The notes beneath the pieces were generated by a model. It saw only the letters and a program-made list of their open reading frames with translations, was not told the origin of the DNA and did not search any database. A stretch of 64,000 bases of DNA from Bacteriovoracaceae bacterium (GTDB lineage: Bacteria > Bdellovibrionota > Bacteriovoracia > Bacteriovoracales > Bacteriovoracaceae). The position numbers and the translations under genes were made by a program. This document shows, piece after piece, positions 1-64,000 of this stretch (the first letter of the stretch is position 1; the number at the start of each line of letters is the position of its first letter). Location: contig JABGXW010000134.1 in assembly GCA_018675575.1 (NCBI GenBank), positions 1 through 64,000 of the forward strand, read 5' to 3'.

Positions 1-118
1 TATAGATGCGGACCAAATTGTCTCAACAGGATACGGTGAAGAATTTCCAATCGCAGATAATGCAAATTATCAAGGACGGGCCACCAACCGTCGTGTTAAC
101 TTGAAAATTTTTAAATAA
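1..118 (+). CDS. OmpA-family C-terminal domain protein (3' fragment)
   Basis: The frame starting at base 2 is open from the window edge to a TAA at 116-118 and gives 38 residues. They end in the pattern typical of the peptidoglycan-binding OmpA/MotB domain: STGYGEEFPIADN, then GRATNRRVNLKIFK. In this family the NRR motif lies in the last helix and strand, and the arginines contact meso-diaminopimelate in peptidoglycan. The N-terminus, and so any barrel, lipobox or other domain, lies outside the window. An intrinsic terminator follows about 50 bases downstream. The family is clear; the protein architecture is unknown. Confidence 0.8.
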   Translation, partial: IDADQIVSTGYGEEFPIADNANYQGRATNRRVNLKIFK

Positions 119-166
119 CCGCATCGTCAAGGCATTTATGACCTTTATAACTTGGACGACTTAATT

Positions 167-188
167 GTCTAAAGATTAGACTCTTTTT
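167..188 (+). terminator. Rho-independent terminator after the OmpA-family gene
   Basis: GTCTAA (167-172) pairs perfectly with TTAGAC (176-181) across a 3-base loop and is followed by TCTTTTT. The stem is short, but its position after the OmpA stop and before an independent promoter fits a terminator. Confidence 0.55.
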
Positions 189-248
189 GTGTGGGTTAAC
201 AGCCAAATAACTAATACATTGTTTTTATTGATCCAAATAACTTAAGTT

Positions 249-265
249 TTGGCATATTTCTTGCT
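249..265 (+). promoter_or_regulatory. Putative sigma-54 (-24/-12) promoter
   Basis: TTGGCATATTTCTTGCT matches the RpoN consensus TTGGCAC-N5-TTGCW. The invariant GG and GC are separated by exactly 10 bases. Initiation would be about 12 bases after the GC, giving a leader of roughly 45 bases before the ATG at 320. No enhancer-binding site or activator gene was identified nearby. Confidence 0.55.
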
Positions 266-319
266 CATTAATAACAAAGCACTTTAAATGCAAGTTTTTA
301 ACAAAACACGAGAGGAAAG

Positions 320-1153
320 ATGAAATTGTTCAAAAAGTTGAAACGAAAACAGCTGATGTTAATGTTGGTCACCTTAGTATTAATGGGTGCATGTGGAAGA
401 GTCAAATTTGAATTAGATCAATCCTTATTAGTCCCCTTAAATGTTGTGACAACGATTAAAGAGGCTTCAATAAAATGTGCCGAAGCAAAAGAAGATGGAG
501 CATTAGTAAGTAGTGAGCAGAATATTATATTTTCCGAAAAAGGTGAATGTGATTGGAATGCTGGTGATAATCTTTCTAAGCGTGATGGTAAAATTAGAGC
601 GAGTGCAGAGGAATACATTGATCTTCACCTTCCAACTAATGCCACACTTTGTGATATTGAATTTGATTTTAAAGAAGATCCAAATATGTTATATGATGAT
701 GAATTAATCTTAACTCTTGGTAGTAAGGTTCTCTTTATGACTCAGGATTATTCAACAAACTCTTCTTCATCTAAATATAATCCAGAGGGACTTTCAGTAA
801 ATAGTTTAGGACTTGTTGAATATAGCTGGCTTGGTAATTCTAGTGGTGAGCATGGTTTAAGAGGATTATTTTACGGATGGCAACAGGCTCCACAATACTG
901 TTTAGGTGGAACTGCAGCAACATGTGATGTCCCGCTTTCACAACATGCAGGCGCATTTAATATCGACATTCCAAGTGAAAAAATAATAGAAATTGGAATG
1001 TTAAATGGATTGACCTTTGATGATGGAGAAGCCGTTCATATTCCTACTCCATTAAAAATTGGTTTCATTAGTACAGGAGATAACGACAGATCAGATTGCC
1101 AACATACTGAAGTAGAATTAGATGTTAAACTTAAGTACATTGTTTTAGATTAA
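320..1153 (+). CDS. Hypothetical lipoprotein
   Basis: The 277-residue protein starts at an ATG behind a good ribosome binding site (GAGAGGAAAG). It has a basic N-terminus (KKLKRK), a hydrophobic stretch and a lipobox ending LMGAC, so it should be exported and lipidated, probably facing the periplasm or the outer membrane. The mature part is acidic, with several scattered cysteines and serine/glycine-rich segments, and reads like a beta-rich domain, but I recognise no family. It is preceded by a sigma-54-like promoter and a terminator, so it is probably controlled separately from the OmpA-family gene. The receiver gene downstream is 45 bases away and may be cotranscribed. Confidence 0.75.
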   Translation: MKLFKKLKRKQLMLMLVTLVLMGACGRVKFELDQSLLVPLNVVTTIKEASIKCAEAKEDGALVSSEQNIIFSEKGECDWNAGDNLSKRDGKIRASAEEYIDLHLPTNATLCDIEFDFKEDPNMLYDDELILTLGSKVLFMTQDYSTNSSSSKYNPEGLSVNSLGLVEYSWLGNSSGEHGLRGLFYGWQQAPQYCLGGTAATCDVPLSQHAGAFNIDIPSEKIIEIGMLNGLTFDDGEAVHIPTPLKIGFISTGDNDRSDCQHTEVELDVKLKYIVLD

Positions 1154-1198
1154 AACTAACTAATAAATGATTAAATTGTCTCTAATCGAAGGGGATTG

Positions 1199-1594
1199 AT
1201 GAGTTTTAATGCAGTCGCTTTAATAGATGATGATCCAAATCTCATTAAAATTGGAACCACGGTCTTAACAAAGATTGGAGGTAAAAAAGTTACAAGCTTT
1301 ATTTCCGGCGAAGACTTTTTAGCTTACATCAAAGATCATGTAAATATCTATGATGTAATACTTATCGATGTTAATATGCCTGAAATGTTGGGAACAGAAG
1401 TGGTAGATAGAATTGTTGAAAAACATCCTGAATTTAATACTCCCATCATATTCTTAACAGGTATGAATGATAAAAATGAGCTTAAAGAACTCTTTAACCA
1501 TACAGGTGTTATTGGAGTAATTTCTAAACCATTTGATCCTATGGAGCTTATACATTTAGTTGATGACTTGTTAGAAGCAAAATCTGGAGTTTAA
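1199..1594 (+). CDS. Stand-alone response regulator receiver domain (CheY-like)
   Basis: This 131-residue protein is a single receiver domain with no output domain. The acidic pocket is D10/D11 (LIDDDPN), the phosphoacceptor is D57 (VILIDVNMPEM), the switch threonine is T87 (FLTG) and the conserved lysine is K110 (SKPFDP). I chose the ATG at 1199 over the in-frame TTG at 1196 because AAGGGG at 1189-1194 is better placed for it. Such proteins relay phosphate to a motor or act in multistep phosphorelays. No cognate kinase is adjacent. The neighbour on the other strand ends 4 bases after it. Confidence 0.9.
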   Translation: MSFNAVALIDDDPNLIKIGTTVLTKIGGKKVTSFISGEDFLAYIKDHVNIYDVILIDVNMPEMLGTEVVDRIVEKHPEFNTPIIFLTGMNDKNELKELFNHTGVIGVISKPFDPMELIHLVDDLLEAKSGV

Positions 1595-1598
1595 GAAA

Positions 1599-3017
1599 CT
1601 ACAATGTTTTTAGATATTCCACGAGGGCCAACCGATCCTCTTTTGTAAACTTTTCGAAGCCTTTTATGAAGTGCCCTACGTTTGACTGACCTTCTCTTTC
1701 AATAAAATAAATATCGCGATCACCTTTCTTCGCTTTTCGTAGCATTTTTGCATATTCATTTTTAGTAAATAAAGTTAGACCAATATTTTTCTCATCAAAC
1801 CGATGCTTGTCTCCTGCTCGATACATAGAAAAAATTTTAGACCTTTCTTCTGGGCGAATCATTAATTGATATAGGTTTGGAACAGAGCCATTATGTAAAT
1901 ACGGAAATCTAGACCAAATACCCCAAAGTTTCGGCGCGAAATAACCTTTTTGAACTAGATCGTAATTAAAAGTTAGAATATCTGATAGGGAGCTTTGCTC
2001 AACTCTAGCAACAAATTCTGGACTAATTGCCAATAGCTTTTCTGAATCAGTGTTAACTTTATTTTTTGGAATTACTTTTGGAGCTGTGTAGATGGGATTC
2101 TTTTTAGCATCTAAGTGATGAGGGCCATGGCATTTTAAACAAGAGCTTTTATAAAGAACTTTTCCTTTAGCTGCTAAAGCATTATTGATTGTGAAAGGAT
2201 ACTTTGGAGGTAATAATTTTGAAAGTACTTCGTCTGTTAACCATTTTATTTGAGGAAGGACATTTCGGAGATGTTCACCACTGTCAGAAGCAAAAAGCTC
2301 TGCACCAAAAATCCAGGCATAATTATCTCCGCTAAGAGAACCATCATTAAAAATTCCAGCTTCCCTCTTTGCTCCAATACCCCATAGATGAGGAACTTTT
2401 ACCTGGGCCCTACCCATGTCCTTGGGATACGGGAGTCCTTGGTCTTCATAGAAGAACGTTTTAATCGTGCTGTCTGGAACTAGGCCTCTAGTAAGTGAGC
2501 TAATCTTTTTATCTGAGGTAATTTTTGCAAAGTGCTGCGCCTTGTTGTAAATATATTTATAATCGGGATTTGAACTTCTAGATCCCCAAAATCTTTGAAT
2601 TTTATAGGTATCTCTTCCAACTTTATAAGGATCAATAGTTTTGTTCCCAAGTCCTGGGATGATAATTCCTGCAGCTTTTCCTGAGTGACATGCTGTACAG
2701 CCTAGAACACCAATTTCCATATTTTTATATTTTACTTTGAAGACTCCCATGAGTTTTTTATTTCTTTCTATGAAACCATACCTTCTTTCGATGAATGAGG
2801 TTGCTCCCGCTTCGCTGTCTCCTAACGGCCCATCTCTATTATCTGCACCTAGCATCCACATTAGTTTTGATAAGTTTGGCGAGATAGACATTCCTCGCCC
2901 ATTTTCAAAAAAATGCCAATTATAAAATTTTTCGGCTGCAGCATTGTGTTCGGCAGTCCGAGTATTTGCCAATAGCAAATTAGAGATTAGAAATGTGAAA
3001 ATTGTTATTTTTTTCAT
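1599..3017 (-). CDS. Dihaem c-type cytochrome of the RoxA / cytochrome c peroxidase superfamily
   Basis: The 472-residue protein has a Sec signal peptide (MKKITIFTFLISNLLLANT) and two CxxCH haem c sites: CTACH at residues 107-111 and CLKCH at 293-297. The C-terminal part carries GIWSRFPYLHNGSVPNL, which resembles the PYLHNGSVP region of the RoxA/RoxB rubber oxygenases and their many uncharacterised relatives. The overall length and haem spacing fit that group better than the shorter classical CcpA/MauG enzymes. It should be periplasmic or secreted. The substrate is unknown: peroxide, a polyisoprenoid or another hydrocarbon are all possible. It is monocistronic and convergent with the receiver gene. 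Confidence 0.75.
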   Translation of the reverse strand: MKKITIFTFLISNLLLANTRTAEHNAAAEKFYNWHFFENGRGMSISPNLSKLMWMLGADNRDGPLGDSEAGATSFIERRYGFIERNKKLMGVFKVKYKNMEIGVLGCTACHSGKAAGIIIPGLGNKTIDPYKVGRDTYKIQRFWGSRSSNPDYKYIYNKAQHFAKITSDKKISSLTRGLVPDSTIKTFFYEDQGLPYPKDMGRAQVKVPHLWGIGAKREAGIFNDGSLSGDNYAWIFGAELFASDSGEHLRNVLPQIKWLTDEVLSKLLPPKYPFTINNALAAKGKVLYKSSCLKCHGPHHLDAKKNPIYTAPKVIPKNKVNTDSEKLLAISPEFVARVEQSSLSDILTFNYDLVQKGYFAPKLWGIWSRFPYLHNGSVPNLYQLMIRPEERSKIFSMYRAGDKHRFDEKNIGLTLFTKNEYAKMLRKAKKGDRDIYFIEREGQSNVGHFIKGFEKFTKEDRLALVEYLKTL

Positions 3018-3173
3018 AAAATAATTAGACTATTCATCTGCACAAATCGTCAAGGACTTCATTTTTAATCTTAGCTCATCTCTAGAAACATTAGTATAGT
3101 CAACCTACAAGACAAGTAAGATTATTGTGCACTGACTCTATAAGTCTTATGAAATGTTTTATAGTATTTCTAA

Positions 3174-5042
3174 ATGAAAAATATCTTAATAATACTATCT
3201 TTGACTTTTATTTCTCTTTCAAAAGTTTACGCAAGGGCATCTATAGCAAAAGCCGATTGGGTGAGGGGACATGTTACTAAACTCGATCCAAACTCTAAGA
3301 AAGCAGTAATTCTTAAAAAAGGAGACCTGCTTTATGAAGACACATCTATTGTGACTTCAAAAAAATCCATTGTACGAGTTCGATTTGCAAACAACTCTGT
3401 TCTTACTCTTGGACAAAATAGTAAATTTATTATTGAGGAAATGAAAAATAAGGAAAGCACCCTCGTTAATCTTTTGATGGGACAACTAAGAGCTAAAGTT
3501 GATAAAGCTAAGACAGGACAACCAAAAAATAAATTTATTATGAAAACGAGAACTGCAGCAGTTGGAGTTCGTGGCACAGAATTTTTAACTGTCTATAATC
3601 CTACTGGTCAAAATACTTCATTGGTAACTATAGAGGGTGAAGTTGCCATGAAAAAAGTGGTAAAAAAGCGAGGTATCGTCGATCAATCTCACGTGAATTC
3701 CATGACAGAGAAAGCTGCAAATAGCTCTACCTCAAAAGTTGATGTCTTCGAGAAGGTTCTTTCAGAATCAGATACAGTGATTATCAAAAAGGGACGATTT
3801 TCGGGAGTAAATTCAAACTTTTTGAAGGCATCTAAGCCGGTTAAAATTTCAGCTAAGCAATTTATAGCCTTGAGAGAAGATGCAGCACTCGAATCCCACA
3901 TCAAAGAAGCTACCAAGTTAAAGGGTATTAGCTCTAAACAAATTGAAGAAGTTGCAAAGGAAATAGATGCTGTTGAAGTTGTGGATCCTAAGAAGGAAGG
4001 ATTTTTTAATGAAAAGACAGGTGAATTTGCTCCTAAATCCGGTGGAATTTTAGACACTTCTACAGGAATATATGTTCAACCCCCAAATGATGCAAAGTAT
4101 AATGATGGCACCAAAGCTTACGAGATAGATGAATCGATAGGCCATGTTTCTGTGGGTGGTGGTTATATTCCCCCCGCAGGATTAGCATTAGACTCAAATA
4201 AGGGATTTGTGGCCATCGCAGCTGTTGACAACAAAGAAGATGAAGAAAAAATCAAGGCCTTGAATAAAACAATTGCCACCTCTCTTCCAATACCTAAAGA
4301 ACAAATAAACAAAAAAAGCAAGATAAACAAACATCAACTTTATTTTTCACTTGGCCCAGCGAGTATTAATTCTGAACTTTCCGATATAAATCTAGTATCA
4401 AACACAAATAACGTAGCAAGAGAATCTGGAGGCAGTCAGTATACTTTCAGTTGGAGTAAAGTTTGGGGTAAGAAGATTTCATCAGAATTTAAAATTTCTC
4501 AATTAGAAGCAGATGTACAGCAATCTTATAATTCCTTTAATACAGAAAAACAAACTAAAACCCTGTTGTATCTTAATAGCACTATAGGTCATAAAACATG
4601 GAGTCGCTTTTCAACAAAATTCTCTCTCATTCTTAAAGATATTTTGGTCCCAACAATTAGAGGTAGTATACAGCATATGGGGAATGATTATTCAGAGCTA
4701 TTAAAGGAAATTTCACCAAGGTTTTCTCTAGGCACTACTTATCATGCATATAAGGGAGACATGTTTACTTTTAATTTAGACTTTGACATAATTTTCTTTG
4801 CTGCGGTATCTATTACAAATACTCAATCGCCTGAAGTTGTAGAATTAATGCCTGGAATAGGAATGAACTTTAGAGCAGAGGGTAGATGGAAGGTCTTTAC
4901 TCGTTACTTTGTTGCTCTCTATATGAGGCATACATCGGAGGATCAAGATGTTAAAATAGTTGGTGGTACGGCGATTAATAATGATTTTAAAGCTAAATAT
5001 ACTGAAGATTCTGTAGGGTTAATTTTAGGATACGAGTTTTAA
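3174..5042 (+). CDS. Secreted FecR-domain protein with barrel-like C-terminus
   Basis: The 622-residue protein has a cleavable signal peptide (to about ARA, residue 22), then a FecR domain at about residues 33-160. That domain includes the RVRFANNSVLTLG strand, QLRAKV, and TAAVGVRGTEFLTVY. A low-complexity linker rich in K, E and S follows. From about 390 the sequence alternates polar and aromatic residues and ends GLILGYEF, the C-terminal aromatic signature of outer-membrane barrels. Classical FecR is an inner-membrane anti-sigma regulator beside an ECF sigma gene. This one has no sigma neighbour and looks like an envelope protein, as in the wide family of FecR-domain surface proteins. Confidence 0.75.
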   Translation: MKNILIILSLTFISLSKVYARASIAKADWVRGHVTKLDPNSKKAVILKKGDLLYEDTSIVTSKKSIVRVRFANNSVLTLGQNSKFIIEEMKNKESTLVNLLMGQLRAKVDKAKTGQPKNKFIMKTRTAAVGVRGTEFLTVYNPTGQNTSLVTIEGEVAMKKVVKKRGIVDQSHVNSMTEKAANSSTSKVDVFEKVLSESDTVIIKKGRFSGVNSNFLKASKPVKISAKQFIALREDAALESHIKEATKLKGISSKQIEEVAKEIDAVEVVDPKKEGFFNEKTGEFAPKSGGILDTSTGIYVQPPNDAKYNDGTKAYEIDESIGHVSVGGGYIPPAGLALDSNKGFVAIAAVDNKEDEEKIKALNKTIATSLPIPKEQINKKSKINKHQLYFSLGPASINSELSDINLVSNTNNVARESGGSQYTFSWSKVWGKKISSEFKISQLEADVQQSYNSFNTEKQTKTLLYLNSTIGHKTWSRFSTKFSLILKDILVPTIRGSIQHMGNDYSELLKEISPRFSLGTTYHAYKGDMFTFNLDFDIIFFAAVSITNTQSPEVVELMPGIGMNFRAEGRWKVFTRYFVALYMRHTSEDQDVKIVGGTAINNDFKAKYTEDSVGLILGYEF

Positions 5043-5331
5043 TTTAGTCTTGGTAAAAAGAACCATTTTTAAATTTATAATTAACCAGTCACGTACTGTT
5101 TCTAGCACCACTTCAATATGAACTATAATATTGTACGGAAAATTGATATTTTGGTCGATAAGATTAGGTGTGAGTTTATCACTAAAGCAATTACAGTGAG
5201 TTATAGTGTACTTCTCGATTCCTGGATGGCCATTTTGTTGGCAGTATAGGAGTACTAACTATTCACTATTTTTAGCAATAATTTATCGCAAGAAATTGTA
5301 AAACAAGTCAGAGCTATTTATACTCAATATC

Positions 5332-5820
5332 ATGAGTAATGAAGTATTGATTTATATCTACAAAGCTTTTTTCTACATTTTGTTTGGATGTACGATGGAA
5401 GTCGTTTTTTCGGTTATAGGAATTGAAAAATTAGTAGGAAAGACAATTACAAGGAGAGTTCCTACTAATTACTTAGAAGGGTTTATCTCTTTATATATGT
5501 TTCCCATCTATGCGATAGGTTTACCATTCTTCTTTGAGCCCGTTCTGTCTTTAATTTCTTCATGGCATATATTCTTCCGGTACATTCTGTGGTGCTTTTC
5601 TATTACAGCTGCGGAAGCTTTATTAGGATTTGTTTGTCACAAACTACTAAAGTTTTATCCGTGGGATTATTACAAGCTTTCCCCTTACAAAGTATTTTAT
5701 GAGGGTTATACTCTTTGGAATCTTATTCCTTTTTGGGGAATTGCAGGACTAGCATTAGAAATTTATTCTTCTTATCTAAACTACTCTTCAAAATACTTTT
5801 TACTTTTTTTGGAAAAATAA
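5332..5820 (+). CDS. Membrane protein of the putative ABC-transporter type IV (CmpB-like) family
   Basis: The 162-residue protein has about four transmembrane segments. The segment AAEALLGFVCHKLLKFYPWDY, followed by YTLWNLIPFWGIAGL, resembles the PF06541 family, in which a helix is followed by a W-DY motif and a WG-rich helix. Function is unknown in the family despite the ABC-transporter name, and no ATPase partner is adjacent. No strong Shine-Dalgarno sequence precedes the ATG. The 289 bases upstream hold no other convincing gene. The downstream promoter for the DUF1854 unit begins 10 bases after its stop. Confidence 0.55.
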   Translation: MSNEVLIYIYKAFFYILFGCTMEVVFSVIGIEKLVGKTITRRVPTNYLEGFISLYMFPIYAIGLPFFFEPVLSLISSWHIFFRYILWCFSITAAEALLGFVCHKLLKFYPWDYYKLSPYKVFYEGYTLWNLIPFWGIAGLALEIYSSYLNYSSKYFLLFLEK

Positions 5821-5830
5821 TTTTTTCTTG

Positions 5831-5858
5831 TTGACTTCTATTGAAAATCATCTATTTT
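5831..5858 (+). promoter_or_regulatory. Sigma-70-type promoter of the leader ORF / ABC / DUF1854 unit
   Basis: TTGACT at 5831-5836 is followed by a 16-base spacer and TATTTT at 5853-5858. It lies directly after the previous gene and about 30 bases before the Shine-Dalgarno sequence of the 39-codon ORF. Confidence 0.45.
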
Positions 5859-5898
5859 GTAAACATTATCAATAATCAAATCTCAAAGGAGGTCTGAA

Positions 5899-6018
5899 GT
5901 GAGCAATATGACATTCATTTCAAAAGAGCTGAAAAGCTACGGACTTCTTCTGACGATACCAACAGAAGAGTCCCAGTCGGGACTGACACCGGGATTTCTA
6001 GTAAAAACTAGAGATTAA
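5899..6018 (+). CDS. 39-residue leader peptide or small peptide
   Basis: A GTG at 5899 lies 6 bases after a near-perfect Shine-Dalgarno sequence, AAAGGAGG, the strongest in this stretch. An in-frame ATG follows at 5908. The peptide begins MSNMTFISKELKSYG and ends SGLTPGFLVKTRD. It has no signal peptide, cysteines or membrane helix. The coding sequence is almost wholly occupied by hairpins that can pair in alternative ways (5941-6015). That suggests translation of this ORF controls RNA folding, as in leader-peptide attenuation. It could instead be a translated product or exported peptide of the ABC transporter downstream. Confidence 0.5.
   Translation: MSNMTFISKELKSYGLLLTIPTEESQSGLTPGFLVKTRD
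5941..6015 (+). promoter_or_regulatory. Mutually exclusive hairpins inside the leader ORF
   Basis: Hairpin A pairs 5941-5952 with 5963-5973 (11 pairs, one bulged T, 10-base loop). Hairpin B pairs AGTCCC (5969-5974) with GGGACT (5979-5984) across a 4-base loop. A and B share bases 5969-5973, so they cannot form together. Hairpin C pairs 5994-6002 with 6007-6015 (9 pairs including one wobble, AAAA loop) just before the stop codon. A ribosome on the 39-codon ORF would melt A, then B, then C. Confidence 0.5.
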
Positions 6019-6058
6019 AAAGTCACAAACGTTAGCAAATTTTAAAACTTTAACAAAC

Positions 6059-6105
6059 AAAGTTAGACAGAACTGAATATTACATTCAAGTTCATCTGAC
6101 TTTTT
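6059..6105 (+). terminator. Possible attenuator hairpin in the leader
   Basis: An imperfect inverted repeat pairs about 6059-6078 with 6084-6103 (AAAGT-AGA-GAACT-GAAT against ATTC-AGTTC-TCT-ACTTT). It is followed by TTTTT within 6101-6105. It lies between the 39-codon and 87-codon ORFs and could end transcription in the leader under one condition. The mismatches make it weaker than the operon's final terminator. Confidence 0.4.
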
Positions 6106-6116
6106 AACCTAAACCT

Positions 6117-6147
6117 TTGATTTCTACACATGGAAATCAATTTTATT
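6117..6147 (+). terminator. Second terminator-like hairpin in the leader
   Basis: TTGATTTC (6117-6124) pairs perfectly with GAAATCAA (6133-6140) over an 8-base loop and is followed by TTTTATT. The stem is AT-rich, so it may be weak or act as an RNA processing or stability element. It lies 18 bases before the Shine-Dalgarno sequence of the 87-codon ORF. Confidence 0.35.
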
Positions 6148-6173
6148 AACTTTATAAATCTAATGGAGGATTT

Positions 6174-6437
6174 ATGTACGCGAAATTTTTATTTAAAGAA
6201 TCGTTTTTGGTCGAGTTTAGTTCTCTATTAGAGGGAATGAAGATGGTTTTGAGCAGTAGCTTAAAATTATTAAAACTCTTTTATCAACCGCTTTTCAGAT
6301 GGGTATTTGTCTTGTTTAAGTGGCCAGTACTGGTCAAAAGACAATCACCAAATGAAAGGCCTGAACTTGTAGAGTTGGAAGTTTCGAGGTGGAGTGGACA
6401 TTCTCCACACTCGCCAGGACAGCTCTATTTTAGATGA
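6174..6437 (+). CDS. Small cationic, partly hydrophobic protein upstream of the ABC exporter
   Basis: The 87-residue protein starts at an ATG behind a strong ribosome binding site (TGGAGGATTT). Residues about 20-55 are hydrophobic and basic (SSSLKLLKLFYQPLFRWVFVLFKWP), amphipathic rather than a clean membrane helix. The C-terminus is polar and ends SGHSPHSPGQLYFR. No family is recognised. It sits between a structured leader and an ABC exporter, 34 bases before the exporter gene. It may be the exporter's substrate, a small partner, or a second leader ORF. Its start is well supported; whether it makes a functional protein is not. Confidence 0.5.
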   Translation: MYAKFLFKESFLVEFSSLLEGMKMVLSSSLKLLKLFYQPLFRWVFVLFKWPVLVKRQSPNERPELVELEVSRWSGHSPHSPGQLYFR

Positions 6438-6471
6438 TTGGGATTAGAAAAATCCCATAAAGGAGTAAAGA

Positions 6472-8751
6472 ATGAATTTAGAATTAGAAAGAAAAAATAC
6501 AATTAGTAAATATTACGAACAGGAATCGTCATTGCCAAAAAAAATTAAAGAAAATCTCTTAAATATTGAGATAGAACTCTATGGACTTATTGATTTAAAT
6601 GAGTCCATGGAATTTCAAAGTTCTTGGCTTGTACTTGGAGAAAATACGCTTTACCTATTTAAAAAGAATGGTGAGGAACATGTATTAGATACGAAATTAC
6701 TTATTACAAGTATTTCGAGAATTAAAGAACATCAATCTTTGAGTTCGTCTAAATATGAGTTCTTAACAGCTGATGATATGCCTCCTTTGCTATCAGTACA
6801 TTTTACTGGCAGGCAAAAGATTGTTTTAGGTCATATTAAATACCTCATTGAAACTAAAATGAAGAGTGTTAAATATAATAAACCTAAAGACTGGAATCCT
6901 GATGTGGAATATCAAAAAGCAGTACTAAAGCATCTTAATGAGGCGCAAAGCACCCTCTCAGACAAACAGGGGAAAACTTTTTTAAGACTAGTGGGATATT
7001 TAAAACCCTATAAGAAAGACGTTTTTTGGGGAACAGTAGGAGCGATATGCAGTACATTATCAGCTTTGCTTCCAGCTTACTTAACAGGACGTTTGCTTGA
7101 TACAGTTATTAAGCCTTTTCAGGAAGGAGGACTTCAAAAAACTTTAGCAATGAATGCCGCTTGGAGGATATTGGCAGCAATTTTTTTAGTCTTTATATTA
7201 AAGGAAGTCTTTTCTTATATGCGACTTAGTAAAATGTCTTTGATGGGTGAAGATGTTGCAATGGATTTGAGAACTGAACTTTTTTCTCATTTACAGAAGT
7301 TGGGACTAGACTTCTTCGGGCGCAAGCAAACGGGTTCTATTATCAGTCGTGTAAGTTCTGATACTGATAGAATTTGGGACTTTGTAGCATTTGGGATTGT
7401 CGAAGTTGGTATTGCACTAGTTACTTTGATTTCTTTATCTGCGGTTTTGATTACTTTGGATTGGAAACTGGGATTAGCTATGTCTTTACCGGTTCCAATT
7501 CTTTTATTAAGTATTTATTACCATGGAGAAAGGATGCAAAAGCTTTTTATTAGAGCATGGAGAAAATGGTCAGACTTAACAAATGTTTTATCTGACACAA
7601 TTCCAGGTATTCAAGTGGTCAAGGCATTTAATCAAGAAGAAAAGGAAATAGATCGCTTTAATCAGTCAAATGATGATGTTACTGGTGAGTTTAAATCTGT
7701 TCATTATGCTTGGACTAAATTTTGGCCATTATTGATGATGGGAATTCAAGTCATAGTGATGACGGTATGGATTTTAGCAATTCCGCGGTTAATTTCTGAG
7801 GAAGGTACCACTGATTATTTATCATTGGGAACATTTGTATCATTTCTTCTATATGTAACTATGTTTAGTCAACCTATCGAAGTCATCGGTCAAATGGCAA
7901 GAATGTTAAACAGAGCTTTGAGTTCAGCTTATCGGATATTTGAAATTTTAGATACAAGTCCATCTTTAAAAAATGGTCGAACTATACTGAAGAAAGGTGA
8001 GCTAAAAGGTGATATTGAATTTAAAAATGTTTCATTTAGTTATGATGGAGTTCGAAAGGTGGTTTGTGGAATAAATTTTCGTGTTTTACCTGGAGAGATG
8101 ATTGGACTTGTGGGTTCTTCGGGGGGGGGGAAATCTACTATTACAAAACTTATCGCAAGATTTTTTGATGTAAGTACAGGGGAAATTATTATTGATGGTA
8201 AGAACTTAAGAGAATTGGAAGTAGGAAGTTTTAGGAAACAAGTAGGAATGGTCTTACAGGACCCATATTTATTTCATGGAACACTTGTAGATAATATTCG
8301 TTATGGATTGCCAGATGTTTCTTTGAAGAAGGTAATTGAAGCTGCTAAAATTGCAAATGCTCATGAGTTTATTATGAGCTTTGAACTTGGTTATGAAACG
8401 ATTGTAGGAGAAAGGGGGCATACCCTTTCTGGAGGTGAGCGACAAAGGATTTCAATTGCGAGAGCAATACTTCACGATCCCAAAATTTTAATTTTGGATG
8501 AGGCAACCTCTGCTGTTGATACTGAAACTGAAAGAAAAATTCAAGATGCTCTTGATAAATTAATTGAGGGGAGAACCGTATTTGCTGTCGCTCATAGGTT
8601 ATCAACATTAAGAAAAGCTAATCGAATCTTTGTCGTGGATAAAGGTGAGATCAAAGAAACGGGAACTCATAATGACTTATTGAAGAAGAAAGATGGGCTT
8701 TATAATAAACTCCATCGAATGCAACAAGAAATGAGTGAAAACTTTGTTTAA
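6472..8751 (+). CDS. ABC exporter (fused permease and ATPase) of the DUF1854-associated type
   Basis: The 759-residue protein has an N-terminal extension of about 150 residues, which may be PH-like (FQSSWLVLGENTLYLF). Six transmembrane helices follow at about 180-460, then an ATPase domain: Walker A GSSGGGKST at 548-556, signature LSGGERQ, Walker B LILDEAT and H-loop AHR. Half-transporters of this form dimerise. Database relatives with this N-terminal extension are, to my knowledge, annotated as cyanophycin-metabolism-associated ABC transporters and occur beside DUF1854 proteins, as here; no cyanophycin synthetase gene is present in the window. A 7-bp hairpin (6439-6457) immediately precedes the ribosome binding site AAAGGAG. 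Confidence 0.85.
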   Translation: MNLELERKNTISKYYEQESSLPKKIKENLLNIEIELYGLIDLNESMEFQSSWLVLGENTLYLFKKNGEEHVLDTKLLITSISRIKEHQSLSSSKYEFLTADDMPPLLSVHFTGRQKIVLGHIKYLIETKMKSVKYNKPKDWNPDVEYQKAVLKHLNEAQSTLSDKQGKTFLRLVGYLKPYKKDVFWGTVGAICSTLSALLPAYLTGRLLDTVIKPFQEGGLQKTLAMNAAWRILAAIFLVFILKEVFSYMRLSKMSLMGEDVAMDLRTELFSHLQKLGLDFFGRKQTGSIISRVSSDTDRIWDFVAFGIVEVGIALVTLISLSAVLITLDWKLGLAMSLPVPILLLSIYYHGERMQKLFIRAWRKWSDLTNVLSDTIPGIQVVKAFNQEEKEIDRFNQSNDDVTGEFKSVHYAWTKFWPLLMMGIQVIVMTVWILAIPRLISEEGTTDYLSLGTFVSFLLYVTMFSQPIEVIGQMARMLNRALSSAYRIFEILDTSPSLKNGRTILKKGELKGDIEFKNVSFSYDGVRKVVCGINFRVLPGEMIGLVGSSGGGKSTITKLIARFFDVSTGEIIIDGKNLRELEVGSFRKQVGMVLQDPYLFHGTLVDNIRYGLPDVSLKKVIEAAKIANAHEFIMSFELGYETIVGERGHTLSGGERQRISIARAILHDPKILILDEATSAVDTETERKIQDALDKLIEGRTVFAVAHRLSTLRKANRIFVVDKGEIKETGTHNDLLKKKDGLYNKLHRMQQEMSENFV
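8121..8130 (+). repeat. Poly-G(10) tract within the Walker A codons of the ABC exporter
   Basis: Ten consecutive G residues encode the end of Ser550 and Gly551-553 of the P-loop. It is the longest G run I saw in the window and stands out in an AT-rich gene. Synonymous glycine codons could have broken it. A slip of one base would truncate the ATPase. Confidence 0.9.
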
Positions 8752-8761
8752 AGGAGAGAAA

Positions 8762-9250
8762 ATGACGACAGAATTATTAGATATTCGTTTATTCTTAAAA
8801 GAAAATAATCAGTTATATCTATCAGGATTAAAAGATATATTCGAAAATAAAGAGATAGAAGTAAATATTAAAAAATGTTTCCCTTGGTCACATCAAGATA
8901 AGTTTCTTTCTTTTCGAAATAAGGATGATGAAGAAGTTTTGCTACTTCCTGATATTAATCAATTAGATGACAGGTCTAGAGAGGATCTTCTTCAATTTTT
9001 ATCACAATCTGATTTTATGATGAAAATAACGGATATTATTTCTATTGAAGAAGAAGTGGAGCTACGAAACTTTAAGGTGATTACAAGCTCAGGGATACGC
9101 AACATCCAAACAAAACTAGATGATTGGCCGAAAATACTAAAAAATGGATCTGTTATGATTCAGGATCTATGCGGAGATACATTTGTGATTTTAAGTATAG
9201 AACATTTAGAATCTGCCGCTAGAAAATTAATTGGAACTTACGTTAGTTAA
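8762..9250 (+). CDS. DUF1854 family protein
   Basis: The 162-residue cytosolic protein starts at the ATG at 8762, directly after AAAGGAGAG; an upstream in-frame ATG at 8735 lies inside the ABC gene and is unlikely. The C-terminal two-thirds match DUF1854: LDDRSREDLLQFL at about 68-80, FKVITSSGIRNI at 104-115, GSVMIQDLCGDTFVI at 129-143, then SAARKLIG. The family has no defined biochemical role and is typically encoded beside the ABC transporter type found immediately upstream here. It probably partners or regulates that exporter. A strong terminator closes the unit 22 bases downstream. Confidence 0.75.
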   Translation: MTTELLDIRLFLKENNQLYLSGLKDIFENKEIEVNIKKCFPWSHQDKFLSFRNKDDEEVLLLPDINQLDDRSREDLLQFLSQSDFMMKITDIISIEEEVELRNFKVITSSGIRNIQTKLDDWPKILKNGSVMIQDLCGDTFVILSIEHLESAARKLIGTYVS

Positions 9251-9271
9251 TGTTAATCAATGAGTTTTTAG

Positions 9272-9321
9272 GAGTGTTGCTTGGGGCGAATCAGATTTTA
9301 CCCAAGCAGCACTCTTTTTTT
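9272..9321 (+). terminator. Strong Rho-independent terminator of the DUF1854 unit
   Basis: A 14-bp stem (9272-9285 with 9301-9314, one G-T wobble) with a 15-base loop is followed by seven T residues. It is the clearest terminator in the window. Confidence 0.92.
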
Positions 9322-9390
9322 ATAGACTCTTATTGACACTAATGGTTATCACAAAGGAGAGATATCCAAAGGGATAAGAACTCAATTAGC

Positions 9391-10743
9391 TTAGGATTTC
9401 GGAGCATCTTCAAAATTTAAATTTTTAAACTCATGGTCTAAACTTTTAATTCTAAGATAAAAAATAGTTATAAGACCGATGCTTACACAAGTTAATCCAA
9501 TCGCTAAGCCTGCCCAGAGACCTTTTGCCTCCATCCCTTTTGAAAAGGCCAGGTAATAACCCATGGGAACTCCAATCGCCCAATTTCCTAACAAGGTGAT
9601 AATCATCGGCGACTTTGTAGTATTTAAGCCGCGTAGGATCCCCCATAAGGTGACTTGGATACCGTCAGGGATTTGAAACATAGCAACGAAGACAATGAGC
9701 CCTGCTGCATACTTAATAAGCTCTTGATCTTCAGAAAACATTCTTAAAATGAGATCTGGAATTAAAAAATAGGATGTTGCTGTAATGCTCATGCAAATAA
9801 TAGTGATGGTTAACGCCGCTAAGCTGGTGATGATTACTTTGTCCTTATCTTTTTGCCCAAAAACGATTCCGACTTTAACTCCAGCAGCTGAATTCATTGC
9901 CAAAGGTAACATGAATGTTAGCGAGGCTAAATTAAGAACAATATTATGGGCAGCAGAAGCGATAACAGACATTCTTCCAATTAAGATTGTGACAGTAGTA
10001 AAAACCAAAACTTCTACAAATGTTCCTAAGGCAATAGGAATTCCAAGATTAATGATTTCTTTAAATAATCTTTTATTAATTAAAAAGCTATCTTTCTTTT
10101 TCTCCAAACGCGTAAGATAAAAAAATAAAATAACCGATGATAAAATTCGGCAGAGAGTGGTAGCATAGGCAGCACCTTCTATCCCCATGTTGGGGAGGCC
10201 AAGCTTACCAAACATAAATATATAATTTAGGCCGACGTTTATAGCTAAGAAAATAAAGATTAATCCATTTGCGAAATAAGTTTTAGAATAAGCTTGAAGA
10301 TATTCTTTTGATACTTGGAACGTTAAAATGGGAATGATAGAAAAACCTACAATTTTACAATATTGATGAATTAATAGGGCCCTCGAAGTCTCGAATCCAA
10401 ATAAATGAATATAATTGAGACAGATTTCTATAATTAAATAAAGAAAAAGTCCTAAGGCAACGGCAACAAGATGAGAGGTTAAAAGCATGCCTTCTTTTTT
10501 ATCATTTGTACCGATTTGTTGAGCTGTTAAGGATCCAACAGCGTATGTGAGAGAAAGTCCAACCATAATAAAAGGACCAAATATCGCAGAAGCGACACCT
10601 AATGCTGCTACTACTTCATTTGAATATCTGCCAGCAACCATGATATCACCAGTTCCATAAAGCATTTGACCAATTTGGCCAGCGACTAATGGAAGTGAAA
10701 AATAAAATAATTCTTTTAATTGTTTTAAATACCTCTCAAACAT
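9391..10743 (-). CDS. MATE family efflux transporter
   Basis: About 450 residues with 12 predicted transmembrane helices match the multidrug and toxic compound extrusion family, which exports cationic compounds in exchange for sodium ions or protons. The first half contains the typical SLPLVAGQIGQMLYGTGDIMVAGRYS segment, followed by ALGVASAIFGPF; the second half repeats the fold from about residue 235. The open frame extends to a TTG at 10782. I prefer the ATG at 10743 because it places the start just before the first helix, although no good Shine-Dalgarno sequence is visible for either. It is divergent from the acyltransferase gene. The drug or metabolite exported cannot be read from the sequence. 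Confidence 0.9.
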   Translation of the reverse strand: MFERYLKQLKELFYFSLPLVAGQIGQMLYGTGDIMVAGRYSNEVVAALGVASAIFGPFIMVGLSLTYAVGSLTAQQIGTNDKKEGMLLTSHLVAVALGLFLYLIIEICLNYIHLFGFETSRALLIHQYCKIVGFSIIPILTFQVSKEYLQAYSKTYFANGLIFIFLAINVGLNYIFMFGKLGLPNMGIEGAAYATTLCRILSSVILFFYLTRLEKKKDSFLINKRLFKEIINLGIPIALGTFVEVLVFTTVTILIGRMSVIASAAHNIVLNLASLTFMLPLAMNSAAGVKVGIVFGQKDKDKVIITSLAALTITIICMSITATSYFLIPDLILRMFSEDQELIKYAAGLIVFVAMFQIPDGIQVTLWGILRGLNTTKSPMIITLLGNWAIGVPMGYYLAFSKGMEAKGLWAGLAIGLTCVSIGLITIFYLRIKSLDHEFKNLNFEDAPKS

Positions 10744-10843
10744 ATAAAAATTTAAGCATTTAATAATAACTCCAACAACCAAAGATGTTCTTATTACAGG
10801 GTGTAAGTTTACAAATAAGACCTTTTTCGTCAGAATAAGAACT

Positions 10844-11569
10844 ATGTTACAAAAAATAAGATATTTATTCTTTTTTCTTTATTTAATATTCAACACAGGT
10901 CTTGTGGGACTCATTATTTGTATTTTTAGACCCTTTCATGCCGATAACTCTTGGCTCACCTGCCAATTCATGGGTCAGCCTATGAAATTAATTATGGGGT
11001 TGAAGTATATTATTCGAGGCAAAGAAATCATTGATCCAAGTAGACCTTGTGTTTTTATCTCAAATCATCAAAATAATATAGATTTAATAGCAGGTTCATT
11101 AGCTTTACCTCATCGAACTGTAAGTCTTGGTAAAACTTCAATACTTTATATACCAGTGTTTGGACTTTTTTATTGGTTATCGGGAAATATTCTTATTAAC
11201 AGAACAAATAAGAGAAAAGCAAAAGAATCAATGGAAAAGGTTACTTATGCGATTAAAAATAAAAATATCTCTGTTTGGGTCATGCCTGAGGGAACTAGAT
11301 CGCGCGGTCGAGGTTTAATGCCATTTAAAAATGGTGCTTTTAGAACGGCAATTGATGCGGAGGTTCCAATCGTACCCATCTGCTTTAACACCTATTCTAA
11401 AACAGCAAACTACAACAAGTTACACTCCGGAACTATTGCTTGCCAGGTACTCAATCCGATCCAAACAACTGGCCTTGTAAAGTCTGACGCTGCAAAGCTG
11501 GCCAAAAAATGTCATGCTTTAATGAGTGAAGCTCTAGAAAAACTAGATCAAGAATTTCCTAGGGCCTAA
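10844..11569 (+). CDS. plsC: 1-acyl-sn-glycerol-3-phosphate acyltransferase
   Basis: This 241-residue membrane-associated acyltransferase converts lysophosphatidic acid to phosphatidic acid in phospholipid synthesis. It has an N-terminal hydrophobic segment, the catalytic HX4D motif (SNHQNNIDL), a substrate-binding block at about VMPEGTRSRGRG and a late PIVPI strand, all standard for PlsC. A second, more divergent PlsC-like gene lies at 21402-22046 beside cdsA. This one is unlinked to other lipid genes and is convergent with the pyroglutamyl peptidase gene, overlapping it by 4 bases at the stop codons. Confidence 0.9.
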   Translation: MLQKIRYLFFFLYLIFNTGLVGLIICIFRPFHADNSWLTCQFMGQPMKLIMGLKYIIRGKEIIDPSRPCVFISNHQNNIDLIAGSLALPHRTVSLGKTSILYIPVFGLFYWLSGNILINRTNKRKAKESMEKVTYAIKNKNISVWVMPEGTRSRGRGLMPFKNGAFRTAIDAEVPIVPICFNTYSKTANYNKLHSGTIACQVLNPIQTTGLVKSDAAKLAKKCHALMSEALEKLDQEFPRA

Positions 11570-12159
11570 GTTAACGGCTGAATAAGTATTGATAATTCAT
11601 GACCTAATTCTTTTATACTTAGCCTAGCTGTTGGTAGGAGCTCTTTTGTGGGGGGGACGTGGATAAAACCTGCCAGAGTATTCAATTTGCTCTGTTCAAT
11701 AAATTCTAAAGCTTGATAGAAAATCATATTACAGATATAAGTTCCTGCAGTATTAGAAAAATGAAAAGGGATATTTTTCGATGTTAGTTTATGAGCTATT
11801 TTTTCTAAAGGCAAAGTAGAAAAGAAGGCCGCTTTTCCATCCACACGAATTTTTGTATTTTGTATAACTTTTCCAATATTATCTTTTCGATCACAATGTA
11901 ATAAATTAATCGCGACTCTTTCTAGGCTGATTTCTGATCTCGAAGCTGCTAATCCTAACATGATCAATACGTCAGGAGGGTCATGAGAAAGCTTTGTTTT
12001 TAAAAGAGAAAAACCATTTTCAAAAGATACAGGGAGAATTAGCTTTTCTAAGTTAAATATTTTGGGATCGAAATTAATATATTCAAATACTGACTCTGTT
12101 GGGTTCGACTTATGAGTGTGAAATGTTGGAAATCCTGTTATCAATATTTTCTTTGTCAT
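11566..12159 (-). CDS. pcp: Pyroglutamyl-peptidase I (peptidase C15)
   Basis: The 197-residue cytosolic cysteine peptidase removes N-terminal pyroglutamate from peptides. The family catalytic triad is visible: E80 (RSEISLERVAIN), C143 (SNTAGTYICNMIFYQAL) and H167 (GFIHVPP). The N-terminal GFPTFHTHKSNPTE matches the GFGPF...NPS substrate-binding loop with some divergence. The length is slightly under the usual 210-220 residues. It is single-copy and convergent with plsC. Nothing specific about regulation is visible. Confidence 0.88.
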   Translation of the reverse strand: MTKKILITGFPTFHTHKSNPTESVFEYINFDPKIFNLEKLILPVSFENGFSLLKTKLSHDPPDVLIMLGLAASRSEISLERVAINLLHCDRKDNIGKVIQNTKIRVDGKAAFFSTLPLEKIAHKLTSKNIPFHFSNTAGTYICNMIFYQALEFIEQSKLNTLAGFIHVPPTKELLPTARLSIKELGHELSILIQPLT

Positions 12160-12187
12160 TTAATTACTTTACTCATAGCATTTGATT

Positions 12188-12784
12188 ATGTCAGAACTTA
12201 AACTTGTAATTTTTGATTTAGATGGAACTTTGGTTGATTCTGCCCTTGATTTTGATCTAATGCGCGCTGACTTAGGTATTTCTGCTGGTGAACCAATTTT
12301 AGAAAAGCTAGAAGCAATCACCGACCCAATCAGAAAAAATAAAATGCTCGAGATTATTCATCAACATGAATTGGAGGGAGCGTTAAGGTCTAAAATATAT
12401 CCAGGTGTTAGGAAGTTTTTGAAATATTTAGATCACAGAGATATAAAAAAAGCAATACTCACCAGAAATTCTACTTTCTGTACAAAAGCGACATTAGAGA
12501 AACATCAACTTGCATTTGAGTATATTTGTACGAGAGACGATGTAAAATTTCAAAAACCGAACCCCGAAGGACTTTTTAAAATTCTTAATCATTTCTCTAT
12601 GATAGCATGTGATTCCATATTTGTCGGAGACTTTACCTTCGATATGTTGGCGGCTAAAAATGCAGAAATGAAGTCTTTATATTTTGGTGAAAAAGATGAA
12701 ATCGCAAAACTTGCCACAGAAAGATTTAATGATTATAAAAAAATATATTCTCAAATTTCTATTTTAAAAATGAATAAATTATAG
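12188..12784 (+). CDS. HAD-superfamily phosphatase (phosphoglycolate phosphatase-like)
   Basis: The 198-residue protein contains the four HAD motifs: nucleophile region FDLDGTLVDS (D10, D12), LTRN for motif II, the lysine in FQKPNPEGL and the acidic FVGDFTFDMLAA for motif IV. It has a small alpha-helical cap between motifs I and II, as in Gph/PGP-type enzymes that hydrolyse small phosphoesters. I chose the ATG at 12188 over a TTG at 12182. The stop overlaps the convergent glutathione peroxidase gene by 6 bases. The substrate cannot be assigned. Confidence 0.85.
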   Translation: MSELKLVIFDLDGTLVDSALDFDLMRADLGISAGEPILEKLEAITDPIRKNKMLEIIHQHELEGALRSKIYPGVRKFLKYLDHRDIKKAILTRNSTFCTKATLEKHQLAFEYICTRDDVKFQKPNPEGLFKILNHFSMIACDSIFVGDFTFDMLAAKNAEMKSLYFGEKDEIAKLATERFNDYKKIYSQISILKMNKL

Positions 12785-13258
12785 AAGCTCATCAATCAGA
12801 GAAATCATTTTTCTTGGACTGTCTTTTGGTGAAAATCTTTTAACAGGAACACCATTTCTATCAATTAGAAATTTTGTAAAATTCCATTTAATTGCTGTTG
12901 AGCCTAGAAGTCCTGGTAATTTAGTTTTTAGTAAATCAAAGAGCGGAGCTTCTTTATTTCCATTCACGTCAACCTTTGCAAACATAGGAAAGCTTATCGA
13001 ATAATGTGTTTCACAGAATATTTTAATTTCTTCTTCAGTTCCAGGTTCTTGTGAACCAAACTGATTACATGGAAATGCCAGAATGACGAGTCCTTTATTC
13101 TTAAACTCTTGATACATCTCCTCAAGTTCCTTGTATTGAGGTGTAAATCCACATTGACTGGCGGTGTTAACAATAACGACAACTTTATCCTTATATTTTG
13201 AAAGCGTAAGGTCATTTCCCTGCAAATCTTTAACTGTAAAATCGTATATGTTTGGCAT
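12779..13258 (-). CDS. Glutathione peroxidase family thiol peroxidase
   Basis: The 159-residue protein reduces hydrogen or lipid peroxides, in bacteria usually with thioredoxin. The active-site cysteine is C36 in NTASQCGFTP; cysteine replaces selenocysteine. Other catalytic residues are Q66 (AFPCNQFG) and W125 with its asparagine (IKWNFTKFL). The extra cysteine at 82 (IFCETHY) is near the position used as resolving cysteine in thioredoxin-dependent members. No signal peptide. Its start region is divergent with, and nearly touches, the MoxR gene, so the two promoters must lie within each other's coding sequence. Confidence 0.92.
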   Translation of the reverse strand: MPNIYDFTVKDLQGNDLTLSKYKDKVVVIVNTASQCGFTPQYKELEEMYQEFKNKGLVILAFPCNQFGSQEPGTEEEIKIFCETHYSISFPMFAKVDVNGNKEAPLFDLLKTKLPGLLGSTAIKWNFTKFLIDRNGVPVKRFSPKDSPRKMISLIDELL

Positions 13259-13260
13259 TT

Positions 13261-14244
13261 ATGTCTGGCCCCGACTATAATATTAAGATGTTAAATCAAT
13301 CCTTTAATCATCATAATAAAAATGATCTCCAAAACCAAGAAAAATGTTTAATCCTCCTTGATGAAGGCTCTAAAATCTTACTTGGAAAACGTGAACATTT
13401 AAAAAAAGCACTCGTTTGTGTACTATCGGGTGGACATCTCTTATTAGAAGACATTCCAGGTGTAGGTAAAACAACATTGGTGCATATTCTAGGTAAAATA
13501 CTAGGCCATAAAGTAGCTAGAATTCAATTTACAAATGATCTCTTACCCTCGGACATAACAGGACTTTCTATTTTTAACAAAGACACAAATAAATTTGAAT
13601 TCATGAAGGGACCACTATTTAATCATCTTGTGCTTGGAGACGAACTCAATAGAGCTACAGCAAAGACTCAATCTGCATTATTACAATCAATGGAAGAGGG
13701 TTGTGTCACCGTAGATGGTACAACATATGAATTAGCTACTCCATTTTGGGTTCTAGCGACCCAAAATCCATATGAGCAAGTTGGAACTTCATTTCTTCCT
13801 GAATCCCAATTAGATAGGTTTTTTATGAGTCTTAGTTTAGATTTTCCTGACAGAGAGATGGAAAAACTTATTCTCACACAAGAAGAACCTTCGGGATTAT
13901 TAAAAAAATTTTCTGAAGGTCTAGGAAATGAAGCAATCAATGATATAAAAGATGAAATTACTAAAATTCATATTGAAGATACATTATTAGAATATGTTTT
14001 AGACTTGTTGCAAGTAGGAAGGTCAAAATTATTAAAAGGTTATTCTTTATCTCCGAGATCGGGGAAAAACTTGGTCCAAGCATCTAAAGGTCATGCTTGG
14101 ATTTCAGGTCGATCTTACGTAACACCTGAAGATATTCAATTAATTGCTCCACATGTGCTAGGTCACAGGCTTGGAAGCAGTAGTGGGGTTAAACATGGAG
14201 TTTCTGAAACCTTATTATTACTTAAAAAAGTACCTATTAAGTAA
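13261..14244 (+). CDS. MoxR-family AAA+ ATPase
   Basis: The 327-residue AAA+ ATPase has Walker A at about 66-72 (PGVGKTT), Walker B LGDELNRA, sensor 1 ATQNP and an arginine-finger region SQLDRFFM, then the MoxR lid. MoxR proteins act as chaperones for partner proteins containing VWA domains. Here the downstream genes are DUF58 and a transglutaminase, the standard MoxR operon order. The frame is open back to a TTG at 13252, overlapping the divergent peroxidase gene; ATGs at 13261 and 13288 are better starts, and no strong Shine-Dalgarno sequence decides between them. Confidence 0.9.
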   Translation: MSGPDYNIKMLNQSFNHHNKNDLQNQEKCLILLDEGSKILLGKREHLKKALVCVLSGGHLLLEDIPGVGKTTLVHILGKILGHKVARIQFTNDLLPSDITGLSIFNKDTNKFEFMKGPLFNHLVLGDELNRATAKTQSALLQSMEEGCVTVDGTTYELATPFWVLATQNPYEQVGTSFLPESQLDRFFMSLSLDFPDREMEKLILTQEEPSGLLKKFSEGLGNEAINDIKDEITKIHIEDTLLEYVLDLLQVGRSKLLKGYSLSPRSGKNLVQASKGHAWISGRSYVTPEDIQLIAPHVLGHRLGSSSGVKHGVSETLLLLKKVPIK

Positions 14245-15154
14245 GATTCCTCAAAAAAAAGATAGAGTTTATATTTTGCCTACATCTATGGGGACTTATT
14301 TTCTTAGTATCGTCTTTATTCTTTTTGTAATCTCATTGGCATATGGAAATGCCCTTGCATATAGTTGTACATTTATATTTGTGAGTGTCGTTATGACATC
14401 AGCTACCCATACTCATTTTAATCTTAAAAATATTCGCGTTCTCTCTTTTTCAAACCCAAGGGTCGCTTCAGAGTCTGATCAATATAAATTAGAACTTATA
14501 TTGGTTCACGATAATAGAAGCAAAAAATTTGATATAACTGCCTTAAGTGAAAATGCAGAGATAAAAGGAATTGACAAAATATCTAATAATGAAAGAAAGC
14601 TTATTTATATATGCCTAAATAATTTAAAAAGAGGAAGTTATTTCTTTAATCGAGTTACATTAACAACAAAGTTTCCTTTTGGACTTTTTTACTCATGGAC
14701 CTATGCGAATGTTGAGAGTCAATTTTATATCTCCCCAAGCTTTACAGGAAAGTTAAAACTTCCAATGAAGTCTTTCGAAGATGATAGAGCGGGGATAAGT
14801 AAATCTATAGGGCTTGAAGAGTTCAGCGAACACCAGAAACATGTAAAAGGAATGCCTTATAATCATATCGATTGGAAACTATATGCCAAGGATAAAGGAT
14901 TTTATGTCAAAACTTTTGAAAGAGATTCTTCTTCTTATTATTATTTTTCAATTAAAAATCTCTCTGAATTAGATGAAGAATTAGCTTTAAATCAATTAGC
15001 GTCTTGGATTAAAGTAGCAAATAAAAATAAAGAATATTGGGTTCTCGATTTAGGTAATGTTGTTACAAAGCCAGATACTGGAGACAGCTTCTTTAATGAA
15101 TGCCTGATCTCTTTAGCTAAATATAATAAAGAAGAGGTTGAAATTGCTCTTTGA
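14195..15154 (+). CDS. DUF58 domain protein
   Basis: About 319 residues: two hydrophobic helices near the N-terminus (YFLSIVFILFVISLAYG and the next segment), then a beta-rich region and the DUF58 signature EFSEHQKHVKGMPYNHIDWKLYAKD, here with a variant of the usual YxxGDxxRxIDW. DUF58 proteins are membrane-anchored, VWA-related partners of MoxR ATPases. The frame overlaps the end of moxR; I prefer the ATG at 14195 over the TTG at 14171. It in turn overlaps the transglutaminase gene by 11 bases, so translational coupling through the operon is likely. Confidence 0.85.
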   Translation: MEFLKPYYYLKKYLLSKIPQKKDRVYILPTSMGTYFLSIVFILFVISLAYGNALAYSCTFIFVSVVMTSATHTHFNLKNIRVLSFSNPRVASESDQYKLELILVHDNRSKKFDITALSENAEIKGIDKISNNERKLIYICLNNLKRGSYFFNRVTLTTKFPFGLFYSWTYANVESQFYISPSFTGKLKLPMKSFEDDRAGISKSIGLEEFSEHQKHVKGMPYNHIDWKLYAKDKGFYVKTFERDSSSYYYFSIKNLSELDEELALNQLASWIKVANKNKEYWVLDLGNVVTKPDTGDSFFNECLISLAKYNKEEVEIAL

Positions 15155-17129
15155 TCAGTTTTTAAAGGAAAAGCAATTTAAATTGAAAATGATCCTTTGG
15201 TCTTTCGTATTATACTTGTCAGTATTATACCCCTTTATTTCAAAACATAATTTAGTAGTCATTATCATGACAGTTAGTCTTTTTGCTTTCGCTGGATATG
15301 CGCAATTTAAGAATGTTTCTATCTCTTCTCTTTTAAGACTCCTTCTTCTTATAGGGGCCCTCTTCTATATTAGACAAACATTTAGAACATTTAGGGGGCT
15401 AGAACCTGGGATTGCATTTCTTTCATTATTGTTAGGCATAAAAGTACTAGAGATGAATAAAAAAAGAGATTTTTTTATTTTTATCCTTATTGTTGAATTG
15501 TTTCTTGTTGCACAGGTCCTTTCAGAAGACTCCTTAGTTATTATTGTCTACGTAGTCGTTGCGACAATCTTTTTATTTTATTTAATATTTTGTTTGAATG
15601 GTGAATCAAAAGAGGATTTTTTATATGATAAAGAAAGACTTATGGTGACAGTAAGGATTTTTATACATTCAATGCCTTTAATGTTAATTCTTTACTTTGT
15701 ATTTCCTAGACTCAATACAGGATACCTTTTCCCATTCTCAATAAACACACAATCTATGATCGGTTTCACTGGGGAGATCAATCCTGGAGATATTGCAAAA
15801 GTTGCGAGTACAGATGATCCGGTCCTAAGGTTGGGGTTTAAAAATAATTCTAAACTTCAACAAGATGAGATGTATCTCAGAGGTTCTGTTTTAGCTAAAA
15901 CAAATGGCCTCTCTTGGAAAAAATCAAATATTGAAAATGGGCACAACTATAACTTCGGAAACGAACCCCTTTATATTTACGACGTTCTTTTCAATGAGTT
16001 ACAAGCAAGCCAAGTTTTTGCCCTGCCCAATACTAAAAAAATAATTAAAAAAAGTTCAGGGGTGATACTTAAACAACCTACAAACACATGGAAGTTTGTC
16101 CCTTACAATAATCAGAAAATTCGTTACCAAGGAGTGACGACCAAAACATCACCTAAACCGTTAAATAAAAATATGCGTGCTCATTACTTGCAACTACCAG
16201 AAAATATTTCTGTTAAGTTAAAATCTTTTGCAAAGGAAATGCAAAATAAATATCAGACAACTGAAAGTTTAATTGCAGCGTATAAAATCTATTTTTTAAA
16301 AAATGAATTTATATATACATTATCACCTGGCACATATAATAAGACGACAGGAATAGATGACTTTCTGTTTAAAAGAAGAAAAGGTTTTTGTGAACATTAT
16401 GCAGCAGCAATTGGCGTATTACTTAGGTTAAATGGCGTACCTGCGAGAGTGGTTGTTGGATTTCAGGGAGGGGATTATAACGAGATAGGTGATTATTTCC
16501 TTGTTAAGACAAAAGATGCCCATGCTTGGCTAGAGTATTACAATGAGAGGCAAGGTTGGCAACGTCTAGATCCCACGGCGTGGATTGCACCGTCAAGAAT
16601 TCAATTAGGAGCGAGTGTATTTTATCAATTATTACAAATACCAACAGCAGTGGATAGAGACAATTTTCTTGTTAACTTAAAAAATAATCGTCTTTTGAAG
16701 TTTCTTAAAAGTCTAGACATGATTTATTATGAAATGAACCAACGATTTTTAGAATTTGACTTTGAGGCCCAGAAAAATTTATTTAAAAAATTAAAGCTTA
16801 ATATAAGGAGGCCTTATCAATTAATGATTGGCCTAACTTTATTGCTATGCCTATTATTCTTTATCTATAATTACTTCTTTATCAAAACTGAATTATCCCA
16901 TTCGATTATAGATCAGAGTTATAATAATTTTCTAAGAAAGATTGAGAAGCGCCATATCCATAGGGAGCTCTTCCAAGGCCCTCTGGCGCTGCTTAAGACT
17001 TTAGATCCAAAAAGGGATGATTACCACGAGCTATCTAGTATTTTAATTAAATTTAATCAACTCAAGTATATGAAATATAAGGATAAAAATCTAATCACTA
17101 AATTAATTAGGCAAGTCAAACGCCTGTAA
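15144..17129 (+). CDS. TgpA-type membrane transglutaminase-like protein
   Basis: About 661 residues: five or six N-terminal transmembrane helices (DUF3488-like), then a periplasmic transglutaminase core with the Cys-His-Asp triad (C416 in GFCEHYAAAIG, then DAHAWLEYY, and D in RLDPTAW), and a final helix at about 555-575. TgpA of Pseudomonas aeruginosa is the characterised relative. TTG at 15144 is preferred because GAAGAGG lies 6 bases upstream; TTG at 15138 is also open. With moxR and DUF58 it forms the conserved MoxR-DUF58-TgpA operon, often linked to envelope functions. The natural substrate is not known. Confidence 0.88.
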   Translation: MLFDQFLKEKQFKLKMILWSFVLYLSVLYPFISKHNLVVIIMTVSLFAFAGYAQFKNVSISSLLRLLLLIGALFYIRQTFRTFRGLEPGIAFLSLLLGIKVLEMNKKRDFFIFILIVELFLVAQVLSEDSLVIIVYVVVATIFLFYLIFCLNGESKEDFLYDKERLMVTVRIFIHSMPLMLILYFVFPRLNTGYLFPFSINTQSMIGFTGEINPGDIAKVASTDDPVLRLGFKNNSKLQQDEMYLRGSVLAKTNGLSWKKSNIENGHNYNFGNEPLYIYDVLFNELQASQVFALPNTKKIIKKSSGVILKQPTNTWKFVPYNNQKIRYQGVTTKTSPKPLNKNMRAHYLQLPENISVKLKSFAKEMQNKYQTTESLIAAYKIYFLKNEFIYTLSPGTYNKTTGIDDFLFKRRKGFCEHYAAAIGVLLRLNGVPARVVVGFQGGDYNEIGDYFLVKTKDAHAWLEYYNERQGWQRLDPTAWIAPSRIQLGASVFYQLLQIPTAVDRDNFLVNLKNNRLLKFLKSLDMIYYEMNQRFLEFDFEAQKNLFKKLKLNIRRPYQLMIGLTLLLCLLFFIYNYFFIKTELSHSIIDQSYNNFLRKIEKRHIHRELFQGPLALLKTLDPKRDDYHELSSILIKFNQLKYMKYKDKNLITKLIRQVKRL

Positions 17130-17241
17130 TTATGTCGTTATTCGAATGGGGTTCGGCTTTTCGATCAGTAGTTTGACTGCTCAAACTTTTGATGGTAAAG
17201 TCAACAGATGTTAATTAAATTGAAGAATAAGGGAGTTTTGA

Positions 17242-18393
17242 TTGAAATTTTTAATAGGTGCAATATTATGTCTAGCTTTAGCAGGAAATGCACATAGTGT
17301 AGAAAATTTAGAGAGTCTAAATAATAAGTTAGATGTAATCACTACAGAAATAGAAAACTTAAAACTAAATTCTAGAACGACAGCTAATAAGTTTAGTTTT
17401 GGTAGCTATGGAGAATTTACCTATACAAATAAAAGAACTGAGCAACAAAACGGAACGTTTACATCACAATCACAACCAAATGTAGATGCAAAAAGATTCA
17501 TCTTATATATTGGATATAAATTTAATGAGAATTGGAGTTTAACTTCTGAAGTTGAGATCGAGCACGTTTCAGAAATTTTTCTTGAACAAGCTTACTTAAC
17601 AAATAAGCTATCTGATGCTGTTAGTTTCCAGGTGGGAGTAATGTTAGTTCCTGTAGGATTAGTAAACCTATACCATGAACCGACAGCATTTCACTCTGTT
17701 GAGAGACCAGGGACTGAAAATAAAATCATTCCTTCGACATGGCGTGAAATGGGAATAGGATTCTCAGGAACAATCAGTCAATTTGATTATAAATTATATT
17801 TATTCAATAGCTTAAAAGCTGATGAATTCACATCTAGTGGAGTTCGAGCTGGACGTAAAAAAGCAGCCAGAGCTGAAGCAAGAGATCTTTCTATTGTTGG
17901 TAGATTAGATTATTCCCTTTTATCTAATCTAGATCTAGGAGTATCTTATTATTTAGGTAAAGCAGATGGTGTCTTAACAGAAGTTAAACATAATGTTTGG
18001 GACTTTCACGCAGCTTTTGATATGAGCGGATTATCATTAAGAGTACTTTATACAGAAGCATTTATAGATAATGCTGCTGCTTTAAAGTCTGAGACAGGTG
18101 AAAATGTTGCCGAAAAAATGAGAGGTTATTATGTGGACCTAGGGTATGATGTTTTTCATGGAAAAAGTGATTGTCAACTCATTCCATTTGTCATGTATGA
18201 AGCCTATAATACACAAGATACAATGCCAACGGGATCGATAGCAACAGTAGCTGAAAATGTAAGGAATTTTACATACGGTATCAATTACAAACCACTTGCT
18301 AATATTGTTTTCAAAGCAGATTATATGAAGACAACAAACCAAGCGAAGACTGGTTATGATACATGGAGTTTAGGAGCTGGATGGAACTTCTAA
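17242..18393 (+). CDS. Outer-membrane porin-like protein
   Basis: The 383-residue protein starts at a TTG 6 bases after AAGGGAG. It has a signal peptide (to about AHS), a short heptad-like coiled coil (SLNNKLDVITTEIENLKLN), then beta-strand-rich sequence ending SLGAGWNF with the terminal phenylalanine expected of BAM substrates. The arrangement resembles phosphate-selective porin O/P relatives. Its stop overlaps the next gene, encoding an FMN-binding protein, by 13 bases, so the barrel is probably cotranscribed with a redox pair and may admit its substrate or electron acceptor. Confidence 0.8.
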   Translation: MKFLIGAILCLALAGNAHSVENLESLNNKLDVITTEIENLKLNSRTTANKFSFGSYGEFTYTNKRTEQQNGTFTSQSQPNVDAKRFILYIGYKFNENWSLTSEVEIEHVSEIFLEQAYLTNKLSDAVSFQVGVMLVPVGLVNLYHEPTAFHSVERPGTENKIIPSTWREMGIGFSGTISQFDYKLYLFNSLKADEFTSSGVRAGRKKAARAEARDLSIVGRLDYSLLSNLDLGVSYYLGKADGVLTEVKHNVWDFHAAFDMSGLSLRVLYTEAFIDNAAALKSETGENVAEKMRGYYVDLGYDVFHGKSDCQLIPFVMYEAYNTQDTMPTGSIATVAENVRNFTYGINYKPLANIVFKADYMKTTNQAKTGYDTWSLGAGWNF

Positions 18394-18899
18394 GATTACG
18401 TCTGATATTTTTATCACTATTTCTTATAACAGTTCCTGTTTGGGGTCTTGTTGACCCGATACTTGATTTAAATTTTTTTAAAAATCATTCCAATTGTAGA
18501 ACCTTGAGAAACTATCTCTATCTCAATAAAGATAAAATGAATCTTTTTAAGGAAAAGCTCGGCAAGAACCCTGACTCCGCAATTTTTAGGCGCTATGAAC
18601 TAAAATGTAAAAATGAAGAAGGATCCGTTTACATCATGAATGGCCTAGTTAGATCTCATTATATGACATTACTTATTCACGCCGTTAACAAAGAAGTGAA
18701 AGACGTTAAGTTGGTCAGTTTTGCCGAACCTACGGAATATAAACCAAAAGTAAACTGGCTTCAGGCGTTAAATGGGAGGTCATTTCAAAAAAATATTGAG
18801 ATAGATGGAATTTCTGGAGCAACTTTAACAACTCAAACCACAAAAAACCTTTTAAACCAGGTTAAAATTATGGAAAATAATTTCCATGACAAAAAATAA
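18381..18899 (+). CDS. Secreted FMN-binding domain protein (covalent flavinylation site)
   Basis: About 172 residues with an N-terminal hydrophobic helix or signal and one FMN_bind domain. The flavinylation motif DGISGATLTT at 142-151 places the FMN-accepting threonine at T148, as in RnfG/NqrC, where ApbE attaches FMN by a phosphoester. The start at 18381 has AGGAG 5 bases upstream, inside the porin gene. The 3' end overlaps the next gene by 14 bases. It should carry electrons outside the cytoplasmic membrane. ApbE is not in the window. Confidence 0.82.
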   Translation: MELLRLRLIFLSLFLITVPVWGLVDPILDLNFFKNHSNCRTLRNYLYLNKDKMNLFKEKLGKNPDSAIFRRYELKCKNEEGSVYIMNGLVRSHYMTLLIHAVNKEVKDVKLVSFAEPTEYKPKVNWLQALNGRSFQKNIEIDGISGATLTTQTTKNLLNQVKIMENNFHDKK

Positions 18900-19293
18900 T
18901 AAAAATTTTTTAAATATATCACTATGCCTTGCGGCGTTCTCAGGTATTCTTATTTTCGCATTAAAAAAATGGGGCCATGTAGAAGGAGCTTTTGGAAGGG
19001 AGGCAAATCCTTTTCTTGTTTACACAAAAGCGGCACATTACTTTGTAACTCCAATACTTGTTTTTCTAATCGGCACTATTACGCATGGACATATAAAAAA
19101 ATATTACGAATCCGGAATGAAAAAGAATCGTAGAACTGGGCTTAGTAATATTATAACCATTATTATCTTAGTAATCACAGGTCAGTCTTTACTCATTATT
19201 GGTTCAAAAGATGTTAAATATTTTGTAGAAATTATACATTTAGGGACAGGCTCATTTTTTGTTTTTATGGCATTCTATCATCAGAAAAAGTAA
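18886..19293 (+). CDS. Small haem b-like four-helix membrane protein (DUF4405-like)
   Basis: The 135-residue protein has about four transmembrane helices at 10-27, 49-68, 86-106 and 112-131. Histidines H51, H67/H69 and H118 sit in or at the edges of helices and could ligate haem b, as in DUF4405-type cytochromes encoded beside FMN_bind proteins in flavin-based electron-transfer loci. Family assignment is from architecture and neighbourhood rather than a clear motif. It overlaps the FMN-binding gene by 14 bases and would pass electrons from the quinone pool to the covalent FMN. It ends 3 bases from the convergent VWA gene. Confidence 0.55.
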   Translation: MTKNNKNFLNISLCLAAFSGILIFALKKWGHVEGAFGREANPFLVYTKAAHYFVTPILVFLIGTITHGHIKKYYESGMKKNRRTGLSNIITIIILVITGQSLLIIGSKDVKYFVEIIHLGTGSFFVFMAFYHQKK

Positions 19294-19296
19294 TCA

Positions 19297-20226
19297 TTAG
19301 AATCCGACAAAGAAACCACCATTTTCATCTGCAACTTTTTTAAGAAATCTGTATTTAGGATTTCTCGTATTTCGAAGAAAGTCCGAACCAACACCGATAG
19401 TACTTATCTGAACTCTATTATTGTTTTTGATTTTGATATCAGAGGCTACAGAATCAATATTGTCGATCATTTTAGAATTCTTTTTTGTAGGGGCCCCATC
19501 TGATAGGAGAACAATATCTGTTGCAGATTTATAGTTTCGTAAGACATATTTCATAACAGATCTTGTAGGTGTTGATCCCCAAGGCTTTAAATCTTGTAAA
19601 AAGTCATAGACCGATGTTTTATTTCTTTTAGACATCTTCTTTGTTCTTCCCCATAACGTGCGATAATCATGAGTCATTCCGTCTGGGAAATGAACAACAT
19701 CGATATTAAACTCATCACCCATAGATGTAATTAACATCTTAAGACCAGCTTTCACTTGCCCTATCTTATCTTCTAAGAACATGGATCCTGAGACATCAAT
19801 AACCAGGACTATATTTTTTCCTTTGAATTTAAAACCGACATCTACAGGAACGGATGCGACTTTTCTATCTTGAACTTTTTCTATCTTCTCTTGTAACTTC
19901 TTAATTGTTTCGGCCATCGTTTCTTTTGAAGACTCTAATTCTTCTTGCTTCTTTTTCATTTGCTCAATGGTTTTAGTCAATTTTACTGTCTTTTGTTTTA
20001 TCTCTTCTTTTTCATTAAATTTTGCCGTGTAATCAGATTGTTTGTCTATTATGGACTCTTTTGGAATAAATCTTGCGTAGCCTTCCTTAGCTTTGATTTC
20101 TGCTAATTTTGGGTTTGGGTTCTTGGCCTTAGGTACAGTAACAAAGAGAATAATCACTGCCCCTAATGCTCCTGACAGGAGATCAAGAAAGGCAATTGAA
20201 AATACATTTGTTTCTCTTCTTTTCAT
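19297..20226 (-). CDS. Membrane-anchored VWA domain protein with ExbD/MotB-like N-terminus
   Basis: The 309-residue protein starts MKRRETNVFSIAFLDLLSGALGAVIILFVT: a basic cytoplasmic tip and one transmembrane helix with an aspartate (D15) at its start, as in ExbD/TolR/MotB. A coiled coil follows at about 70-120, then a VWA domain at about 132-300 with an intact MIDAS (DVSGSM, later threonine in GSTPTRS and LLSDGAP). Its partner, an ExbB-like protein, is encoded 3 bases upstream. The pair resembles an ion-driven channel whose periplasmic part is a VWA domain instead of a peptidoglycan or TonB-binding domain. Confidence 0.8.
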   Translation of the reverse strand: MKRRETNVFSIAFLDLLSGALGAVIILFVTVPKAKNPNPKLAEIKAKEGYARFIPKESIIDKQSDYTAKFNEKEEIKQKTVKLTKTIEQMKKKQEELESSKETMAETIKKLQEKIEKVQDRKVASVPVDVGFKFKGKNIVLVIDVSGSMFLEDKIGQVKAGLKMLITSMGDEFNIDVVHFPDGMTHDYRTLWGRTKKMSKRNKTSVYDFLQDLKPWGSTPTRSVMKYVLRNYKSATDIVLLSDGAPTKKNSKMIDNIDSVASDIKIKNNNRVQISTIGVGSDFLRNTRNPKYRFLKKVADENGGFFVGF

Positions 20227-20229
20227 CTC

Positions 20230-21000
20230 TTAAATCTCAATCCTATTGACTAAATTTTCAATTACATATTCTTTTATTCCAGCATGGAGGTTATCTGTTT
20301 CTTCTTGAAGTCCATGGAAAAACCACATAACTACAATACTTAGAATGAGTGAAATGAGAGTCGTATCGAAGGCAACACCTAGAGTGGATGTGATAATATT
20401 CATATCTCCAGTGTTTGCAACCATTAAGGCCTGGGAAATACCTAAAACAGTCCCAATGAATCCAATAGAGGGGATTACCCAAGTTAAATACCTTATATTG
20501 GATTGACCTGACTCCGCTTTCTCTTTATTTATTTCTGTTTGGATTGAAATAATCTCAATGACTTCAGGAATTGACTTTGTTGTTCTAAATTTCACACATG
20601 CCTTCTTTATCATAGTGGACAATAGAGAACTTTTGTTGGCCTTTTCTAAATCACCCATTTTAAATTGAAGATCGTTTATGTCTGTTGCCATTAAGAGATG
20701 ACGTTCATTAGTTGGGAGGTATGATTTTTTAAAAGATTTCTTTTCGTATTTTATTTTGCTTCTTTTTTCAATAATATCGAAAAGTGACCAGAAGAAAGCA
20801 ATATAGGTGAAAAGTTGAATATAGCCACCAGCTAGAAAATTTCCACCAAAAAGGACAGAGAGACGATTTCCAGTTCCTGTTCCAGTTAATCCTCCAGTAA
20901 GCTTATAACCAAGAATTGCACAAATCGTAATTCCAATTCCAAGAATAATAGAAATAATCACAGTCATAAATTTTTTTGAAATAGTCATATCAAATTCCAT
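20230..21000 (-). CDS. MotA/TolQ/ExbB-like proton channel protein
   Basis: The 256-residue protein has transmembrane helices at about 10-35, 50-70, 165-190 and 205-230. The last pair has the family arrangement WVIPSIGFIGTVLGISQAL and STLGVAFDTTLISLILSIVVMWFF, with the conserved proline/glycine and threonine region lining the proton path. The cytoplasmic loop between helices is long. It is followed 3 bases later by the TM-VWA gene, so both are made together. No OmpA-domain or TonB gene accompanies them. The start could be ATG at 21000 or 20988. Confidence 0.85.
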   Translation of the reverse strand: MEFDMTISKKFMTVIISIILGIGITICAILGYKLTGGLTGTGTGNRLSVLFGGNFLAGGYIQLFTYIAFFWSLFDIIEKRSKIKYEKKSFKKSYLPTNERHLLMATDINDLQFKMGDLEKANKSSLLSTMIKKACVKFRTTKSIPEVIEIISIQTEINKEKAESGQSNIRYLTWVIPSIGFIGTVLGISQALMVANTGDMNIITSTLGVAFDTTLISLILSIVVMWFFHGLQEETDNLHAGIKEYVIENLVNRIEI

Positions 21001-21277
21001 GTGAAGACAATTCAGTATATATTATCGGTATAAACGGTGGAAGTACTGAGAGTAACACACCGCTATTGACGTAATATCAGTGTATTACCTTGCCGTGTTC
21101 TCTTTATTTATGCCAAGGAAATGGGTATTCCTATGTCGTAAATAATCTTCGTTCCATAATCTTCTGACCATCCTCCGGAGTGACAGGTTTTTACGTCTAT
21201 AAATCTTACAGACTTAATTTAATAATATTGATAAAAATTTCCTATCAGCTATCTTAAAGTAAATACAGGAGTTCAAA

Positions 21278-21436
21278 GTGAAAGAGTGGTTGTTGTTAAT
21301 TGTATTTTCTATTTTAATTTATGGAGTTCAATTATCTAAAGTTGAAAGCCAAACCTATGTGTATAAATCTATAGAAAAATCATTTCAAAAGCTCACAGAT
21401 GTCACGACTCTGGGTTCTGCTGCAATGATAAAATAG
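21278..21436 (+). CDS. Possible 52-residue small membrane protein
   Basis: A GTG at 21278 has AGGAG 7 bases upstream. The product begins KEWLLLIVFSILIYGVQLSK, a single N-terminal hydrophobic helix that could be an uncleaved anchor or a signal peptide, followed by about 30 polar residues. The 3' end overlaps the convergent acyltransferase gene by 35 bases. No family is known. The region 21001-21277 before it holds only a GTAATA-N6-TATTAC inverted repeat (21071-21088) and no other gene I can support. Confidence 0.45.
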   Translation: MKEWLLLIVFSILIYGVQLSKVESQTYVYKSIEKSFQKLTDVTTLGSAAMIK

Positions 21437-22046
21437 TCTTTTTAATTTGATTTAAATTCTCTTCATCACTACTGTCATTATCAATATAATGTGGTCTTCC
21501 TACTCTTATTGAAGAGTATCCGGGGATAAGAAGACCATCGCCTTTGGGCAAAGGTCCTGAAGTATTCTCTAGGTAAGCTGGTATATATGGAATATTTGGT
21601 CTTTCTTTTAGAACTAAGGAAATCCCTTTTTTAAAACTCTGCATAATATCTGGAGTTCCGCGACTGCCTTCAGGGAATATTATGAGACTATGTCCTAGAT
21701 CTAACCATTCCACCATCATTTGAATCGGATTTTCTCCATCCCCTTTTATTCTTTTTATAAGCGCGGCATTGACAAATATTTTTGATAACCAGGTTGTGAT
21801 AGGAGTTTTTCCAAAATAGTCTTGAGCAGCTAAGGGATGAGTTTTTCCTAATAAACGAAAGGGCACCGAACATAAAAGCATCATAGTATCCATATGAGAA
21901 TTATGGTTAGCTACAAAAATAAATTGATCTACATCTTTGAACGAATCTTGGGAATAAAACTCGACTCCGACAAATATCTTTAGAAATGGTTTCATTATCA
22001 TTTTATAACAAATATGCAGCCAGATTTTTCTTATCATATGTTTCAT
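21402..22046 (-). CDS. PlsC-like lysophospholipid acyltransferase
   Basis: The 214-residue protein has the acyltransferase HX4D motif (ANHNSHMDTM) and a substrate block FPEGSRGTPD. The region after it (FKKGISLVLKERPNIPYIPAYL) is typical of the family. It follows cdsA without any intergenic base and so is translated from the same mRNA. The first methionine is at the junction; a second lies three codons in. It is more divergent than the plsC at 10844, so it may acylate a different lipid intermediate. Its neighbours (cdsA, CDP-alcohol phosphatidyltransferase, hydrolase-methyltransferase) suggest a dedicated lipid route. Confidence 0.85.
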   Translation of the reverse strand: MKHMIRKIWLHICYKMIMKPFLKIFVGVEFYSQDSFKDVDQFIFVANHNSHMDTMMLLCSVPFRLLGKTHPLAAQDYFGKTPITTWLSKIFVNAALIKRIKGDGENPIQMMVEWLDLGHSLIIFPEGSRGTPDIMQSFKKGISLVLKERPNIPYIPAYLENTSGPLPKGDGLLIPGYSSIRVGRPHYIDNDSSDEENLNQIKKTILSLQQNPES

Positions 22047-23003
22047 TTATAAATATATCCAAAAGTAGATGAGATAGAAGAAAAATAATGAAGAAAATGT
22101 TAAAGAATCAAGACGATCCAATATCCCCCCATGTCCTGGAATAAAATTACTCATATCTTTTATATTTAAATCTCTTTTTACTGCAGAAATATTGAGATCT
22201 CCAAAGAAACCTGCAATTGCAATCAAGGCAGCTGCAATAGTTGTTTGCATTGCATTTAATGGTACTAGGTAGGATAAATGATATCCCATCAACGTCGTTA
22301 AGATAAGGCCACCAAAAAACCCCTCCCATGTTTTATTAGGTGAAATCTGAGGTGTGATTTTATGCTTTCCAAATAATTTACCCGATATAAATTGAAAAAT
22401 ATCATTTATCTGAGTTAGAAATATTAGAAAATAAACGATTCCTTGATACCCTGCTTCGAATCCTGGAATCTCAGGAAGAGAAATAAAATAAGCAATGTGA
22501 GAGAGCGAGAACACAGTGAGCATCAGTGCCCAATGTAATTGGCTAAAAGTTTTGATAGAATCTTCGGCCACACCTTCTATTATTGCTCTAAAGGGAAGTA
22601 TAAAAAACATTCCGACTGGAATAAATAATAAGAAGGCCTGAAAGTTTCCTATATAAGCTAGATAAAACTGAATTGGGACGGCCAAGTATGCCCAAAATAA
22701 AACACGTCTTAAGTTTTTATTTATTTGCAGCTTAGAGAGAAGCTCTCTTAATGCTATAAACGACATGAAACCAAGGCCTATGAAAGATATTTCTTTTTTT
22801 ATTCCCATCATCGTTGCATAAATGATGATGATGACCCACCAGGATTTTGTCCTACTCTTTAAGTTTACAATATTGTCTTGTGCTCTAAAGAAGCCCCAGC
22901 CCCAAAATAAGATGGTAAAGAAAACAAGAAGGCCCAAAGTCATTATAAGCGCTTCCGATGCTGGCGCGGTGAATCCGGGAATCTTTATTGAATTAAAGTA
23001 CAT
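22047..23003 (-). CDS. cdsA: Phosphatidate cytidylyltransferase (CDP-diacylglycerol synthase)
   Basis: The 318-residue polytopic membrane enzyme makes CDP-diacylglycerol from CTP and phosphatidate. The C-terminal CDS signature is complete: SAVKRDLNIKDMSNFIPGH, then GGILDRLD. AGGA precedes the ATG at 23003. It heads a two-gene operon with the PlsC-like gene and is divergent from the hydrolase-methyltransferase operon, with 118 bases between starts. Whether it is the housekeeping enzyme or a second copy cannot be told from this window. Confidence 0.93.
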   Translation of the reverse strand: MYFNSIKIPGFTAPASEALIMTLGLLVFFTILFWGWGFFRAQDNIVNLKSRTKSWWVIIIIYATMMGIKKEISFIGLGFMSFIALRELLSKLQINKNLRRVLFWAYLAVPIQFYLAYIGNFQAFLLFIPVGMFFILPFRAIIEGVAEDSIKTFSQLHWALMLTVFSLSHIAYFISLPEIPGFEAGYQGIVYFLIFLTQINDIFQFISGKLFGKHKITPQISPNKTWEGFFGGLILTTLMGYHLSYLVPLNAMQTTIAAALIAIAGFFGDLNISAVKRDLNIKDMSNFIPGHGGILDRLDSLTFSSLFFFYLIYFWIYL

Positions 23004-23121
23004 GATCTTTTCCTGAGAGTAATAGTCAGCTATAAGGTCAAAACTATTTGATATTATTATTTATTTACCCATATTTTAAACCGATAACTTATAAAAATAT
23101 ATGTATTTATAAGGAGTTTTC

Positions 23122-24912
23122 ATGGCCAAACGTGAGGCAAAGGAAGATCAATTTAAAACTTTTGATGGTACTGAATTACATTATCGTACCTGGGAACCTT
23201 TAACAGAAAAATCCAACAAGAAAGCGTTGGTGGTAATGCATAGAGGTCATGAACATTCAGGCAGATTAAGTGATTTAATCGACGGAATGGATTGTGACGA
23301 ACTTTGGGCATTTGCTTATGATGCGAGAGGGCATGGACTGTCTCCTGGCCCTCGTGGATATGCTCCTGATTTTTCTTACTTAGTTAAAGATATGGATACA
23401 TTTGTAAAAATGGTTTCTGAAAAACACGGCATACCCATTGAAAGTATGTTTGTCGTCGCAAACTCTGTAGGAGCAGTTGTGACTTCTACATGGGTTCACG
23501 ACTACGCTCCAGCTATTAAAGGAATGATTTTAGCAGCTCCGGCATTTACAATTAAGCTTTATGTTCCAATGGCCCTATTGAGTCTTAGGATTCTTAATAT
23601 GATAAAAAAGAAAGCATTCATTTCATCATATGTTAAATCTAAATTTTTAACTCACGATGTGAATGAACAAAAGAAATATGATCAAGATAAGTTAATTACA
23701 CCTGATATAGCAGTAAATATTTTGATAGGCCTTAATGATAATGCCGCAAGAGTTGTGTCAGATGCTGGGGCCATACATACTCCTACACTTATATTTTCAG
23801 CAGAGAAAGATTGGATTGTCCATAGCAAGCCACAAAAAAATTTTTTTGAAGGGCTCTCTTCTTCAAAAAAGAAATTTATTACATTATCAGGGTTTTTCCA
23901 TGGAGTTCTCTATGAAAAAGATCGGCAGATTGCTTTTGATGAATGTATTCAATTTATTAAAGAATGTTACGGTGAGAAAACCCCTTCAGTATCTTTAGTT
24001 AAAGCAGATGTGGAAGGATATACATATAAAGAATACGATAGACTTGTCAATTACCCTGTCTCAATACTTAATTCAATCAACTATTTCAGTCAAAGGATAT
24101 CTCTTACAACTCTAGGACGTTTATCGAAAGGAATAAGAATAGGCTTAAAGTATGGGTTTGATTCTGGAATGTCCTTAGATCATGTTTATAAAAATAAAGC
24201 TGTAGGAATAACTCCCTTAGGAAAAGTTATTGATTTCTTCTATATCAATGCGATTGGCTGGAGAGGAATACGGCAGAGAAAAGTACATTTGCAACAGGCC
24301 TTAGATCAAGTGATAAACGCTATGATCACAGAAGGAAAAGCTATTCGTATTATGGATATTGCCGGTGGTCCGGGAAGATACTTAACTGAGGTCGCTAAAA
24401 AATGTGAACACCATGATCTAAAATGCTTAGTCAGAGATTATGAAAAAGCTAATATTAATGAAGGCAAACAAATTGCAGAATCTCTTCACTGCCATAATGT
24501 AGAATTTATGGTTTCAGATGCTTTTAATCCACAAACTTATCAAGATCAGGAATTTAGACCTAATGTCTTAATTGTATCAGGGCTCTTTGAATTATTTCCT
24601 AGTAATGAACTTGTTTTAAAGGCCATTGAGGGAGCAACGGCAATTGTAGAAGAGGGAGGATATATTCTTTATACAGGGCAGCCTTGGCACCCTCAATTGG
24701 AACTTATAGCGAATACATTACCTAATCGAGAGGGTGCTAAGTGGATTATGAGAAGAAGAACACAAAAAGAGATGGATGAATTATTTAATATTCACGGTGC
24801 AGAAAAATCGGATATGAAAATTGATAAATGGGGCATTTTTACTGTTTCTACGGCCAACTTTAAAAAAACAAATAAAACCCAAGAAGTGGATAGAAATGTC
24901 AAAAATGAATAA
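23122..24912 (+). CDS. Bifunctional alpha/beta hydrolase / class I SAM methyltransferase
   Basis: The 596-residue protein joins two domains. Residues about 10-285 are a monoacylglycerol-lipase-like alpha/beta hydrolase: HRGHEHSGR oxyanion region, nucleophile elbow ANSVGAVVT (a GxSxG variant), acid in EKDWIV and histidine in FFHGVLYEKD. Residues about 380-570 are a Rossmann methyltransferase with SAM motif IMDIAGGPGRYL. Such fusions occur beside PlsC, CdsA and CDP-alcohol phosphatidyltransferase genes, as here, which suggests remodelling or methylation of a lipid head group. It overlaps the second methyltransferase gene by 17 bases. AAGGAG precedes the start. Confidence 0.87.
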   Translation: MAKREAKEDQFKTFDGTELHYRTWEPLTEKSNKKALVVMHRGHEHSGRLSDLIDGMDCDELWAFAYDARGHGLSPGPRGYAPDFSYLVKDMDTFVKMVSEKHGIPIESMFVVANSVGAVVTSTWVHDYAPAIKGMILAAPAFTIKLYVPMALLSLRILNMIKKKAFISSYVKSKFLTHDVNEQKKYDQDKLITPDIAVNILIGLNDNAARVVSDAGAIHTPTLIFSAEKDWIVHSKPQKNFFEGLSSSKKKFITLSGFFHGVLYEKDRQIAFDECIQFIKECYGEKTPSVSLVKADVEGYTYKEYDRLVNYPVSILNSINYFSQRISLTTLGRLSKGIRIGLKYGFDSGMSLDHVYKNKAVGITPLGKVIDFFYINAIGWRGIRQRKVHLQQALDQVINAMITEGKAIRIMDIAGGPGRYLTEVAKKCEHHDLKCLVRDYEKANINEGKQIAESLHCHNVEFMVSDAFNPQTYQDQEFRPNVLIVSGLFELFPSNELVLKAIEGATAIVEEGGYILYTGQPWHPQLELIANTLPNREGAKWIMRRRTQKEMDELFNIHGAEKSDMKIDKWGIFTVSTANFKKTNKTQEVDRNVKNE

Positions 24913-25897
24913 AGATCCTATGCATATATACTATGAGTTAATGCTTATGAATGGAGCTTCATATGTTTTCCAAATAGCAGTTAAGATGGGCTATCTCCAG
25001 GCATTTAGTGGTGGTGATAAACTATCTGCAAAAAAAATTTCAGAAAGATTAGGCTATTTAGAGACACCAAGTTTTTTCATGTTAGAAACATTAGAGTCTT
25101 TAGGTATATTTGAGAGAGAAAAGATTAATAAAAATCCAAAAGAAGATCTTTTTTCATTATCAAAGGTGGCAGCATTTTTAACAGGCAATTATCAAAACCT
25201 CTCTGCCGATTATTGGGAACATTTACCAACATTATTAAAAGAAGGAACACCTTATAAAAAAATGGATATTGTTGAGGAGTCTGAGAATGAATATCAAGTT
25301 CAAGTTAAGGCCTTAGAGTGGATGCTTACTCCTACTGCCGCAATAGCAGCTAAAAACTACTTTTCAAATAATAAAAAAGGTATTTCTATTATAGATGTTG
25401 GTGCTGGATCTGGAGTCTGGAGTTTTTCTATGCTCTATGAAGATCCCTCTTCTCGCGTTACACTTGCTGATTGGCCAGCAGTCTTAGAAGTCGCCAAGGC
25501 GACGGCGTTAAAAAATAAAATTTCTGAAAAAATTACAACAATTGAAGGAAATTTTCATGAATCTACTTGGCCTCAAGATAAATTTGATGTTTGTACCTTA
25601 GGAAATGTTACGCATATACTGACAAAAGAGGCCAATCAAGCCATTTTCAAAAAAATTTATAATAGCTTAAATAAGGATGGTGAATTATTAATATTCGATG
25701 TTATTTCAGAAAGGGAAGATGGCCACTTAGCTAGGTCTCTCTATAAACTAGGGTTATGCATCAGAACAGTTAAGGGCGAAGTATTCTTGCCGGATGAAAT
25801 GGGGCCATGGTTAAAAGCTGCTGGCTTTAAAACTTTCTCATTTGAATCGCTTGATATTGAACCCTATTCTGTTGGTTTATTTAAGGCAAAAAAATGA
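24896..25897 (+). CDS. SAM-dependent O-methyltransferase-like protein
   Basis: About 333 residues: an N-terminal winged-helix dimerisation region (residues about 15-95, GYLQAFSGGDKLSAKKISERLG, divergent from classical HIOMT/ASMT) and a Rossmann domain with SAM motif IIDVGAGSGVWSF at about 162-174, then ADWPAVLEVA and LGNVTHIL. The true start is the ATG at 24896, inside the end of the fusion gene. It overlaps the SMR-like gene by an ATGA junction. Two methyltransferases in one operon suggest successive methylations of the same compound, but the substrate is unknown. Confidence 0.82.
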   Translation: MSKMNKDPMHIYYELMLMNGASYVFQIAVKMGYLQAFSGGDKLSAKKISERLGYLETPSFFMLETLESLGIFEREKINKNPKEDLFSLSKVAAFLTGNYQNLSADYWEHLPTLLKEGTPYKKMDIVEESENEYQVQVKALEWMLTPTAAIAAKNYFSNNKKGISIIDVGAGSGVWSFSMLYEDPSSRVTLADWPAVLEVAKATALKNKISEKITTIEGNFHESTWPQDKFDVCTLGNVTHILTKEANQAIFKKIYNSLNKDGELLIFDVISEREDGHLARSLYKLGLCIRTVKGEVFLPDEMGPWLKAAGFKTFSFESLDIEPYSVGLFKAKK

Positions 25898-26253
25898 TGT
25901 TAAAAATGGAGTCGCAAATTTATCCCATTTTGTTATCCCTTATAGCTGCTATTCTAGGAGCTTTAGCTCAATACTTTTTTAAAATGGGGGCATTGAAATT
26001 AACAGATATACCTATTTATAAAAATTATTATTTGATGGGTGGACTCATTTCTTTTTTTTGGGTGCTTGTGCTTTTTATTTTTGCGTTTCGATTAGGGGGG
26101 AGGATGTTTGTGGTCTATCCTGCCTATGCTACAACATATATCTGGGGCGGACTCATAGCCTTTTACTGGGCCCAAGAGCCTATTAATTCTTGGCAACTAG
26201 GCGGAGTAGGACTTATCATTATAGGGGTCTCCTTAATTTCAGTTCAGAATTAG
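25894..26253 (+). CDS. SMR/EamA-like four-helix transporter
   Basis: The 119-residue protein has four hydrophobic helices and motifs of the small multidrug resistance and EamA fold: AQYFFKMGAL in helix 1, YPAYATTYIWGGLIAF in helix 3 and LGGVGLIIIGVSLI in helix 4. The glutamate of classical SMR pumps in helix 1 is absent, so it may be a lipid-carrier flippase subunit (ArnE/F-like) rather than a drug pump. It is the last gene of the hydrolase-methyltransferase operon, which supports movement of a modified lipid across the membrane. Confidence 0.75.
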   Translation: MMLKMESQIYPILLSLIAAILGALAQYFFKMGALKLTDIPIYKNYYLMGGLISFFWVLVLFIFAFRLGGRMFVVYPAYATTYIWGGLIAFYWAQEPINSWQLGGVGLIIIGVSLISVQN

Positions 26254-26367
26254 TCAAAACTTATAACCCCATTTTTTAAACGAGGAGTATTATTTATGTA
26301 ATAAAGAATGAAGAAAATAAAATCACGCAAAATTTGTCTTCCCGAATTGGGATTTGTTTTAACTGAG

Positions 26368-26970
26368 TTAGGTAACTTCTTTTAAACCTCTAAACATTCT
26401 GTTTTTGATTGTTAGAACTAAGAGTAAAAGTGTTAAAGATAAAATTCCAGTATAGAGAATCGGATACTGAATTTCTAAACCTAGTAGAAGAGCTAGGAAA
26501 CCAAATACAAAAGCCCGATCCGACTTTCCCATTGGTCCATCGTACCTTCGTGAAGCTCCAATAGTTGTAGTTGAAATACCAATTAATTCTGTCATGACAG
26601 CTAATAAACTTATGGGAATAATTAATTTTGCATTTATTAAGGGGTGTGAGACAAAGGCCAAGTAGAGAGCTGAATCGGCCAATACATCTGTGAGCTCATT
26701 TAATAACGCTCCTAGCGGTGTTTGCATGTCATGATCTTTTGCCATCATTCCATCAATTGCATTTAAGGCCATTCTAAAAAACATAAACACGGGAATACTA
26801 AAGAGAACTAGATTTACGTGCGAATTAAAGTAGAGAAGTATTGCCATGCCGAGAGAGAGAACGCATGTAGCAAGCGTCACTTGGTTTGGGGTTAGTCCAA
26901 GGTTTTTTAATAAAAGCACTATCGGTCTTAATAAGTTTTGAAATAGTGGTTTTAAATCATAAATAGTCAT
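26368..26970 (-). CDS. CDP-alcohol phosphatidyltransferase family protein
   Basis: About 200 residues with six membrane helices. The family signature DGxxAR-x8-GxxxD-x3-D appears as DGMMAKDHDMQTPLGALLNE then LTDVLAD: K replaces R, and N stands at the first GxxxD aspartate. This family transfers a phosphatidyl group from CDP-diacylglycerol to an alcohol. These substitutions could change the metal site or alter acceptor choice. The frame extends to 27045, but the ATG at 26970 avoids overlap with the PfpI gene. Convergent with the SMR-like gene; the 114 bases between hold nothing clear. Confidence 0.8.
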   Translation of the reverse strand: MTIYDLKPLFQNLLRPIVLLLKNLGLTPNQVTLATCVLSLGMAILLYFNSHVNLVLFSIPVFMFFRMALNAIDGMMAKDHDMQTPLGALLNELTDVLADSALYLAFVSHPLINAKLIIPISLLAVMTELIGISTTTIGASRRYDGPMGKSDRAFVFGFLALLLGLEIQYPILYTGILSLTLLLLVLTIKNRMFRGLKEVT

Positions 26971-26990
26971 GACGTTCTCGAATAGTAATT

Positions 26991-27740
26991 TTACTTTAAT
27001 TGTTTTAATATATTTGCAGTAAAGGAATAGATATCGCCTGGCCATCTTGCAGAAATATAATTTTCATCAACAAGGCTAAAACCATTTTTCAAATTATTTG
27101 CTCTGTCTTTTCCAATAGGGTTTGGACCTTGAATAAAATCAGATTCCTGCTTTAGATTTTCTTTAACTTCATCTTCGACTGTTGTTTCAGGATAAGTAAG
27201 ATAGTAATCATCCATCCATAGTCTTGTAATGTTAAAAGCTAGTTTTTCTTGTTGCCTCAAAAGGCCTGTCGTTTTTCTTCCATAGAGAACTGATTTTCCA
27301 TCTGCTCCCTTAGATCGTGCAAGTAGAACAACACCATGACACACGGCCGCAACTAATTTCTTTTGATTCATAAATTCTGCTGCGACATTTTGCAAAGTGG
27401 AAGACTCTAAATATTCCCTCATGCCTTTTGCATGACCACCAGGAAGTAATAAAGCGTCATAGTTTTCAGTTTTTAGTTCACTATAAGCTATAGGATTTTT
27501 AAATTCAGGGGATATCATCATTTGAGCATAGGCATCAATAGCATCTTTTCTTGCCATAAAGAATCTTTTAAGAATTCCGAGTCCTTTGCCTGTAAGCATT
27601 ATTGGGTCTGCGGCAGCTTCTACACCCATTGGGGTACTAAACACAATTGAATAATTCTTCTCTTTTAATAACTTAAAAGGAATAGCAGTTTCACTTGGAT
27701 CGAAATCTTTATGGGGTAATGGTATTAAAATAATTTTCAT
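26991..27740 (-). CDS. DJ-1/PfpI family protein (class I glutamine amidotransferase fold)
   Basis: About 249 residues from the ATG at 27740, which has AGGTTATTA before it; the frame is open to 27788. The family nucleophile cysteine lies in VAAVCHGVVLLA, with the glutamate-bearing N-terminal strand and YDALLLPGGHAKGMREYL before it. Relatives act as glyoxalase III, deglycase-like or stress proteins. Its C-terminal part is longer than in PfpI or YajL, closer to the Hsp31-like types. A Fur-like box lies 58 bases upstream of the start, so iron or peroxide control is plausible. It precedes the CDP-alcohol transferase gene by 20 bases and may be cotranscribed with it. Confidence 0.8.
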   Translation of the reverse strand: MKIILIPLPHKDFDPSETAIPFKLLKEKNYSIVFSTPMGVEAAADPIMLTGKGLGILKRFFMARKDAIDAYAQMMISPEFKNPIAYSELKTENYDALLLPGGHAKGMREYLESSTLQNVAAEFMNQKKLVAAVCHGVVLLARSKGADGKSVLYGRKTTGLLRQQEKLAFNITRLWMDDYYLTYPETTVEDEVKENLKQESDFIQGPNPIGKDRANNLKNGFSLVDENYISARWPGDIYSFTANILKQLK

Positions 27741-27797
27741 TAATAACCTATTGTTTAAAATAAATTTATCATAACTAACTATTTTCATCTAATTTAT

Positions 27798-27812
27798 TGA
27801 GAATAATTCTCA
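27798..27812. promoter_or_regulatory. Fur-family box (7-1-7 palindrome)
   Basis: TGAGAATAATTCTCA is a perfect 7-1-7 inverted repeat. It differs from the classical Fur core TGATAATNATTATCA at one symmetric position, and many natural Fur sites contain the GAGAAT half. It lies between the divergent PfpI and thioesterase genes, nearer to the PfpI start. Confidence 0.6.
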
Positions 27813-27922
27813 TAAATGTAAAGGGAACGTTTTAGTCGGGTAAAGGCTCGGGGTTTGTATTAGAAATTAGTGTTATTAACTAATAATTTGTTATACTTAT
27901 ATCCATAGAAAGGATTTTAATC

Positions 27923-28315
27923 GTGACAGGTAAAAACGACATATTGGAATTACAACTTCGTACTCAGGCATTTCCTGTCGATGCGAATCCAGATGGTGAT
28001 ATTTTTGGGGGATGGGTTTTATCACAGATGGATATTGCATCAGGAATTATGGCCAGAAAAAGATGTCAAGGTCGTACCGTGACTGTCGCGGTTGATTCGA
28101 TGACATTTATAGAACCTATTTATGTTGGCGATGTTATTTGTTGTTATGGAGAAATAATCAAAGAGGGTCGGACCTCTGTTTCAATAAAAATAGAAGTACA
28201 TGCTGTTAGACAAAATGGATCATTTAAAGTCAAAGTTACCGAAGGTGTTTTCATCTATGTAGCAATAGACAAAAATAAAAAACCTCGAAGTATAAATTCT
28301 TCTTTTGATAACTAA
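27923..28315 (+). CDS. Acyl-CoA thioesterase (YciA-like hotdog)
   Basis: The 130-residue hotdog-fold protein matches YciA: DANPDGDIFGGWVLSQMD with the catalytic aspartate in GGWVLSQMDIA, then VDSMTFIEPIYVGDVI. YciA hydrolyses many acyl-CoAs and supplies free fatty acids for envelope lipids. The start is a GTG behind AAAGGA. It is 11 bases upstream of the ABC ATPase gene, so the three genes to 29861 may form an operon without an obvious functional link. Confidence 0.9.
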   Translation: MTGKNDILELQLRTQAFPVDANPDGDIFGGWVLSQMDIASGIMARKRCQGRTVTVAVDSMTFIEPIYVGDVICCYGEIIKEGRTSVSIKIEVHAVRQNGSFKVKVTEGVFIYVAIDKNKKPRSINSSFDN

Positions 28316-28326
28316 GGAATAAAATA

Positions 28327-29034
28327 ATGTTAGTCATTGATGCTCAAAATGTTTCAAAATCTTATGGAAATATAAAAGCGCTTAACAATTTAAGCTTAAA
28401 TGTCGCAGCGGGCTCTGTTTATGCCTTATTGGGGCCAAATGGTTCAGGTAAAACAACTTTTGTTAAATCAATTCTTGGACTTGTTAAACCAGATGGGGGA
28501 GACATTAAATTAAATGGAATTGAATCGACGAATGTTGAATGTCGAGATGGAATCTCTTACCTCCCTGAAAAGTTCAACTTCTTTCCCTACTACACAGTTT
28601 TAGGTGTCGTAAAGTTTTATGGAGCGATGAAAGGACTCAAGGGTAGTGAACTTGAAGAACAAGCGATTAATGCTGTCAAATCGTTACAAATTGAAGACCT
28701 AGTATCAAAAAAAATAAAACAATGCTCTAAAGGTCAAGTTCAAAGAACAGGCATTGCTGCCATGCTTATGGGAGACTCTAAGCTACTTATTCTCGATGAA
28801 CCATTTTCTGGATTGGATCCTATTGCTATTAAGGAATTAAAAGATCTTCTCATAGAACTAAAAAATAAAGGTATTACATTATTTATTAATTCACATATTT
28901 TGTCTGAAATGGAAAAACTTTGTGATCATGCCGCAATATTGGATAAAGGGGAAATTATAGCTCAGGGAGAATTAAGTACAATGCTTAATGGTGTTTCTTT
29001 AGAGGATTTCTTCTATACAAAGGTTAAAAAATGA
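28327..29034 (+). CDS. ABC transporter ATP-binding protein (NosF/CcmA-like)
   Basis: The 235-residue ATPase has Walker A GPNGSGKTT at about 36-44, Q-loop region SYLPEKFNFFPYY, signature region CSKGQVQR, Walker B LLILDEPFSGLDP and H-loop SHILSEMEKLCDH. The signature has CSKGQ rather than LSGGQ, a form common in this export subfamily. The next gene encodes a six-helix permease that overlaps by 4 bases, giving a NosF-NosY-like pair. No nosZ, nosD or nosL is nearby, so a role in copper delivery is not established. Confidence 0.9.
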   Translation: MLVIDAQNVSKSYGNIKALNNLSLNVAAGSVYALLGPNGSGKTTFVKSILGLVKPDGGDIKLNGIESTNVECRDGISYLPEKFNFFPYYTVLGVVKFYGAMKGLKGSELEEQAINAVKSLQIEDLVSKKIKQCSKGQVQRTGIAAMLMGDSKLLILDEPFSGLDPIAIKELKDLLIELKNKGITLFINSHILSEMEKLCDHAAILDKGEIIAQGELSTMLNGVSLEDFFYTKVKK

Positions 29035-29861
29035 AATTAATGTCATCACAATTTAAGACTGTCTATATCAATACATTTCAAAAAGAAATGAGAAATAAAA
29101 GCATCCTTATTTTACTTGCTCTCACAATTGCCATCATTTTTATATTCAATGCTGCGTTTGGATTTTTTTCAGGTCTTCTTGAAGGGTCGCCTTTACCAAC
29201 CGATGGAGCTATTGGTAAATTTCCACTCATTGCTTTTTATACATTTCTTGAGTCATGGTCAGTTCTCATTGCTGTTACATTAGGTGTCTCAATTGTTCAA
29301 TCTGATGAAGAGAATAATGTCATACCGCAACTTTTGTCTTTTCCAATAAAAAGGTGGGAATACTTATTAGCAAGAATCCTTGGAGGTTGGACCATAGTTA
29401 TTTTGTATTATTTGTTTTCGATAAGTTTTGCTCAATTTCTTTTTTTTATGTCTGCGAAAGTATTCTTAGCTTCTGAACAAATAATATTTGCGGTAGTAAA
29501 TTCGTGCTTGATTGTTTTACCGGCTATTTTTTTATCAGTATTCTTTACCTTGTTTACAAATAAAATATTCGCCTTTATTCTAACTTTCTTATCGACATCA
29601 GTGATCACTTGGGCCAATTTGTCAATCGGTTCCGCTAGTATATCAGAGATACTAGAAAAACTTGATGGAACCTCTTTCTTTGCAGGAGGAATCCATTATC
29701 TTCTTCCTAGAGTTGGGGTACTCAATAGTTTTACCAATGAAATTTTACAAGGACAAAATTTAAGCTTTGGCCTCTACGCAACAACCTATATTCATTATGC
29801 AGTTTCGGTAGTACTATTTTTCTTATTTATTTCTGTTCTTTTTAAGAAGAAAGATTTTTGA
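29031..29861 (+). CDS. ABC transporter permease (NosY / ABC-2 type)
   Basis: The 276-residue protein has about six transmembrane helices and the typical opening KTVYINTFQKEMRNKSILILL, then a periplasmic loop before SVLIAVTLGVSIVQSDEENN, where the DEE segment is the usual cytoplasmic coupling site. It overlaps the ATPase gene through ATGA and must work with it. The two form a whole export unit if each dimerises. The substrate is unknown. It converges with the bufferin-like gene, ending 10 bases from it. Confidence 0.87.
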   Translation: MKLMSSQFKTVYINTFQKEMRNKSILILLALTIAIIFIFNAAFGFFSGLLEGSPLPTDGAIGKFPLIAFYTFLESWSVLIAVTLGVSIVQSDEENNVIPQLLSFPIKRWEYLLARILGGWTIVILYYLFSISFAQFLFFMSAKVFLASEQIIFAVVNSCLIVLPAIFLSVFFTLFTNKIFAFILTFLSTSVITWANLSIGSASISEILEKLDGTSFFAGGIHYLLPRVGVLNSFTNEILQGQNLSFGLYATTYIHYAVSVVLFFLFISVLFKKKDF

Positions 29862-29871
29862 TATTGTAGAA

Positions 29872-30120
29872 TTAACCTTCAAAACTTCCCTTGAGTTCGG
29901 TACATTCCGTTTCCGATTTGCGAACCCAACCTTTACCTTTACATTGATTTAGACCTGCACAGCCGTGAACTTTCCCACCACATTCACTCTTGCTTTTACA
30001 AGTATTGACTCCATGGCAATGTCCAATATGATCATCATTAGACTGAATTAATTGAGAACAACTTGAAACCCCTAAAAGCAACCCTGCAAAGGCAGCTCTT
30101 AGCAAAAAATCTTTATTCAT
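29872..30120 (-). CDS. Cys-rich BufA2-like periplasmic protein (bufferin-type)
   Basis: The 82-residue protein has an N-terminal signal with a possible lipobox ending VSSC (C21). Six cysteines follow in CHGVNTCKSKSEC at 35-47, then CAGLNQCKGKGWV at 54-66, then C73. The repeated C-x-GxNxCKGxG pattern recalls BufA2 family metallophores, periplasmic copper-binding peptides whose cysteines are modified by BufB (DUF692) and BufC. Neither is encoded in this window, so it may stay unmodified or be served by a distant locus. Good ribosome binding site AGAGGAA. It follows a haem lipoprotein gene by 12 bases. Confidence 0.6.
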   Translation of the reverse strand: MNKDFLLRAAFAGLLLGVSSCSQLIQSNDDHIGHCHGVNTCKSKSECGGKVHGCAGLNQCKGKGWVRKSETECTELKGSFEG

Positions 30121-30132
30121 AGATTCCTCTTA

Positions 30133-30504
30133 TTACATTCCACTTATCCAAGTTTGAAGTGTTGAATAATCATTACTAGAAACTTGTGGGCTAGATAATG
30201 GCATATCTCCTGGAGGGGAGAAATTTTTCATTCTAATTAATAGATTCGAATTTGTGATATCACCAGAAATAACTTGTCCAGTGTCGATCCATTCTTGGTC
30301 TGTACAATTGTTTACCCAAGAATTGTGATAGCCAGTATGGCATGACATGCACTCTGTACGTAAAACGGAATAAGCAGCTCGTAAATTTATGAGAGAGCTA
30401 TCGACACAATTTCCTACCAGACCTTCATCCCCTGTATTGGAATTGAAGGTTTGCATACAACCAGATATGAAAATAAGTATGAACAGAGATAGACACTTTA
30501 ACAT
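30133..30504 (-). CDS. Monohaem c-type cytochrome lipoprotein
   Basis: About 123 residues from the ATG at 30504. A lipoprotein signal ends FISGC (C16), and a single haem c site CMSCH lies at 52-56. The remaining sequence (GQVISGDITNSNLLIRM, then PPGDMPLSSPQVS) resembles the planctomycete-type cytochrome C module in which a distal methionine in a PPxDMP segment is the sixth ligand. It should sit on the periplasmic face. The bufferin-like gene follows 12 bases later, probably in one operon. The frame also opens at 30552, but no signal peptide supports that start. Confidence 0.75.
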   Translation of the reverse strand: MLKCLSLFILIFISGCMQTFNSNTGDEGLVGNCVDSSLINLRAAYSVLRTECMSCHTGYHNSWVNNCTDQEWIDTGQVISGDITNSNLLIRMKNFSPPGDMPLSSPQVSSNDYSTLQTWISGM

Positions 30505-30620
30505 AATGAAATGATACACCTTTAATGGAAAAAATTTAAGAATTTTTTCCATATTCTTGACACCATCGCTGGGTTATTCATGGCAAATATACCTTAAAAT
30601 ATAGAAATTGATAAAAGTTA

Positions 30621-30640
30621 GGATATGTCATGACATACCC
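30621..30640. promoter_or_regulatory. Palindromic operator-like site
   Basis: TATGTCATGACATA (30624-30637) is a perfect 14-bp palindrome, extended to GG...CC at its edges with one mismatch pair. It lies between the divergent haem lipoprotein and HPF genes, 60 bases before the hpf ATG. It resembles Crp/Fnr-type half-sites spaced closely, but matches no consensus I know well. Confidence 0.4.
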
Positions 30641-30696
30641 TCTTTTAATTAACAGATAAATCATGTTTAATAATCACACTAAATCAAGGAGTTTTA

Positions 30697-30966
30697 ATGA
30701 AATGCGTAATTAGTTTTAGAAATATTGAACATACACCGTCAATCGATAATCGAATAAAAGAAAAATCTAACAAGCTTCAAAAATTTCTTCATGGTAACGC
30801 TGAATTAAGTTGGACTTGTTGGACAGAGCATAATTTACAGTATGCAGAATTAAAAATTCATGATGGGAAGAAAAACTACCTTGCAACAGCGGATTCTCCT
30901 AATCTCTATAAATCACTAGATCTTGTTATTGGAAAAATAGAAAATCAAATTCAACATTCACATTAA
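30697..30966 (+). CDS. hpf: Short ribosome hibernation promoting factor (HPF/RaiA family)
   Basis: The 89-residue protein matches the HPF/YfiA fold: FRNIEHTPSIDNRIKEKSNKLQKFL, then ELKIHDGKKNYLATADSPNLYKSLDLVIGKIENQI. Short HPF binds the 30S A/P sites in inactive ribosomes, forming dimers (with RMF) or inactive monomers. It lacks the C-terminal dimerisation domain of long HPF. It is preceded by AAGGAG and by a palindrome at 30621-30640, which could link it to starvation or redox signals. Not near rpoN as in enterobacteria. Confidence 0.9.
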   Translation: MKCVISFRNIEHTPSIDNRIKEKSNKLQKFLHGNAELSWTCWTEHNLQYAELKIHDGKKNYLATADSPNLYKSLDLVIGKIENQIQHSH

Positions 30967-31005
30967 GTTCTTTAACAAGTTATACTTTGAGTTTAATATA
31001 ATTAA

Positions 31006-31437
31006 ATGGAAATAATTAACTTTACTCCTTTTCCTGCCCTCGTAGGAGGCATGATTATTGGCCTCGCAGCTGCCATGCTTCTTCTATCTGTAAATAAAAT
31101 ATTTGGTATTAGTGGAATCGTTTCATGTCTTCTATCTTTAAATAAAAATGATTCTTTCTGGAGAATCCTCATTATTTTAGGATTAATCATTGGTGCAGCT
31201 TTTGGACATTGGGTTTTTGCCACGCCCAAAGTAGAAAACTTTAGATCTTATCCCTATTTAGTTATTGGATCCATTATAATGGGGTTTGGTACTCGATATG
31301 GAGGGGGCTGTACTTCTGGACATGGTGTATGCGGTATCGCTAGGTTGTCTAAAAGGTCTATCATTGCAACATTGGTTTTCATCACAACAGGATCAATCAC
31401 TGTATTAGTTATGCGACTTCTGGAAATTGGCAAGTGA
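31006..31437 (+). CDS. YeeE/YedE family membrane protein, first half
   Basis: The 143-residue protein has about four helices and the YeeE/YedE cysteine motif RYGGGCTSGHGVCGIARLS. In full-length YeeE, which transports thiosulfate, such cysteines lie along the substrate path. Here the function is divided between this protein and the next, which overlaps it by 4 bases (GTGA). The split form is common in marine bacteria and is often annotated as sulfur transport. Confidence 0.87.
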   Translation: MEIINFTPFPALVGGMIIGLAAAMLLLSVNKIFGISGIVSCLLSLNKNDSFWRILIILGLIIGAAFGHWVFATPKVENFRSYPYLVIGSIIMGFGTRYGGGCTSGHGVCGIARLSKRSIIATLVFITTGSITVLVMRLLEIGK

Positions 31438-31865
31438 GCCGATTAGATAAGCTCTATATTTTTACATCTGCTTTTTTATTTGGAATTGGTCTTGAAATCT
31501 CACAAATGACAGATCCTAATAAAGTAATAGGTTTTTTGGATGTATTTGGAAAATGGGATCCTTCATTATGCATAGTGATGGTAGGAGCAATTTTTGTGAA
31601 TAGTATTTTTTATTATTTAATTCAAAAGAAGAAAACTTATCCTATTAATAATGAAATATCCAAGCAACAAGTTAAAACTATTATTGATACTAAGTTGATT
31701 GTTGGCGCCAGTTTATTTGGAGTTGGTTGGGGAGTTTCTGGTTTTTGCCCTGGTCCACTTTTAGCAAATATATATAACTTACAACCTGAGATATTTGTCT
31801 CTATTTTATCAATGTTTGTAGGCTTTTTTATTTATCATAAATTTTTCGACCAGAGTCATGAATAA
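31434..31865 (+). CDS. YeeE/YedE (DUF6691-like) membrane protein, second half
   Basis: The 143-residue protein starts at a GTG inside the previous gene. It has helices around 8-25, 50-70, 90-115 and 120-138, and the second YeeE cysteine motif GVGWGVSGFCPGPLLAN. Together with the first half it should form one complete sulfur-compound permease. It overlaps the DUF2914 gene by 8 bases, so all three are probably translated together. Confidence 0.87.
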   Translation: MSRLDKLYIFTSAFLFGIGLEISQMTDPNKVIGFLDVFGKWDPSLCIVMVGAIFVNSIFYYLIQKKKTYPINNEISKQQVKTIIDTKLIVGASLFGVGWGVSGFCPGPLLANIYNLQPEIFVSILSMFVGFFIYHKFFDQSHE

Positions 31866-32970
31866 AATAGATTATTATAAAAAAATTACTGAAGAGTATT
31901 ATCAAAAGTATGAAGCTTACCTTCCCGCTTTTTTCTTTTTTGCAGGTTTCTTCTTTGATATTTTTACATTAGGTCAAATTGATGAATTAGCAAACTTGCT
32001 TACGCAATTTATTTACCTTTTATTTGCATCATATTTACTAATTTTAGAATTTACTAACTTCAAAGAAAATACTCAATCTAATAAGGCCCTCTTACTCTTG
32101 CAGAAGTACCATGATGAAGTGTTCCATTTTCTTTTAGGGTCCTTGTTATCCGCGTTTGCTCTCTTTTTCTTTAAATCAGCTTCTGTTGCAAACTCGTTCT
32201 TATTTATTATTTTATTTGTTTTTTTACTTGTAATAAATGAGTTTGAAGCATTTCAGAAACTAGGAAAGATGATTCGATTCCTTTTATTATTACTATGTTT
32301 TATCTGCTATTTCACATTATTAATTCCAATATTGATAGGGAGTATCGGATCATTTCTCTTTTTAATTTCGATGACAATTTCAACTCTTTTATTGTTTGGA
32401 TTCTATAAATATTTAAAGGTGAGGGAGTTGATTCCAAGTATAGAAGCAAAAAGAATAATCTTAGCACCTGGAATAGTAATGATTACCATTTTTATTCTTT
32501 TTTATTTTCTTCAAATTATCCCCCCTGTACCCCTATCATTAGAAAGTATTGGAATTTACCATAATGTCAAAAAAGAACACTCCGCTTATAAGTTGTATCA
32601 CGAAAGAACTTGGTACCGATTTTGGGAAACTGGAGATCAGAGATTTATCGCAAGAACAGGTGATAAGCTATTTGTATTTGTATCCATATTTTCTCCAGGA
32701 GGTTTCAGTGATTCAGTAAATCTTCGCTGGATGAGATATATTAATGGAGAATTCAAGACTTCTGATAAAATAAAAATGAAAATAACCGGTGGGCGAGGTG
32801 CTGGTTTTCGAGGCTTTAGTTTCAAATCTAATTATTTACCCGGTGAGTATAGAGTTAAGGTAGAAACCATGTCAGGGCTAGAGATCGGCAGAATTAATTT
32901 AGAAGTTATAAAAGCTACATCTGAAAACTTACAAGAGAAGAGGAGCTTTAAAATAGATTTGAATATTTAG
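31858..32970 (+). CDS. Membrane protein with C-terminal DUF2914 domain
   Basis: The 370-residue protein has about seven hydrophobic segments in residues 22-220, then an extracytoplasmic DUF2914 domain: HERTWYRFWETGDQRFIARTG, VNLRWMRYINGEF and GFRGFSFKSNYLPGEYRVKVET. The domain's function is not known, although it recurs at the C-terminus of multi-pass proteins and alone in secreted proteins. Its coupling to the YeeE pair by an 8-base overlap is the best hint for a sulfur-linked or envelope role. It ends 4 bases inside the convergent TPR-barrel gene. Confidence 0.78.
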   Translation: MNKIDYYKKITEEYYQKYEAYLPAFFFFAGFFFDIFTLGQIDELANLLTQFIYLLFASYLLILEFTNFKENTQSNKALLLLQKYHDEVFHFLLGSLLSAFALFFFKSASVANSFLFIILFVFLLVINEFEAFQKLGKMIRFLLLLLCFICYFTLLIPILIGSIGSFLFLISMTISTLLLFGFYKYLKVRELIPSIEAKRIILAPGIVMITIFILFYFLQIIPPVPLSLESIGIYHNVKKEHSAYKLYHERTWYRFWETGDQRFIARTGDKLFVFVSIFSPGGFSDSVNLRWMRYINGEFKTSDKIKMKITGGRGAGFRGFSFKSNYLPGEYRVKVETMSGLEIGRINLEVIKATSENLQEKRSFKIDLNI

Positions 32971-34061
32971 AAACCATAGAGCATGCCTACAGACCAATAA
33001 CTTGAATCAAGCTGCGTAAACTTCCCAAATTTAATACTAAGTTCCCATTTTGTAAAGAACCACTTACCCTCTACTAATCCACCAAATGAAAGGGAGCTCG
33101 CACCATCTAATGTAGTCCCCGAAAATTGAGAATTTATATCTGCAGGGTTTGTATAATCGCCGCTTCGGTAGATGATTGGAATATGAAACCCCAGTCCGGT
33201 TCCTTCTGTTTTAGGTTTCCAAATAAACCCAACAGCGGCCATTATGCCAAGTACTGGAACATTTTTTTGGAAATAGTTAACAGATGCATCAGTATCCGCA
33301 CCTACTGTGGCATTATTAATACCAACACAACCATTAATATTATATTCAAACTCGGCATTAAACTTTCTCAGTCCTCCACCCAAACAGAGACCTTCTGAGT
33401 TAGAAATTAATGTGGACTCAGAGCCATCCTGACCGATCAAGGTGAGCCTATCTCTCCAGGTAACATAATTTATACCGATAAAACTTCCATATCGGTATTT
33501 TTTTGCAGCTATCTTATTATTGAAATTATCAATATCAGCGATTATTTGTTCAGGGTCTTGATCATCAAATTCACCTTCAATAGAAAGGTTTGCATACATC
33601 AAGATATTTTTTTTATAGTCAGATCTCTGACCTTCATTTAATTGATCAAAGCGAGAGAGGTAAACTTTCGATATAGAAAGAGCTTTATAATAATAATATA
33701 TGGCAATTGTGGAGGATATATTTCCTACCTCATCGGCATTACCTTTCCTTTTGTATCTTCTTAATATTCGTGCATTCGTTTTATAATATTTTCGTTTAAT
33801 CAAATTAGTGAATACTTTATCGCACTCTCGATACTTTTTAAGTTTTGCATAACTATATCCAGCTAATTGAAGTGCTCCAATAGGAGTCTTTCTACTTTTT
33901 AAATTAAAATTTTTCTTAAGGATTTTAATTGTCTTAGAATAATCATCATCTTGATATGCAGTTTTTGCTGACCTAAAAGCGATTTTTTGTTTCTGTGAAA
34001 TAGCGAATGACTCAGGCACTTGAAACAGCATAATGAAAGTAAGTAAAAATCTTAAAACCAT
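32967..34061 (-). CDS. Outer-membrane protein with N-terminal TPR-like region
   Basis: About 364 residues from the ATG at 34061, with a signal peptide (MVLRFLLTFIMLFQVPESFA). Residues 20-170 are helical repeats of TPR type (AFRSAKTAYQDDDYSKTIKIL, then GALQLAGYSYAKLKKYRECDKVFTNLI). The C-terminal half is strand-rich and ends SVGMLYGF with a terminal phenylalanine, fitting an outer-membrane barrel. The start overlaps the upstream haem c-barrel gene by 10 bases, so the two proteins are probably partners at the outer membrane. No function known. Confidence 0.7.
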   Translation of the reverse strand: MVLRFLLTFIMLFQVPESFAISQKQKIAFRSAKTAYQDDDYSKTIKILKKNFNLKSRKTPIGALQLAGYSYAKLKKYRECDKVFTNLIKRKYYKTNARILRRYKRKGNADEVGNISSTIAIYYYYKALSISKVYLSRFDQLNEGQRSDYKKNILMYANLSIEGEFDDQDPEQIIADIDNFNNKIAAKKYRYGSFIGINYVTWRDRLTLIGQDGSESTLISNSEGLCLGGGLRKFNAEFEYNINGCVGINNATVGADTDASVNYFQKNVPVLGIMAAVGFIWKPKTEGTGLGFHIPIIYRSGDYTNPADINSQFSGTTLDGASSLSFGGLVEGKWFFTKWELSIKFGKFTQLDSSYWSVGMLYGF

Positions 34062-35239
34062 AGATGTAACTGTCCTGCTAGGTCCCACTGGTCTTCACTG
34101 ACAGAGGTTGTTGAGAAAATTCTAGAATTATAAATATCTGCCCTTACTTCAACCCCTTGAAATGGGAAGTATTGAAATCCTGGACCAATTCTTAAAGTCT
34201 TATTTTCAGTCTTTGTATTTGGCTTCAAATACTCTGCAGTAACTAAAGCAAATAGGCCTCGTGAAGTTCTCACATGGTTTTGCATCATAATATATTGGCT
34301 TTTGACTTCGTCACCTGGAATTAACTCCTTTTTGCTAACTAGGCCGGCTTCAAGCATGAGGCTATGACCTTTACCAAATGCCATTCTAGAATGAGCTGCC
34401 ATCAGTCCCGTCTGAAGATATTTAGATTTTGAAGTGAGATAAGAAGCACCGATTCTATTTTTTTGATTAAGCGTATATTCAAATTGTGTTGAGACACCAG
34501 CTTGCCTTACACCAGAATCTTGAACTAGGTTTCCGATAAAAGGATGGACACCAATCTCAAACTTTTTATTTGTATAATGAATAAGTATTCCATGGGTTTG
34601 ATCATTCATTGCAAGACCTGTTAATGACCTTGAATACGCCGTATGATCAACAATTCTAATGCCAAATGTTTTATCTAACATACCAGCATAGATTCCCCAG
34701 GATGAATTCGGTCTCCATGCAATATAATGTTCTCTGGAGCGGTAAGGTTTTGCATTCTCACCAGTAGGGTTGTCACCAGAGGAGCGCGGAGTGGGGGCAT
34801 ATCCAACAGTAAAAGATGTATAAACATTATCTGACTTTCCAAACTTCATGATTAAATTTAAATTAGCATCCATGTGAATAATCACTGGATCTGATGATAC
34901 ATCTGAATAAAAATTTTGTTTCATATAAAGACCTCGATAATCAAATGAGGCCCTAAGCCATTTTTGCTTAGGTTTAGAATAAAAAAAACCAGAATTCTCT
35001 GAGATATATTCCTCTGTTGTTGCTTTATTATAAAACTTACGGTCTGCAATTACTCCGGCACCTAAAGCACGACCATAATCGGTAAGAGGACCATTTCCCA
35101 TGGGATTGTAATGGCATGTTAAGCATGAAGTGTAGGCAAAACCTATGAAGTTTGGATATGCAAAAGATTGCTTGGGTAAAATGATTAACATAAATAGGCA
35201 AAAGAGCTTAATTAATGAGATTTTGTTTGATGTGAGCAT
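34052..35239 (-). CDS. Outer-membrane barrel with N-terminal monohaem cytochrome c motif
   Basis: The 395-residue protein has a signal peptide (to about SFA, residue 27), then at once YPNFIGFAYTSCLTCHYNP, with haem site CLTCH at 39-43, and NGPLTDYGRAL. From about 90 onward it is beta-rich with alternating aromatic residues and ends QLHLWF. This haem-plug-on-barrel design could bring electrons into or through the outer membrane in one polypeptide. It overlaps the TPR-barrel gene by 10 bases. Related proteins with the same N-terminal block exist in other Gram-negatives, but I know no characterised one. Confidence 0.75.
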   Translation of the reverse strand: MLTSNKISLIKLFCLFMLIILPKQSFAYPNFIGFAYTSCLTCHYNPMGNGPLTDYGRALGAGVIADRKFYNKATTEEYISENSGFFYSKPKQKWLRASFDYRGLYMKQNFYSDVSSDPVIIHMDANLNLIMKFGKSDNVYTSFTVGYAPTPRSSGDNPTGENAKPYRSREHYIAWRPNSSWGIYAGMLDKTFGIRIVDHTAYSRSLTGLAMNDQTHGILIHYTNKKFEIGVHPFIGNLVQDSGVRQAGVSTQFEYTLNQKNRIGASYLTSKSKYLQTGLMAAHSRMAFGKGHSLMLEAGLVSKKELIPGDEVKSQYIMMQNHVRTSRGLFALVTAEYLKPNTKTENKTLRIGPGFQYFPFQGVEVRADIYNSRIFSTTSVSEDQWDLAGQLHLWF

Positions 35240-35288
35240 TGCTGTATTATAGGAAACTTAATAGGCTTTTGCATAGCGATTTAATCAA

Positions 35289-35465
35289 CTATTCTCGATC
35301 AGATGTATCAATCTTCTCTTTGTCATCTTCTTCTTTGATGCCCCCTTTGAAAGCTTTGATTGATTTACCTAGACCCTCACCGAGTTGAGGTAATTTTTTA
35401 GCTCCAAATAACAACAGGACCACTACTAAAATAATGACTAATTCACCCATTCCAAGACCAAACAT
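35289..35465 (-). CDS. tatA: Sec-independent protein translocase TatA
   Basis: A 58-residue ORF starts at ATG 35465 behind AGGAAG. It has a short N-terminal helix ([20 protein letters not shown]), the conserved [21 protein letters not shown] hinge and amphipathic helix, and an acidic tail ([15 protein letters not shown]). These are the hallmarks of TatA, which forms the pore for folded Tat substrates. tatB and tatC are not adjacent; an isolated tatA is common in deltaproteobacterial lineages. It follows the haem-barrel gene start by 49 bases on the same strand, so it may be the upstream gene of that operon. Confidence 0.93.
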
Positions 35466-35712
35466 AACTTCCTACCTTTTGTTCATTATTTCCAAAATAT
35501 AATTAATGATATTTTAAACTATTCTGTAACTTATCGAAATACCTAATTTTTGACAAGGCGCAGGCAATCGTAAACTGTTGAATTTAAGATAAAATATTTC
35601 TAAGTAGATGAAAGTCTTTGTTAGGTAATAATCATAAAAAGTGCCTCTTTTTTGTGGGAGAATAATTTTAATTCTAAATTAAAGAAGTCAATTCGTTTCA
35701 AGGAGGAAACAA

Positions 35713-36570
35713 GTGAAAAAAATGATCCTATTTGTTTTTATGATTCTCTTATCACAGTCATTTAATGCTGAGGCTTGTGATGACAAGGGAAAATCTGGAT
35801 TTATGCCAGAAAATAATATGTCAGTTGCTGTTGGTGATAAAGCGGCCAACGATATGACAGAGACACGTTTCAACGCCATTATTGATCGAGTAGAATCAGT
35901 TTATGCACCCATTGTTAGGGGCAAAAAAGGACGTTTAGTCGTTAAAAGAAAGTGGAAAGATAATACTGTGAATGCTTCAGCATCAAGATTGTTTAGAACT
36001 TGGACAGTAAATATGTATGGGGGTTTGGCCAGACATCCAGATGTAACAGATGATGGTTTTGCTTTGGTTATTTGTCATGAGCTAGGTCATCACCTAGGTG
36101 GAGCTCCTAAAGTTGGGAATCTTATGATGAAATGGGCATCCAATGAAGGACAATCAGATTACTTTGGGTCATTAAAATGTATGAGAAGAGTATTTGGAAA
36201 TGATGATAACACAACAATTATTAGTACAATGAAAGTACCTGCTCATGCTGAGAAAAAATGTTTAGGTTCATGGTCAACTCAAGCAGATCAGGCTTTATGT
36301 ATTAGAATTGCAATGGCCGGAAAGTCATTATCTAAATTACTTGCAAGATCAGGAACTCCTCAATTTTCAACTCCAGATACATCAGTCGTTAGTAGAACAA
36401 ATAATACTCATCCAGCAGGGCAGTGTCGTCTGGACACTTACTTCCATGGAGCATTATGTGATAAAGAAGTATCTGATGATGTTTCAAACAGAGACAGAAC
36501 TAAGGGGGTTTGCGCAAGAACCCGAGGATATCGAGAAGGTACAAGACCATTATGTTGGTATAAACCTTAA
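35713..36570 (+). CDS. Secreted zinc metalloprotease-like protein
   Basis: The 285-residue protein starts at a GTG behind AAGGAGG and has a signal peptide (to about AEA, residue 21). The zinc-binding motif VICHELGHHLGGAP supplies two histidine ligands and the catalytic glutamate; a conserved glutamate in SNEGQSDYFG downstream is the likely third ligand, as in gluzincins. The C-terminal part is cysteine-rich and basic. Predatory relatives secrete many such proteases, so a role in prey degradation is plausible, but this is inference. It is monocistronic and closed by a strong terminator. Confidence 0.8.
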   Translation: MKKMILFVFMILLSQSFNAEACDDKGKSGFMPENNMSVAVGDKAANDMTETRFNAIIDRVESVYAPIVRGKKGRLVVKRKWKDNTVNASASRLFRTWTVNMYGGLARHPDVTDDGFALVICHELGHHLGGAPKVGNLMMKWASNEGQSDYFGSLKCMRRVFGNDDNTTIISTMKVPAHAEKKCLGSWSTQADQALCIRIAMAGKSLSKLLARSGTPQFSTPDTSVVSRTNNTHPAGQCRLDTYFHGALCDKEVSDDVSNRDRTKGVCARTRGYREGTRPLCWYKP

Positions 36571-36592
36571 TCTTAGATTTATTTATGTATAC

Positions 36593-36621
36593 AAAAAGGG
36601 GCCATTAAGCCCCTTTTTTTT
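36593..36621 (+). terminator. Rho-independent terminator after the protease gene
   Basis: AAAAAGGGGC (36593-36602) pairs perfectly with GCCCCTTTTT (36609-36618) across a 6-base loop and runs into eight T residues in total. Confidence 0.92.
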
Positions 36622-36648
36622 GATAATCACTGAGAGAGAGGTAATCCA

Positions 36649-37590
36649 TTGTCTAGAATTAAAAATATTAATCTTGATACTATCGATAAATCAAAATTTG
36701 ATGTACCTATCTCTGAGCTTTCACCTAGAGCGATTGTAAGTATCTCTGGAGATGCTTCTTTACAAGATTTAGTTGAGCTACTGATCAAAGAAAACCAAGG
36801 TTCTGTTTGTGTAGTTGATGGTTCCAAGTTAATAGGCATTGTTTCTGAAAGAGACTTGTTTATGAATGTTGATGATGATGATTTTGATCAATACTTAAAG
36901 AAGTCTGTCTCTGATATCATGACACCTAATCCATTAACCAAATTCTCCAATGATACTATCGCTAGTTGCTTAAAGTTGATGGGAATAAGGAGAGTGAGGT
37001 CATTACCTATTGTAAATGAAAATGGTGAACCTTCTCACATGCTTACTGCTCACGATATGCTTGCTTTTATTATTAAACTCTTTCCTCATTCAATAAAAAA
37101 TATTGGAACCTTGTTCGAGTGGACTGTTTCTGAAGTGCATGTTCAAGATGAAAACTTCAGCTTTACTTCAAGTCCTCATCAATTATCTGGAAATATCTTT
37201 TTGAGTCCCTTGAAGTCTGCAGTCAGTACAGACATTCTTAAAGTTGACCAAAATGAAATTATTCAAGATGTTATTAAAAAGATGCAGGCAAGAAAAAGAG
37301 GAATGGTAGCTATTACATGCTTTGAAACTGAATTAGTAGGTATTCTCACAGAAAGAGATCTCTTAAGAAAAGTTTTCGGAAAAGTAGATCTCTGTGCTCG
37401 TGTAAGGATCTCTGAACTTATGACCCCAAGCCCAGTCACTTTATTAGAAAAACATGCTGTTAGCTATGCAATAAACAATATGTTTGAAAAACGCTTTAGA
37501 AATATAATTCTTGTAGATGAAGAAAAAACTCCGATATCTTCAGTTTCTGTGATTGATCTCGTTAAGTTTGTAACAGATAAGTTGATTTAA
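36649..37590 (+). CDS. Protein of four CBS domains
   Basis: The 313-residue cytosolic protein consists of two CBS pairs: residues about 20-145 (with VCVVDGSKLIGIVSERDLF and DIMTPNPLTKF) and 185-310 (with GILTERDLLRKVFGK and ELMTPSPVTLLE). CBS modules bind adenine nucleotides and regulate enzymes or channels. No catalytic domain is attached, so it should act on another protein. The start is a TTG with AGAGG upstream. The next gene, encoding a Popeye-like cNMP-binding membrane protein, is 57 bases downstream; the pair of nucleotide sensors may be coregulated. Confidence 0.88.
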   Translation: MSRIKNINLDTIDKSKFDVPISELSPRAIVSISGDASLQDLVELLIKENQGSVCVVDGSKLIGIVSERDLFMNVDDDDFDQYLKKSVSDIMTPNPLTKFSNDTIASCLKLMGIRRVRSLPIVNENGEPSHMLTAHDMLAFIIKLFPHSIKNIGTLFEWTVSEVHVQDENFSFTSSPHQLSGNIFLSPLKSAVSTDILKVDQNEIIQDVIKKMQARKRGMVAITCFETELVGILTERDLLRKVFGKVDLCARVRISELMTPSPVTLLEKHAVSYAINNMFEKRFRNIILVDEEKTPISSVSVIDLVKFVTDKLI

Positions 37591-37646
37591 CCTCTTCAAA
37601 ATACTTCTAAAGAACCGATAAGAATATATTCACACAAAGGATTATT

Positions 37647-38336
37647 TTGGACTTAGCAAATATTTTTGGAAATTTAGCATTTATCCTGATCGCTGCCTCC
37701 TTCATGGTAAAAGATATGCTTTGGCTAAGATCATTATCTGTGACAGCATCTTTTGCTTCTCTCTTTTATAATTTCACTATTACAGAAACGCCCCTATGGA
37801 CCCCTATCTTTTGGAACTTTTTCTTTATTACTCTCAATATTTATCATGTTACTAATATACTCTTAGCAAGTAGAGTTCTTGCTTTTACACCTAAGGAGAT
37901 AGAACTCTATGATCTTCTATTTAGCTCTTTAAGTCCTTTAGAATTTATGAAGTTAAACAAACTATGCACCTGGAAAAAAGCAGATATTGGAGATATTCTT
38001 ATTAAAGAGGGAGAAAGGGTAGAGTCTCTCATGCTCATATATAATGGATGTTGCGATATTGTTGTGATCGATAAAGACACAAAGAAGCAGAAGTCTGTTG
38101 CAGAATTAAAAGATGGGCAGTTCATAGGTGAGATGTCTTTTTTAACTGAAAAGAATGCTACAGCAACAGTAATAGTTCATCATCCTACGGAATTTCTTAC
38201 TTGGAATCAGTCAGAGTTAAAATCTTTAATGTCTAGAAACCCTTCTTTAGTGTTTAGCCTTCAAAAAGCGATGGGAACACAAATCACTGATGCTTTAAAA
38301 AGCAAAAAAATCACACAAGACTCACCAGTGGCATAG
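37647..38336 (+). CDS. Popeye-like membrane protein with C-terminal cNMP-binding domain
   Basis: The 229-residue protein has about three transmembrane helices in residues 4-80 (NLAFILIAASFMVKDMLWLRS, then a FNFTITETP-like loop and WNFFFITLNIYHV), then a cyclic nucleotide-binding domain at about 95-215. The phosphate-binding cassette is GQFIGEMSFLTEKNATATVIV; the usual PxRTA arginine is missing (KNATAT), which may weaken or change ligand choice. The order matches animal Popeye proteins and their bacterial relatives. It starts at a TTG after AAAGGA. Its role is unknown. Confidence 0.78.
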   Translation: MDLANIFGNLAFILIAASFMVKDMLWLRSLSVTASFASLFYNFTITETPLWTPIFWNFFFITLNIYHVTNILLASRVLAFTPKEIELYDLLFSSLSPLEFMKLNKLCTWKKADIGDILIKEGERVESLMLIYNGCCDIVVIDKDTKKQKSVAELKDGQFIGEMSFLTEKNATATVIVHHPTEFLTWNQSELKSLMSRNPSLVFSLQKAMGTQITDALKSKKITQDSPVA

Positions 38337-38352
38337 GAAGATACATAGTCTT

Positions 38353-39507
38353 CTATTTTAGTTTAAGCAATGCTGTTTTTAATGTTTCATCTTTTTTAGC
38401 AAAGCAAAATCTTAAATAATTTTCACCATCATTAGATAGCATATAGAATGAAGATGGAGGAATAGTAGCAACTCCTTTCTTTTTTATTAGTTCCATACAA
38501 TAATCAACATCTTTTAACTTTGTTTTATTTGCAATAGGACACATTATAAAATAAGTTCCCTGTGGTTTTATTGGTAGGTAACCAAGTTCTTCTAATCCAG
38601 AAAAAAAGAGATCCCTTTTTTTAGTATAAGATTTTTTAAATAGTATTAAGTATTCATCTAATTCTTGCAATGACTTAGCAATTGCAATTTGAAGAGGGTG
38701 GTTTACACAAAAGGTATTAAATTGGTGAACCATCCTAATTGCATATGTGATTTCTGGCGATGCCATAGTCCAGCCAATTTTCCATCCGGTTACACCAAAA
38801 GTTTTTCCAGTTGAAGAAATTGTTATTGTTCTTTCTTTCATTTTTGGAAAGGTGGCCATCGGTTGGTGAACATTAGAATTAAATGTCAAAAACTCATAGA
38901 CTTCATCACTTAAACAAAATGTATCGTGGCTGATACAAAGTTTTGAAATCTCTTCTAGTTCGGATGTGTTGAAGACTTTTCCGGTAGGATTATGAGGGGA
39001 ATTTAAAATGATTAGTTTTGTTTTATCATTAAATGCTTCAGAAAGTTTATCAGTTTGATAATTGAATCTAGGTCCATGTAATGTTACGGGAACAGGAATG
39101 CCCCCAGCTAATTTAATACTTGCAACGTATGAGTCATAGAATGGCTCAAATATAATGACTTCATCTCCAGGATTGATGAGAGCAAGTATGGAGGAAAAAA
39201 TAGCTTCGGTTGCACCATTTGTGATCGTAACTTCCGTATGTTCACAATAGTTTAAGTCATAATGCCTTTTGTATATTTTTGAAAGAACTTGTCTTAAACT
39301 TAAGATTCCTTGCAAAGGCGCATATTGGTTAGAGCCCTGTGCTCCTTGAGCAATGGCATCTTTAGCATTTTGTATTACCCAGTCAGGGCCATCAAAGTCG
39401 GGAAAACCTTGAGATAAGTTTATAGCGTTATGTTCTCGGGCCAAATTAGTAAGTGTGGCAAAAATCGACTCTTTAAAGGTCGTGATAACATGATTTACAT
39501 TTTTCAT
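38353..39507 (-). CDS. Methionine/kynurenine-type PLP aminotransferase (YbdL-like)
   Basis: The 384-residue fold-type I aminotransferase resembles YbdL and kynurenine aminotransferase: INLSQGFPDFDGPDWV at about 30-45, NQYAPLQGILSLRQVL, PLP region NSPHNPTGKVF, SDEVYEFL, and the Schiff-base lysine in SSTGKTFGVTGWKIGW. These enzymes transaminate methionine, phenylalanine or kynurenine with 2-oxo acids. It is monocistronic. Nothing links it functionally to its neighbours. Confidence 0.92.
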   Translation of the reverse strand: MKNVNHVITTFKESIFATLTNLAREHNAINLSQGFPDFDGPDWVIQNAKDAIAQGAQGSNQYAPLQGILSLRQVLSKIYKRHYDLNYCEHTEVTITNGATEAIFSSILALINPGDEVIIFEPFYDSYVASIKLAGGIPVPVTLHGPRFNYQTDKLSEAFNDKTKLIILNSPHNPTGKVFNTSELEEISKLCISHDTFCLSDEVYEFLTFNSNVHQPMATFPKMKERTITISSTGKTFGVTGWKIGWTMASPEITYAIRMVHQFNTFCVNHPLQIAIAKSLQELDEYLILFKKSYTKKRDLFFSGLEELGYLPIKPQGTYFIMCPIANKTKLKDVDYCMELIKKKGVATIPPSSFYMLSNDGENYLRFCFAKKDETLKTALLKLK

Positions 39508-39607
39508 TTTGTCTTTTTAACACTTATTGATAAAAAGATTAAGAAAAAAGGAATGCTGGGGTGCGGCACTTCTGTTCAAAGCTTGTTATAGCTCATATAA
39601 TTTATAA

Positions 39608-41494
39608 ATGATTGATATGAATGTGATATTGAGAGGAGGAGGACTTCTTTCAAAAGATTATGTACTTAAAAACATTTTTAATTATAGTGAATTTAGAGGT
39701 CTCCAAGAAAAGATAGTCGACCAAGTAATCTCTGGGAAAGACTCACTCGTTTTAATGCCTACTGGATTTGGGAAAAGTCTTTGTTACCAGTTGCCAGCGA
39801 TCTTAAGGGAAGGACTGACAATTGTTGTTTCCCCTTTACTATCTCTAATGAAAGATCAAGTTGACTCTTTAAATAAAAAAAATATTCCTGCAAGTACGTT
39901 AAATTCGGCATTGTCAAAACTTGAATCAGCTAGCGTTATCGAAGAAATTCAAAATGGCCTTTGTAAAATTCTCTTTGTTTCTCCCGAAAGGGCATTGAAA
40001 GCAGATTTTATTCGTATGATAGATGGAGTTCAACTCGGTTTAATTGCAGTTGATGAAGCTCATTGTATTTCTGAATGGGGCCATGACTTTCGACCAAAAT
40101 ATAGAGAACTATCGGTTTTAAAAAGAAGATTCTCTGGTGTTCCATTCATTGCATTAACGGCTACTGCTTCTCGGCAGACTTGCGTCGAGATAGTTAATAA
40201 TCTTGATCTTAAGGATGCTAAAGTATTTGTTTCAGGTTTTGATAGGCCAAATATTTTTATAGAGCATCAAACAAAATCAGGAACAGAAGAATCACTTATA
40301 AAATCATTACCTAAGCTTATTCATCCAATGGGAGCAACATTAATTTATTGTCTATCTCGTAAAAAAGTAAAAACTGTTGTGACAAGCTTAAAAAAGCTTG
40401 GCATTAGTTGTAGCGGGTACCATGGAGGTATGAATACTGACGTGCGAGAATCTGCTCAAAATTATTTTATGACAGATAAATCACCTGTTATGGTTGCTAC
40501 TAATGCTTTTGGAATGGGAATAGATAGAGCTGATGTTAGAAAAGTCATTCATTTAGACATGCCTTCTAGTATAGAAGCTTATTACCAAGAAATTGGTAGG
40601 GCCGGTAGGGATGGTCTAGAAAGTCATGCTTTACTTTTTTATTCTGGTAAAGACTCTGCAATACATAAGATGATGGCCCGTAAGAGTATTAGAAATACAT
40701 TAAGGCAATCATTAGAATATTCTCGAATAGATAAAATGTATTCTTTTTGTGAAAGTCCAAGCTGCAAGAGATATCTGATTTTAAAACATTTTCGAGAAGA
40801 AGGATTTTGTCATTGTAATAAATGTTCAAGTTGCAATGAAAATACTATTTCAATTCCAGCTAATGATTTTGCTATTAAAACGATTGAAATTATTAGACAG
40901 TCAGAAATCCTGCCTAAACATACTTATGATTATTATGACTTTTTGGAAAAGCTCGCCTATATTAAAATGCAAGGAAAGTTCTGTGATCGAGTAACGTGGA
41001 AAGCTATTGTGGGTGAAATGATATTACATGAAGCATTCAGTTTATACACTTCAAATAATAGACTAAAAATTATACTTACCCCTATCTCCTTGAGTATCAT
41101 GTCAGGTGAAATCGATATTTCGCTGTCTAAAAAAATAAAATATAGTAAAACTGTTAAGCTCATAAAAAAGAATACGATTAGAAAAAAGAAACCAAAGTCA
41201 AAGAAAAGTACCATAAAAAACTATCCTGAAAGGATACATCCTCAATCGTTCACGCCACATTTGGAATTATTCGAAACTCTAGTGAAAAAAAGGTTAGAAA
41301 TCTCTAAGAAAAAAAGGATTCCAGCCTATAGAGTTTTTACTGATGAAACATTGAGGTTATTGGCAATGAATAAACCAAGCACCGATCAAGAAATGCTTGA
41401 AATTAAAGGTGTTGGTCCTAAAAAATTAAAGAAATATGGAAAACCTTTTAAAGATCTGATAAATCCCGCAGGGAAACAGTATAAGCTCCTATAA
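39608..41494 (+). CDS. recQ: ATP-dependent DNA helicase RecQ
   Basis: The 628-residue superfamily 2 helicase has motif I LMPTGFGKSLCYQL at about 52-65, motif II DEAHCISEWGHDFRP, motif III ALTATAS, motif V ATNAFGMGIDRADVR and motif VI QEIGRAGRDG. The zinc-binding cysteines follow (CESPSCKRYLILKHF, then CHCNKCSSC). The C-terminus has an HRDC domain at about 550-620 (EMLEIKGVGPKKLKKYG). RecQ unwinds recombination and fork intermediates. The region between zinc site and HRDC is divergent and lysine-rich. A terminator overlaps its stop codon. Confidence 0.95.
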   Translation: MIDMNVILRGGGLLSKDYVLKNIFNYSEFRGLQEKIVDQVISGKDSLVLMPTGFGKSLCYQLPAILREGLTIVVSPLLSLMKDQVDSLNKKNIPASTLNSALSKLESASVIEEIQNGLCKILFVSPERALKADFIRMIDGVQLGLIAVDEAHCISEWGHDFRPKYRELSVLKRRFSGVPFIALTATASRQTCVEIVNNLDLKDAKVFVSGFDRPNIFIEHQTKSGTEESLIKSLPKLIHPMGATLIYCLSRKKVKTVVTSLKKLGISCSGYHGGMNTDVRESAQNYFMTDKSPVMVATNAFGMGIDRADVRKVIHLDMPSSIEAYYQEIGRAGRDGLESHALLFYSGKDSAIHKMMARKSIRNTLRQSLEYSRIDKMYSFCESPSCKRYLILKHFREEGFCHCNKCSSCNENTISIPANDFAIKTIEIIRQSEILPKHTYDYYDFLEKLAYIKMQGKFCDRVTWKAIVGEMILHEAFSLYTSNNRLKIILTPISLSIMSGEIDISLSKKIKYSKTVKLIKKNTIRKKKPKSKKSTIKNYPERIHPQSFTPHLELFETLVKKRLEISKKKRIPAYRVFTDETLRLLAMNKPSTDQEMLEIKGVGPKKLKKYGKPFKDLINPAGKQYKLL

Positions 41495-41521
41495 TTACGA
41501 GAGTCTCTATCTTGTAATTTT
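41493..41521 (+). terminator. Probable terminator overlapping the recQ stop
   Basis: AATTACGAGA (41493-41502) pairs with TCTTGTAATT (41510-41519), one G-T wobble, over a 7-base loop, followed by only a short T run. AT-rich and so of moderate strength. Confidence 0.5.
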
Positions 41522-41566
41522 CACATTTACCTGTTTATTATGTTACTAACATTGTAAAAAAAGATC

Positions 41567-43063
<1,497 letters not shown>

Positions 43064-43306
43064 TCAAAATAACAATTGTGATATGATTAGATACTTAACT
43101 TTTTTAATCAAAGCCCTCATGCCACTTTTTCAATTAAAGAAACTCGCAAGGTTCTAGTCACGCACTAAGACCAAAGTCTGTTCTGATTAATTAAATGGGT
43201 GACATAATAGTTGTGGAGTTTTACATAAAAAGGAACTAAAATTAACATTATTTTGATTAATATCTTACAGCAGCCTGCCAATAATAATATTTAAGGAAGT
43301 TTTGAT

Positions 43307-43516
43307 ATGAAGACTGAAAAAGAATTTATCCACGACTTAGTTAACAAGATTTCTATGGCCTATGGAAAAGTAGATAGAGTTTTGATGAAAAAAGATACGT
43401 TTACTCATGAAGAAATTGTATCGAATTTAGAAAATGCAAGAAATGACCTAGATGAAACATTTGAATTAATAAATTCAAGGAAGTTGGCCATTAATGGAGG
43501 AACAATTATAAAATAG
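43307..43516 (+). CDS. Small Spo0B-like / DHp-like protein
   Basis: The 69-residue protein starts at an ATG behind AAGGAAG. Its N-terminal helix FIHDLVNKISMAYGKVDRV resembles the phosphoacceptor helix of Spo0B and sensor kinases (H-D-x-x-N-K-[IL]), with H9 as candidate phosphorylation site. A second acidic helix follows (EEIVSNLENARNDLDETFELI), making a two-helix hairpin that could dimerise as a four-helix bundle. No ATPase domain is present. It could be a phosphotransferase, for example for orphan receivers such as that at 1199, but this is speculative. It abuts the convergent gliding operon by one base. Confidence 0.6.
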   Translation: MKTEKEFIHDLVNKISMAYGKVDRVLMKKDTFTHEEIVSNLENARNDLDETFELINSRKLAINGGTIIK

Positions 43517-45364
43517 TTACATTTTCTCTGTCTCTGAAAAAAATGATAATGGCTGACTAACATCAACAACCCCTCCTCCTTTAGGTTTTGGAAATGGAAT
43601 TAACTTTAATACTCCCGCCATGCAACCAACTCCCGATTTCGAAAAACTTGAATTCTTGACAATAATATTTACTTTTGAAACTAGTCCCGTTTGACCTATT
43701 CTAAAATCTAAACCAATTATACCCTTTAGCTTTTCATTTGCTTGAAGTTCTTTTTGGTAACAATGTCTAAATTGAGGAAGGTATTCTCTTAAGATCTTAC
43801 GTAACAGTTCAGGGTCCATCGAACCAAGTACAATCGTTTTGGTATCAAAATAACTAGCGTCTATTCCAGATTTAGAAGCAAGGCCAAAAGCAGCAGATGA
43901 AAAGTTGAACTTGCCCTCGAAGTCTTGCCCTAAGCTATTGTGATTAATTGATTTCATAGTTTTTAAACCTTTTGTATCTTGAACATTAGTAGATTCAAAT
44001 CCTACCTTAGTATTAGCAGTAATCTTCTTTAAATCCGTTTTTGATATATTTGTAGTGTTTGAAAACAGAGAATTGAATGATTTATAGGACGTAAACTTGT
44101 AGGCCTTCATTTTAGGTTTCTTTTTTATTGATAGATGTTTGATCTTGGCCATCTTTGATTTTATAAAACTTTTGGAAGTCTTATTTAATTTCTTGTTTAT
44201 ATTAAGATTACTTTTTGCAAGTTTAGTAAGCGACTTCTCGTTCTGGTTATTGTCTGCTATGGACTTTGATATGTTTTTAATCGGAGCTTGAATCATCTTT
44301 CTGTAAATTACTGCTATTTTTTTATTTTTTTTCTCATTAATATTGATATCCACAAATAAAAGTAAGAGCATCAACCCCATGATCATAGAAAATATTTTTG
44401 CAGTTTGTTTTTGAAAGTTTATATCTCTTCCGAAAAAAGGAGAAAACGTTAATGATGGAGGTGCATTAACAACTTTTATTATCATCTGGATAGTTTTACG
44501 TTCATAACTTATAATATCGTCTTCTATCATTTGATAATCGTTTTCAATGCTTTTACCATTCGTAATATTTCTAGAGCTATAGTTTGGAAGAGGTAATAAA
44601 TTAATTGAATTATTTTCGATAGAACAAAATGGTATTAGAACATCGGTGTCAAGACTTATGACCTGCAAGGTTTTCTTGTCTTGCACAGTTGAACTAGCGT
44701 ATATATCACCCTCCTTGCAAGGAAAGTAACTCACATTGAGAATGATTCCCATTGACATAACTGTAACTTCAATTGCTTTAGATTTATTGTTTCTAATAAT
44801 ATTACGACTTTCTTTATTTTCATCGAATTCAATATAATCGGAAGGAACAGGATTAATGAGAGCGGGGATATAATCAAAAGCTTTGTAATCCTGTTCATTA
44901 AAAACGATATCGCAATATTCATCATCTATTACAACGAGCCCTTTTTTAGGAATCAATTTAGCCGGTTTTGTAATAATTTCTATTTCATCTATCTGGTTAA
45001 GACCTTGATCTTGATTATTGATAATTTTATTTTCGTGATAAGTATGAAAATTCTCTGTGGTCAGGTATTCAATTCGCCCAAATCTTATTGCATCTCCCTC
45101 AGAGAAAAATCCGGAGTTAACTTTTTCATTATTAATATAAACACCGTTGACACTGTCAAGATCAATAATTCTACCACCATTACTTTCTATGATTAACATT
45201 GCATGGTAAAAAGAGATTGAAGAGTCATTAATAATTAGGTCACAAGATGGAGAAGAGCCTATAAGAATCTTTTTAGTATCTAATATGAGTTCATTAACAA
45301 CTTGTCCTGAACTATATTGAGTTATTTTAAGTAGATTTTGATGTAATTTGTTTTTTACAAGCAC
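43517..45364 (-). CDS. GltG-like protein: FHA domain, one TM helix, AgmX/PglI C-terminal domain
   Basis: The 615-residue protein has a cytoplasmic FHA domain at about 30-105 (LIGSSPSCDLIINDSSISFYHAML, then DLDSVNGVYINNEKV), a long linker, a single membrane helix at about 322-340 (MGLMLLLLFVDIN) and a lysine-rich periplasmic stretch. A TonB-like AgmX/PglI domain closes it at about 510-610 (LREYLPQFRHCYQKEL, GLDFRIGQTGLVSKVNI, GCMAGVLKLIPFPKP). This matches the layout of Myxococcus GltG, which links cytosolic and periplasmic parts of the gliding complex. GTG start with GGAG upstream. Last gene of the operon. Confidence 0.78.
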   Translation of the reverse strand: MLVKNKLHQNLLKITQYSSGQVVNELILDTKKILIGSSPSCDLIINDSSISFYHAMLIIESNGGRIIDLDSVNGVYINNEKVNSGFFSEGDAIRFGRIEYLTTENFHTYHENKIINNQDQGLNQIDEIEIITKPAKLIPKKGLVVIDDEYCDIVFNEQDYKAFDYIPALINPVPSDYIEFDENKESRNIIRNNKSKAIEVTVMSMGIILNVSYFPCKEGDIYASSTVQDKKTLQVISLDTDVLIPFCSIENNSINLLPLPNYSSRNITNGKSIENDYQMIEDDIISYERKTIQMIIKVVNAPPSLTFSPFFGRDINFQKQTAKIFSMIMGLMLLLLFVDININEKKNKKIAVIYRKMIQAPIKNISKSIADNNQNEKSLTKLAKSNLNINKKLNKTSKSFIKSKMAKIKHLSIKKKPKMKAYKFTSYKSFNSLFSNTTNISKTDLKKITANTKVGFESTNVQDTKGLKTMKSINHNSLGQDFEGKFNFSSAAFGLASKSGIDASYFDTKTIVLGSMDPELLRKILREYLPQFRHCYQKELQANEKLKGIIGLDFRIGQTGLVSKVNIIVKNSSFSKSGVGCMAGVLKLIPFPKPKGGGVVDVSQPLSFFSETEKM

Positions 45365-45365
45365 G

Positions 45366-46259
45366 TTAACTCCGCTTATTGGCGAGTATTCCTTCGCTGT
45401 ATTTAGAATCCTTTAGCAGTTCAAGCTTACGTTCAATAATTATGCTAAGGCCATCTCGCATCACTTTTATTGGTTTAATCATGGTATATTGTCCATTTTG
45501 CAACATCTTTTTTGCTTTTTCTAAAAATCCTAATTTAAATAATACTATAGCGTATTGTCCCGAAATATCTTCTCTTTCTAGATACTTTCTATTAACTTTT
45601 TCGTAATACTTCTTTGCAATTTTATATTTTCCTTTTAATAAATATATTGTTGCTCGAGATGAAATAACATCTATATCTTGAGGAGCTTTACTATACAAAA
45701 AATCTGATAACTCTTTTGCCTTCTTAAGCTGAGCAAATTTAATATAAAGCTGAAGCATGTTAAACTTTGGTGTTAGTAAGGTACCTTCAGAATCCGCTTT
45801 TTTTAGACTCGATAATGCTAGATCGTATGCCCTCAATTTCATATAGACGAGTCCTAAATTATTTAATGCCGGAGAAAAGCTAGTCAGAGTTGTTCTCGCT
45901 TTGACTCCTTTAGATATAGAAATATTAAAAAAGTATTTAGCTTTTGGTAAATCATCATTCAGATAATGGCAGGTTCCAATATGATTCCAATAAATAGGAT
46001 TATTCCTTTCTTTTTTTATTTGTTTCTTTAACAAACTGAGTCCATAGGAGATTTTTCCTTGATGACAGAATGTCACCGCTCTTTGGATACTATTATCCCT
46101 TGACTGAACTAATTCAAAACGCTTGGTACTATAACGTAAAAATGATTCTCCTGCTAGAAGATCGTTCTTTTTATTCTCAATAATTGTTTTTAATTTAAAG
46201 TTTGAGCAAGAAGAAGATAATAAAGAAATGAAAAATATTAATCCAATAAATTTGATCAT
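45366..46259 (-). CDS. TPR lipoprotein, GltE-like
   Basis: The 297-residue protein has a lipoprotein signal (MIKFIGLIFFISLLSSSC, C18) and TPR repeats through about residues 60-260 (GLSLLKKQIKKERNNPIYWNHIG, LNNLGLVYMKLRAYDLALSSL). In Myxococcus, GltE (AglT) is a periplasmic TPR lipoprotein of the gliding apparatus encoded next to GltD and ahead of GltG, the same order as here. Its gene overlaps the large TPR gene by 4 bases and ends one base before the FHA gene. Confidence 0.72.
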   Translation of the reverse strand: MIKFIGLIFFISLLSSSCSNFKLKTIIENKKNDLLAGESFLRYSTKRFELVQSRDNSIQRAVTFCHQGKISYGLSLLKKQIKKERNNPIYWNHIGTCHYLNDDLPKAKYFFNISISKGVKARTTLTSFSPALNNLGLVYMKLRAYDLALSSLKKADSEGTLLTPKFNMLQLYIKFAQLKKAKELSDFLYSKAPQDIDVISSRATIYLLKGKYKIAKKYYEKVNRKYLEREDISGQYAIVLFKLGFLEKAKKMLQNGQYTMIKPIKVMRDGLSIIIERKLELLKDSKYSEGILANKRS

Positions 46260-49174
46260 TTTAAAACCCCTTCGGTATCAGCAGTAGAAATTAATTTACT
46301 CGCAAGGTATTTGTATTTTATTTTTTTGATAAAGTTATGATCTTTTAAAAATGTAAAATTTTTAAAACTTAATATGTCATTTCTATATATTATTGCCTTA
46401 GCGTTAATTCTATAAGCGTGTGCTTTTGTTTCTAAGTTGTTGATAAGCGATGTCATGGCAATTCTAAATCCTTTTTTAAAGTCCTCATTAAAAAAAGCTG
46501 GGGTAATGTTTGATATTTTATCCATTAATTCATAATATTTATTATTTAAAACTATATATGTTCCAAGTATCAACTCCTTGTGTCCTTTCAAAATAAGCTT
46601 CTCTGCTTCAATGGATAAGTTTTGCAGTTTTTTTAAATTATCCTCTAGGGATAAATTAAATTCTTTTTCATGGAATCTTTTTTTGTTACCTTTAAATTCA
46701 AAGGAAATACTATTTGAGTAGATCAAAAACTTGTCAAAATTTTTAATGTCATTTATCATTTGGTATTGTTCTCTTGAAATTCCCTTCTTATTTGACAGTC
46801 TTATCAATTGCTTTTTTACTTTTTTTCCAAGTTTTATCTGGTTAGTATTTTGTGTATCCCAATAGATGTCAATCATTGATGTCAGCACACTTTTTGCTAA
46901 AAAATTAAAATAAGAAGACTTTTCTATCGAATTGTAAAATTTGAAAAAGCTTTTATATAGTCTTTGTTCCTTTAAAAACTGGATTATGTTTTCTCCATTC
47001 TGAATAATTACATTTTGTGAAAGTTGACACTTTTTTCCTCGTTTGAAATTTATCAATGCCGCATGATAATTATTATCAACTAATTGATGATGTACAGTTA
47101 AGTTATAAAGCATGTTCTTTTCATTATAATTAATACTACAGAAATCATTAAGCAGTTTACTTGCCAGTAGAGCAGACCTTTTAAAATCTTGTAATAACGC
47201 TAACTCTTTAACAATTATTGAAAGTCTTGGAATTAGGTACTGCTTATCTTTTGGCGAGTGTTTTATTAAAGACCGATTTATCCATTTGTAAGCATTCTTT
47301 GTGTCAGCTAAATCTAGGTAAATTAAAGCTGCATTATAGGCCGATTGAGCATGAATTTTATTAGGGTATCGTTTGTCTTGAAATAAGTTTTGATATCCTT
47401 CGATTGCCATCACTTTATTACCATTTAAGTCTAATGATTGATATTTGTTAAATAATAATGATCCTAAGATTGCTATACTTTTTTCAAGGTAAGACTTATT
47501 GAAGTTTAAATATCCCTTCTGTAATTTTGTAATACATTCTGATAAGTTCTCTGAATCCTTAATGGAAATGTAATGATCCATAATTCTTGTATACAAAGCT
47601 TTTTGATGTGTCTTTTCATTTTTGTAATGTTTCTTGTATTTATTAAATACGACTAGAGCTTTTTGTATTTCTTTCTTCTCTATGTATAGATTGAAAAGTC
47701 GCCCATAGATTTTTTTGCTGGTTCTGTTAACTGGCCATATCTGGATATGGTTTTCGTATACAAAGATTGTGTTTTTTAAATTTAACTTCTTATCAAAACC
47801 TGTTGACCCAATTAGTGAAAGAAAAGATTTAAATATTTTTTCTTGTAACGTGGAAGGGTCTCTTATTGAGCGTTTATTAATTGAAATATTTATTGCTTCT
47901 GTGTAGGCCGTCGCAGATTCCTTATACTTTTTAACAGAGTAAAAAGTTTCACCAATGTAATAATAATACTTCTCTTTATTAATCTTATCTAAGTTAGCAA
48001 GAATCTTAAAGTAAGAGATGATCTTTTCCAACTTTTTATCCTCATAGCTTTTATTATTAAGTTTTAAATTACCTGTTAGTCTTATTTGAAGATACCCTAC
48101 TAATGAGCTTATTTTATTCACAGCTTCTGATCTTTGTATTGCAGTCATCTCTTTCTTAAAACTTAGAATATTTAACTCAACTGCTGTTTTGAAATATAAC
48201 TTGAACTTTTTAAAGTTTCGATAGATATCCAGTTCGTTTAATCTTATCTCAATTACTTTTTTAGTTCGCTTGAGTGCTTTTGCATTATCTAAGGCTTTTG
48301 AAAGAACCGCTTTTGTATCTTTAAATAGGCCTTTATGGGCAGTCTTCTTTGCCATAGAAATCAAATAATCAGTAGGGTCGATTACATTATCCTTGTAAAA
48401 GATGATCCCTTCCCTTATTTTTTTTCCATGAACAAAGAAGACTACAAATGATTCAAGTATTTGTTCTCTCATAGATATATAACGGGGATTTGACGACTCT
48501 TTAAATGATATCTCTAAATTATTAAGGGCCTTGTCCATTTGATTAATTTTGAGTAAACACCACGCTTGATTAAATAAATGTCTTGTATACCAATCGTCTT
48601 CTTTGTTTTTGATAACATCATTATAATATTTTACAGCGAGTATATAATTTTTATTATTATAGTAATACTCAGCTAAAGAAGCTTTGGCATTGTGAATGAT
48701 TTTGTCATGTTTTTGTGCGTGTTTTAATGAAAGTTTTAAATAATACTCTGTATCTTTGTCATCACCATAGTCTCTTTCATTTAGGGCAAGAGTATAGTAA
48801 ATACGCGCAGTTTTGTTGAACTTAGGATATTTTGAAATTATTTTAAGACCCATTCTTTTCACTGTATTGAATACCTTTTTGGATTTTTTAAAATACCATG
48901 ATTTAGGGTGATTTCTTTTCTTTGCATTTAGAAATTGTTCATTTTCTTTTTCAATCATTAATCTGATCTTTTCAGACTTTAATTCAAGTAATCTATACTG
49001 AAGCTTGGGACCTAATGAACCACGTTGTTTTATTGCTTTTTCTTCCTTTAAGATAAGGGAATTTAGAGTTGTCCATCTCTCTTTAGCATTTTGGATGTTA
49101 TTATTATCAGCAAAAACAATATTTTTGATGAGTAAAATCACAAAAAATGTAAGAATATAAATCTGATTATTCAT
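46256..49174 (-). CDS. Large periplasmic TPR protein, GltD/AgnA-like
   Basis: The 972-residue protein has a signal peptide (to about FA, residue 22) followed by helical repeats over nearly its whole length (RIYYTLALNERDYGDDKDTEYYL, ASLAEYYYNNKNYILAVKYYNDV, YYYIGETFYSVKKYKESATAYTEA). It is lysine-rich, as expected for a basic periplasmic scaffold in this AT-rich genome. Position and architecture match GltD (AgnA), which spans the periplasm in the gliding complex. Start overlaps the ExbD gene by 8 bases. Confidence 0.68.
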   Translation of the reverse strand: MNNQIYILTFFVILLIKNIVFADNNNIQNAKERWTTLNSLILKEEKAIKQRGSLGPKLQYRLLELKSEKIRLMIEKENEQFLNAKKRNHPKSWYFKKSKKVFNTVKRMGLKIISKYPKFNKTARIYYTLALNERDYGDDKDTEYYLKLSLKHAQKHDKIIHNAKASLAEYYYNNKNYILAVKYYNDVIKNKEDDWYTRHLFNQAWCLLKINQMDKALNNLEISFKESSNPRYISMREQILESFVVFFVHGKKIREGIIFYKDNVIDPTDYLISMAKKTAHKGLFKDTKAVLSKALDNAKALKRTKKVIEIRLNELDIYRNFKKFKLYFKTAVELNILSFKKEMTAIQRSEAVNKISSLVGYLQIRLTGNLKLNNKSYEDKKLEKIISYFKILANLDKINKEKYYYYIGETFYSVKKYKESATAYTEAINISINKRSIRDPSTLQEKIFKSFLSLIGSTGFDKKLNLKNTIFVYENHIQIWPVNRTSKKIYGRLFNLYIEKKEIQKALVVFNKYKKHYKNEKTHQKALYTRIMDHYISIKDSENLSECITKLQKGYLNFNKSYLEKSIAILGSLLFNKYQSLDLNGNKVMAIEGYQNLFQDKRYPNKIHAQSAYNAALIYLDLADTKNAYKWINRSLIKHSPKDKQYLIPRLSIIVKELALLQDFKRSALLASKLLNDFCSINYNEKNMLYNLTVHHQLVDNNYHAALINFKRGKKCQLSQNVIIQNGENIIQFLKEQRLYKSFFKFYNSIEKSSYFNFLAKSVLTSMIDIYWDTQNTNQIKLGKKVKKQLIRLSNKKGISREQYQMINDIKNFDKFLIYSNSISFEFKGNKKRFHEKEFNLSLEDNLKKLQNLSIEAEKLILKGHKELILGTYIVLNNKYYELMDKISNITPAFFNEDFKKGFRIAMTSLINNLETKAHAYRINAKAIIYRNDILSFKNFTFLKDHNFIKKIKYKYLASKLISTADTEGVLK

Positions 49175-49661
49175 ATTTTCCTTGTACTATAAATTTAAAC
49201 TCTGGGAACCCTGCTAATGCTGAAGTATGCATTACACGACTTAGCACTTTGTAGGGGAGACTTTTATCTAATACTATATTTATTTTCTTTGTTTTTGTTT
49301 TAATAATATTTTTATCGCTAATATTTGATGGAATCTTTGAATTAACTAATTTTGAAAATAAGATAGGTATAGTATCAACGCCGTCCTTATATTTTCCAAT
49401 CAGTTTATTGTTTATGAATATCTTTCGATTTCGGTTGACTTGTACAATGATTGATTGGTTTCCTAAGGTTGTTGATCTACTGTTTGGTAAGGACATATTT
49501 TCCACTAAATCAATTTTAAGATCTGATGCATTGTATGACTTTAGCAGGAAAACTAATAAAATTACTAAAATATCTAAAAGTGAAGTAATGTCAAGGTCAA
49601 GAACTTCCTTGTTCTCTTTTTTAAATTTCCTTAACATCCTTTTTTTCTTATATATGTTCAT
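49167..49661 (-). CDS. TolR/ExbD-like protein (AglQ/AglS-like), second copy
   Basis: The 164-residue protein has a basic N-terminal tail, one transmembrane helix with the proton-carrying aspartate (ITSLLDILVILLVFLL, D30) and a periplasmic ExbD domain ending with IVLDKSLPYKVLSRVMHTSALAGFPEFKF. With the preceding ExbD gene and the TolQ-like gene it forms a channel set of one TolQ and two TolR homologues, as in AglR-AglQ-AglS of the Myxococcus gliding motor. Confidence 0.82.
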   Translation of the reverse strand: MNIYKKKRMLRKFKKENKEVLDLDITSLLDILVILLVFLLKSYNASDLKIDLVENMSLPNSRSTTLGNQSIIVQVNRNRKIFINNKLIGKYKDGVDTIPILFSKLVNSKIPSNISDKNIIKTKTKKINIVLDKSLPYKVLSRVMHTSALAGFPEFKFIVQGKYE

Positions 49662-49668
49662 ATTAACC

Positions 49669-50184
49669 CTATATAATTGTTTCGAATATAATCTGTTTGA
49701 AAAGTTTATCTGTTTTAATGAATTTTCCGAATTTATCTTTACCTCGTATTATTTGAATACCAGGTTCTATACTTCTGACAGAATCCATAATATTGACAAT
49801 CTTTTCATAAGAAATTTTCGATTTGGGTCTCAAAATGATTGAATCTTCTTCCATGTTTTTTGACTTAATTGATCTTAATTCTTTAGAGAGAGACTTTAAG
49901 TCGTATCTATTACTAATATTTGGAATTGTTTTATAGATATGACCATTTACACCTGTCTTTATGACAATTGATTTAGAATTTATATCCAATACTAGATTTA
50001 AAGGAGGTCTTTTCTCTTTGATTGATTCTATCAGTGAGATTGCTGGTGCATCAGATCCAATCTCATGAATATCAACAAATTGAGCTGACATCAGAAGAAA
50101 AAAGATAAAGATAAAAACTGCATCCAATATAGGAATAAGGTTTAATCTTTTAATGTATTTTTTCCTTTTATGAATATTGTTCAT
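49669..50184 (-). CDS. TolR/ExbD-like protein (AglQ/AglS-like), first copy
   Basis: The 171-residue protein begins with basic residues, then a helix with the channel aspartate (LIPILDAVFIFIFFLLM, D21) and a periplasmic ExbD domain (VLDINSKSIVIKTGVNGHIYK, ILRPKSKISYEKIVNIMDSV). Its start touches the stop of the TolQ-like gene at base 50184, so they are translationally coupled. The two ExbD copies differ strongly in sequence, which argues for distinct roles in a heteromeric motor. Confidence 0.83.
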   Translation of the reverse strand: MNNIHKRKKYIKRLNLIPILDAVFIFIFFLLMSAQFVDIHEIGSDAPAISLIESIKEKRPPLNLVLDINSKSIVIKTGVNGHIYKTIPNISNRYDLKSLSKELRSIKSKNMEEDSIILRPKSKISYEKIVNIMDSVRSIEPGIQIIRGKDKFGKFIKTDKLFKQIIFETII

Positions 50185-50879
50185 TAGGCAACCTTTTTGG
50201 TTACTTTATTTGCTACAGACTGCTTTCTTGTACCAATAAGATCAATAAGCTTTAGTGAGTAATGTTCTATATCACCAAGAATTTTGTCTGACTTACACAT
50301 TAAAATTTGATGAATCACCATTATAGAGATTGCTGATATCAGCCCCATAGCAGTTGTATTCATTGCTTTTGATATACCTAATGCTAATAATTTTGCTTTA
50401 GATGAAGGGTCAGCATTTGCAACTGCAGCGAATGATTGTATCAGGCCATAAATTGTTCCTAATAATCCAATTAATGTAGAGACATTTGCAATCAATGCAA
50501 GATAGCCCATTCGTTTATCAACTTTTGGACTCACTTCAAGAATAGATGCTTCAATTGCGTCTTGGATTTGTTCTTTAGATTGATTTGCTCTTTTTAGTCC
50601 TGACCTAAGTACAGCAGGTAGTAATGCATTGGTATCAGAGCATGTTTGAATAGCAATTGCGACTTGATTTTCAAGGATATGTTTCTTAATTAAACTCATC
50701 AAGCTTGGACCATCTATGTCGTAGCTAAATAAACACTTTATTCTTTCTACTGCTATTGATACACCAAAAATCCAAATAGCTAAAATAACCCACATGAATA
50801 TTCCTCCCTCATTCATGAATATGGCAAGGGATTGTATAAAACTCGGTTCCATTACATTTTTAATAACTTCATTTTCCAT
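50184..50879 (-). CDS. TolQ/MotA-like motor protein, AglR-like
   Basis: The 231-residue protein has three main helices: about 22-42, 127-150 (LIANVSTLIGLLGTIYGLIQSF) and 163-190 (GISKAMNTTAMGLISAISIMV). The last two hold the conserved TolQ/ExbB proline-free channel motifs with T and G residues. In Myxococcus AglR, with AglQ and AglS, converts proton motive force into gliding force. AGGAG precedes the ATG. It follows the 87-residue secreted protein gene by 9 bases. Confidence 0.85.
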   Translation of the reverse strand: MENEVIKNVMEPSFIQSLAIFMNEGGIFMWVILAIWIFGVSIAVERIKCLFSYDIDGPSLMSLIKKHILENQVAIAIQTCSDTNALLPAVLRSGLKRANQSKEQIQDAIEASILEVSPKVDKRMGYLALIANVSTLIGLLGTIYGLIQSFAAVANADPSSKAKLLALGISKAMNTTAMGLISAISIMVIHQILMCKSDKILGDIEHYSLKLIDLIGTRKQSVANKVTKKVA

Positions 50880-50888
50880 TATAAACTC

Positions 50889-51152
50889 CTAACGAAGGTT
50901 TTTAATCTCCTGAATCACTTCCTTGTTAAAATCTGAACGGTCAAATAAGTCTCTACTAAACGTTCTTCGGGCACGATCCTTAACCGATAAATCTCCGGGA
51001 GCTATGACCTTCCCTTTTATTTCTAAATTTCCTAAATCAAATTTCTCATAACTTTTATACTTATATATAAGATTCGTTTTTTTCTTTTTATCTCTGCATA
51101 AAACATTGTTTGGTGATATTAAGATAACAAATATTATAATTATATTTTTCAT
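50889..51152 (-). CDS. Small secreted protein of the gliding operon, possibly CglF-like
   Basis: The 87-residue protein has a signal peptide (MKNIIIIFVILISPNNVLC). The mature part carries LGNLEIKGKVIAPGDLSVKD and then FDRSDFNKEVIQEI. This recalls small deltaproteobacterial proteins with an I-x-G-x-V-x-x-P core encoded beside TolQ/TolR gene sets; CglF is one I would compare it to. I cannot confirm that from memory. The cysteine at the signal end may be a lipidation site. It overlaps the TPR gene by 4 bases. Confidence 0.6.
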   Translation of the reverse strand: MKNIIIIFVILISPNNVLCRDKKKKTNLIYKYKSYEKFDLGNLEIKGKVIAPGDLSVKDRARRTFSRDLFDRSDFNKEVIQEIKNLR

Positions 51153-52633
51153 TTTGAAACCTCATTGCTTTCAATTGATGCTTGTGTTTTAACTCTTATT
51201 AACTCACAATTACTTTTCAGACCAAAAGAATAATCTCCCAACTCATCGGCCCAAAACTCACCTTTAAAATCATAAAAATGTTCTTGAGCTTTTCTGCTTA
51301 TATTTTTATGACTACCTCGACTTCTATCAGCAATTAACATTTTGTTTTTCCATACTAAATCTCTTTTTTTTGCTAAAATCTCTATTTTAATGTTAAACAT
51401 TTCGTAGCTAAATCTATGAATATCATTTATAAAATCAAACATTTTCTTTTTAATAAAATGATTAAGATGCGTTGTTCTTATCCTTAAAGTTTCTTTAAGC
51501 TCATCTTGTAATATATCTGAAAGTTTTCCACTGTGCAGCTTTTGTAAGTTTTTTAATTCATTCTGAACGCGTTTGTAAGCAACTAAGTCAATAGAGAACT
51601 TAATTTTCTTTCGTATTTGTGTCATTAAGTTTCTTATGTATGGATTTAACTTTTCTACAACATGAATTGGAGCAAACATCATTTTAAGAAAATATGTATT
51701 AGAATGCTTGTGATCTATGAGTAAAGCTTTAAGTGCCTCAGATCTAGTCTTATAGACTTTGTAATATTGTTCAATTGTTTTTAAAGAGTCTCGATAAAGA
51801 CAAAGTTTAAAGTAAGATAAAGATTTTAGAACTTCAGTCTCAGGAAAAAAATAGCTACTAAGGAGTGGAGATTTGTAGGTAACTATAATACCTAGGCTTC
51901 GATTAAAATCTTCAAGCTGATACGCTGTCCATGCTTTTTCAATCAGCATAAATGGCCATTGATAAGAAACTTTTGGAATTAAATTATACAATTCCATAGA
52001 TTTATCATAATTTGCATTTTTGTATTCGATTCTAGCTAAATGTATGGCACAAGTGTCTTTTAAGATTGAATAATAACGTCCTTGTTTTTTTACAGAAGAT
52101 ATTTCCTCTAACTCTTTGGCAATCTTTATACAATTCATATAAGATTTCTCAGCTTCAAGGTCTTTATTTATCATAGTATTGGCTGCACCCTCCATCATTC
52201 TTGCCTCTGCGCTAAACCTATGATGATTAGGGATGACGGTTAGCGTCCTTAAGGCCTGTTGCCATTTTTTCTTTTGACTTAATCTAAAACCATAGGCCAG
52301 CGCGATTGAAGGACTGTAGAGATGCTTTTTCAAGGTTTTTTCTTGCATGTAACTAAATGACATAGTTCCTGTTTTAAGAATTAATTTCTCTATATATATT
52401 TCAAACAATGGATCAATTTTATTAATTTCAGCAATATAATTTTTTGAAAAGGCAAGTGATGAGAAAAAATACTTACTTTGAAATAGATCAATAGCTAATC
52501 TACGATCCCGATCTGGAGTTTGTGTCTCTCTAAAAATTTCATAAGATGTATTAATATCAGCGTAGGCAAATTCTATAGTTATAAAAACTACAATTATTGA
52601 TATAAATAGAATAAATTTCCTATAAATAAACAT
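51149..52633 (-). CDS. Periplasmic TPR protein, GltC-like
   Basis: The 494-residue protein has an N-terminal signal (to about YA, residue 25) and helical repeats (FFSSLAFSKNYIAEINKIDPL, AIHLARIEYKNANYDKSMELY, AWTAYQLEDFNRSLGIIVTYK). The C-terminal third is a predicted charged coiled coil, then a short segment FKGEFWADELGDYSFGL. GltC of Myxococcus is a periplasmic TPR protein encoded beside the outer-membrane barrel genes gltA/gltB, as here. AAGGAT precedes the start. Confidence 0.65.
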   Translation of the reverse strand: MFIYRKFILFISIIVVFITIEFAYADINTSYEIFRETQTPDRDRRLAIDLFQSKYFFSSLAFSKNYIAEINKIDPLFEIYIEKLILKTGTMSFSYMQEKTLKKHLYSPSIALAYGFRLSQKKKWQQALRTLTVIPNHHRFSAEARMMEGAANTMINKDLEAEKSYMNCIKIAKELEEISSVKKQGRYYSILKDTCAIHLARIEYKNANYDKSMELYNLIPKVSYQWPFMLIEKAWTAYQLEDFNRSLGIIVTYKSPLLSSYFFPETEVLKSLSYFKLCLYRDSLKTIEQYYKVYKTRSEALKALLIDHKHSNTYFLKMMFAPIHVVEKLNPYIRNLMTQIRKKIKFSIDLVAYKRVQNELKNLQKLHSGKLSDILQDELKETLRIRTTHLNHFIKKKMFDFINDIHRFSYEMFNIKIEILAKKRDLVWKNKMLIADRSRGSHKNISRKAQEHFYDFKGEFWADELGDYSFGLKSNCELIRVKTQASIESNEVSK

Positions 52634-52644
52634 TAATATAATCC

Positions 52645-53382
52645 TTAGAATGAATAACCAACAGAGAATATAATATCGCTGTTAGATCTCCACTTCTCTG
52701 CAGTAATTACTCCTGTTTGTACAACACCTGGAGCTTCATAATATAAAACTTGAAGGTCTATACCTACATGAATATGTTCAGTGGTATGAAACTTCAAACC
52801 TGTTTTAACAGTAACACCTGTATACTTCTCTTTGCTGTAAATATCCTGAGAAAACGAAGACGCTGCTGTTTCTTTATTACTTACAGCAGTAATTTGGGAC
52901 AAGCCTGCGCCTATATTCCAGTCAAAATAAAATATTTTATTAAAGGTATTCACTTTTCCATAAAATGGTGACCAGATCCCCATGACTCCATAGGCTTTTA
53001 ATAACTGTCTTGAGAATGGAATTGAACCATTAACATCGCCTAATGTTTTATAGGTCTCATTAGTACTGTTAGAATATGAATTATAATTTATTTCAATTGC
53101 CCACTCTTCAGTAAAGTAATACCCGCTTGATAAGTTAAATAAAGTCGAATCAAAAAAATCATTTGATTGATTAAACCCCAAACCTATATTTATATAGTAG
53201 CTTTTCTTTTTTTGGTAAACTTTTTGTTGTAAAACATAGACCTTCTTATCTTGATCGAGCCACAAGAAGTCATAAAGATCCTTCTCGGATGAATAGATAC
53301 TCCCTGAATACAACGATACTATTGCTACCATACATAATATTGCTACAGAGCTTATGTTTAAATGTGGAAATATAAGTTTCAC
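52645..53382 (-). CDS. Outer-membrane beta-barrel of the gliding operon (GltA/GltB/CglE-like)
   Basis: The 245-residue protein starts at a GTG with GGGGAG upstream. It has a signal peptide (to about SGSIYS) and a short linker, then an eight-strand-like barrel (KKSYYINIGLGFNQS, GYYFTEEWAIEINYN, FHTTEHIHVGIDLQV) ending IIFSVGYSF. Size and ending fit the small barrels of the gliding apparatus. In Myxococcus such barrels hold the complex at the outer membrane. It is 11 bases before the TPR gene. Confidence 0.72.
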   Translation of the reverse strand: MKLIFPHLNISSVAILCMVAIVSLYSGSIYSSEKDLYDFLWLDQDKKVYVLQQKVYQKKKSYYINIGLGFNQSNDFFDSTLFNLSSGYYFTEEWAIEINYNSYSNSTNETYKTLGDVNGSIPFSRQLLKAYGVMGIWSPFYGKVNTFNKIFYFDWNIGAGLSQITAVSNKETAASSFSQDIYSKEKYTGVTVKTGLKFHTTEHIHVGIDLQVLYYEAPGVVQTGVITAEKWRSNSDIIFSVGYSF

Positions 53383-53402
53383 ATTTCTCCCCTATAAATT
53401 CA

Positions 53403-54542
53403 TTATTTTTGTACTAAGTATGTGATGCTTATCTCACTACCTGCTGATGGAATAGATTTCTCATTAAAAATGATATTCTTTGACTTCTCATCATAGCGAT
53501 AATCTGAAGTTTCAATATTATTGATTAAGACAGTTATTTCATTATTGACAGGTGTCGAAGCTAGAGAAAAACTTTTAAGTAAGTAGACAATTTCGTTACC
53601 AAAATCTGATAAGGTTTGATAAAAGTCATTGTTAATATCTGCAATTACACCATTTGTACCCAGAGATAAATCTATATAGCGACTGCCTTTGCTTTCCCAT
53701 TTTGCAGATGTCTCTTCCACATTTACAATTGAGTAGACTTTGACCATACCTTCATGATCTTTAATTGATTTAAGGCGTTCAATATAATTATTTACTGACT
53801 TTCTTGATTGATCTTCTTCATCGGAAACAATTACTACGATAAAATAAGCATCTTTTCTCAAAAACTTATTCTCTATATTTTTATCTTCGTAATGATGTAA
53901 AAACCTGTCAGTAGCATTTAATCCTTTCTCTCTTCCAGATCCCTTGGTGCCAACTTTTATACATTTTTCAAACATATGAAAGAAATTTTGCTTATTAACC
54001 GCTGCATGCTCTGAATTAAGCACATGCCAATCACATACCATTTTTCCGTCTATTTTTTTACTAGGGTCAGTTGTTGTAATGGCCATTCTAAAATCTATAT
54101 CTTTCAATATAAACTCTTGAATAAATGCATCAAAATTATAGCTCATAGATGCTTGCTCATCTTTCATTGATCCCGAATCATCAATAACCCAAAGAATATC
54201 TACTTTTGAGTATGTTTTGGATGTTTGAGTGAATACTTCAGTCTTCATTGTAAAAGATGGTGAAGTCCATTCTTCTTTATCAAAAGGACAGTCGATATCA
54301 TGTGCTTGATCTTCATCATGCCTATGAGTAGGGTTCTCTTTATCATAATTATTTGGATGTTCTGGTGAATCTAATGGAATATCTACAGATGTAGGTACGT
54401 CTCCATCATTATCAACACCAATACCTTTTAAAAATTCTTTTTGAAAAAATTCAGCTTTATTGCATGCACTGATTGAGGCAAGCAAAGTACACAGTAATAG
54501 ACCTTTAATAATATTAAATGTTAAATTATGTATCAAAACCAT
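53403..54542 (-). CDS. VWA-domain lipoprotein, CglB-like adhesin
   Basis: About 379 residues from the ATG at 54542, which has GGAG 6 bases upstream; an open frame extends to 54656. The lipobox ends ASISAC (C27). An acidic linker leads to a VWA domain at about 112-330 with MIDAS DDSGSM and conserved acidic DEE loop. The C-terminus is a short beta domain (SAGSEISITYLVQK). CglB of Myxococcus is a VWA lipoprotein at the outer membrane that serves as the gliding adhesin. It is the first gene of the operon here. Confidence 0.78.
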   Translation of the reverse strand: MVLIHNLTFNIIKGLLLCTLLASISACNKAEFFQKEFLKGIGVDNDGDVPTSVDIPLDSPEHPNNYDKENPTHRHDEDQAHDIDCPFDKEEWTSPSFTMKTEVFTQTSKTYSKVDILWVIDDSGSMKDEQASMSYNFDAFIQEFILKDIDFRMAITTTDPSKKIDGKMVCDWHVLNSEHAAVNKQNFFHMFEKCIKVGTKGSGREKGLNATDRFLHHYEDKNIENKFLRKDAYFIVVIVSDEEDQSRKSVNNYIERLKSIKDHEGMVKVYSIVNVEETSAKWESKGSRYIDLSLGTNGVIADINNDFYQTLSDFGNEIVYLLKSFSLASTPVNNEITVLINNIETSDYRYDEKSKNIIFNEKSIPSAGSEISITYLVQK

Positions 54543-54888
54543 ATCTGTCTCCGAGACAACAAAAGGACACCTTAGAGTTCCTACTCCAAATTTAAATAGT
54601 TCTTTTGAATGTGTTGGCTTTGTGATTTTGATTTGGCTTACATGCTTTATCAACAAACGTTCAGCGACAAAATCTAAAGACGAACAAAATAATTGCTATG
54701 TTCTTGTCAAGAATAATATCAGATTTAATTCTAACTTCAATTTTCCTTGGATTAAAATAGTAAAATAAAAGTAAATAGCTCCATAAAATAAAGTAGTTGT
54801 ATGGTCTCTGGGCCCTCAAGTTAATTGACTTTACAAAAGTTTACTTTCTAGACAAAGCGCCCATAAAACAGGTCTGCCTTAACATAAG
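54543..54888. other. Intergenic region upstream of the gliding operon
   Basis: These 346 bases hold no ORF I can support on either strand; frames crossing it lack ribosome binding sites and overlap the lipoprotein gene. It should contain the promoter of the minus-strand gliding operon and the 3' end of the hydrolase operon, but I see neither a clear -35/-10 pair nor a terminator hairpin with a T run. Confidence 0.6.
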
Positions 54889-55539
54889 TTATAGAATATT
54901 AGTTTCTAGAATTACTTTTAGTGCTTTTGAATATTGTTCATTATAAAAATGATCTTCCCTTTCTATCGTAATGAATTCACATTTCTTATTATATTTAGAG
55001 ATAATATCAAAATATTTTTTAGAACCTTCGTAAGAAACCATTTTATCTGTTTTTGAATGTACAAGAGAAAATGGAATTGTAAGTTTTGAAGCGAATAAGT
55101 CTTCTTTGAGAACACATGCAAGTCCTATTATATACTTTGCTTGTGAACATTTCTGCGCTACAAAAGGGGCAAGATAACCACCTTGACTGTAACCAATAAT
55201 AATAAGATCTTTCTTGTCTAGCTGGAGTTCTACTAAGAGGTTGTGCAAAAGATTGGCAGAATATTCATAGTCTATAAGATAAATATTTTTAATATTATCA
55301 TAAAAGTACCAAGCATAGCATACGTTATAACCGTTTTCGTTCTTGATAGGAATGGGAAAAGGTCCATCTGGTGCAAGTATAAGTGCATCTTTAGGAAGAA
55401 CGTCTGATATTCTTCTGAGCATCTTGCTGCCTTTTTCCATTACTCCGTGTAACGCTAGATATACTTTATCTGATTGTAAATTACCCTGCAGATGATAATG
55501 GACATCTGTTGTTGTTTGAATATTAATTGAATTATGCAT
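54889..55539 (-). CDS. Alpha/beta hydrolase (carboxylesterase/phospholipase-like)
   Basis: The 216-residue cytosolic hydrolase has the nucleophile elbow GYSQGGYLAP (serine about 119), the acid in HSKTDKMVSYEGSKKY and the histidine in REDHFYNEQ. It fits the dienelactone hydrolase or carboxylesterase YpfH-like group. It overlaps the aldo/keto reductase gene by 8 bases and so belongs to the desaturase operon. The substrate may be an ester linked to that lipid route, which is inference. Confidence 0.82.
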   Translation of the reverse strand: MHNSINIQTTTDVHYHLQGNLQSDKVYLALHGVMEKGSKMLRRISDVLPKDALILAPDGPFPIPIKNENGYNVCYAWYFYDNIKNIYLIDYEYSANLLHNLLVELQLDKKDLIIIGYSQGGYLAPFVAQKCSQAKYIIGLACVLKEDLFASKLTIPFSLVHSKTDKMVSYEGSKKYFDIISKYNKKCEFITIEREDHFYNEQYSKALKVILETNIL

Positions 55540-56530
55540 TTTTCCAATCTATTTCTTGTAGAGGAGTATTGTTGAGTATCTTTTCAATCTCTGTATGAAG
55601 CTCTGCTGTATATTTGTTCTTAAAATCTAATACGTTAAGATTTTCTTCTAGTTGTGTGAGTTTTGAGGCCCCTAGAATTATTGTACTAACATGCTTATTT
55701 TGTAAGCACCATAATAATGATAATTGTGTAGTTGTAAAATTATAATCCTGAGCTAACGAAGATAACAATTTTACTTTTGAAATTTTCTCTTTTCCTTTAT
55801 CACTGAGAACCAATGATTGTAGCCAGGTAAAATTTAATAAACTCAATCGACTGTCACTGGGAATACTCTCATTGTACTTACCAGTTAGAACGCCAGAAGC
55901 AAGTGGTGACCATGTGGTTAATCCAAGGCCCATATCTTCATAAAGGTAGAGGTAATCTTTTTCAACTTTCTGTCTATTGAACATATTATATTCTGGTTGT
56001 TCAACATTAGGACCAACTAGGCCATTTTGTTTTGCAACTTCATTAGCCTTTACAATAAGTTCAGGTGGCCACTCACTAGTTCCCCAATAAAGTACTTTCC
56101 CCTGTGTAATTAAATGATTCATTGTAACAACAGTTTCAAGTATTGGTGTATCTAGGTCTGGTCGGTGGCAATAGAAAATATCAAGATATTCTACTTGTAA
56201 TCTTTTAAGAGCATTATGACAGGCGTCTACAATATGCTTTCTTGATAAACCTTTTTGGGTAGGACGATTCCCTCCCCAGAGAACTTTACTAGAGACGCAG
56301 AAGCTGTCTCTACTCCAATTAAGTTTCGCTAAAACTTTACCCATTATAATTTCAGAATTTCCATCGCCATAGGTTTCTGCATTGTCATAAAAATTCACAC
56401 CTCGTTCGAATGCCAATGCCATGATGTTAGTGGCGCTAGGGAAGTCTAACTGGTTACTGAAGGTGACCCATGAGCCTAAGCTAAATTCGCTTAAGAATAG
56501 ACCTGATCTTCCGACTTTTCTGTATTCCAT
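55532..56530 (-). CDS. Aldo/keto reductase (Kv-beta-like subfamily)
   Basis: The 332-residue TIM-barrel NADPH oxidoreductase has the catalytic tetrad D-Y-K-H: D and Y in NFYDNAETYGDG, K in SSKVLWGG and H in YCHRPDLD. The NADPH loop (WSPLASGVLTGKYN) fits the Kv-beta/YghZ group. Such enzymes reduce aldehydes and ketones. It overlaps the desaturase gene by 40 bases, a long overlap implying tight coupling, so it may act on an intermediate of the same lipid pathway. Confidence 0.9.
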   Translation of the reverse strand: MEYRKVGRSGLFLSEFSLGSWVTFSNQLDFPSATNIMALAFERGVNFYDNAETYGDGNSEIIMGKVLAKLNWSRDSFCVSSKVLWGGNRPTQKGLSRKHIVDACHNALKRLQVEYLDIFYCHRPDLDTPILETVVTMNHLITQGKVLYWGTSEWPPELIVKANEVAKQNGLVGPNVEQPEYNMFNRQKVEKDYLYLYEDMGLGLTTWSPLASGVLTGKYNESIPSDSRLSLLNFTWLQSLVLSDKGKEKISKVKLLSSLAQDYNFTTTQLSLLWCLQNKHVSTIILGASKLTQLEENLNVLDFKNKYTAELHTEIEKILNNTPLQEIDWKNA

Positions 56531-57525
56531 ATGTAAGTTCCAGATAAAGGGTCAATATTTTCGATCAGTTCTTCATTAGTGATTTTCATGTCAATTTGTC
56601 TTACTATTCGTGAAAAAAGTGATAATTTCTTATCAAAGATAAATTGAAAGAAGAGCTTAGTCCAAGAGGTATGGTAATAAAGATTATCATAATATTCTGG
56701 GGCAATAGCTCGCAGCTTTGGAAGATTAATCCATGGGACTCGAAAAAAATCATGATGTTCGTTATGATAACCAATATTAAACTGTATTTTATTATAAGGA
56801 CCGTAATATGAATAAGTTTCTTGCCCTTCTTTAAAAGTGAAATGTTCTTGTATCCACCTTGCTCCCACAGGATGAAGACCTACAGAGAAAAATGATGAAA
56901 GAAGGAGAAAAGCAAATGCTTTCCATCCAACAAAGAAAAAGATAGCGGCATCAACACCTAGTATGAATATAATATTCAAAACTACCCAGGGATCTTTTAA
57001 TGACCCGCCCTTTAATTTCATGGGACGAATTGCTTCAATGATCATAAAGACAACAAACCAGAGACATTTTCTCCACCAAGAGTTAGAAATAAGTTTAGCT
57101 TCACAGTTAAATGCTAGGTCAGCATCGTAGTCTTCTTCCCCCATGTTAGAATGATGGATTAAATGGTAAGTTCGAAATCCAATAGCTGAGGGAAGTCCTT
57201 GAGGGATGTTACAAATTATTCCCATTATTTTATTTGCTCTAGCGGACTTAAAAACCAGGTTATGAGCAGATTCATGCATCATCGCAAAAAGAGCATGATC
57301 TATTAATGCTCCAACAGTATATGATAATAGGAAGATTATCGGCCAGGACAGACTTTTACACCAATATGCAATACCTAACATAGTTCCTACCATTAGGAAG
57401 ATATAGAGAGCAGACCTTTGATAGGGGCCAATTAGCTTTCTAAGCTCAGGATATTTTTTTATCATCTCACGAGAACGTTTAACATGCGGATTTGGATTTT
57501 TTGTGTAGCTAAAGCTATGCTCCAT
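56491..57525 (-). CDS. Sphingolipid delta-4 desaturase-like fatty acid desaturase
   Basis: About 344 residues from the ATG at 57525, where AGGAG gives a clear start. Membrane di-iron desaturase with three His boxes: HESAH, HLIHH and HNEHH. The N-terminal block REMIKKYPELRKLIG and the late block ETYSYYGPYNKIQFNIGYHN, then HHDFFRVPWINLP, closely follow the eukaryotic dihydroceramide desaturase DEGS1 pattern rather than acyl-CoA or DesA types. Sphingophosphonolipids are known from Bacteriovorax stolpii, so a substrate of that kind is credible. It leads an operon with an aldo/keto reductase and a hydrolase. Confidence 0.82.
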   Translation of the reverse strand: MEHSFSYTKNPNPHVKRSREMIKKYPELRKLIGPYQRSALYIFLMVGTMLGIAYWCKSLSWPIIFLLSYTVGALIDHALFAMMHESAHNLVFKSARANKIMGIICNIPQGLPSAIGFRTYHLIHHSNMGEEDYDADLAFNCEAKLISNSWWRKCLWFVVFMIIEAIRPMKLKGGSLKDPWVVLNIIFILGVDAAIFFFVGWKAFAFLLLSSFFSVGLHPVGARWIQEHFTFKEGQETYSYYGPYNKIQFNIGYHNEHHDFFRVPWINLPKLRAIAPEYYDNLYYHTSWTKLFFQFIFDKKLSLFSRIVRQIDMKITNEELIENIDPLSGTYIWNTEKSEDQVYS

Positions 57526-57673
57526 TATATCTCCTATATTCAAATATTTTTTACTTTGCTGGATAATAGAAAAGAATAAAGTATTCGGCAATAAGAATGA
57601 AGTTATGATAAATTCTATACTTTCAAAGGAATAGATAAATCCATGTCTGATTCCAGTGACTTAGGGAGGCCCT

Positions 57674-58666
57674 ATGCCAGAACAATTACTACTACCCACC
57701 CATGGTGATCAAAATATATTTAAATTAGGCCAGATTAAACTGAAAGGAGCGCGAAATGAAGAGGTAAAGGTCAAAGTTCATTTTTCAGGAATTAACTTCG
57801 CAGACATCTTAATGAGACAAGGCCTCTACCCTGATGCACCAGCTTTTCCATTCACTCCTGGTTATGAATTTAGTGGTGAAATTATTGAGGTCGGAGCTAC
57901 TGTTAAAAATTTTAAAATTGGAGATAAAGTATTTGGTGGTTGTTTTTTTGGAGGTTATTCAAGTGAGCTAAATGTTCCAGCTAACCAGGTACGTAGGCTT
58001 GCTGACAATTGGACTTTAGAAGACGGCGCTTCTTTACCTGTGAGTTTTCTTACTGCCTACGTAACCTTATTTGATCTTGCAAGGATTAAAAATGGAGACA
58101 AGATTTTAATAGATTGTATTACAGGATCTTTAGGGGGAATGTGTATTGAATTATTGAAAGGAATAGATTGTGATATTATTGGTTTAACTTCTTCTAAATC
58201 CAAAATACAATTAATGCTAAATAGAGGGATTGAAACATATACACATGACCAATTTTATAACAATAAATCGTTAAATAACTTTGATTTTATTTTGAATTCC
58301 CAAGGAGGGGGAACTATAACGGCCCATTATAACCGTCTAGGGCCGGCTGGAAGAATTGTGGTTGTTGGTGCGAGCTCCGCTGTAGCCAAGGGGAAACGTT
58401 CACTTTTAAAAGCTATAAAAATGCTTTTTAACATGCCAAAATTTAAACCTGTCCAGCTCATGAACGATAACAAGGGGGTAATGGGAATAAATGCTCTGAG
58501 GTTATTTGAAATGCCGGAATTTCTTTTTGAGAGACTTGATCTGGCTGAAAATTTTGATTTAAAATTTAATGTAGATAAGATATTTGACGCTAAAGATGTA
58601 GCCGATGCCCATGCTTATATCGAAGATAGAAAGTCGAAGGGAAAGGTCTTACTAAAGTGGAATTAG
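57674..58666 (+). CDS. Zinc-independent MDR oxidoreductase (VAT-1 / quinone oxidoreductase-like)
   Basis: The 330-residue protein belongs to the medium-chain dehydrogenase/reductase superfamily: N-terminal GroES-like part with INFADILMRQGLYPDAP, then TPGYEFSGEIIEVG and a Rossmann nucleotide site (DCITGSLGGMCIELLK). The zinc ligands of alcohol dehydrogenases are absent, as in VAT-1 and NADPH:quinone reductases. GGGAGG precedes the ATG. It is divergent from the desaturase operon, with 148 bases between starts, so a shared control region is possible. Confidence 0.85.
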   Translation: MPEQLLLPTHGDQNIFKLGQIKLKGARNEEVKVKVHFSGINFADILMRQGLYPDAPAFPFTPGYEFSGEIIEVGATVKNFKIGDKVFGGCFFGGYSSELNVPANQVRRLADNWTLEDGASLPVSFLTAYVTLFDLARIKNGDKILIDCITGSLGGMCIELLKGIDCDIIGLTSSKSKIQLMLNRGIETYTHDQFYNNKSLNNFDFILNSQGGGTITAHYNRLGPAGRIVVVGASSAVAKGKRSLLKAIKMLFNMPKFKPVQLMNDNKGVMGINALRLFEMPEFLFERLDLAENFDLKFNVDKIFDAKDVADAHAYIEDRKSKGKVLLKWN

Positions 58667-58895
58667 TATAAGAAAGAAACATGCCCCGATTCATTATTAC
58701 GACTAAAGATTGTTATGGGCACCAGTTTTAATTGAACTAAATATCATAACTTACCTTCAAAAGCTTGTAGATGTAAAGCGATTGACTGTTATTCTTCAAA
58801 ATCTTAAGCATTCTATTTCGTTGGCCTAATAATTGTTTTCACATCTTATGCTTAATGTTATGAGAAGACTTTAAACTTCAGAAAAGGTAAAGCTC

Positions 58896-60605
58896 GTGGC
58901 AGATGCTAATGCACCGAAGAAGAAAATGGATGTTATTCAACAGATTCTTTTAGAGTCAAAGGCCTATAGTAATGTTGAGATGATGGAGTCTCTCGTTGAC
59001 TCTGAGAAGTCTTTAGCATTGCTGCCGATTCAACCATTATACATGGCGATAAAAAATTTAACAGCAGAGCAACTGGCTCCACATCTGATTAAGTTTTCAC
59101 CTGAGCAGAGAACAAGATTTTTAGACTTAGACCTTTGGTTCAAGGATACTTTAGATGTGGATAGTTTCAGCTTTTGGGTGAATACTTACTTAAAGACAAA
59201 ATCTCTTCCTCTTTTAAAAGAGTTTACTCAAAGTTCTGAATTTTGTATTTACCTTAAAGGTGTCTTTAATATTTGGACATTTGATGTGGAAGATCCTCAA
59301 TACCCTGATCATGATAATTATTTTTTAACAGATGATAACCTTTTATTATTTGAATTTCATGAAGGATATGAAAATGCAGATGAAGTTCGGGCCCTGATCA
59401 GGGCCCTTTATGGAGAGCTTGGAGTTGAAAATGCTTATACCTATCTATTTAAAATAACCACAGATTCTTTTCTCATTATGCAAGAAGAAGAATACCAAGC
59501 TAAGAACTATCGGCTTGCGGAAGTAGGCTTTGTTGATTATTTCGATGCTCTGAAAATGGACTCTTATTTTCCATCCTTAGAAGTCATGGATCATTACATA
59601 AAGAATTATGAAACTAGAACACCTAATATAGAAGGATTGACAATAGGACAATCTCTTCATAATGCATCTCTTACGGCATTTAAGGCAGAAGAATCGTTTA
59701 GAGCAGAATTAGAAAATATTACTGATGGAAAAAGAAAAGATTTTCTCCATTTTAATTTTATTCAATTAGTGAATGGTACATTAGTTTTAAACAATGCTCT
59801 TAAAAGCGGAACTTTGGCCATGACTCGGGTAGGAAAAAATACTTGTTCACTTGTAGAGCTAGGATATTCCTACATAAAAGAACTGGTTAGAATTAAGGAA
59901 TCACTATTTGAGAAGTTTGATTTCGTTGACTTTTACCGTGTAGGAAATACATTGATCGGGTTAACTCAAAAACGATTAAAAAAAGGTCTTAGGGAGAACT
60001 CTTTCGACGAAAGTGCTGAATTCCTTGGGAAAAACTGGTCAGAGTTTTTAGATTATAGCTTTGATCAACCTGTTAAATATGTTGCTCCTGAGGGAGAGTT
60101 TGAAAAACCTGTTATTGTAAAGAGCTTAAAGCTGTTAGAGCATTGGACTAATAGGTCAAAAACAGTGATGGGAATACTTCCCTTTGCCAGTACTTTTGCA
60201 AAGACTTTTAGTGACTTATCAAAAGAATCAAAGCTTATGGATCACTTCTATTTAAACTACTCTGTTGATGAGATAGATTTTGTAGCAATAATCTTATCAA
60301 GTTTTGCAAATTACTCAATGGGTAATTATGAAAATATTGAAAATACTAAGATGGGGCTCACGATAAATGAATTCAAAAAGTTTGTGTCTCTAGTTATGTG
60401 CAATGAAGGGAAAGTCGATCGATCCCAAAAGTTAGTAGAATTATTATCTAAATTCACGGAACAATTTGGCTTAAAGGGTGTTTTTCAAATTAATGAAATG
60501 ATTATTGAAATGTTAGTAGAACAGCTTGAAGGTTATGATTATAATGAACTTGATGAAGCCGATTTCAAGCATGTCGGTGGTCCTATTATATTAAATATAT
60601 CTTAA
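58896..60605 (+). CDS. Uncharacterised protein, DUF6178-like
   Basis: The 569-residue protein has no signal or membrane helix. It opens with QILLESKAYSNVEMMESLVDS, then LTAEQLAPHLIKFSPEQRTRFLDLDLWF, a pattern I associate with DUF6178 proteins of deltaproteobacteria, although I cannot confirm the family. Residues 140-240 contain FEFHEGYENADEVRALIRALY and acidic segments. It starts at a GTG with AAGG 8 bases upstream. Neighbours on the other strand converge 5 bases away. Function unknown. Confidence 0.6.
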   Translation: MADANAPKKKMDVIQQILLESKAYSNVEMMESLVDSEKSLALLPIQPLYMAIKNLTAEQLAPHLIKFSPEQRTRFLDLDLWFKDTLDVDSFSFWVNTYLKTKSLPLLKEFTQSSEFCIYLKGVFNIWTFDVEDPQYPDHDNYFLTDDNLLLFEFHEGYENADEVRALIRALYGELGVENAYTYLFKITTDSFLIMQEEEYQAKNYRLAEVGFVDYFDALKMDSYFPSLEVMDHYIKNYETRTPNIEGLTIGQSLHNASLTAFKAEESFRAELENITDGKRKDFLHFNFIQLVNGTLVLNNALKSGTLAMTRVGKNTCSLVELGYSYIKELVRIKESLFEKFDFVDFYRVGNTLIGLTQKRLKKGLRENSFDESAEFLGKNWSEFLDYSFDQPVKYVAPEGEFEKPVIVKSLKLLEHWTNRSKTVMGILPFASTFAKTFSDLSKESKLMDHFYLNYSVDEIDFVAIILSSFANYSMGNYENIENTKMGLTINEFKKFVSLVMCNEGKVDRSQKLVELLSKFTEQFGLKGVFQINEMIIEMLVEQLEGYDYNELDEADFKHVGGPIILNIS

Positions 60606-60610
60606 GGTTA

Positions 60611-61018
60611 CTATCCCTTGAAGGATTGATCAAAGATCATACGCATCTGAGTGATAAAACTTGAATTATTAGTTTTAATTCTTTTAATTATATTATCTCT
60701 TTGTTGAATCAGTTTCTCTTCTTGAATTTTTAATATTACTTTGGATTGATTATGAAGTTTCATATTGGGAACTTTCACACTTAGGAAACTTTCAATCATT
60801 GTAAGCCTTTTTTGTTCTAAATCTAAAAAGTCATAAAGAGTGTAGTTATCATGTCCTTTGGCAAAACTAATACTTGAATTTTCAGAATCTTTTTGTTCCT
60901 GTTTTTGAAGCAAAACATCTATTACATCTTGGAACTCTTTTAACTCATTCATTTTCTTTTTCGGTAAGTTCACTTTTACCTTTGGTCTTTTAAGATCAGA
61001 CTTTCCTTTTTTTGCCAT
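60611..61018 (-). CDS. Hypothetical coiled-coil protein
   Basis: The 135-residue protein has a lysine-rich N-terminus (MAKKGKSDLKRPKVKVNLPKK), then helical charged segments with heptad-like spacing (KEFQDVIDVLLQKQEQKD, SKVILKIQEEKLIQQRDNIIKRIK). It has no signal peptide or known motif. It begins 2 bases after the stop of the 171-residue protein, so the two are coexpressed. Sits opposite the CpaF gene group. Confidence 0.6.
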   Translation of the reverse strand: MAKKGKSDLKRPKVKVNLPKKKMNELKEFQDVIDVLLQKQEQKDSENSSISFAKGHDNYTLYDFLDLEQKRLTMIESFLSVKVPNMKLHNQSKVILKIQEEKLIQQRDNIIKRIKTNNSSFITQMRMIFDQSFKG

Positions 61019-61020
61019 AC

Positions 61021-61536
61021 TTATTCCTTTTTGTGATTTTGCTTATCTAGTTTGCCTGATAGGCCATCTAAGATCGTTTCATAAAAATATAATTCTTTAG
61101 ATACTTCATATAGTCTTCTTTGAGGTTTTAATATATCTTTGAGATCATCTAATATTTGCGGTACATTTTCATTAGAAATTTTAGACGCAATTAAACTTAT
61201 TTTTGAAAGTAATGCCTTTTCTTTTGTTTTTAATCGCCTTGCTTTATTAAAGAAATGTGTTGGCAGGTCGTTAACGCTATCGAGTATTGTTAGTTCTGGA
61301 TGATTTATTTTGGTGAGACTAATAATATAAATGGGATACGGTAATTTCAAATTAATATTTAAAGTTATCAGTACTTCTGAAATATTATCTAATGCTTCCG
61401 AAATGAAGTTTTTGTCAATTTCAGAAGTGGAGATAAAAAATGGTACCTGACCAAAATCCTTTTCCTTGAGAACGGTCGAAATACTTTCTATATCGTGGTG
61501 TTCAAGTTTTATTTCTTCATAAATTGGAATTCTCAT
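61021..61536 (-). CDS. Hypothetical protein
   Basis: The 171-residue cytosolic protein begins MRIPIYEEIKLEHHDIESIST and is mixed alpha/beta, with a helical, charged C-terminal half (KARRLKTKEKALLSKISLIAS). No family recognised. It is first in a two-gene unit with the coiled-coil protein, divergent from the 243-residue protein that precedes cpaF, with 52 bases between. Confidence 0.6.
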   Translation of the reverse strand: MRIPIYEEIKLEHHDIESISTVLKEKDFGQVPFFISTSEIDKNFISEALDNISEVLITLNINLKLPYPIYIISLTKINHPELTILDSVNDLPTHFFNKARRLKTKEKALLSKISLIASKISNENVPQILDDLKDILKPQRRLYEVSKELYFYETILDGLSGKLDKQNHKKE

Positions 61537-61588
61537 AATACCTTCATATTTTTTGTATTATAAAATTATATAATAAATTGATTTATCT

Positions 61589-62320
61589 TTGAAGCTTGAA
61601 GGTTGTTGGTTAAAATATAAATACTATTGTAATGAGGAATTTGTGGATAACTTCCCTGTAATAAATTTACCCGACTATTTAACTGTTATACTTCAGTCAA
61701 ATATGCAAGTATCTGGTCAAAACTTTGAGGGGCTAAAAAAATTCATCTATTCCAGACCTCCGTTGTTAGTATTAGTAAAGAAAGTTTTCCGTGATCTTGG
61801 TTCTAATGTCGATGTTGGAAATATTATAAAATCTTTGGGATGGATAGGATTTAGAAATAGAATTGTAAATGCCATTTTAGAATATGAATTGAAAGGAAAC
61901 TTTCAAGATGCTTTAGATACATCATTAATTATTGATTTGGTAAACTTAGAAGAAGACCTTAAGTCTTATGAGGTTTCAGGATATTCGAGAGGATTTCTTT
62001 TAGCATTTTATTTAAAAATGATTGAAATAAATAGAGAAAAACATAATAAAAGTCCTTTTGCTTTAGATTTAAATTTTATTCCTTACTTTGAATTTTCAAA
62101 TTCAAGATTTCCAAAGATTGATTGGAGTTATTTAATGATAGTCCATTTCGGTGAATTCTTAGGAGAGGATAAACTAAAGCAAAAACTTGTTACTAAAATC
62201 GGATTCGATCAAATTTATTCTGAACTTAGGGAAGAGCATAAAATTACCTTCGCAGAAAATATGCTTTCATATGGTTGCTCTGTAGGGGAATCAGATATTT
62301 TTTATGCGACTCAAGTATAA
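61589..62320 (+). CDS. Hypothetical protein upstream of cpaF
   Basis: The 243-residue protein has no signal peptide or membrane segment. The first possible start is a TTG at 61589 without a clear Shine-Dalgarno sequence, so the true N-terminus is uncertain. It contains GLKKFIYSRPPLLVLVKKVF and a central helical block (VGNIIKSLGWIGFRNRIVNAIL) that vaguely recalls HDOD-type domains, but no metal or nucleotide motif is present. The cpaF gene begins 11 bases later with its own AAAAGGA, so they are likely cotranscribed. Confidence 0.6.
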   Translation: MKLEGCWLKYKYYCNEEFVDNFPVINLPDYLTVILQSNMQVSGQNFEGLKKFIYSRPPLLVLVKKVFRDLGSNVDVGNIIKSLGWIGFRNRIVNAILEYELKGNFQDALDTSLIIDLVNLEEDLKSYEVSGYSRGFLLAFYLKMIEINREKHNKSPFALDLNFIPYFEFSNSRFPKIDWSYLMIVHFGEFLGEDKLKQKLVTKIGFDQIYSELREEHKITFAENMLSYGCSVGESDIFYATQV

Positions 62321-62331
62321 AAGGAAAAAAA

Positions 62332-63375
62332 ATGGCTGAAAGTTTAAATACAGTTTGGAACTTGGTGAATGAATTATCTGCAAAGAAAGGTATTACTGAG
62401 ATTGTAATTAATGGACCCAAAACCGTTTTTGTAGAAAGAGGAGGTCAATTTATTCAGTTAAATGTGAGTTTAACTAAGAAAGATATGTATGACTTTATCG
62501 ATGAGATAGCCCTTTATAATAAAAAGAATTGCGATGCTTCTGAACCCATTTTTGATGGAAGTATGCCTGACGGTTCCAGAATTAATGCAATCATTGAGCC
62601 TTTCGCTAACGGTTCCCCAGCAATTTCAATTAGAAAATACATAAAAAGTATCAATAATTTTAATGAAAACCCTGGAATCTTTGGCCTTGATCCTGAGTGG
62701 ATTGAGCTTTTTAAAGCAATGGTCAGTGCAAGGATGAATATAGTGGTCAGTGGTGGAACCGGAGTTGGGAAGACGACATTTCTTAATCTCCTCTTAGCTG
62801 AGTTAAGTCCTGCTGAAAGAGTTATCTCAATTGAAGATACTTTAGAACTAAGTTTATCTGTCCCAAATGTTGTGAGGCTAGAAGTTCGAGGTAAAGGAAA
62901 AGTAAATGACCCTCACTTTGGTACGCGTAATCTAGTTAAAAATACGCTCAGAATGCGACCAGATAGAATAATCATTGGAGAAATCAGAGGAGCCGAATTA
63001 TTCGATCTACTTCAAGCTATGAACACTGGTCATGACGGTTCAATGAGTTCAATCCATTCGAATTCTCCTGGAGAATGTTTATCTCGAATGGAAACTTTAT
63101 ATTTGCTTGCAGGATTTGAAATTCCCTACCATGTTGTTAGAAAACAGATATCTACAGCGGTAGACTTTATTGTGCAAGTCTCGAGAAATAGAGAGGGGAC
63201 AAGAGTTATTTCCCAGATACAAGAGGTTACAGGAATGGAAGGGGAAACAGTCTCTTCTCAAACCATAGCGGAACTCAAAGATGACAAATTGAAATCAAGT
63301 GGTTTAGTCCCTAAAAACATGGAAAAATTACATCATATGGGCGGGTTACCCATCAATTTCTTTTCAAAGGGATAG
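62332..63375 (+). CDS. CpaF/TadA-like type II/IV secretion ATPase
   Basis: About 347 residues from the ATG at 62332, well placed after AAAAGGA. The N-terminal domain carries GITEIVINGPKTVFVERGG, then Walker A VVSGGTGVGKTTFLN, the Asp box ISIEDTLELSL, Walker B-type IIIGEIRGAELFDLLQAMNTG, the His box MSSIHSNSPGECLSRMETL and the CpaF motif RMRPDR. Hexameric ATPase that powers Tad pili or related secretion. No other tad/cpa genes are visible in this window, so it may serve a remote pilus locus. Confidence 0.88.
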   Translation: MAESLNTVWNLVNELSAKKGITEIVINGPKTVFVERGGQFIQLNVSLTKKDMYDFIDEIALYNKKNCDASEPIFDGSMPDGSRINAIIEPFANGSPAISIRKYIKSINNFNENPGIFGLDPEWIELFKAMVSARMNIVVSGGTGVGKTTFLNLLLAELSPAERVISIEDTLELSLSVPNVVRLEVRGKGKVNDPHFGTRNLVKNTLRMRPDRIIIGEIRGAELFDLLQAMNTGHDGSMSSIHSNSPGECLSRMETLYLLAGFEIPYHVVRKQISTAVDFIVQVSRNREGTRVISQIQEVTGMEGETVSSQTIAELKDDKLKSSGLVPKNMEKLHHMGGLPINFFSKG

Positions 63376-63426
63376 TATTCCTCTCGAATAATTGCTCTAA
63401 TTGTCACAATTTGTTAACTTTTCTTT

Positions 63427-64000
63427 ATGTTAAGAAGTAAATGGTTTTTTCATCCATTGTTTGTTTTTATTTTCTCCATAATAGCGTTGGGAACATCTCT
63501 CTTTATTTATATCAGTTCATACATAAAAGTTAATGATGCATTTAGAGATTTTGTTGTTAAACATAATATTGCAGGAAAAGCATTATTTGATTCTCAAACG
63601 TGGGTAATGATACTTATTACATCTATCCTAGTCGCTTTGATAATAACCGGACTCGCTATCATATTTGTATATTATCAAAAAATGATAAATTTATACCGAA
63701 GACAACAAAATTTTATTAATGGATTTACACACGAGTTAAAGACTCCCGTTGCATCACTACAATTGTTAATTGATACATTTATTAAACATGAACTTTCAAG
63801 AGAACAGCAATTAAAATATCTAGGATTTATGCATGTTGATACTAAACGTATTTCAGATAATGTAAATCAGATTCTTAATCTTGCTAATATTGAAGAGAAA
63901 AAACATTTGGAAAACCTTCACGCTCGAGATGTCTCTGAAGTAATAGAAGAGTTTATCGAAAATAATAAACTTACTTATAATGCGAATATAATTAACTTAA
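63427..64000 (+). CDS. Sensor histidine kinase (5' part, cut by window end)
   Basis: The first 191 codons are visible. Two transmembrane helices at about 9-30 and 59-80 flank a short periplasmic loop. After a juxtamembrane segment comes a HisKA domain with H-box FTHELKTPVASL (H at about 101) and a dimerisation helix. The ATPase domain lies beyond the window. The start ATG at 63427 has no good Shine-Dalgarno sequence. It begins 51 bases after cpaF; its cognate regulator is probably outside the window. Confidence 0.85.
   Translation, partial: MLRSKWFFHPLFVFIFSIIALGTSLFIYISSYIKVNDAFRDFVVKHNIAGKALFDSQTWVMILITSILVALIITGLAIIFVYYQKMINLYRRQQNFINGFTHELKTPVASLQLLIDTFIKHELSREQQLKYLGFMHVDTKRISDNVNQILNLANIEEKKHLENLHARDVSEVIEEFIENNKLTYNANIINL

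Follow-up and report, generated by a model that had tools for sequence, protein, structure and literature searches.

A DUF1854-associated ABC exporter operon of Bdellovibrionota that appears to be an RNA-switched export system

The 64,000-nucleotide stretch of DNA analysed here (the window) comes from a predatory-type member of the Bacteriovoracaceae and contains four genes in a conserved operon that appears to encode an RNA-switched export system. It runs from a promoter at 5831 to a terminator ending at 9321 and comprises a short leader ORF (ORF-A), a gene for a small cationic protein (ORF-B), an ABC exporter gene and a DUF1854 gene (Table 1). We propose that the exporter is gated by an RNA switch acting on translation of the leader ORF, a reading to which we give an even chance. 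The original prediction had described a discrete operon with these boundaries and two small ORFs, and each part was found, with the coordinates confirmed. It had also singled the unit out as the best candidate for an undescribed system, which it probably is. The operon is discrete and not a cyanophycin locus, and both small ORFs are conserved; they recur in Bdellovibrionota, so that the non-conservation in relatives that was to count against the idea did not occur.

Table 1. Features of the operon, in positions of the window
Feature	Position	Strand	Basis
Promoter	TTGACT 5831-5836, 16 nt spacer, TATTTT 5853-5858	+	Motif scan and homologous loci
Shine-Dalgarno (SD) of ORF-A, GGAGG	5888-5892	+	Sequence
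ORF-A, 39-aa leader ORF, GTG start	5899-6018	+	Sequence, homologous loci
SD-sequestering helix	5887-5896 (AGGAGGTCTG) with anti-SD 5940-5949 (CGGACTTCTT) within ORF-A	+	Window p=0.033, family-wide tests
Start-codon hairpin (window's genus)	5895-5903/5914-5922	+	Folding
Competing hairpin capturing the anti-SD	5941-5952/5963-5973	+	Folding, across-locus test
AU-rich hairpin then T5, possible attenuator	6059-6105	+	Folding
Further perfect hairpin between ORF-A and ORF-B	6117-6140	+	Folding
ORF-B, 87 aa	6174-6437 (SD 6165-6169)	+	Profile search, selection, charge and moment
Type IV ABC exporter (759 aa; additional beta-rich domain near the N terminus, about aa 20-130)	6472-8751	+	Pfam, fold match
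DUF1854 protein, 162 aa	8762-9250	+	PF08909, 89.7 bits (above the gathering cut-off of 26.8)
Intrinsic terminator	Stem AGTGTTGCTTGGG 9273-9285 / CCCAAGCAGCACT 9301-9313, T7 ending 9321	+	Read from sequence

The promoter upstream of ORF-A is conserved, judging from the homologous loci: a scan of the window by itself did no better than chance, and TTGAC[A/T] lies 59-87 nt upstream of ORF-A in 22 of 36 loci, against 2.8 expected. At the other end, the terminator stem is 13 bp with one mismatch, and was missed by the scanner because its loop exceeds the scanner's limit. A leader ORF with an SD is found at essentially every Bdellovibrionota locus having upstream sequence; a strict pattern picked out the combination at 30 of the 35 loci (0.009 expected per locus). 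Two heptamers were likewise counted above expectation in these loci, which share ancestry: ACATTCA (10/35, 0.5 expected) and ACATTTA (7/35, 1.3 expected). The amino acids of ORF-A are weakly constrained, with dN/dS of 0.3-0.9 in relatives and a dS far below that of the ABC gene, a pattern that fits evolution as a regulatory leader acting at the RNA level.

The SD of this leader can pair with an anti-SD located, across loci, about 40-90 nt into the ORF-A coding region. Compared with shuffled sequences, SD:anti-SD pairing over 37 loci gave a Fisher p of 6e-12, with 17 loci individually at p<0.05, the combined values being optimistic because the loci are related by descent. Arms from the same locus also paired better than arms taken from different loci (p=2e-4; with 18 clade representatives, p=6e-4), and the two arms covary: two-sided changes numbered 42 in the 23 distinct arm pairs versus 18.6 after shuffling (0/500 shuffles). 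Those arm pairs were 81% paired versus 39-49% when slid against each other, a percentage inflated by the best-pairing choice of arms. Significant SD pairing is lacking in some loci, for example L038, L041, L043, L047 and L056. The same test applied to the other SDs of the operon as null controls gave p=0.88 and 1.0 for ORF-B and p=0.72 for the ABC gene, and sequestration of the ORF-B SD was accordingly rejected. General folding stability was dropped as evidence for the leader, since z-scores of ORF-A plus the gap were no better than those of the ORF-B/ABC coding control.

Two further hairpins are predicted in this part of the leader. The start-codon hairpin recurs with compensatory changes, by inspection, in L043 and L047. 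The hairpin that captures the anti-SD was significant across loci (p=7e-4, control 0.97), not significant in the window alone, and not present in every locus. In the window this hairpin and the SD helix come out nearly equal, the minimum free energy structure varying with the length of the segment folded. Rfam models searched against positions 5000-9600 gave no match at E<=1.

Across loci, a gap of 75-290 nt separates ORF-A from the genes behind it. An intrinsic terminator test of the gap reached p<0.05 in 4 of 35 loci (Fisher 0.0016), and a Rho-like bias of C over G after the ORF-A stop codon was weakly above that of control gaps (p=0.036). It could be that ORF-A is just a conserved RNA structure limiting its own translation, or serves as a thermosensor or ligand riboswitch, and that the downstream genes are expressed independently through the exposed SD of ORF-B, which is not sequestered and is preceded by a gap with no established terminator or Rho signal. 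We regard this as rather unlikely, because ORF-A invariably opens the shared transcript, behind a conserved promoter, and because the end of the anti-SD falls on one codon position and frame in 26 of 37 loci; the ORF-A reading frame is thus kept across indels, which argues that its translation is selected for.

Under the preferred reading, a switch on ORF-A translation, the mRNA would start just 5′ of ORF-A, whose ribosome-binding site would be hidden when the SD pairs with the anti-SD inside the ORF. In the window's genus the start codon would additionally be held in the local hairpin, and sequence further downstream could recapture the anti-SD. Opening of the structure would allow ORF-A to be translated, and ribosomes on ORF-A would then license the downstream genes across the gap, the exporter presumably being induced by a stress signal. 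A precedent is bmrB of Bacillus subtilis, a short leader overlapped by stem-loops and transcribed together with the ABC exporter genes behind it, whose expression is set by translation of the leader; there, two genes encode the transporter BmrCD, and an intrinsic terminator lies within bmrB (PMC4191407). ORF-A is likewise a short ORF with its own SD, first in an exporter transcript, with putative overlapping stem-loops and a proposed control by translation. The window operon differs from bmrB-bmrCD in that one gene encodes the exporter, DUF1854 accompanies it, the sequestered SD is that of the leader itself, another small protein gene lies in between, and the gap is without an established terminator. 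We propose by analogy that the operon works like bmrBCD, with bmrBCD-type attenuation as a candidate mechanism. More tentatively, and with doubt outweighing confidence, the leader may represent a new class of cis-regulatory RNA, occurring across Bdellovibrionota and possibly Calditrichota, in which a leader ORF contains the anti-SD to its own SD together with a competing anti-anti-SD. The exporter that it switches would be an undescribed one, in which DUF1854 and a small cationic accessory join an ABC protein whose N-terminal domain has PH-like topology. The exporter is retained in many Bdellovibrionota, and the co-varying leader offers a handle on its regulation and, via the inducing signal, on its substrate.

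The substitution pattern of ORF-B (dN/dS 0.11-0.23 in resolvable pairs) marks it as a genuine protein subject to purifying selection, and its profile matches almost solely beside the ABC-DUF1854 pair. Calculation of charge and moment gave an amphipathic protein of net charge +5, bearing out the cationic character originally ascribed to the 87-residue product. It has no clear transmembrane helix, and searches linked its sequence to no known family. CcmD, AcrZ and KdpF are small accessory proteins of membrane transporters; ORF-B resembles them in being small and encoded in or acting with a transporter complex, and differs in lacking a clear transmembrane helix. It is probably a peripheral membrane accessory. 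Alternatively, the ABC protein may have ORF-A or ORF-B as its cargo, exporting it as a signal or a peptide of bacteriocin type, with DUF1854 then serving as chaperone or sensor. In favour of this, both small ORFs are linked to the exporter, ORF-B is cationic and amphipathic, and ORF-A has its start and middle best conserved and its end variable. However, the dN/dS and depressed dS of ORF-A fit an RNA-level leader, its SD sits in a co-varying helix, and its peptide is near-neutral in charge and not membrane-active by the same calculation. Nor does the operon have the features of a peptidase-containing peptide exporter (PCAT): the Pfam scan found no C39 domain in the ABC protein, and neither ORF-A nor ORF-B showed an evident double-glycine leader on inspection. 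Moreover, ORF-B is not recognisable beside ABC-DUF1854 in most other phyla. Export of a small-ORF peptide, as originally suggested, is therefore less likely, and we hold it to be improbable.

The ABC protein carries PF00664 and PF00005 on one chain, and its catalytic motifs are all present by inspection (GSSGGGKS, LSGGE, ILDEATS and AHRLS), so that the chain has both the transmembrane and nucleotide-binding domains and the sequence motifs (Walker A and B, signature, H-loop) of a type IV ABC exporter. PADLOC matches to it were confined to the ATPase domain. In fold and motifs of the transmembrane and ATPase domains it resembles MsbA, ABCB10 and TM287-288, from which it differs by the extra N-terminal domain and the constant DUF1854 partner. 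The N-terminal domain had no Pfam match and no PDB sequence match; the order of strands and helices alone makes it PH-like. Another MsbA-like gene is present in the genome, at C46. DUF1854 is a domain of unknown function, for which fold and sequence searches of the PDB returned no relative and the literature searched contained no mention. It is paired with the ABC gene in every locus having enough upstream sequence, and in two genera (L165, L167) the two are naturally fused, which argues that DUF1854 is a transporter domain. The protein is likely a domain-subunit of the exporter, in which a homodimeric, MsbA-type ABC protein may receive from DUF1854 a regulatory or coupling domain. The fusions and the constant pairing make DUF1854 testable as an ABC-exporter domain.

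The original prediction took DUF1854 and this transporter type to lie usually near cyanophycin genes, and their absence here to be unusual. The premise stems from two NCBIfam models named as cyanophycin metabolism-associated, which are the nearest curated models. Both window proteins are homologous to members of these models over near full length, the ABC N-terminal domain included, but fall well below the equivalog cut-offs (ABC protein versus NF052233, 623.5 bits, cut-off 880; DUF1854 protein versus NF052234, 53.8 bits, cut-off 150). No cphA was found in the flanks, up to 10 kb, of 55 homologous loci from Bdellovibrionota, Gemmatimonadota, Calditrichota, Verrucomicrobia, Planctomycetota and Polyangiaceae, and of the 25 DUF1854 genomes identified first, just 2 had cphA anywhere, on contigs other than that of the ABC-DUF1854 locus; a locus free of cyanophycin genes is thus not unusual. 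The genome-wide search for cphA that had been called for found no cyanophycin synthetase in the draft (92% complete), the best match to the TIGR02068 profile scoring 53.8 bits, and a Mur ligase of CphA size was likewise absent from it. Another contig holds a cyanophycinase-like domain that is divergent, apparently secreted and below the cut-off (93 bits against 126.6). The claim that the unit is not a cyanophycin locus thus stands. An exporter of cyanophycin or another arginine-rich polymer with its polymer genes located elsewhere, as the model names might suggest, is very improbable given those scores and the lack of cphA in this genome, in 23 of the 25 relatives and around the 55 loci, and the cyanophycin reading is already largely refuted. 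For the relatives sampled, cyanophycin is no longer the default explanation. Plasmids bearing cphA also turned up in the searches.

All parts of the originally predicted discrete unit, running from a promoter to a terminator and holding two small ORFs, an ABC exporter gene and a DUF1854 gene, are present as described in the source genome, a 3.73-Mb draft that is 92% complete and whose contig C82 carries the window. The CmpB-like gene ends 11 nt before the operon promoter, and neither it nor the MATE gene is found at the corresponding place in relatives.

Features of the exporter operon, its leader RNA and its neighbours
Feature	Position	Remarks
CmpB-like gene	5332-5820	162-aa membrane protein, upstream of operon; PF06541 (ABC_trans_CmpB) similarity sub-threshold
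Promoter-like TTGACT-16-TATTTT	5831-5858	before ORF-A
SD:anti-SD helix	5887-5896/5940-5949	p=0.033
Start-codon hairpin	5895-5903/5914-5922	window's genus
ORF-A	5899-6018	39 codons, GTG start, strong SD
Hairpin competing for anti-SD	5941-5952/5963-5973	window's genus
ORF-B	6174-6437	87 codons
ABC exporter	6472-8751	759 aa
DUF1854 protein	8762-9250	162 aa
Terminator	end at 9321	13-bp stem, one mismatch, then T7
MATE gene	9391-10782	convergent to operon

Both small ORFs recur in the Bdellovibrionota. A short SD-bearing ORF (23-67 codons) precedes ORF-B in essentially every locus of this phylum having upstream sequence; the strict SD and ORF-A pattern occurs in 30 of 35 loci, against 0.009 expected per shuffled locus, and TTGAC[A/T] lies 59-87 nt upstream of ORF-A in 22 of 36. 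Since amino-acid constraint is weak (dN/dS 0.3-0.9) and synonymous sites have diverged less than those of the ABC gene, ORF-A appears to evolve as a leader whose RNA counts for more than its peptide.

The SD region of ORF-A is complementary to a segment (anti-SD) about 40-90 nt inside the ORF, typically GTGGTGACCTC. Across 37 loci this pairing exceeded that of dinucleotide shuffles (combined p = 6e-12), whereas the SDs of ORF-B and the ABC gene, tested identically, gave a null result. In a swap test, which searches every ORF-A interior in the same way, arms paired better with their own partners than with those of other loci (p=2e-4; 6e-4 with one locus per clade). Covariation points the same way: 23 distinct arm pairs, such as GGAGGTAACC/GGTGACCTC, GGAGGTAACTAT/ATAGTGACCTC, GGAGACGA/TCGTCTC and GGAGATAG/CTATCTC, hold 42 two-sided changes versus 18.6 in shuffles, and 81% of their cells are paired versus 39-49% when slid, the 81% being inflated by the selection of arms for best pairing. 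The anti-SD ends at one shared codon position in 26/37 loci (p=5e-6), a constancy that fits translation of ORF-A through this segment. Competition for the anti-SD by a second hairpin is significant over loci (p=7e-4; control 0.97), though not found at every locus nor significant in the window alone, where the two alternative folds are predicted to be near-equal and the minimum shifts with the length folded.

The most economical reading is that RNA structure would hide the ribosome-binding site of ORF-A and so gate its translation, which in turn would gate expression of the exporter operon. The nearest described case is bmrB-bmrCD, in which leader-peptide translation, with alternative stem-loops, controls an ABC exporter (PMC4191407). 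In the gap between ORF-A and ORF-B, the signals of a terminator or of Rho-like action are weak compared with controls.

It could also be, as first proposed, that the unit exports a peptide, namely the product of ORF-A or ORF-B; this is possible but less likely, given the leader-like evolution of ORF-A and the distribution of ORF-B. Among 137 relatives the ORF-B profile matches in 22, almost always next to the ABC-DUF1854 pair, and other Bdellovibrionota families have more divergent genes that equal it in size, position and charge, most of them missed by the profile. In the Gemmatimonadota loci, where other small ORFs precede the ABC gene in some cases, ORF-B is not recognisable, so a role as cargo for the whole transporter family is unlikely. 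Its low dN/dS (0.11-0.23 in relative pairs with resolvable dS of 0.9-2.0; 0.35 in one more divergent pair) marks ORF-B as a functional protein. The set shares a strongly amphipathic helix and a net charge of 0 to +13, with no clean transmembrane segment; most members carry a P-x-L-x-R-x3-P-G segment and a terminal HPP, and no Pfam or NCBIfam family was matched by ORF-B.

The ABC gene encodes a complete type IV exporter whose core matches ABCB10, MsbA, TM287/288 and TmrAB. Because a second MsbA-like gene lies on another contig (C46), this exporter is not necessarily the lipid A flippase. In its AlphaFold model (pLDDT 80), seven strands and one helix make up an additional N-terminal domain and follow the order seen in PH-like domains. 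The confident DUF1854 model (pLDDT 90) had no match among solved folds at E<=0.001. The ABC and DUF1854 parts are fused in two genera, both from another Bdellovibrionota family: in one 952-aa protein (L165:3559-6417) and in a second fusion cut by a contig end (L167). DUF1854 is thus best viewed as a domain-subunit of the exporter.

The expectation that such pairs usually lie near cyanophycin genes did not hold for the loci sampled. A DUF1854 alignment, run against 84,980 species genomes, yielded 54 loci, spanning Bacteriovoracaceae, Halobacteriovoraceae, Bdellovibrionales, Calditrichota, Gemmatimonadota, Verrucomicrobia/Opitutales, Planctomycetota and Polyangiaceae, to which one Gemmatirosa plasmid locus was added. 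A whole or partial ABC gene directly precedes DUF1854 in 53 of the 55 (the contig starts there in the other two), and cphA was found in none, with flanks examined up to 10 kb each side. Of 143 relatives, 25 have DUF1854 and five have a CphA that passes the cut-off; only two (G038, G076) hold both, on separate contigs. The cyanophycin label traces to the NCBIfam models NF052233 and NF052234, and the window proteins fall far below both cut-offs. Lacking cyanophycin genes is therefore the normal state among the loci sampled, a set without the proteobacterial cyanophycin-linked relatives. In the draft genome itself, the seven Mur-ligase-domain ORFs (414-485 aa) are all too short to be CphA, and the best TIGR02068 match reaches 53.8 bits. 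As S51 peptidases the genome encodes two PepE-like proteins and an apparently secreted 634-aa protein (L174:244-2148, contig C91). The N-terminal half of the latter is hydrolase-like and its C-terminal half cyanophycinase-like, scoring 93 bits where the cut-off is 126.6; it is possibly a scavenging enzyme.

Two short motifs recur around ORF-A: ACATTCA in its first 50 nt (10/35 loci, 0.5 expected; about 5911-5917 in the window) and ACATTTA in the gap before ORF-B (7/35, 1.3 expected). In one Calditrichota locus (L091:7017-7518), genes resembling ORF-A and ORF-B, with a KHPPSLK segment, stand ahead of the pair, through either horizontal transfer or deep ancestry. Immediately before the ABC gene, three Gemmatimonadota loci (L096, L117, L131) share another conserved small ORF, whose product ends in READT; in L096 and L117 CTCGAGGACMCGAG precedes it, a hairpin that contains an SD-like GAGG. 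This may be a separate leader built on the same logic. Two Verrucomicrobia loci (L109:2058-2147, L113:7357-7446) share a 29-aa ORF ending R-H, in both cases 145 nt before the ABC gene.

Follow-up and report, generated by a model that had tools for sequence, protein, structure and literature searches.

A conserved leader ORF predicted to mask its own start site upstream of an ABC exporter-DUF1854 operon in Bdellovibrionota

In the ppe2 leader of Mycobacterium tuberculosis, the start of an upstream open reading frame (uORF) is masked by an anti-TIR, which an anti-anti-TIR can capture in turn, and translation of the uORF is required for downstream expression (PMC11260477). The toiL uORF of topAI-yjhQ in Escherichia coli senses translation stress and has been linked to Rho-dependent termination (PMC12121999). 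In the attenuators of the erm type and of the trp/his type, a 1:2 and a 2:3 pairing of regions oppose each other around a leader ORF. The Shine-Dalgarno sequence (SD) of the leader peptide itself is reportedly masked by distal leader RNA in the E. coli trp leader.

The leader described here lies in a window of 64,000 nucleotides from a Bacteriovoracaceae bacterium (contig JABGXW010000134.1; all the features discussed are on the plus strand), where a uORF precedes genes for a small protein (ORF2), an ABC exporter and a DUF1854 protein. The start region of this uORF (region 1) can pair with a segment of the same ORF (region 2) to form a clamp, P1. As in ppe2, a start region appears to be masked by a sequence that has a competing partner, in this case only in the window's family; however, the ppe2 switch is driven by a B12 aptamer, whereas no aptamer turned up here and the anti-SD consists of codons of the uORF itself. 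With toiL, the locus shares a leader ORF, alternative RNA pairing and a putative translation-status signal, but toiL masks the site of the downstream gene, while here the predicted masking concerns the uORF's own site and the SD of ORF2 (SD2) has no covarying partner. The 1:2 versus 2:3 arrangement around a leader ORF recalls the erm and trp/his attenuators, from which the locus differs in that P1 covers the leader's own SD. Like the trp/his type, it has mutually exclusive structures and a short leader ORF at the 5' end, with a strong SD and a promoter and predicted to be translated, but it lacks a conserved intrinsic terminator and a run of regulatory codons. The masking of a downstream start that characterizes the erm type was not found and, judging from the sequences, is unlikely.

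The leader ORF and the operon it precedes

The uORF occupies positions 5899-6018 (39 codons, GTG start, TAA stop). A previous sequence-only reading of the window had pointed to it as the ORF with the best SD of the area, and its SD, AAAGGAGG at 5885-5892, is indeed the strongest nearby. A promoter-like sequence (TTGACT-16-TATTTT, 5831-5858), with the start codon 40 nt past the -10, puts the uORF at the very 5' end of the predicted transcript; TTGAC is found upstream of the leader in 24 of 37 relatives. The uORF frame is open in all 37 of them, without a single stop in 1473 codons as against 136 and 103 stops in frames 1 and 2, which argues strongly that it is translated. Its length varies between 24 and 67 codons, and the C-terminal sequences of the peptides are unlike even between close species. 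From the start to region 2 the peptides are enriched in Asn (2.4-fold) and Ile (1.9-fold), and after region 2 in Cys (4.2-fold); no run of one residue or of a regulatory codon common to the leaders was found in the uORFs.

C directly follows the uORF stop in 26 of the 37 leaders, against 14% in background genes (Fisher p 2e-10, a value that serves only as a guide, related leaders not being independent). Since this base is common in the leaders and C after a stop is a weak termination context, slow termination at the uORF stop may contribute to the mechanism. A U at +4 is considered to favour termination in bacteria (PMC6764699). In the window itself (6016-6019, stop and next base) the stop is followed by A, not C.

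ORF2 (6174-6437, 87 codons) encodes a small protein with no match in Pfam or NCBIfam. The protein is conserved in most relatives, where it has 53-91 residues, often with an HPPS or HPPN end in the window's family and an [AV]xPG motif elsewhere. It is followed by the genes for an ABC exporter with an extra N-terminal domain (6472-8751; Pfam ABC_membrane and ABC_tran) and for the DUF1854 protein (8735-9250; PF08909, 2.2e-25); the operon contains no peptide-modifying enzyme. The best NCBIfam matches of these two proteins, NF052233 and NF052234, respectively, belong to a cyanophycin-associated pair with the same two-gene set. However, their scores are under the cut-offs (623 of 880 bits and 53 of 150 bits) and a link with cyanophycin was rejected, as no cyanophycin synthetase (cphA) was found in the window's genome; in the family, cphA occurs in 8 of 129 genomes, two of which carry the ABC gene (2 of the 28 ABC-bearing genomes). 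We found no paper naming DUF1854, in agreement with the sequence-only reading, to which no description of such a leader for DUF1854 loci was known.

Orthologues of the ABC protein were detected in 28 of the 129 genomes of the window's family and in 42 of 369 sampled genomes of the phylum. Wherever the upstream sequence was long enough, in 37 of 37 loci, a leader ORF with a strong SD precedes the ABC-DUF1854 operon; these loci represent at least four families of Bdellovibrionota and include eleven loci from other families (f7, f11 and f21) with 46-54% ABC identity. A further record (L050) matches L035 exactly in leader ORF and ORF2. One locus (L007) keeps the leader, ~124 nt before the ABC start, without any ORF2 found in between, which makes the exporter the likely target of the regulation.

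Pairing of the start region with codons of the same ORF

The most important pairing of the leader, missed in the sequence-only reading, joins region 1 (5887-5900), which comprises the SD, the spacer and the start codon, to region 2 (5936-5949), an anti-SD within codons 13-17 of the uORF. In the window, P1 pairs 5887-5896 with 5940-5949 and 5898-5900 with 5936-5938 (-15.4 kcal/mol) and, plus six outer pairs, it is the minimum-energy form of the uORF segment folded alone (z -4.4 relative to shuffles). The RNA from 5880 to 6175 reaches -76.1 kcal/mol, compared with -49.3 +/- 4.3 for dinucleotide shuffles (z -6.3, 0 of 200 as good). An inner hairpin that contains the start codon (UGAAGUGA/UCAUUUCA, 5896-5921) is seen in the window fold, and one like it also folds in both of the remaining species of the genus (L002 and L003).

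Complementarity of region 1, made up of the SD, the spacer and in many cases the start codon, to a region 2 inside the ORF recurs in nearly all leaders, for example as GGAGGUAACCAU/GUGGUGACCUCU, GGAGAUAG/CUAUCUCU and AAAGGAGGCAUACCGUG/UGCGGUUGUUUCCUUUU. In a gap-free alignment of the two arms from 36 sequences, which excludes the weak case L168, 69.6% of the cells are paired, and 60 cells are changed on both sides against 31.0 +/- 4.5 in shuffles. The covariation score is 0.308, compared with 0.188 for shuffles and at most 0.180 for slid partners. Because the arms had been placed by complementarity, part of the contrast with the slid control is built in, as is, to a smaller extent, the choice of region 2. 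Most weight is carried by a swap test on fixed downstream windows (0/20000) and by the comparison with other genes, P1 having a mean of -14.8 kcal/mol in the uORFs and of -9.6 in other AGGAGG genes (p 4e-8). When P1 partners were swapped between species, the pairing weakened from -14.7 to -10.7 kcal/mol (z -9.4, 0/5000, n=37); the same partner-swap gave z -5.2 for the other families alone and z -4.6 when the SD core was omitted and only the spacer/start half considered. Across the leaders, the predicted probability that the SD is unpaired is 0.14 on average.

On the strength of these comparisons, matching mutations preserve P1 in relatives, a sign of an undescribed switch under the control of the ribosome. 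Covariation in relatives had been set beforehand as the check that could refute the leader; it is strong for P1, so the leader survives. With a covariance model built from P1 (R1), the window leader is recovered (26.4 bits, E 0.0019 for a search of the window), as are the strongest leaders; applied to whole genomes, the model is too weak to claim other loci. Rfam gave no match to the leader.

Region 2 falls in one codon frame (nYC-UCN, the hyphen marking the codon boundary) in 25 of the 26 leaders of the family, a count hand-corrected for L031, L033, L042 and L037, in which the SD core was mis-anchored, and its distance from the start ranges from 35 to 86 nt. Such a constant frame at a varying distance, with in-frame indels only, is what a translated ORF predicts. 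The sole exception is the window itself, where region 2 is in a different codon frame. The V-x-[TA]-S of the peptides was considered as an arrest motif and rejected, since pairing with the SD explains it and exchanges among T, A, V and I leave the pairs intact. A leader peptide can thus owe its amino-acid motif to the need to pair with its own ribosome-binding site.

The alternative partner of region 2 and the spacer

Region 2 is also the 5' arm of hairpin A (5941-5973), in which it pairs with a region 3 located by best pairing. P1 and hairpin A share bases of region 2 and are, therefore, mutually exclusive. Swapping partners between regions 2 and 3 gave z -5.1 in the window's family and z -4.8 without close relatives, and a non-significant z -1.0 in the leaders of other families (n=11). 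The control swaps tested (region 1 with region 3, region 1 with the spacer, region 2 with upstream sequence, and SD2 pairings) were null. A covarying downstream partner of region 2 is thus supported by sequence comparison within the window's family only. P1 is more stable than the 2:3 pairing by a median of 5.5 kcal/mol, the reverse being true in L002, L003 and L142.

The sequence-only reading had proposed hairpin A and a hairpin B (5969-5984) as alternatives, followed by a hairpin C (5994-6015) at the end of the uORF. All three can form, C being seen in the window fold, and A and B do share 5969-5973. However, hairpin B is not conserved and covariation between regions 3 and 4, which form it, is unsupported (z -1.5), so we rejected it as the alternative state; the conserved alternatives are P1 and A.

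The uORF stop is followed by a G-poor, A/C/U-rich linker (6019-6058 in the window). In the first 40 nt after the stop, the 37 leaders have a G content of 0.11 and a C/G ratio of 1.67, a composition compatible with a Rho entry site, albeit far from proof of one. The linker often holds ACATTT/TTTACATTT and then hairpins, with ACATTT within 75 nt in 15 of 37 leaders. Folding of the spacers downstream of the uORF indicates structure (mean z -2.0). Of the two terminator-like hairpins claimed in the sequence-only reading, both exist as hairpins: one at ~6059-6103 (-14.3 kcal/mol) with a weak U-tail (TTAACC; TTAACCTAA), and an A/T-rich one at ~6118-6139. Their role as terminators fared less well, as neither was called by a terminator scan with a loop limit of 8 nt, and a permissive scan of 26 leaders detected hairpins with T-rich tails in only 12 of them, mostly weak, at differing positions and some inside the uORF. 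We rejected conserved intrinsic terminators, which are absent in most relatives and weak in the window. SD2 showed no covariation with the spacer, the uORF or the ORF2 start. Since, in addition, the uORF stop lies 79-293 nt upstream of ORF2, direct masking of the ORF2 SD or simple coupling seems unlikely.

A candidate translation-gated leader and its alternatives

The comparisons establish, at the level of sequence, the maintenance of the uORF, P1 and the family-level downstream partner of region 2. We consider it fairly probable that together they make up a self-masking, translation-gated leader ORF, which the ORF2-ABC-DUF1854 mRNA would carry at its 5' end. We favour such gating over classical attenuation by intrinsic terminators because terminators are not conserved and the SD of the next ORF has no covarying partner. 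For the kinetics, the signal and the downstream readout of the switch, we infer the following course. The pairing of region 1 with region 2 would close P1, which most leaders are predicted to adopt as their ground state, and hold off ribosome loading on the leader ORF, which would be licensed during transcription or by the 2:3 pairing. Since the polymerase passes region 1 some 40-95 nt ahead of region 2, the nascent RNA might receive a ribosome before P1 closes, and pairing of region 2 with region 3 (hairpin A in the window) would free region 1. The 2:3 pairing would be favoured by a ribosome held up between the two arms of P1, and a leader free of ribosomes would close rapidly. Occupancy of the uORF could in this way determine how strongly the exporter operon is expressed, in the simplest case by denying Rho or RNase access to an untranslated leader. 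More tentatively, and with distinctly less confidence, we suggest that self-masking leader ORFs of this kind might form a phylum-wide, aptamer-free class in which the anti-SD resides in the codons of the silenced ORF and the RNA directly senses the supply of ribosomes or translation stress, perhaps adjusted by the weak stop context, and passes this on to the exporter operon.

The uORF might instead encode a functional peptide, which would serve the exporter as substrate or partner or would act in trans like peTrpL, P1 only regulating its synthesis. The maintenance of the ORF across the phylum and the Asn- and Ile-rich N-terminal and Cys-rich C-terminal parts would agree with this, but the peptides vary from 24 to 67 codons with C-termini that differ between close species, their central V-x-[TA]-S follows from the pairing with the SD, and the operon lacks a peptide-modifying enzyme, all of which makes a functional peptide unlikely. 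Classical ribosome-mediated attenuation, in which the position of the leader ribosome would decide on an intrinsic terminator near 6105 or 6147, was the mechanism put forward by the sequence-only reading. Its first half, a conserved leader ORF with exclusive structures, was borne out, and both the structured spacers and the stable hairpin with a short T-run at 6059-6108 of the window speak for the remainder. Yet, given the scattered and mostly weak T-rich-tail hairpins in fewer than half of the leaders scanned, the lack of covariation between regions 3 and 4 and a uORF without a run of one codon, we see the intrinsic-terminator mechanism as rather improbable.

A strong SD near the 5' end can protect an mRNA, and P1 with its strong SD, close to the predicted transcript start, could be a 5' stability element without any switching. 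This would leave unexplained the maintained reading frame as well as the covarying alternative partner that region 2 has in the family, and we give it little credence. Very improbable, in our view, is control of the uORF start site by a ligand-binding riboswitch or a protein-bound operator: regions 1, 2 and 3 do reproduce the TIR/anti-TIR/anti-anti-TIR layout of M. tuberculosis ppe2 (PMC11260477), but there is no Rfam match, the predicted 5' UTR is too short for an aptamer, and the stretch that separates region 1 from region 2 varies in both length and sequence.

The translation-gated leader would be a cis-regulatory RNA/ORF element with covariation across at least four families of Bdellovibrionota, absent from Rfam and fixed to one uncharacterised exporter operon in predatory-type bacteria. 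Its two short arms offer a concrete, mutable handle on leader-ORF regulation in these bacteria and the leader provides a starting point for tracing the stimulus of the ABC-DUF1854 system. In another phylum, inspection by eye of the region upstream of the ABC-DUF1854 pair of Gemmatirosa kalamazoonensis revealed no clear SD-uORF-P1 leader. A 43-codon ORF (L160:2301-2432) without a clear SD is located there upstream of the pair, and its product contains VLVSTRL.

Follow-up and report, generated by a model that had tools for sequence, protein, structure and literature searches.

Results

Ten tightly packed genes, all co-directional on the (-) strand, occupy positions 43517-54542 of the window, by which we mean the whole stretch of 64,000 nucleotides that was analysed (Table 1). 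They are transcribed in the order cglB-like gene, barrel gene, gltC, gltF, aglR, aglQ, aglS, gltD, gltE and gltG. An earlier note on this DNA had named nine of these open reading frames as a single-operon set of the Agl/Glt type, and all nine do lie on this strand in the order it gave. Its further statement that the genes follow each other with overlaps or short gaps holds for junctions of 20 bases or less, but leaves a 269-base "gap" between gltC and aglR; that interval contains the tenth gene, and once gltF is counted every junction in the set is an overlap or a gap of at most 20 bases. The neighbours are unrelated to the operon: beyond gltG, on the (+) strand, lie genes for a DUF547 protein and a RecQ-like helicase, and 346 bases upstream of the cglB-like gene, on the same strand, lies an alpha/beta hydrolase gene. 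Scans for promoters and terminators returned signals at chance level, which we set aside. Judged from gene content and packing, the operon is real; its ten genes span about 11 kb and look like a single transcription unit.

Table 1. Genes of the agl/glt operon in the window, in order of transcription.
Gene and product	Position	Strand	Basis
cglB-like, predicted surface lipoprotein, MIDAS/VWA motif ILWVIDDSGSMKDEQ, lipobox ISAC	53403..54542	(-)	sequence; NF052240 1.7e-13, NF033765 1.2e-9; first position in 13 related loci
outer-membrane beta-barrel, GltA/GltB-type position adjoining gltC	52645..53382	(-)	TIGR04565 100.9 bits, over its cut-off of 60; PF13505
gltC, periplasmic protein	51149..52633	(-)	NF033756 E=3.2e-29
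gltF, secreted protein of 87 aa, 4-base overlap (ATGA) with gltC	50889..51152	(-)	one copy per set; profile link to set III
aglR, TolQ/ExbB-type motor subunit	50184..50879	(-)	MotA/ExbB model PF01618 92 bits; AglR tree
aglQ, TolR/ExbD-type motor subunit	49669..50184	(-)	ExbD model PF02472 45.8 bits; Asp in predicted membrane helix
aglS, second TolR/ExbD-type motor subunit	49167..49661	(-)	ExbD model PF02472 50.1 bits; Asp in predicted membrane helix
gltD, large secreted TPR-like protein	46256..49174	(-)	weak TPR; homology and synteny with gltD of sets II, III and relatives
gltE, TPR lipoprotein	45366..46259	(-)	TPR_1 9.2e-13; homology and synteny with gltE of sets II, III
gltG, FHA domain, membrane helix, TonB-like tail	43517..45364	(-)	PF00498 1.9e-13; NF033760 6.7e-32; NF033768 over cut-off

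The first gene had been called CglB in the earlier note. What stands is a CglB-like, putative MIDAS lipoprotein, recognised from its DxSGS motif and lipobox; the two models that match around the DxSGS motif, NF052240 for the Bdellovibrio MIDAS adhesin and NF033765 for CglD, both score under their cut-offs, and the Pfam VWA models gave no match to the protein at E<=0.05. A PDB sequence search with the protein also gave no match. We prefer the ATG at 54542 as its start, the mechanical open reading frame being open to 54656 (TTG). The CglB-like proteins of two relatives of the same genus (L064:1-1014 and L152:1-975) have repeats of the NGDTG type at a contig-edge start, and the protein in the window is without them. 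Separately, a Bdellovibrio MAG (L147:2487-5327) encodes a 946-residue protein that weakly matches the CglB profile and is followed by a barrel, gltC and gltF, in a gene order resembling that of the window; a contig end cuts this locus.

The motor genes encode one TolQ/ExbB-type and two TolR/ExbD-type subunits, distinct from Tol/Exb proteins, and all three score far below the cut-offs of the Tol/Exb equivalog models. GltC (102 bits against a curated cut-off of 450) and GltG (111 bits against 650) match the NCBIfam gliding models with E around 1e-30 but far below those equivalog cut-offs, so that on sequence comparison both are homologues rather than certified orthologues. The FHA domain of GltG is N-terminal, and its tail is the part that the AgmX/PglI domain model NF033768 recognises. 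PDB searches returned only ExbB/TolQ with AglR and only FHA domains with GltG. GltD and GltE are identified by their TPR matches and by homology to syntenic genes; neither matched a specific published model.

The earlier note had reported that GltF is lacking, having overlooked the gene between gltC and aglR, whose product has a signal-peptide-like start. A profile for GltF in this position, built from twelve family loci including that of the window, also detects, with E from 1e-21 to 1e-16 and zero decoy hits, the gene that separates gltE from gltG in set III, another of the agl/glt sets of this genome (see below). A search with the set-III profile then picks up the small gene at the gltE-gltG position of Bdellovibrionales sets (best 1e-8), and of its 72 hits with E<1, 68 carry the label GltF in such sets; the reverse search, with a Bdellovibrionales GltF profile, recovers set-III genes at up to 1e-12. 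Compared directly, the window's GltF matches the Bdellovibrionales profile only weakly (E=0.18), and the connection goes via set III. In M. xanthus gltF encodes 89 residues with a signal peptide and lies between gltE and gltG (PMC3169522). We therefore assign the gene as a GltF homologue by its size, its signal peptide and the gltE-gltG position of its counterparts in related sets, and not by comparison with Myxococcus GltF. Searching the genome itself gives exactly four copies, one per set. All 57 family genomes sampled (38 genera) contain GltF, with one to five copies in each; it has been reported only from Myxococcales and Bdellovibrionales (PMC3169522).

This genome carries four agl/glt sets. 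Set I is the ten-gene set of the window and set II lies on contig C6. Set III is in two pieces, on C73 and C97, as is set IV, on C108 and C121, the joins in both cases being drawn from the gene order in the relatives G001 and G009. Sets I and IV have a putative MIDAS adhesin of their own in the operon. In set IV, aglR (L056:1847-2551, (-) strand) contains one in-frame TGA, which may reflect a pseudogene, a polymorphism or an assembly error; the G009 orthologue (L070) is intact. MglA, which the earlier note had suggested seeking elsewhere, is represented by a homologue on C116 (L173:1294-1884) that scores 299 bits to 5ymx, the solved M. xanthus MglA. A short protein adjoining it looks Roadblock-like by eye and gave no PDB match. 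The absence of GltJ from the window, also claimed earlier, is borne out by a model search, which gave nothing beyond a match to the tail domain on C121 and one of 21 bits, a weak score, on C71, both outside the window.

Elsewhere in the window, at 19297-21000 on the (-) strand, the gene for a MotA/TolQ/ExbB-type protein precedes one whose product has a membrane helix at its N-terminus, a coiled-coil-like stretch and a VWA domain at its C-terminus; by its sequence features this is a second motor-like pair. Its matches to ZorA/LmuB are marginal only, and a link to Zorya defence was dropped, the ZorA matches being weak.

The phylogeny of AglR, proposed in the earlier note as a check, sets the Agl-type motors apart from the TolQ/ExbB-type proteins of the same genome, which fall outside them on long branches with support of 94/96, just short of the tool's firm-support mark. 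The tree is unrooted, with a midpoint root for drawing only, and contains no myxobacterial rows. The AglR proteins of sets I, II and III fall into a single family-level clade (98/98), and therefore the window's set appears to stem from a duplication that took place inside the family or close to its base; on the tree it is a derived copy in a family-specific triplication. Of the Bdellovibrionales types, A and C cluster with each other (94/94) and B is placed separately.

The adhesin-first arrangement recurs in 13 fetched family loci, and 11 of the 13 have the identical ten-gene order. At one locus (L153) the motor is missing from its place between gltF and gltD, and at another (L158) the motor genes are relocated. 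A scan of genome contigs gave 80 loci, none of them from Myxococcota. The named Bdellovibrionota loci among them, contig permitting, mostly read barrel-barrel-gltC-gltD-gltE-gltF-gltG-aglR-aglQ-aglS. Seven named Bdellovibrionota genomes add further types, of which several begin or end with a MIDAS gene. Consolidation at one locus is the usual state among the Bdellovibrionota loci fetched. One record titled as a Streptomyces griseus MAG (L101) bears a typical Bdellovibrionota agl/glt set, and its title looks wrong.

Discussion

The earlier note contrasted this operon with the dispersed loci of Myxococcus, and correctly so (PMC3169522). The M. xanthus Agl/Glt system (clusters G1, G2 and M1) together with CglB offers homologues of the motor, of GltC, D, E, F and G, of the barrel and of the VWA adhesin; unlike the window, however, it has its genes over separate loci, includes GltH, I, J and K, and has two GltA/B barrels. 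Outside Deltaproteobacteria the agl/glt core of carriers has been reported as one cluster, and Bdellovibrio bacteriovorus has four expanded sets (Luciano et al. 2011, PMC3169522), the operons Bd0412-0420, Bd0828-0838, Bd1473-1483 and Bd2368-2377 (Lambert et al., PMC2797640; PMC3169522). Since one-locus sets are already published (PMC3169522, PMC2797640) and are usual in the Bdellovibrionota fetched, consolidation is unsurprising in itself, and the operon is a new example of the compact operons described in the group of the predatory bacterium Bdellovibrio in 2010-2011.

Like this genome, B. bacteriovorus has consolidated sets, four per genome, and in one of its sets a gene at the edge, bd1483, encodes a MIDAS lipoprotein. 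The order in the Bdellovibrionales relatives compared differs, however, from that of the window: L203, L210, L212 and L214 have the MIDAS gene before the motor, with barrel and gltC last, and others have the adhesin last or two leading barrels. An equation of the window's operon with Bd1473-1483 was dropped, the adhesin-bearing Bdellovibrionales sets being differently ordered. Our matching of order types to Bd numbers is a tentative one by gene counts, the fetched records being of other genomes than B. bacteriovorus. The Group B core of Gammaproteobacteria, Geobacter and Fibrobacter likewise has aglR, Q and S with gltC, D, E and G in one region, but with an extra gene of its own and with gltF not reported there (PMC3169522).

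We think it likely that the ten genes encode an Agl/Glt-type envelope machine of a Bdellovibrionota bacterium, driven by the proton motive force, one of four such sets, and probably specialised for gliding or for prey handling. Its Agl/Glt identity, as the earlier note proposed, is borne out part by part by the profile matches, by a GltF in each set and by the AglR tree. Gene content, homologies, co-directional packing, set number and conservation are read directly from the DNA; subunit topology, proton drive, adhesin coupling and motility are carried over from work on Myxococcus and Bdellovibrio. By that analogy AglR, AglQ and AglS would form an inner-membrane motor powered by the proton motive force, and GltG, with its FHA domain inside and its TonB-like tail in the periplasm, would take up the force. 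GltD, GltE, GltF and GltC would pass it across the periplasm to the barrel of GltA/B type; GltA and GltB are paralogous outer-membrane barrels that bind GltC (PMC4488436). The CglB-like MIDAS lipoprotein may then be displayed at the barrel and pulled or unmasked against a surface or a prey cell, CglB being the unmasked adhesin of the Myxococcus machine (PMC12288465).

In favour of such a machine we count the profile matches, the GltF gene in each set and in all 57 family genomes, the packing, the same order in 11 of 13 loci, the four sets, MglA, the split in the AglR tree and the published precedent. Against it we count the low scores of GltC and GltG relative to the equivalog cut-offs, and the fact that GltH, I, J and K are not recognised in the operon, GltJ being the one sought with a model. 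These four proteins are essential in Myxococcus. They are absent from B. bacteriovorus, a known glider (PMC3169522).

Does the machine serve locomotion? With four sets per genome, any single one might not serve motility. A narrower reading of the same machine, and a quite possible one, is that it acts as a surface transporter or adhesin displacer driven by the proton motive force, during attachment to prey, entry into it or the setting-up of a niche, or that it handles a polymer in the manner of Nfs. Besides the number of sets, several precedents favour this. None of the paralogous M. xanthus sets (G3/Nfs, G4, G5 and M2) serves motility, and the Nfs paralogues function in sporulation (PMC3169522). 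The Nfs system, whose glt-like genes are likewise clustered, is powered by AglRQS (PMC3858216) and differs in function. In B. bacteriovorus the agl/glt sets are up-regulated at prey entry and exit, with Bd0411-0421 and Bd2368-2377 peaking at different predation stages (PMC12546842), and its MIDAS-type adhesin Bd0875 functions during prey invasion (PMC11003981). However, an MglA in the genome and a CglB-like protein in the operon are what would be expected of a gliding-type adhesion machine. Later work also ties the B. bacteriovorus operons to surface gliding, bd1480 of operon Bd1473-1483 being surface-induced (PMC9140294). Returning to the envelope machine in the broader sense, its place as one of four sets within a family-specific triplication leads us to regard the window's set as probably a specialised copy, for gliding or for a prey-handling step.

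That the operon might be a minimal or ancestral gliding machine, as the earlier note suggested, draws on a gene content near the Group B core plus GltF, one barrel and an adhesin. We consider this improbable: GltF is present, the set is one of four, its AglR falls inside the family clade of sets I-III, which points to duplication inside the family, and type-A sets of Bdellovibrionales differ from the window's in gene order and in carrying two barrels. A Tol-Pal or TonB-type system misread as Agl is very improbable, for although AglR, AglQ and AglS match the TolQ/ExbB and TolR/ExbD models, their low scores against the Tol/Exb equivalogs, the pair of ExbD-type proteins beside GltC, GltF and GltG homologues, and the branching of the genome's other TolQ/ExbB-type proteins outside the Agl-type motors all speak against it; of the relations that the earlier note named as refuting its reading, an origin from Tol-Pal is thereby disfavoured.

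More speculatively, Bdellovibrionota might run several Agl/Glt machines in parallel, some with a MIDAS adhesin of their own (sets I and IV here, and the adhesin-bearing sets of Bdellovibrionales), each devoted to its own stage of contact, for example scouting, entry or exit; we put this forward tentatively and regard it as rather unlikely as it stands. The operon leaves the known distribution of such machines unchanged, and the idea of a missing GltF is corrected. With motor, force relay, barrel and candidate adhesin in a single apparent transcription unit, it would be suited to reconstitution or to single-deletion tests. Moreover, the linkage of adhesin and motor genes fits the CglB force-transfer model, here from another lineage.
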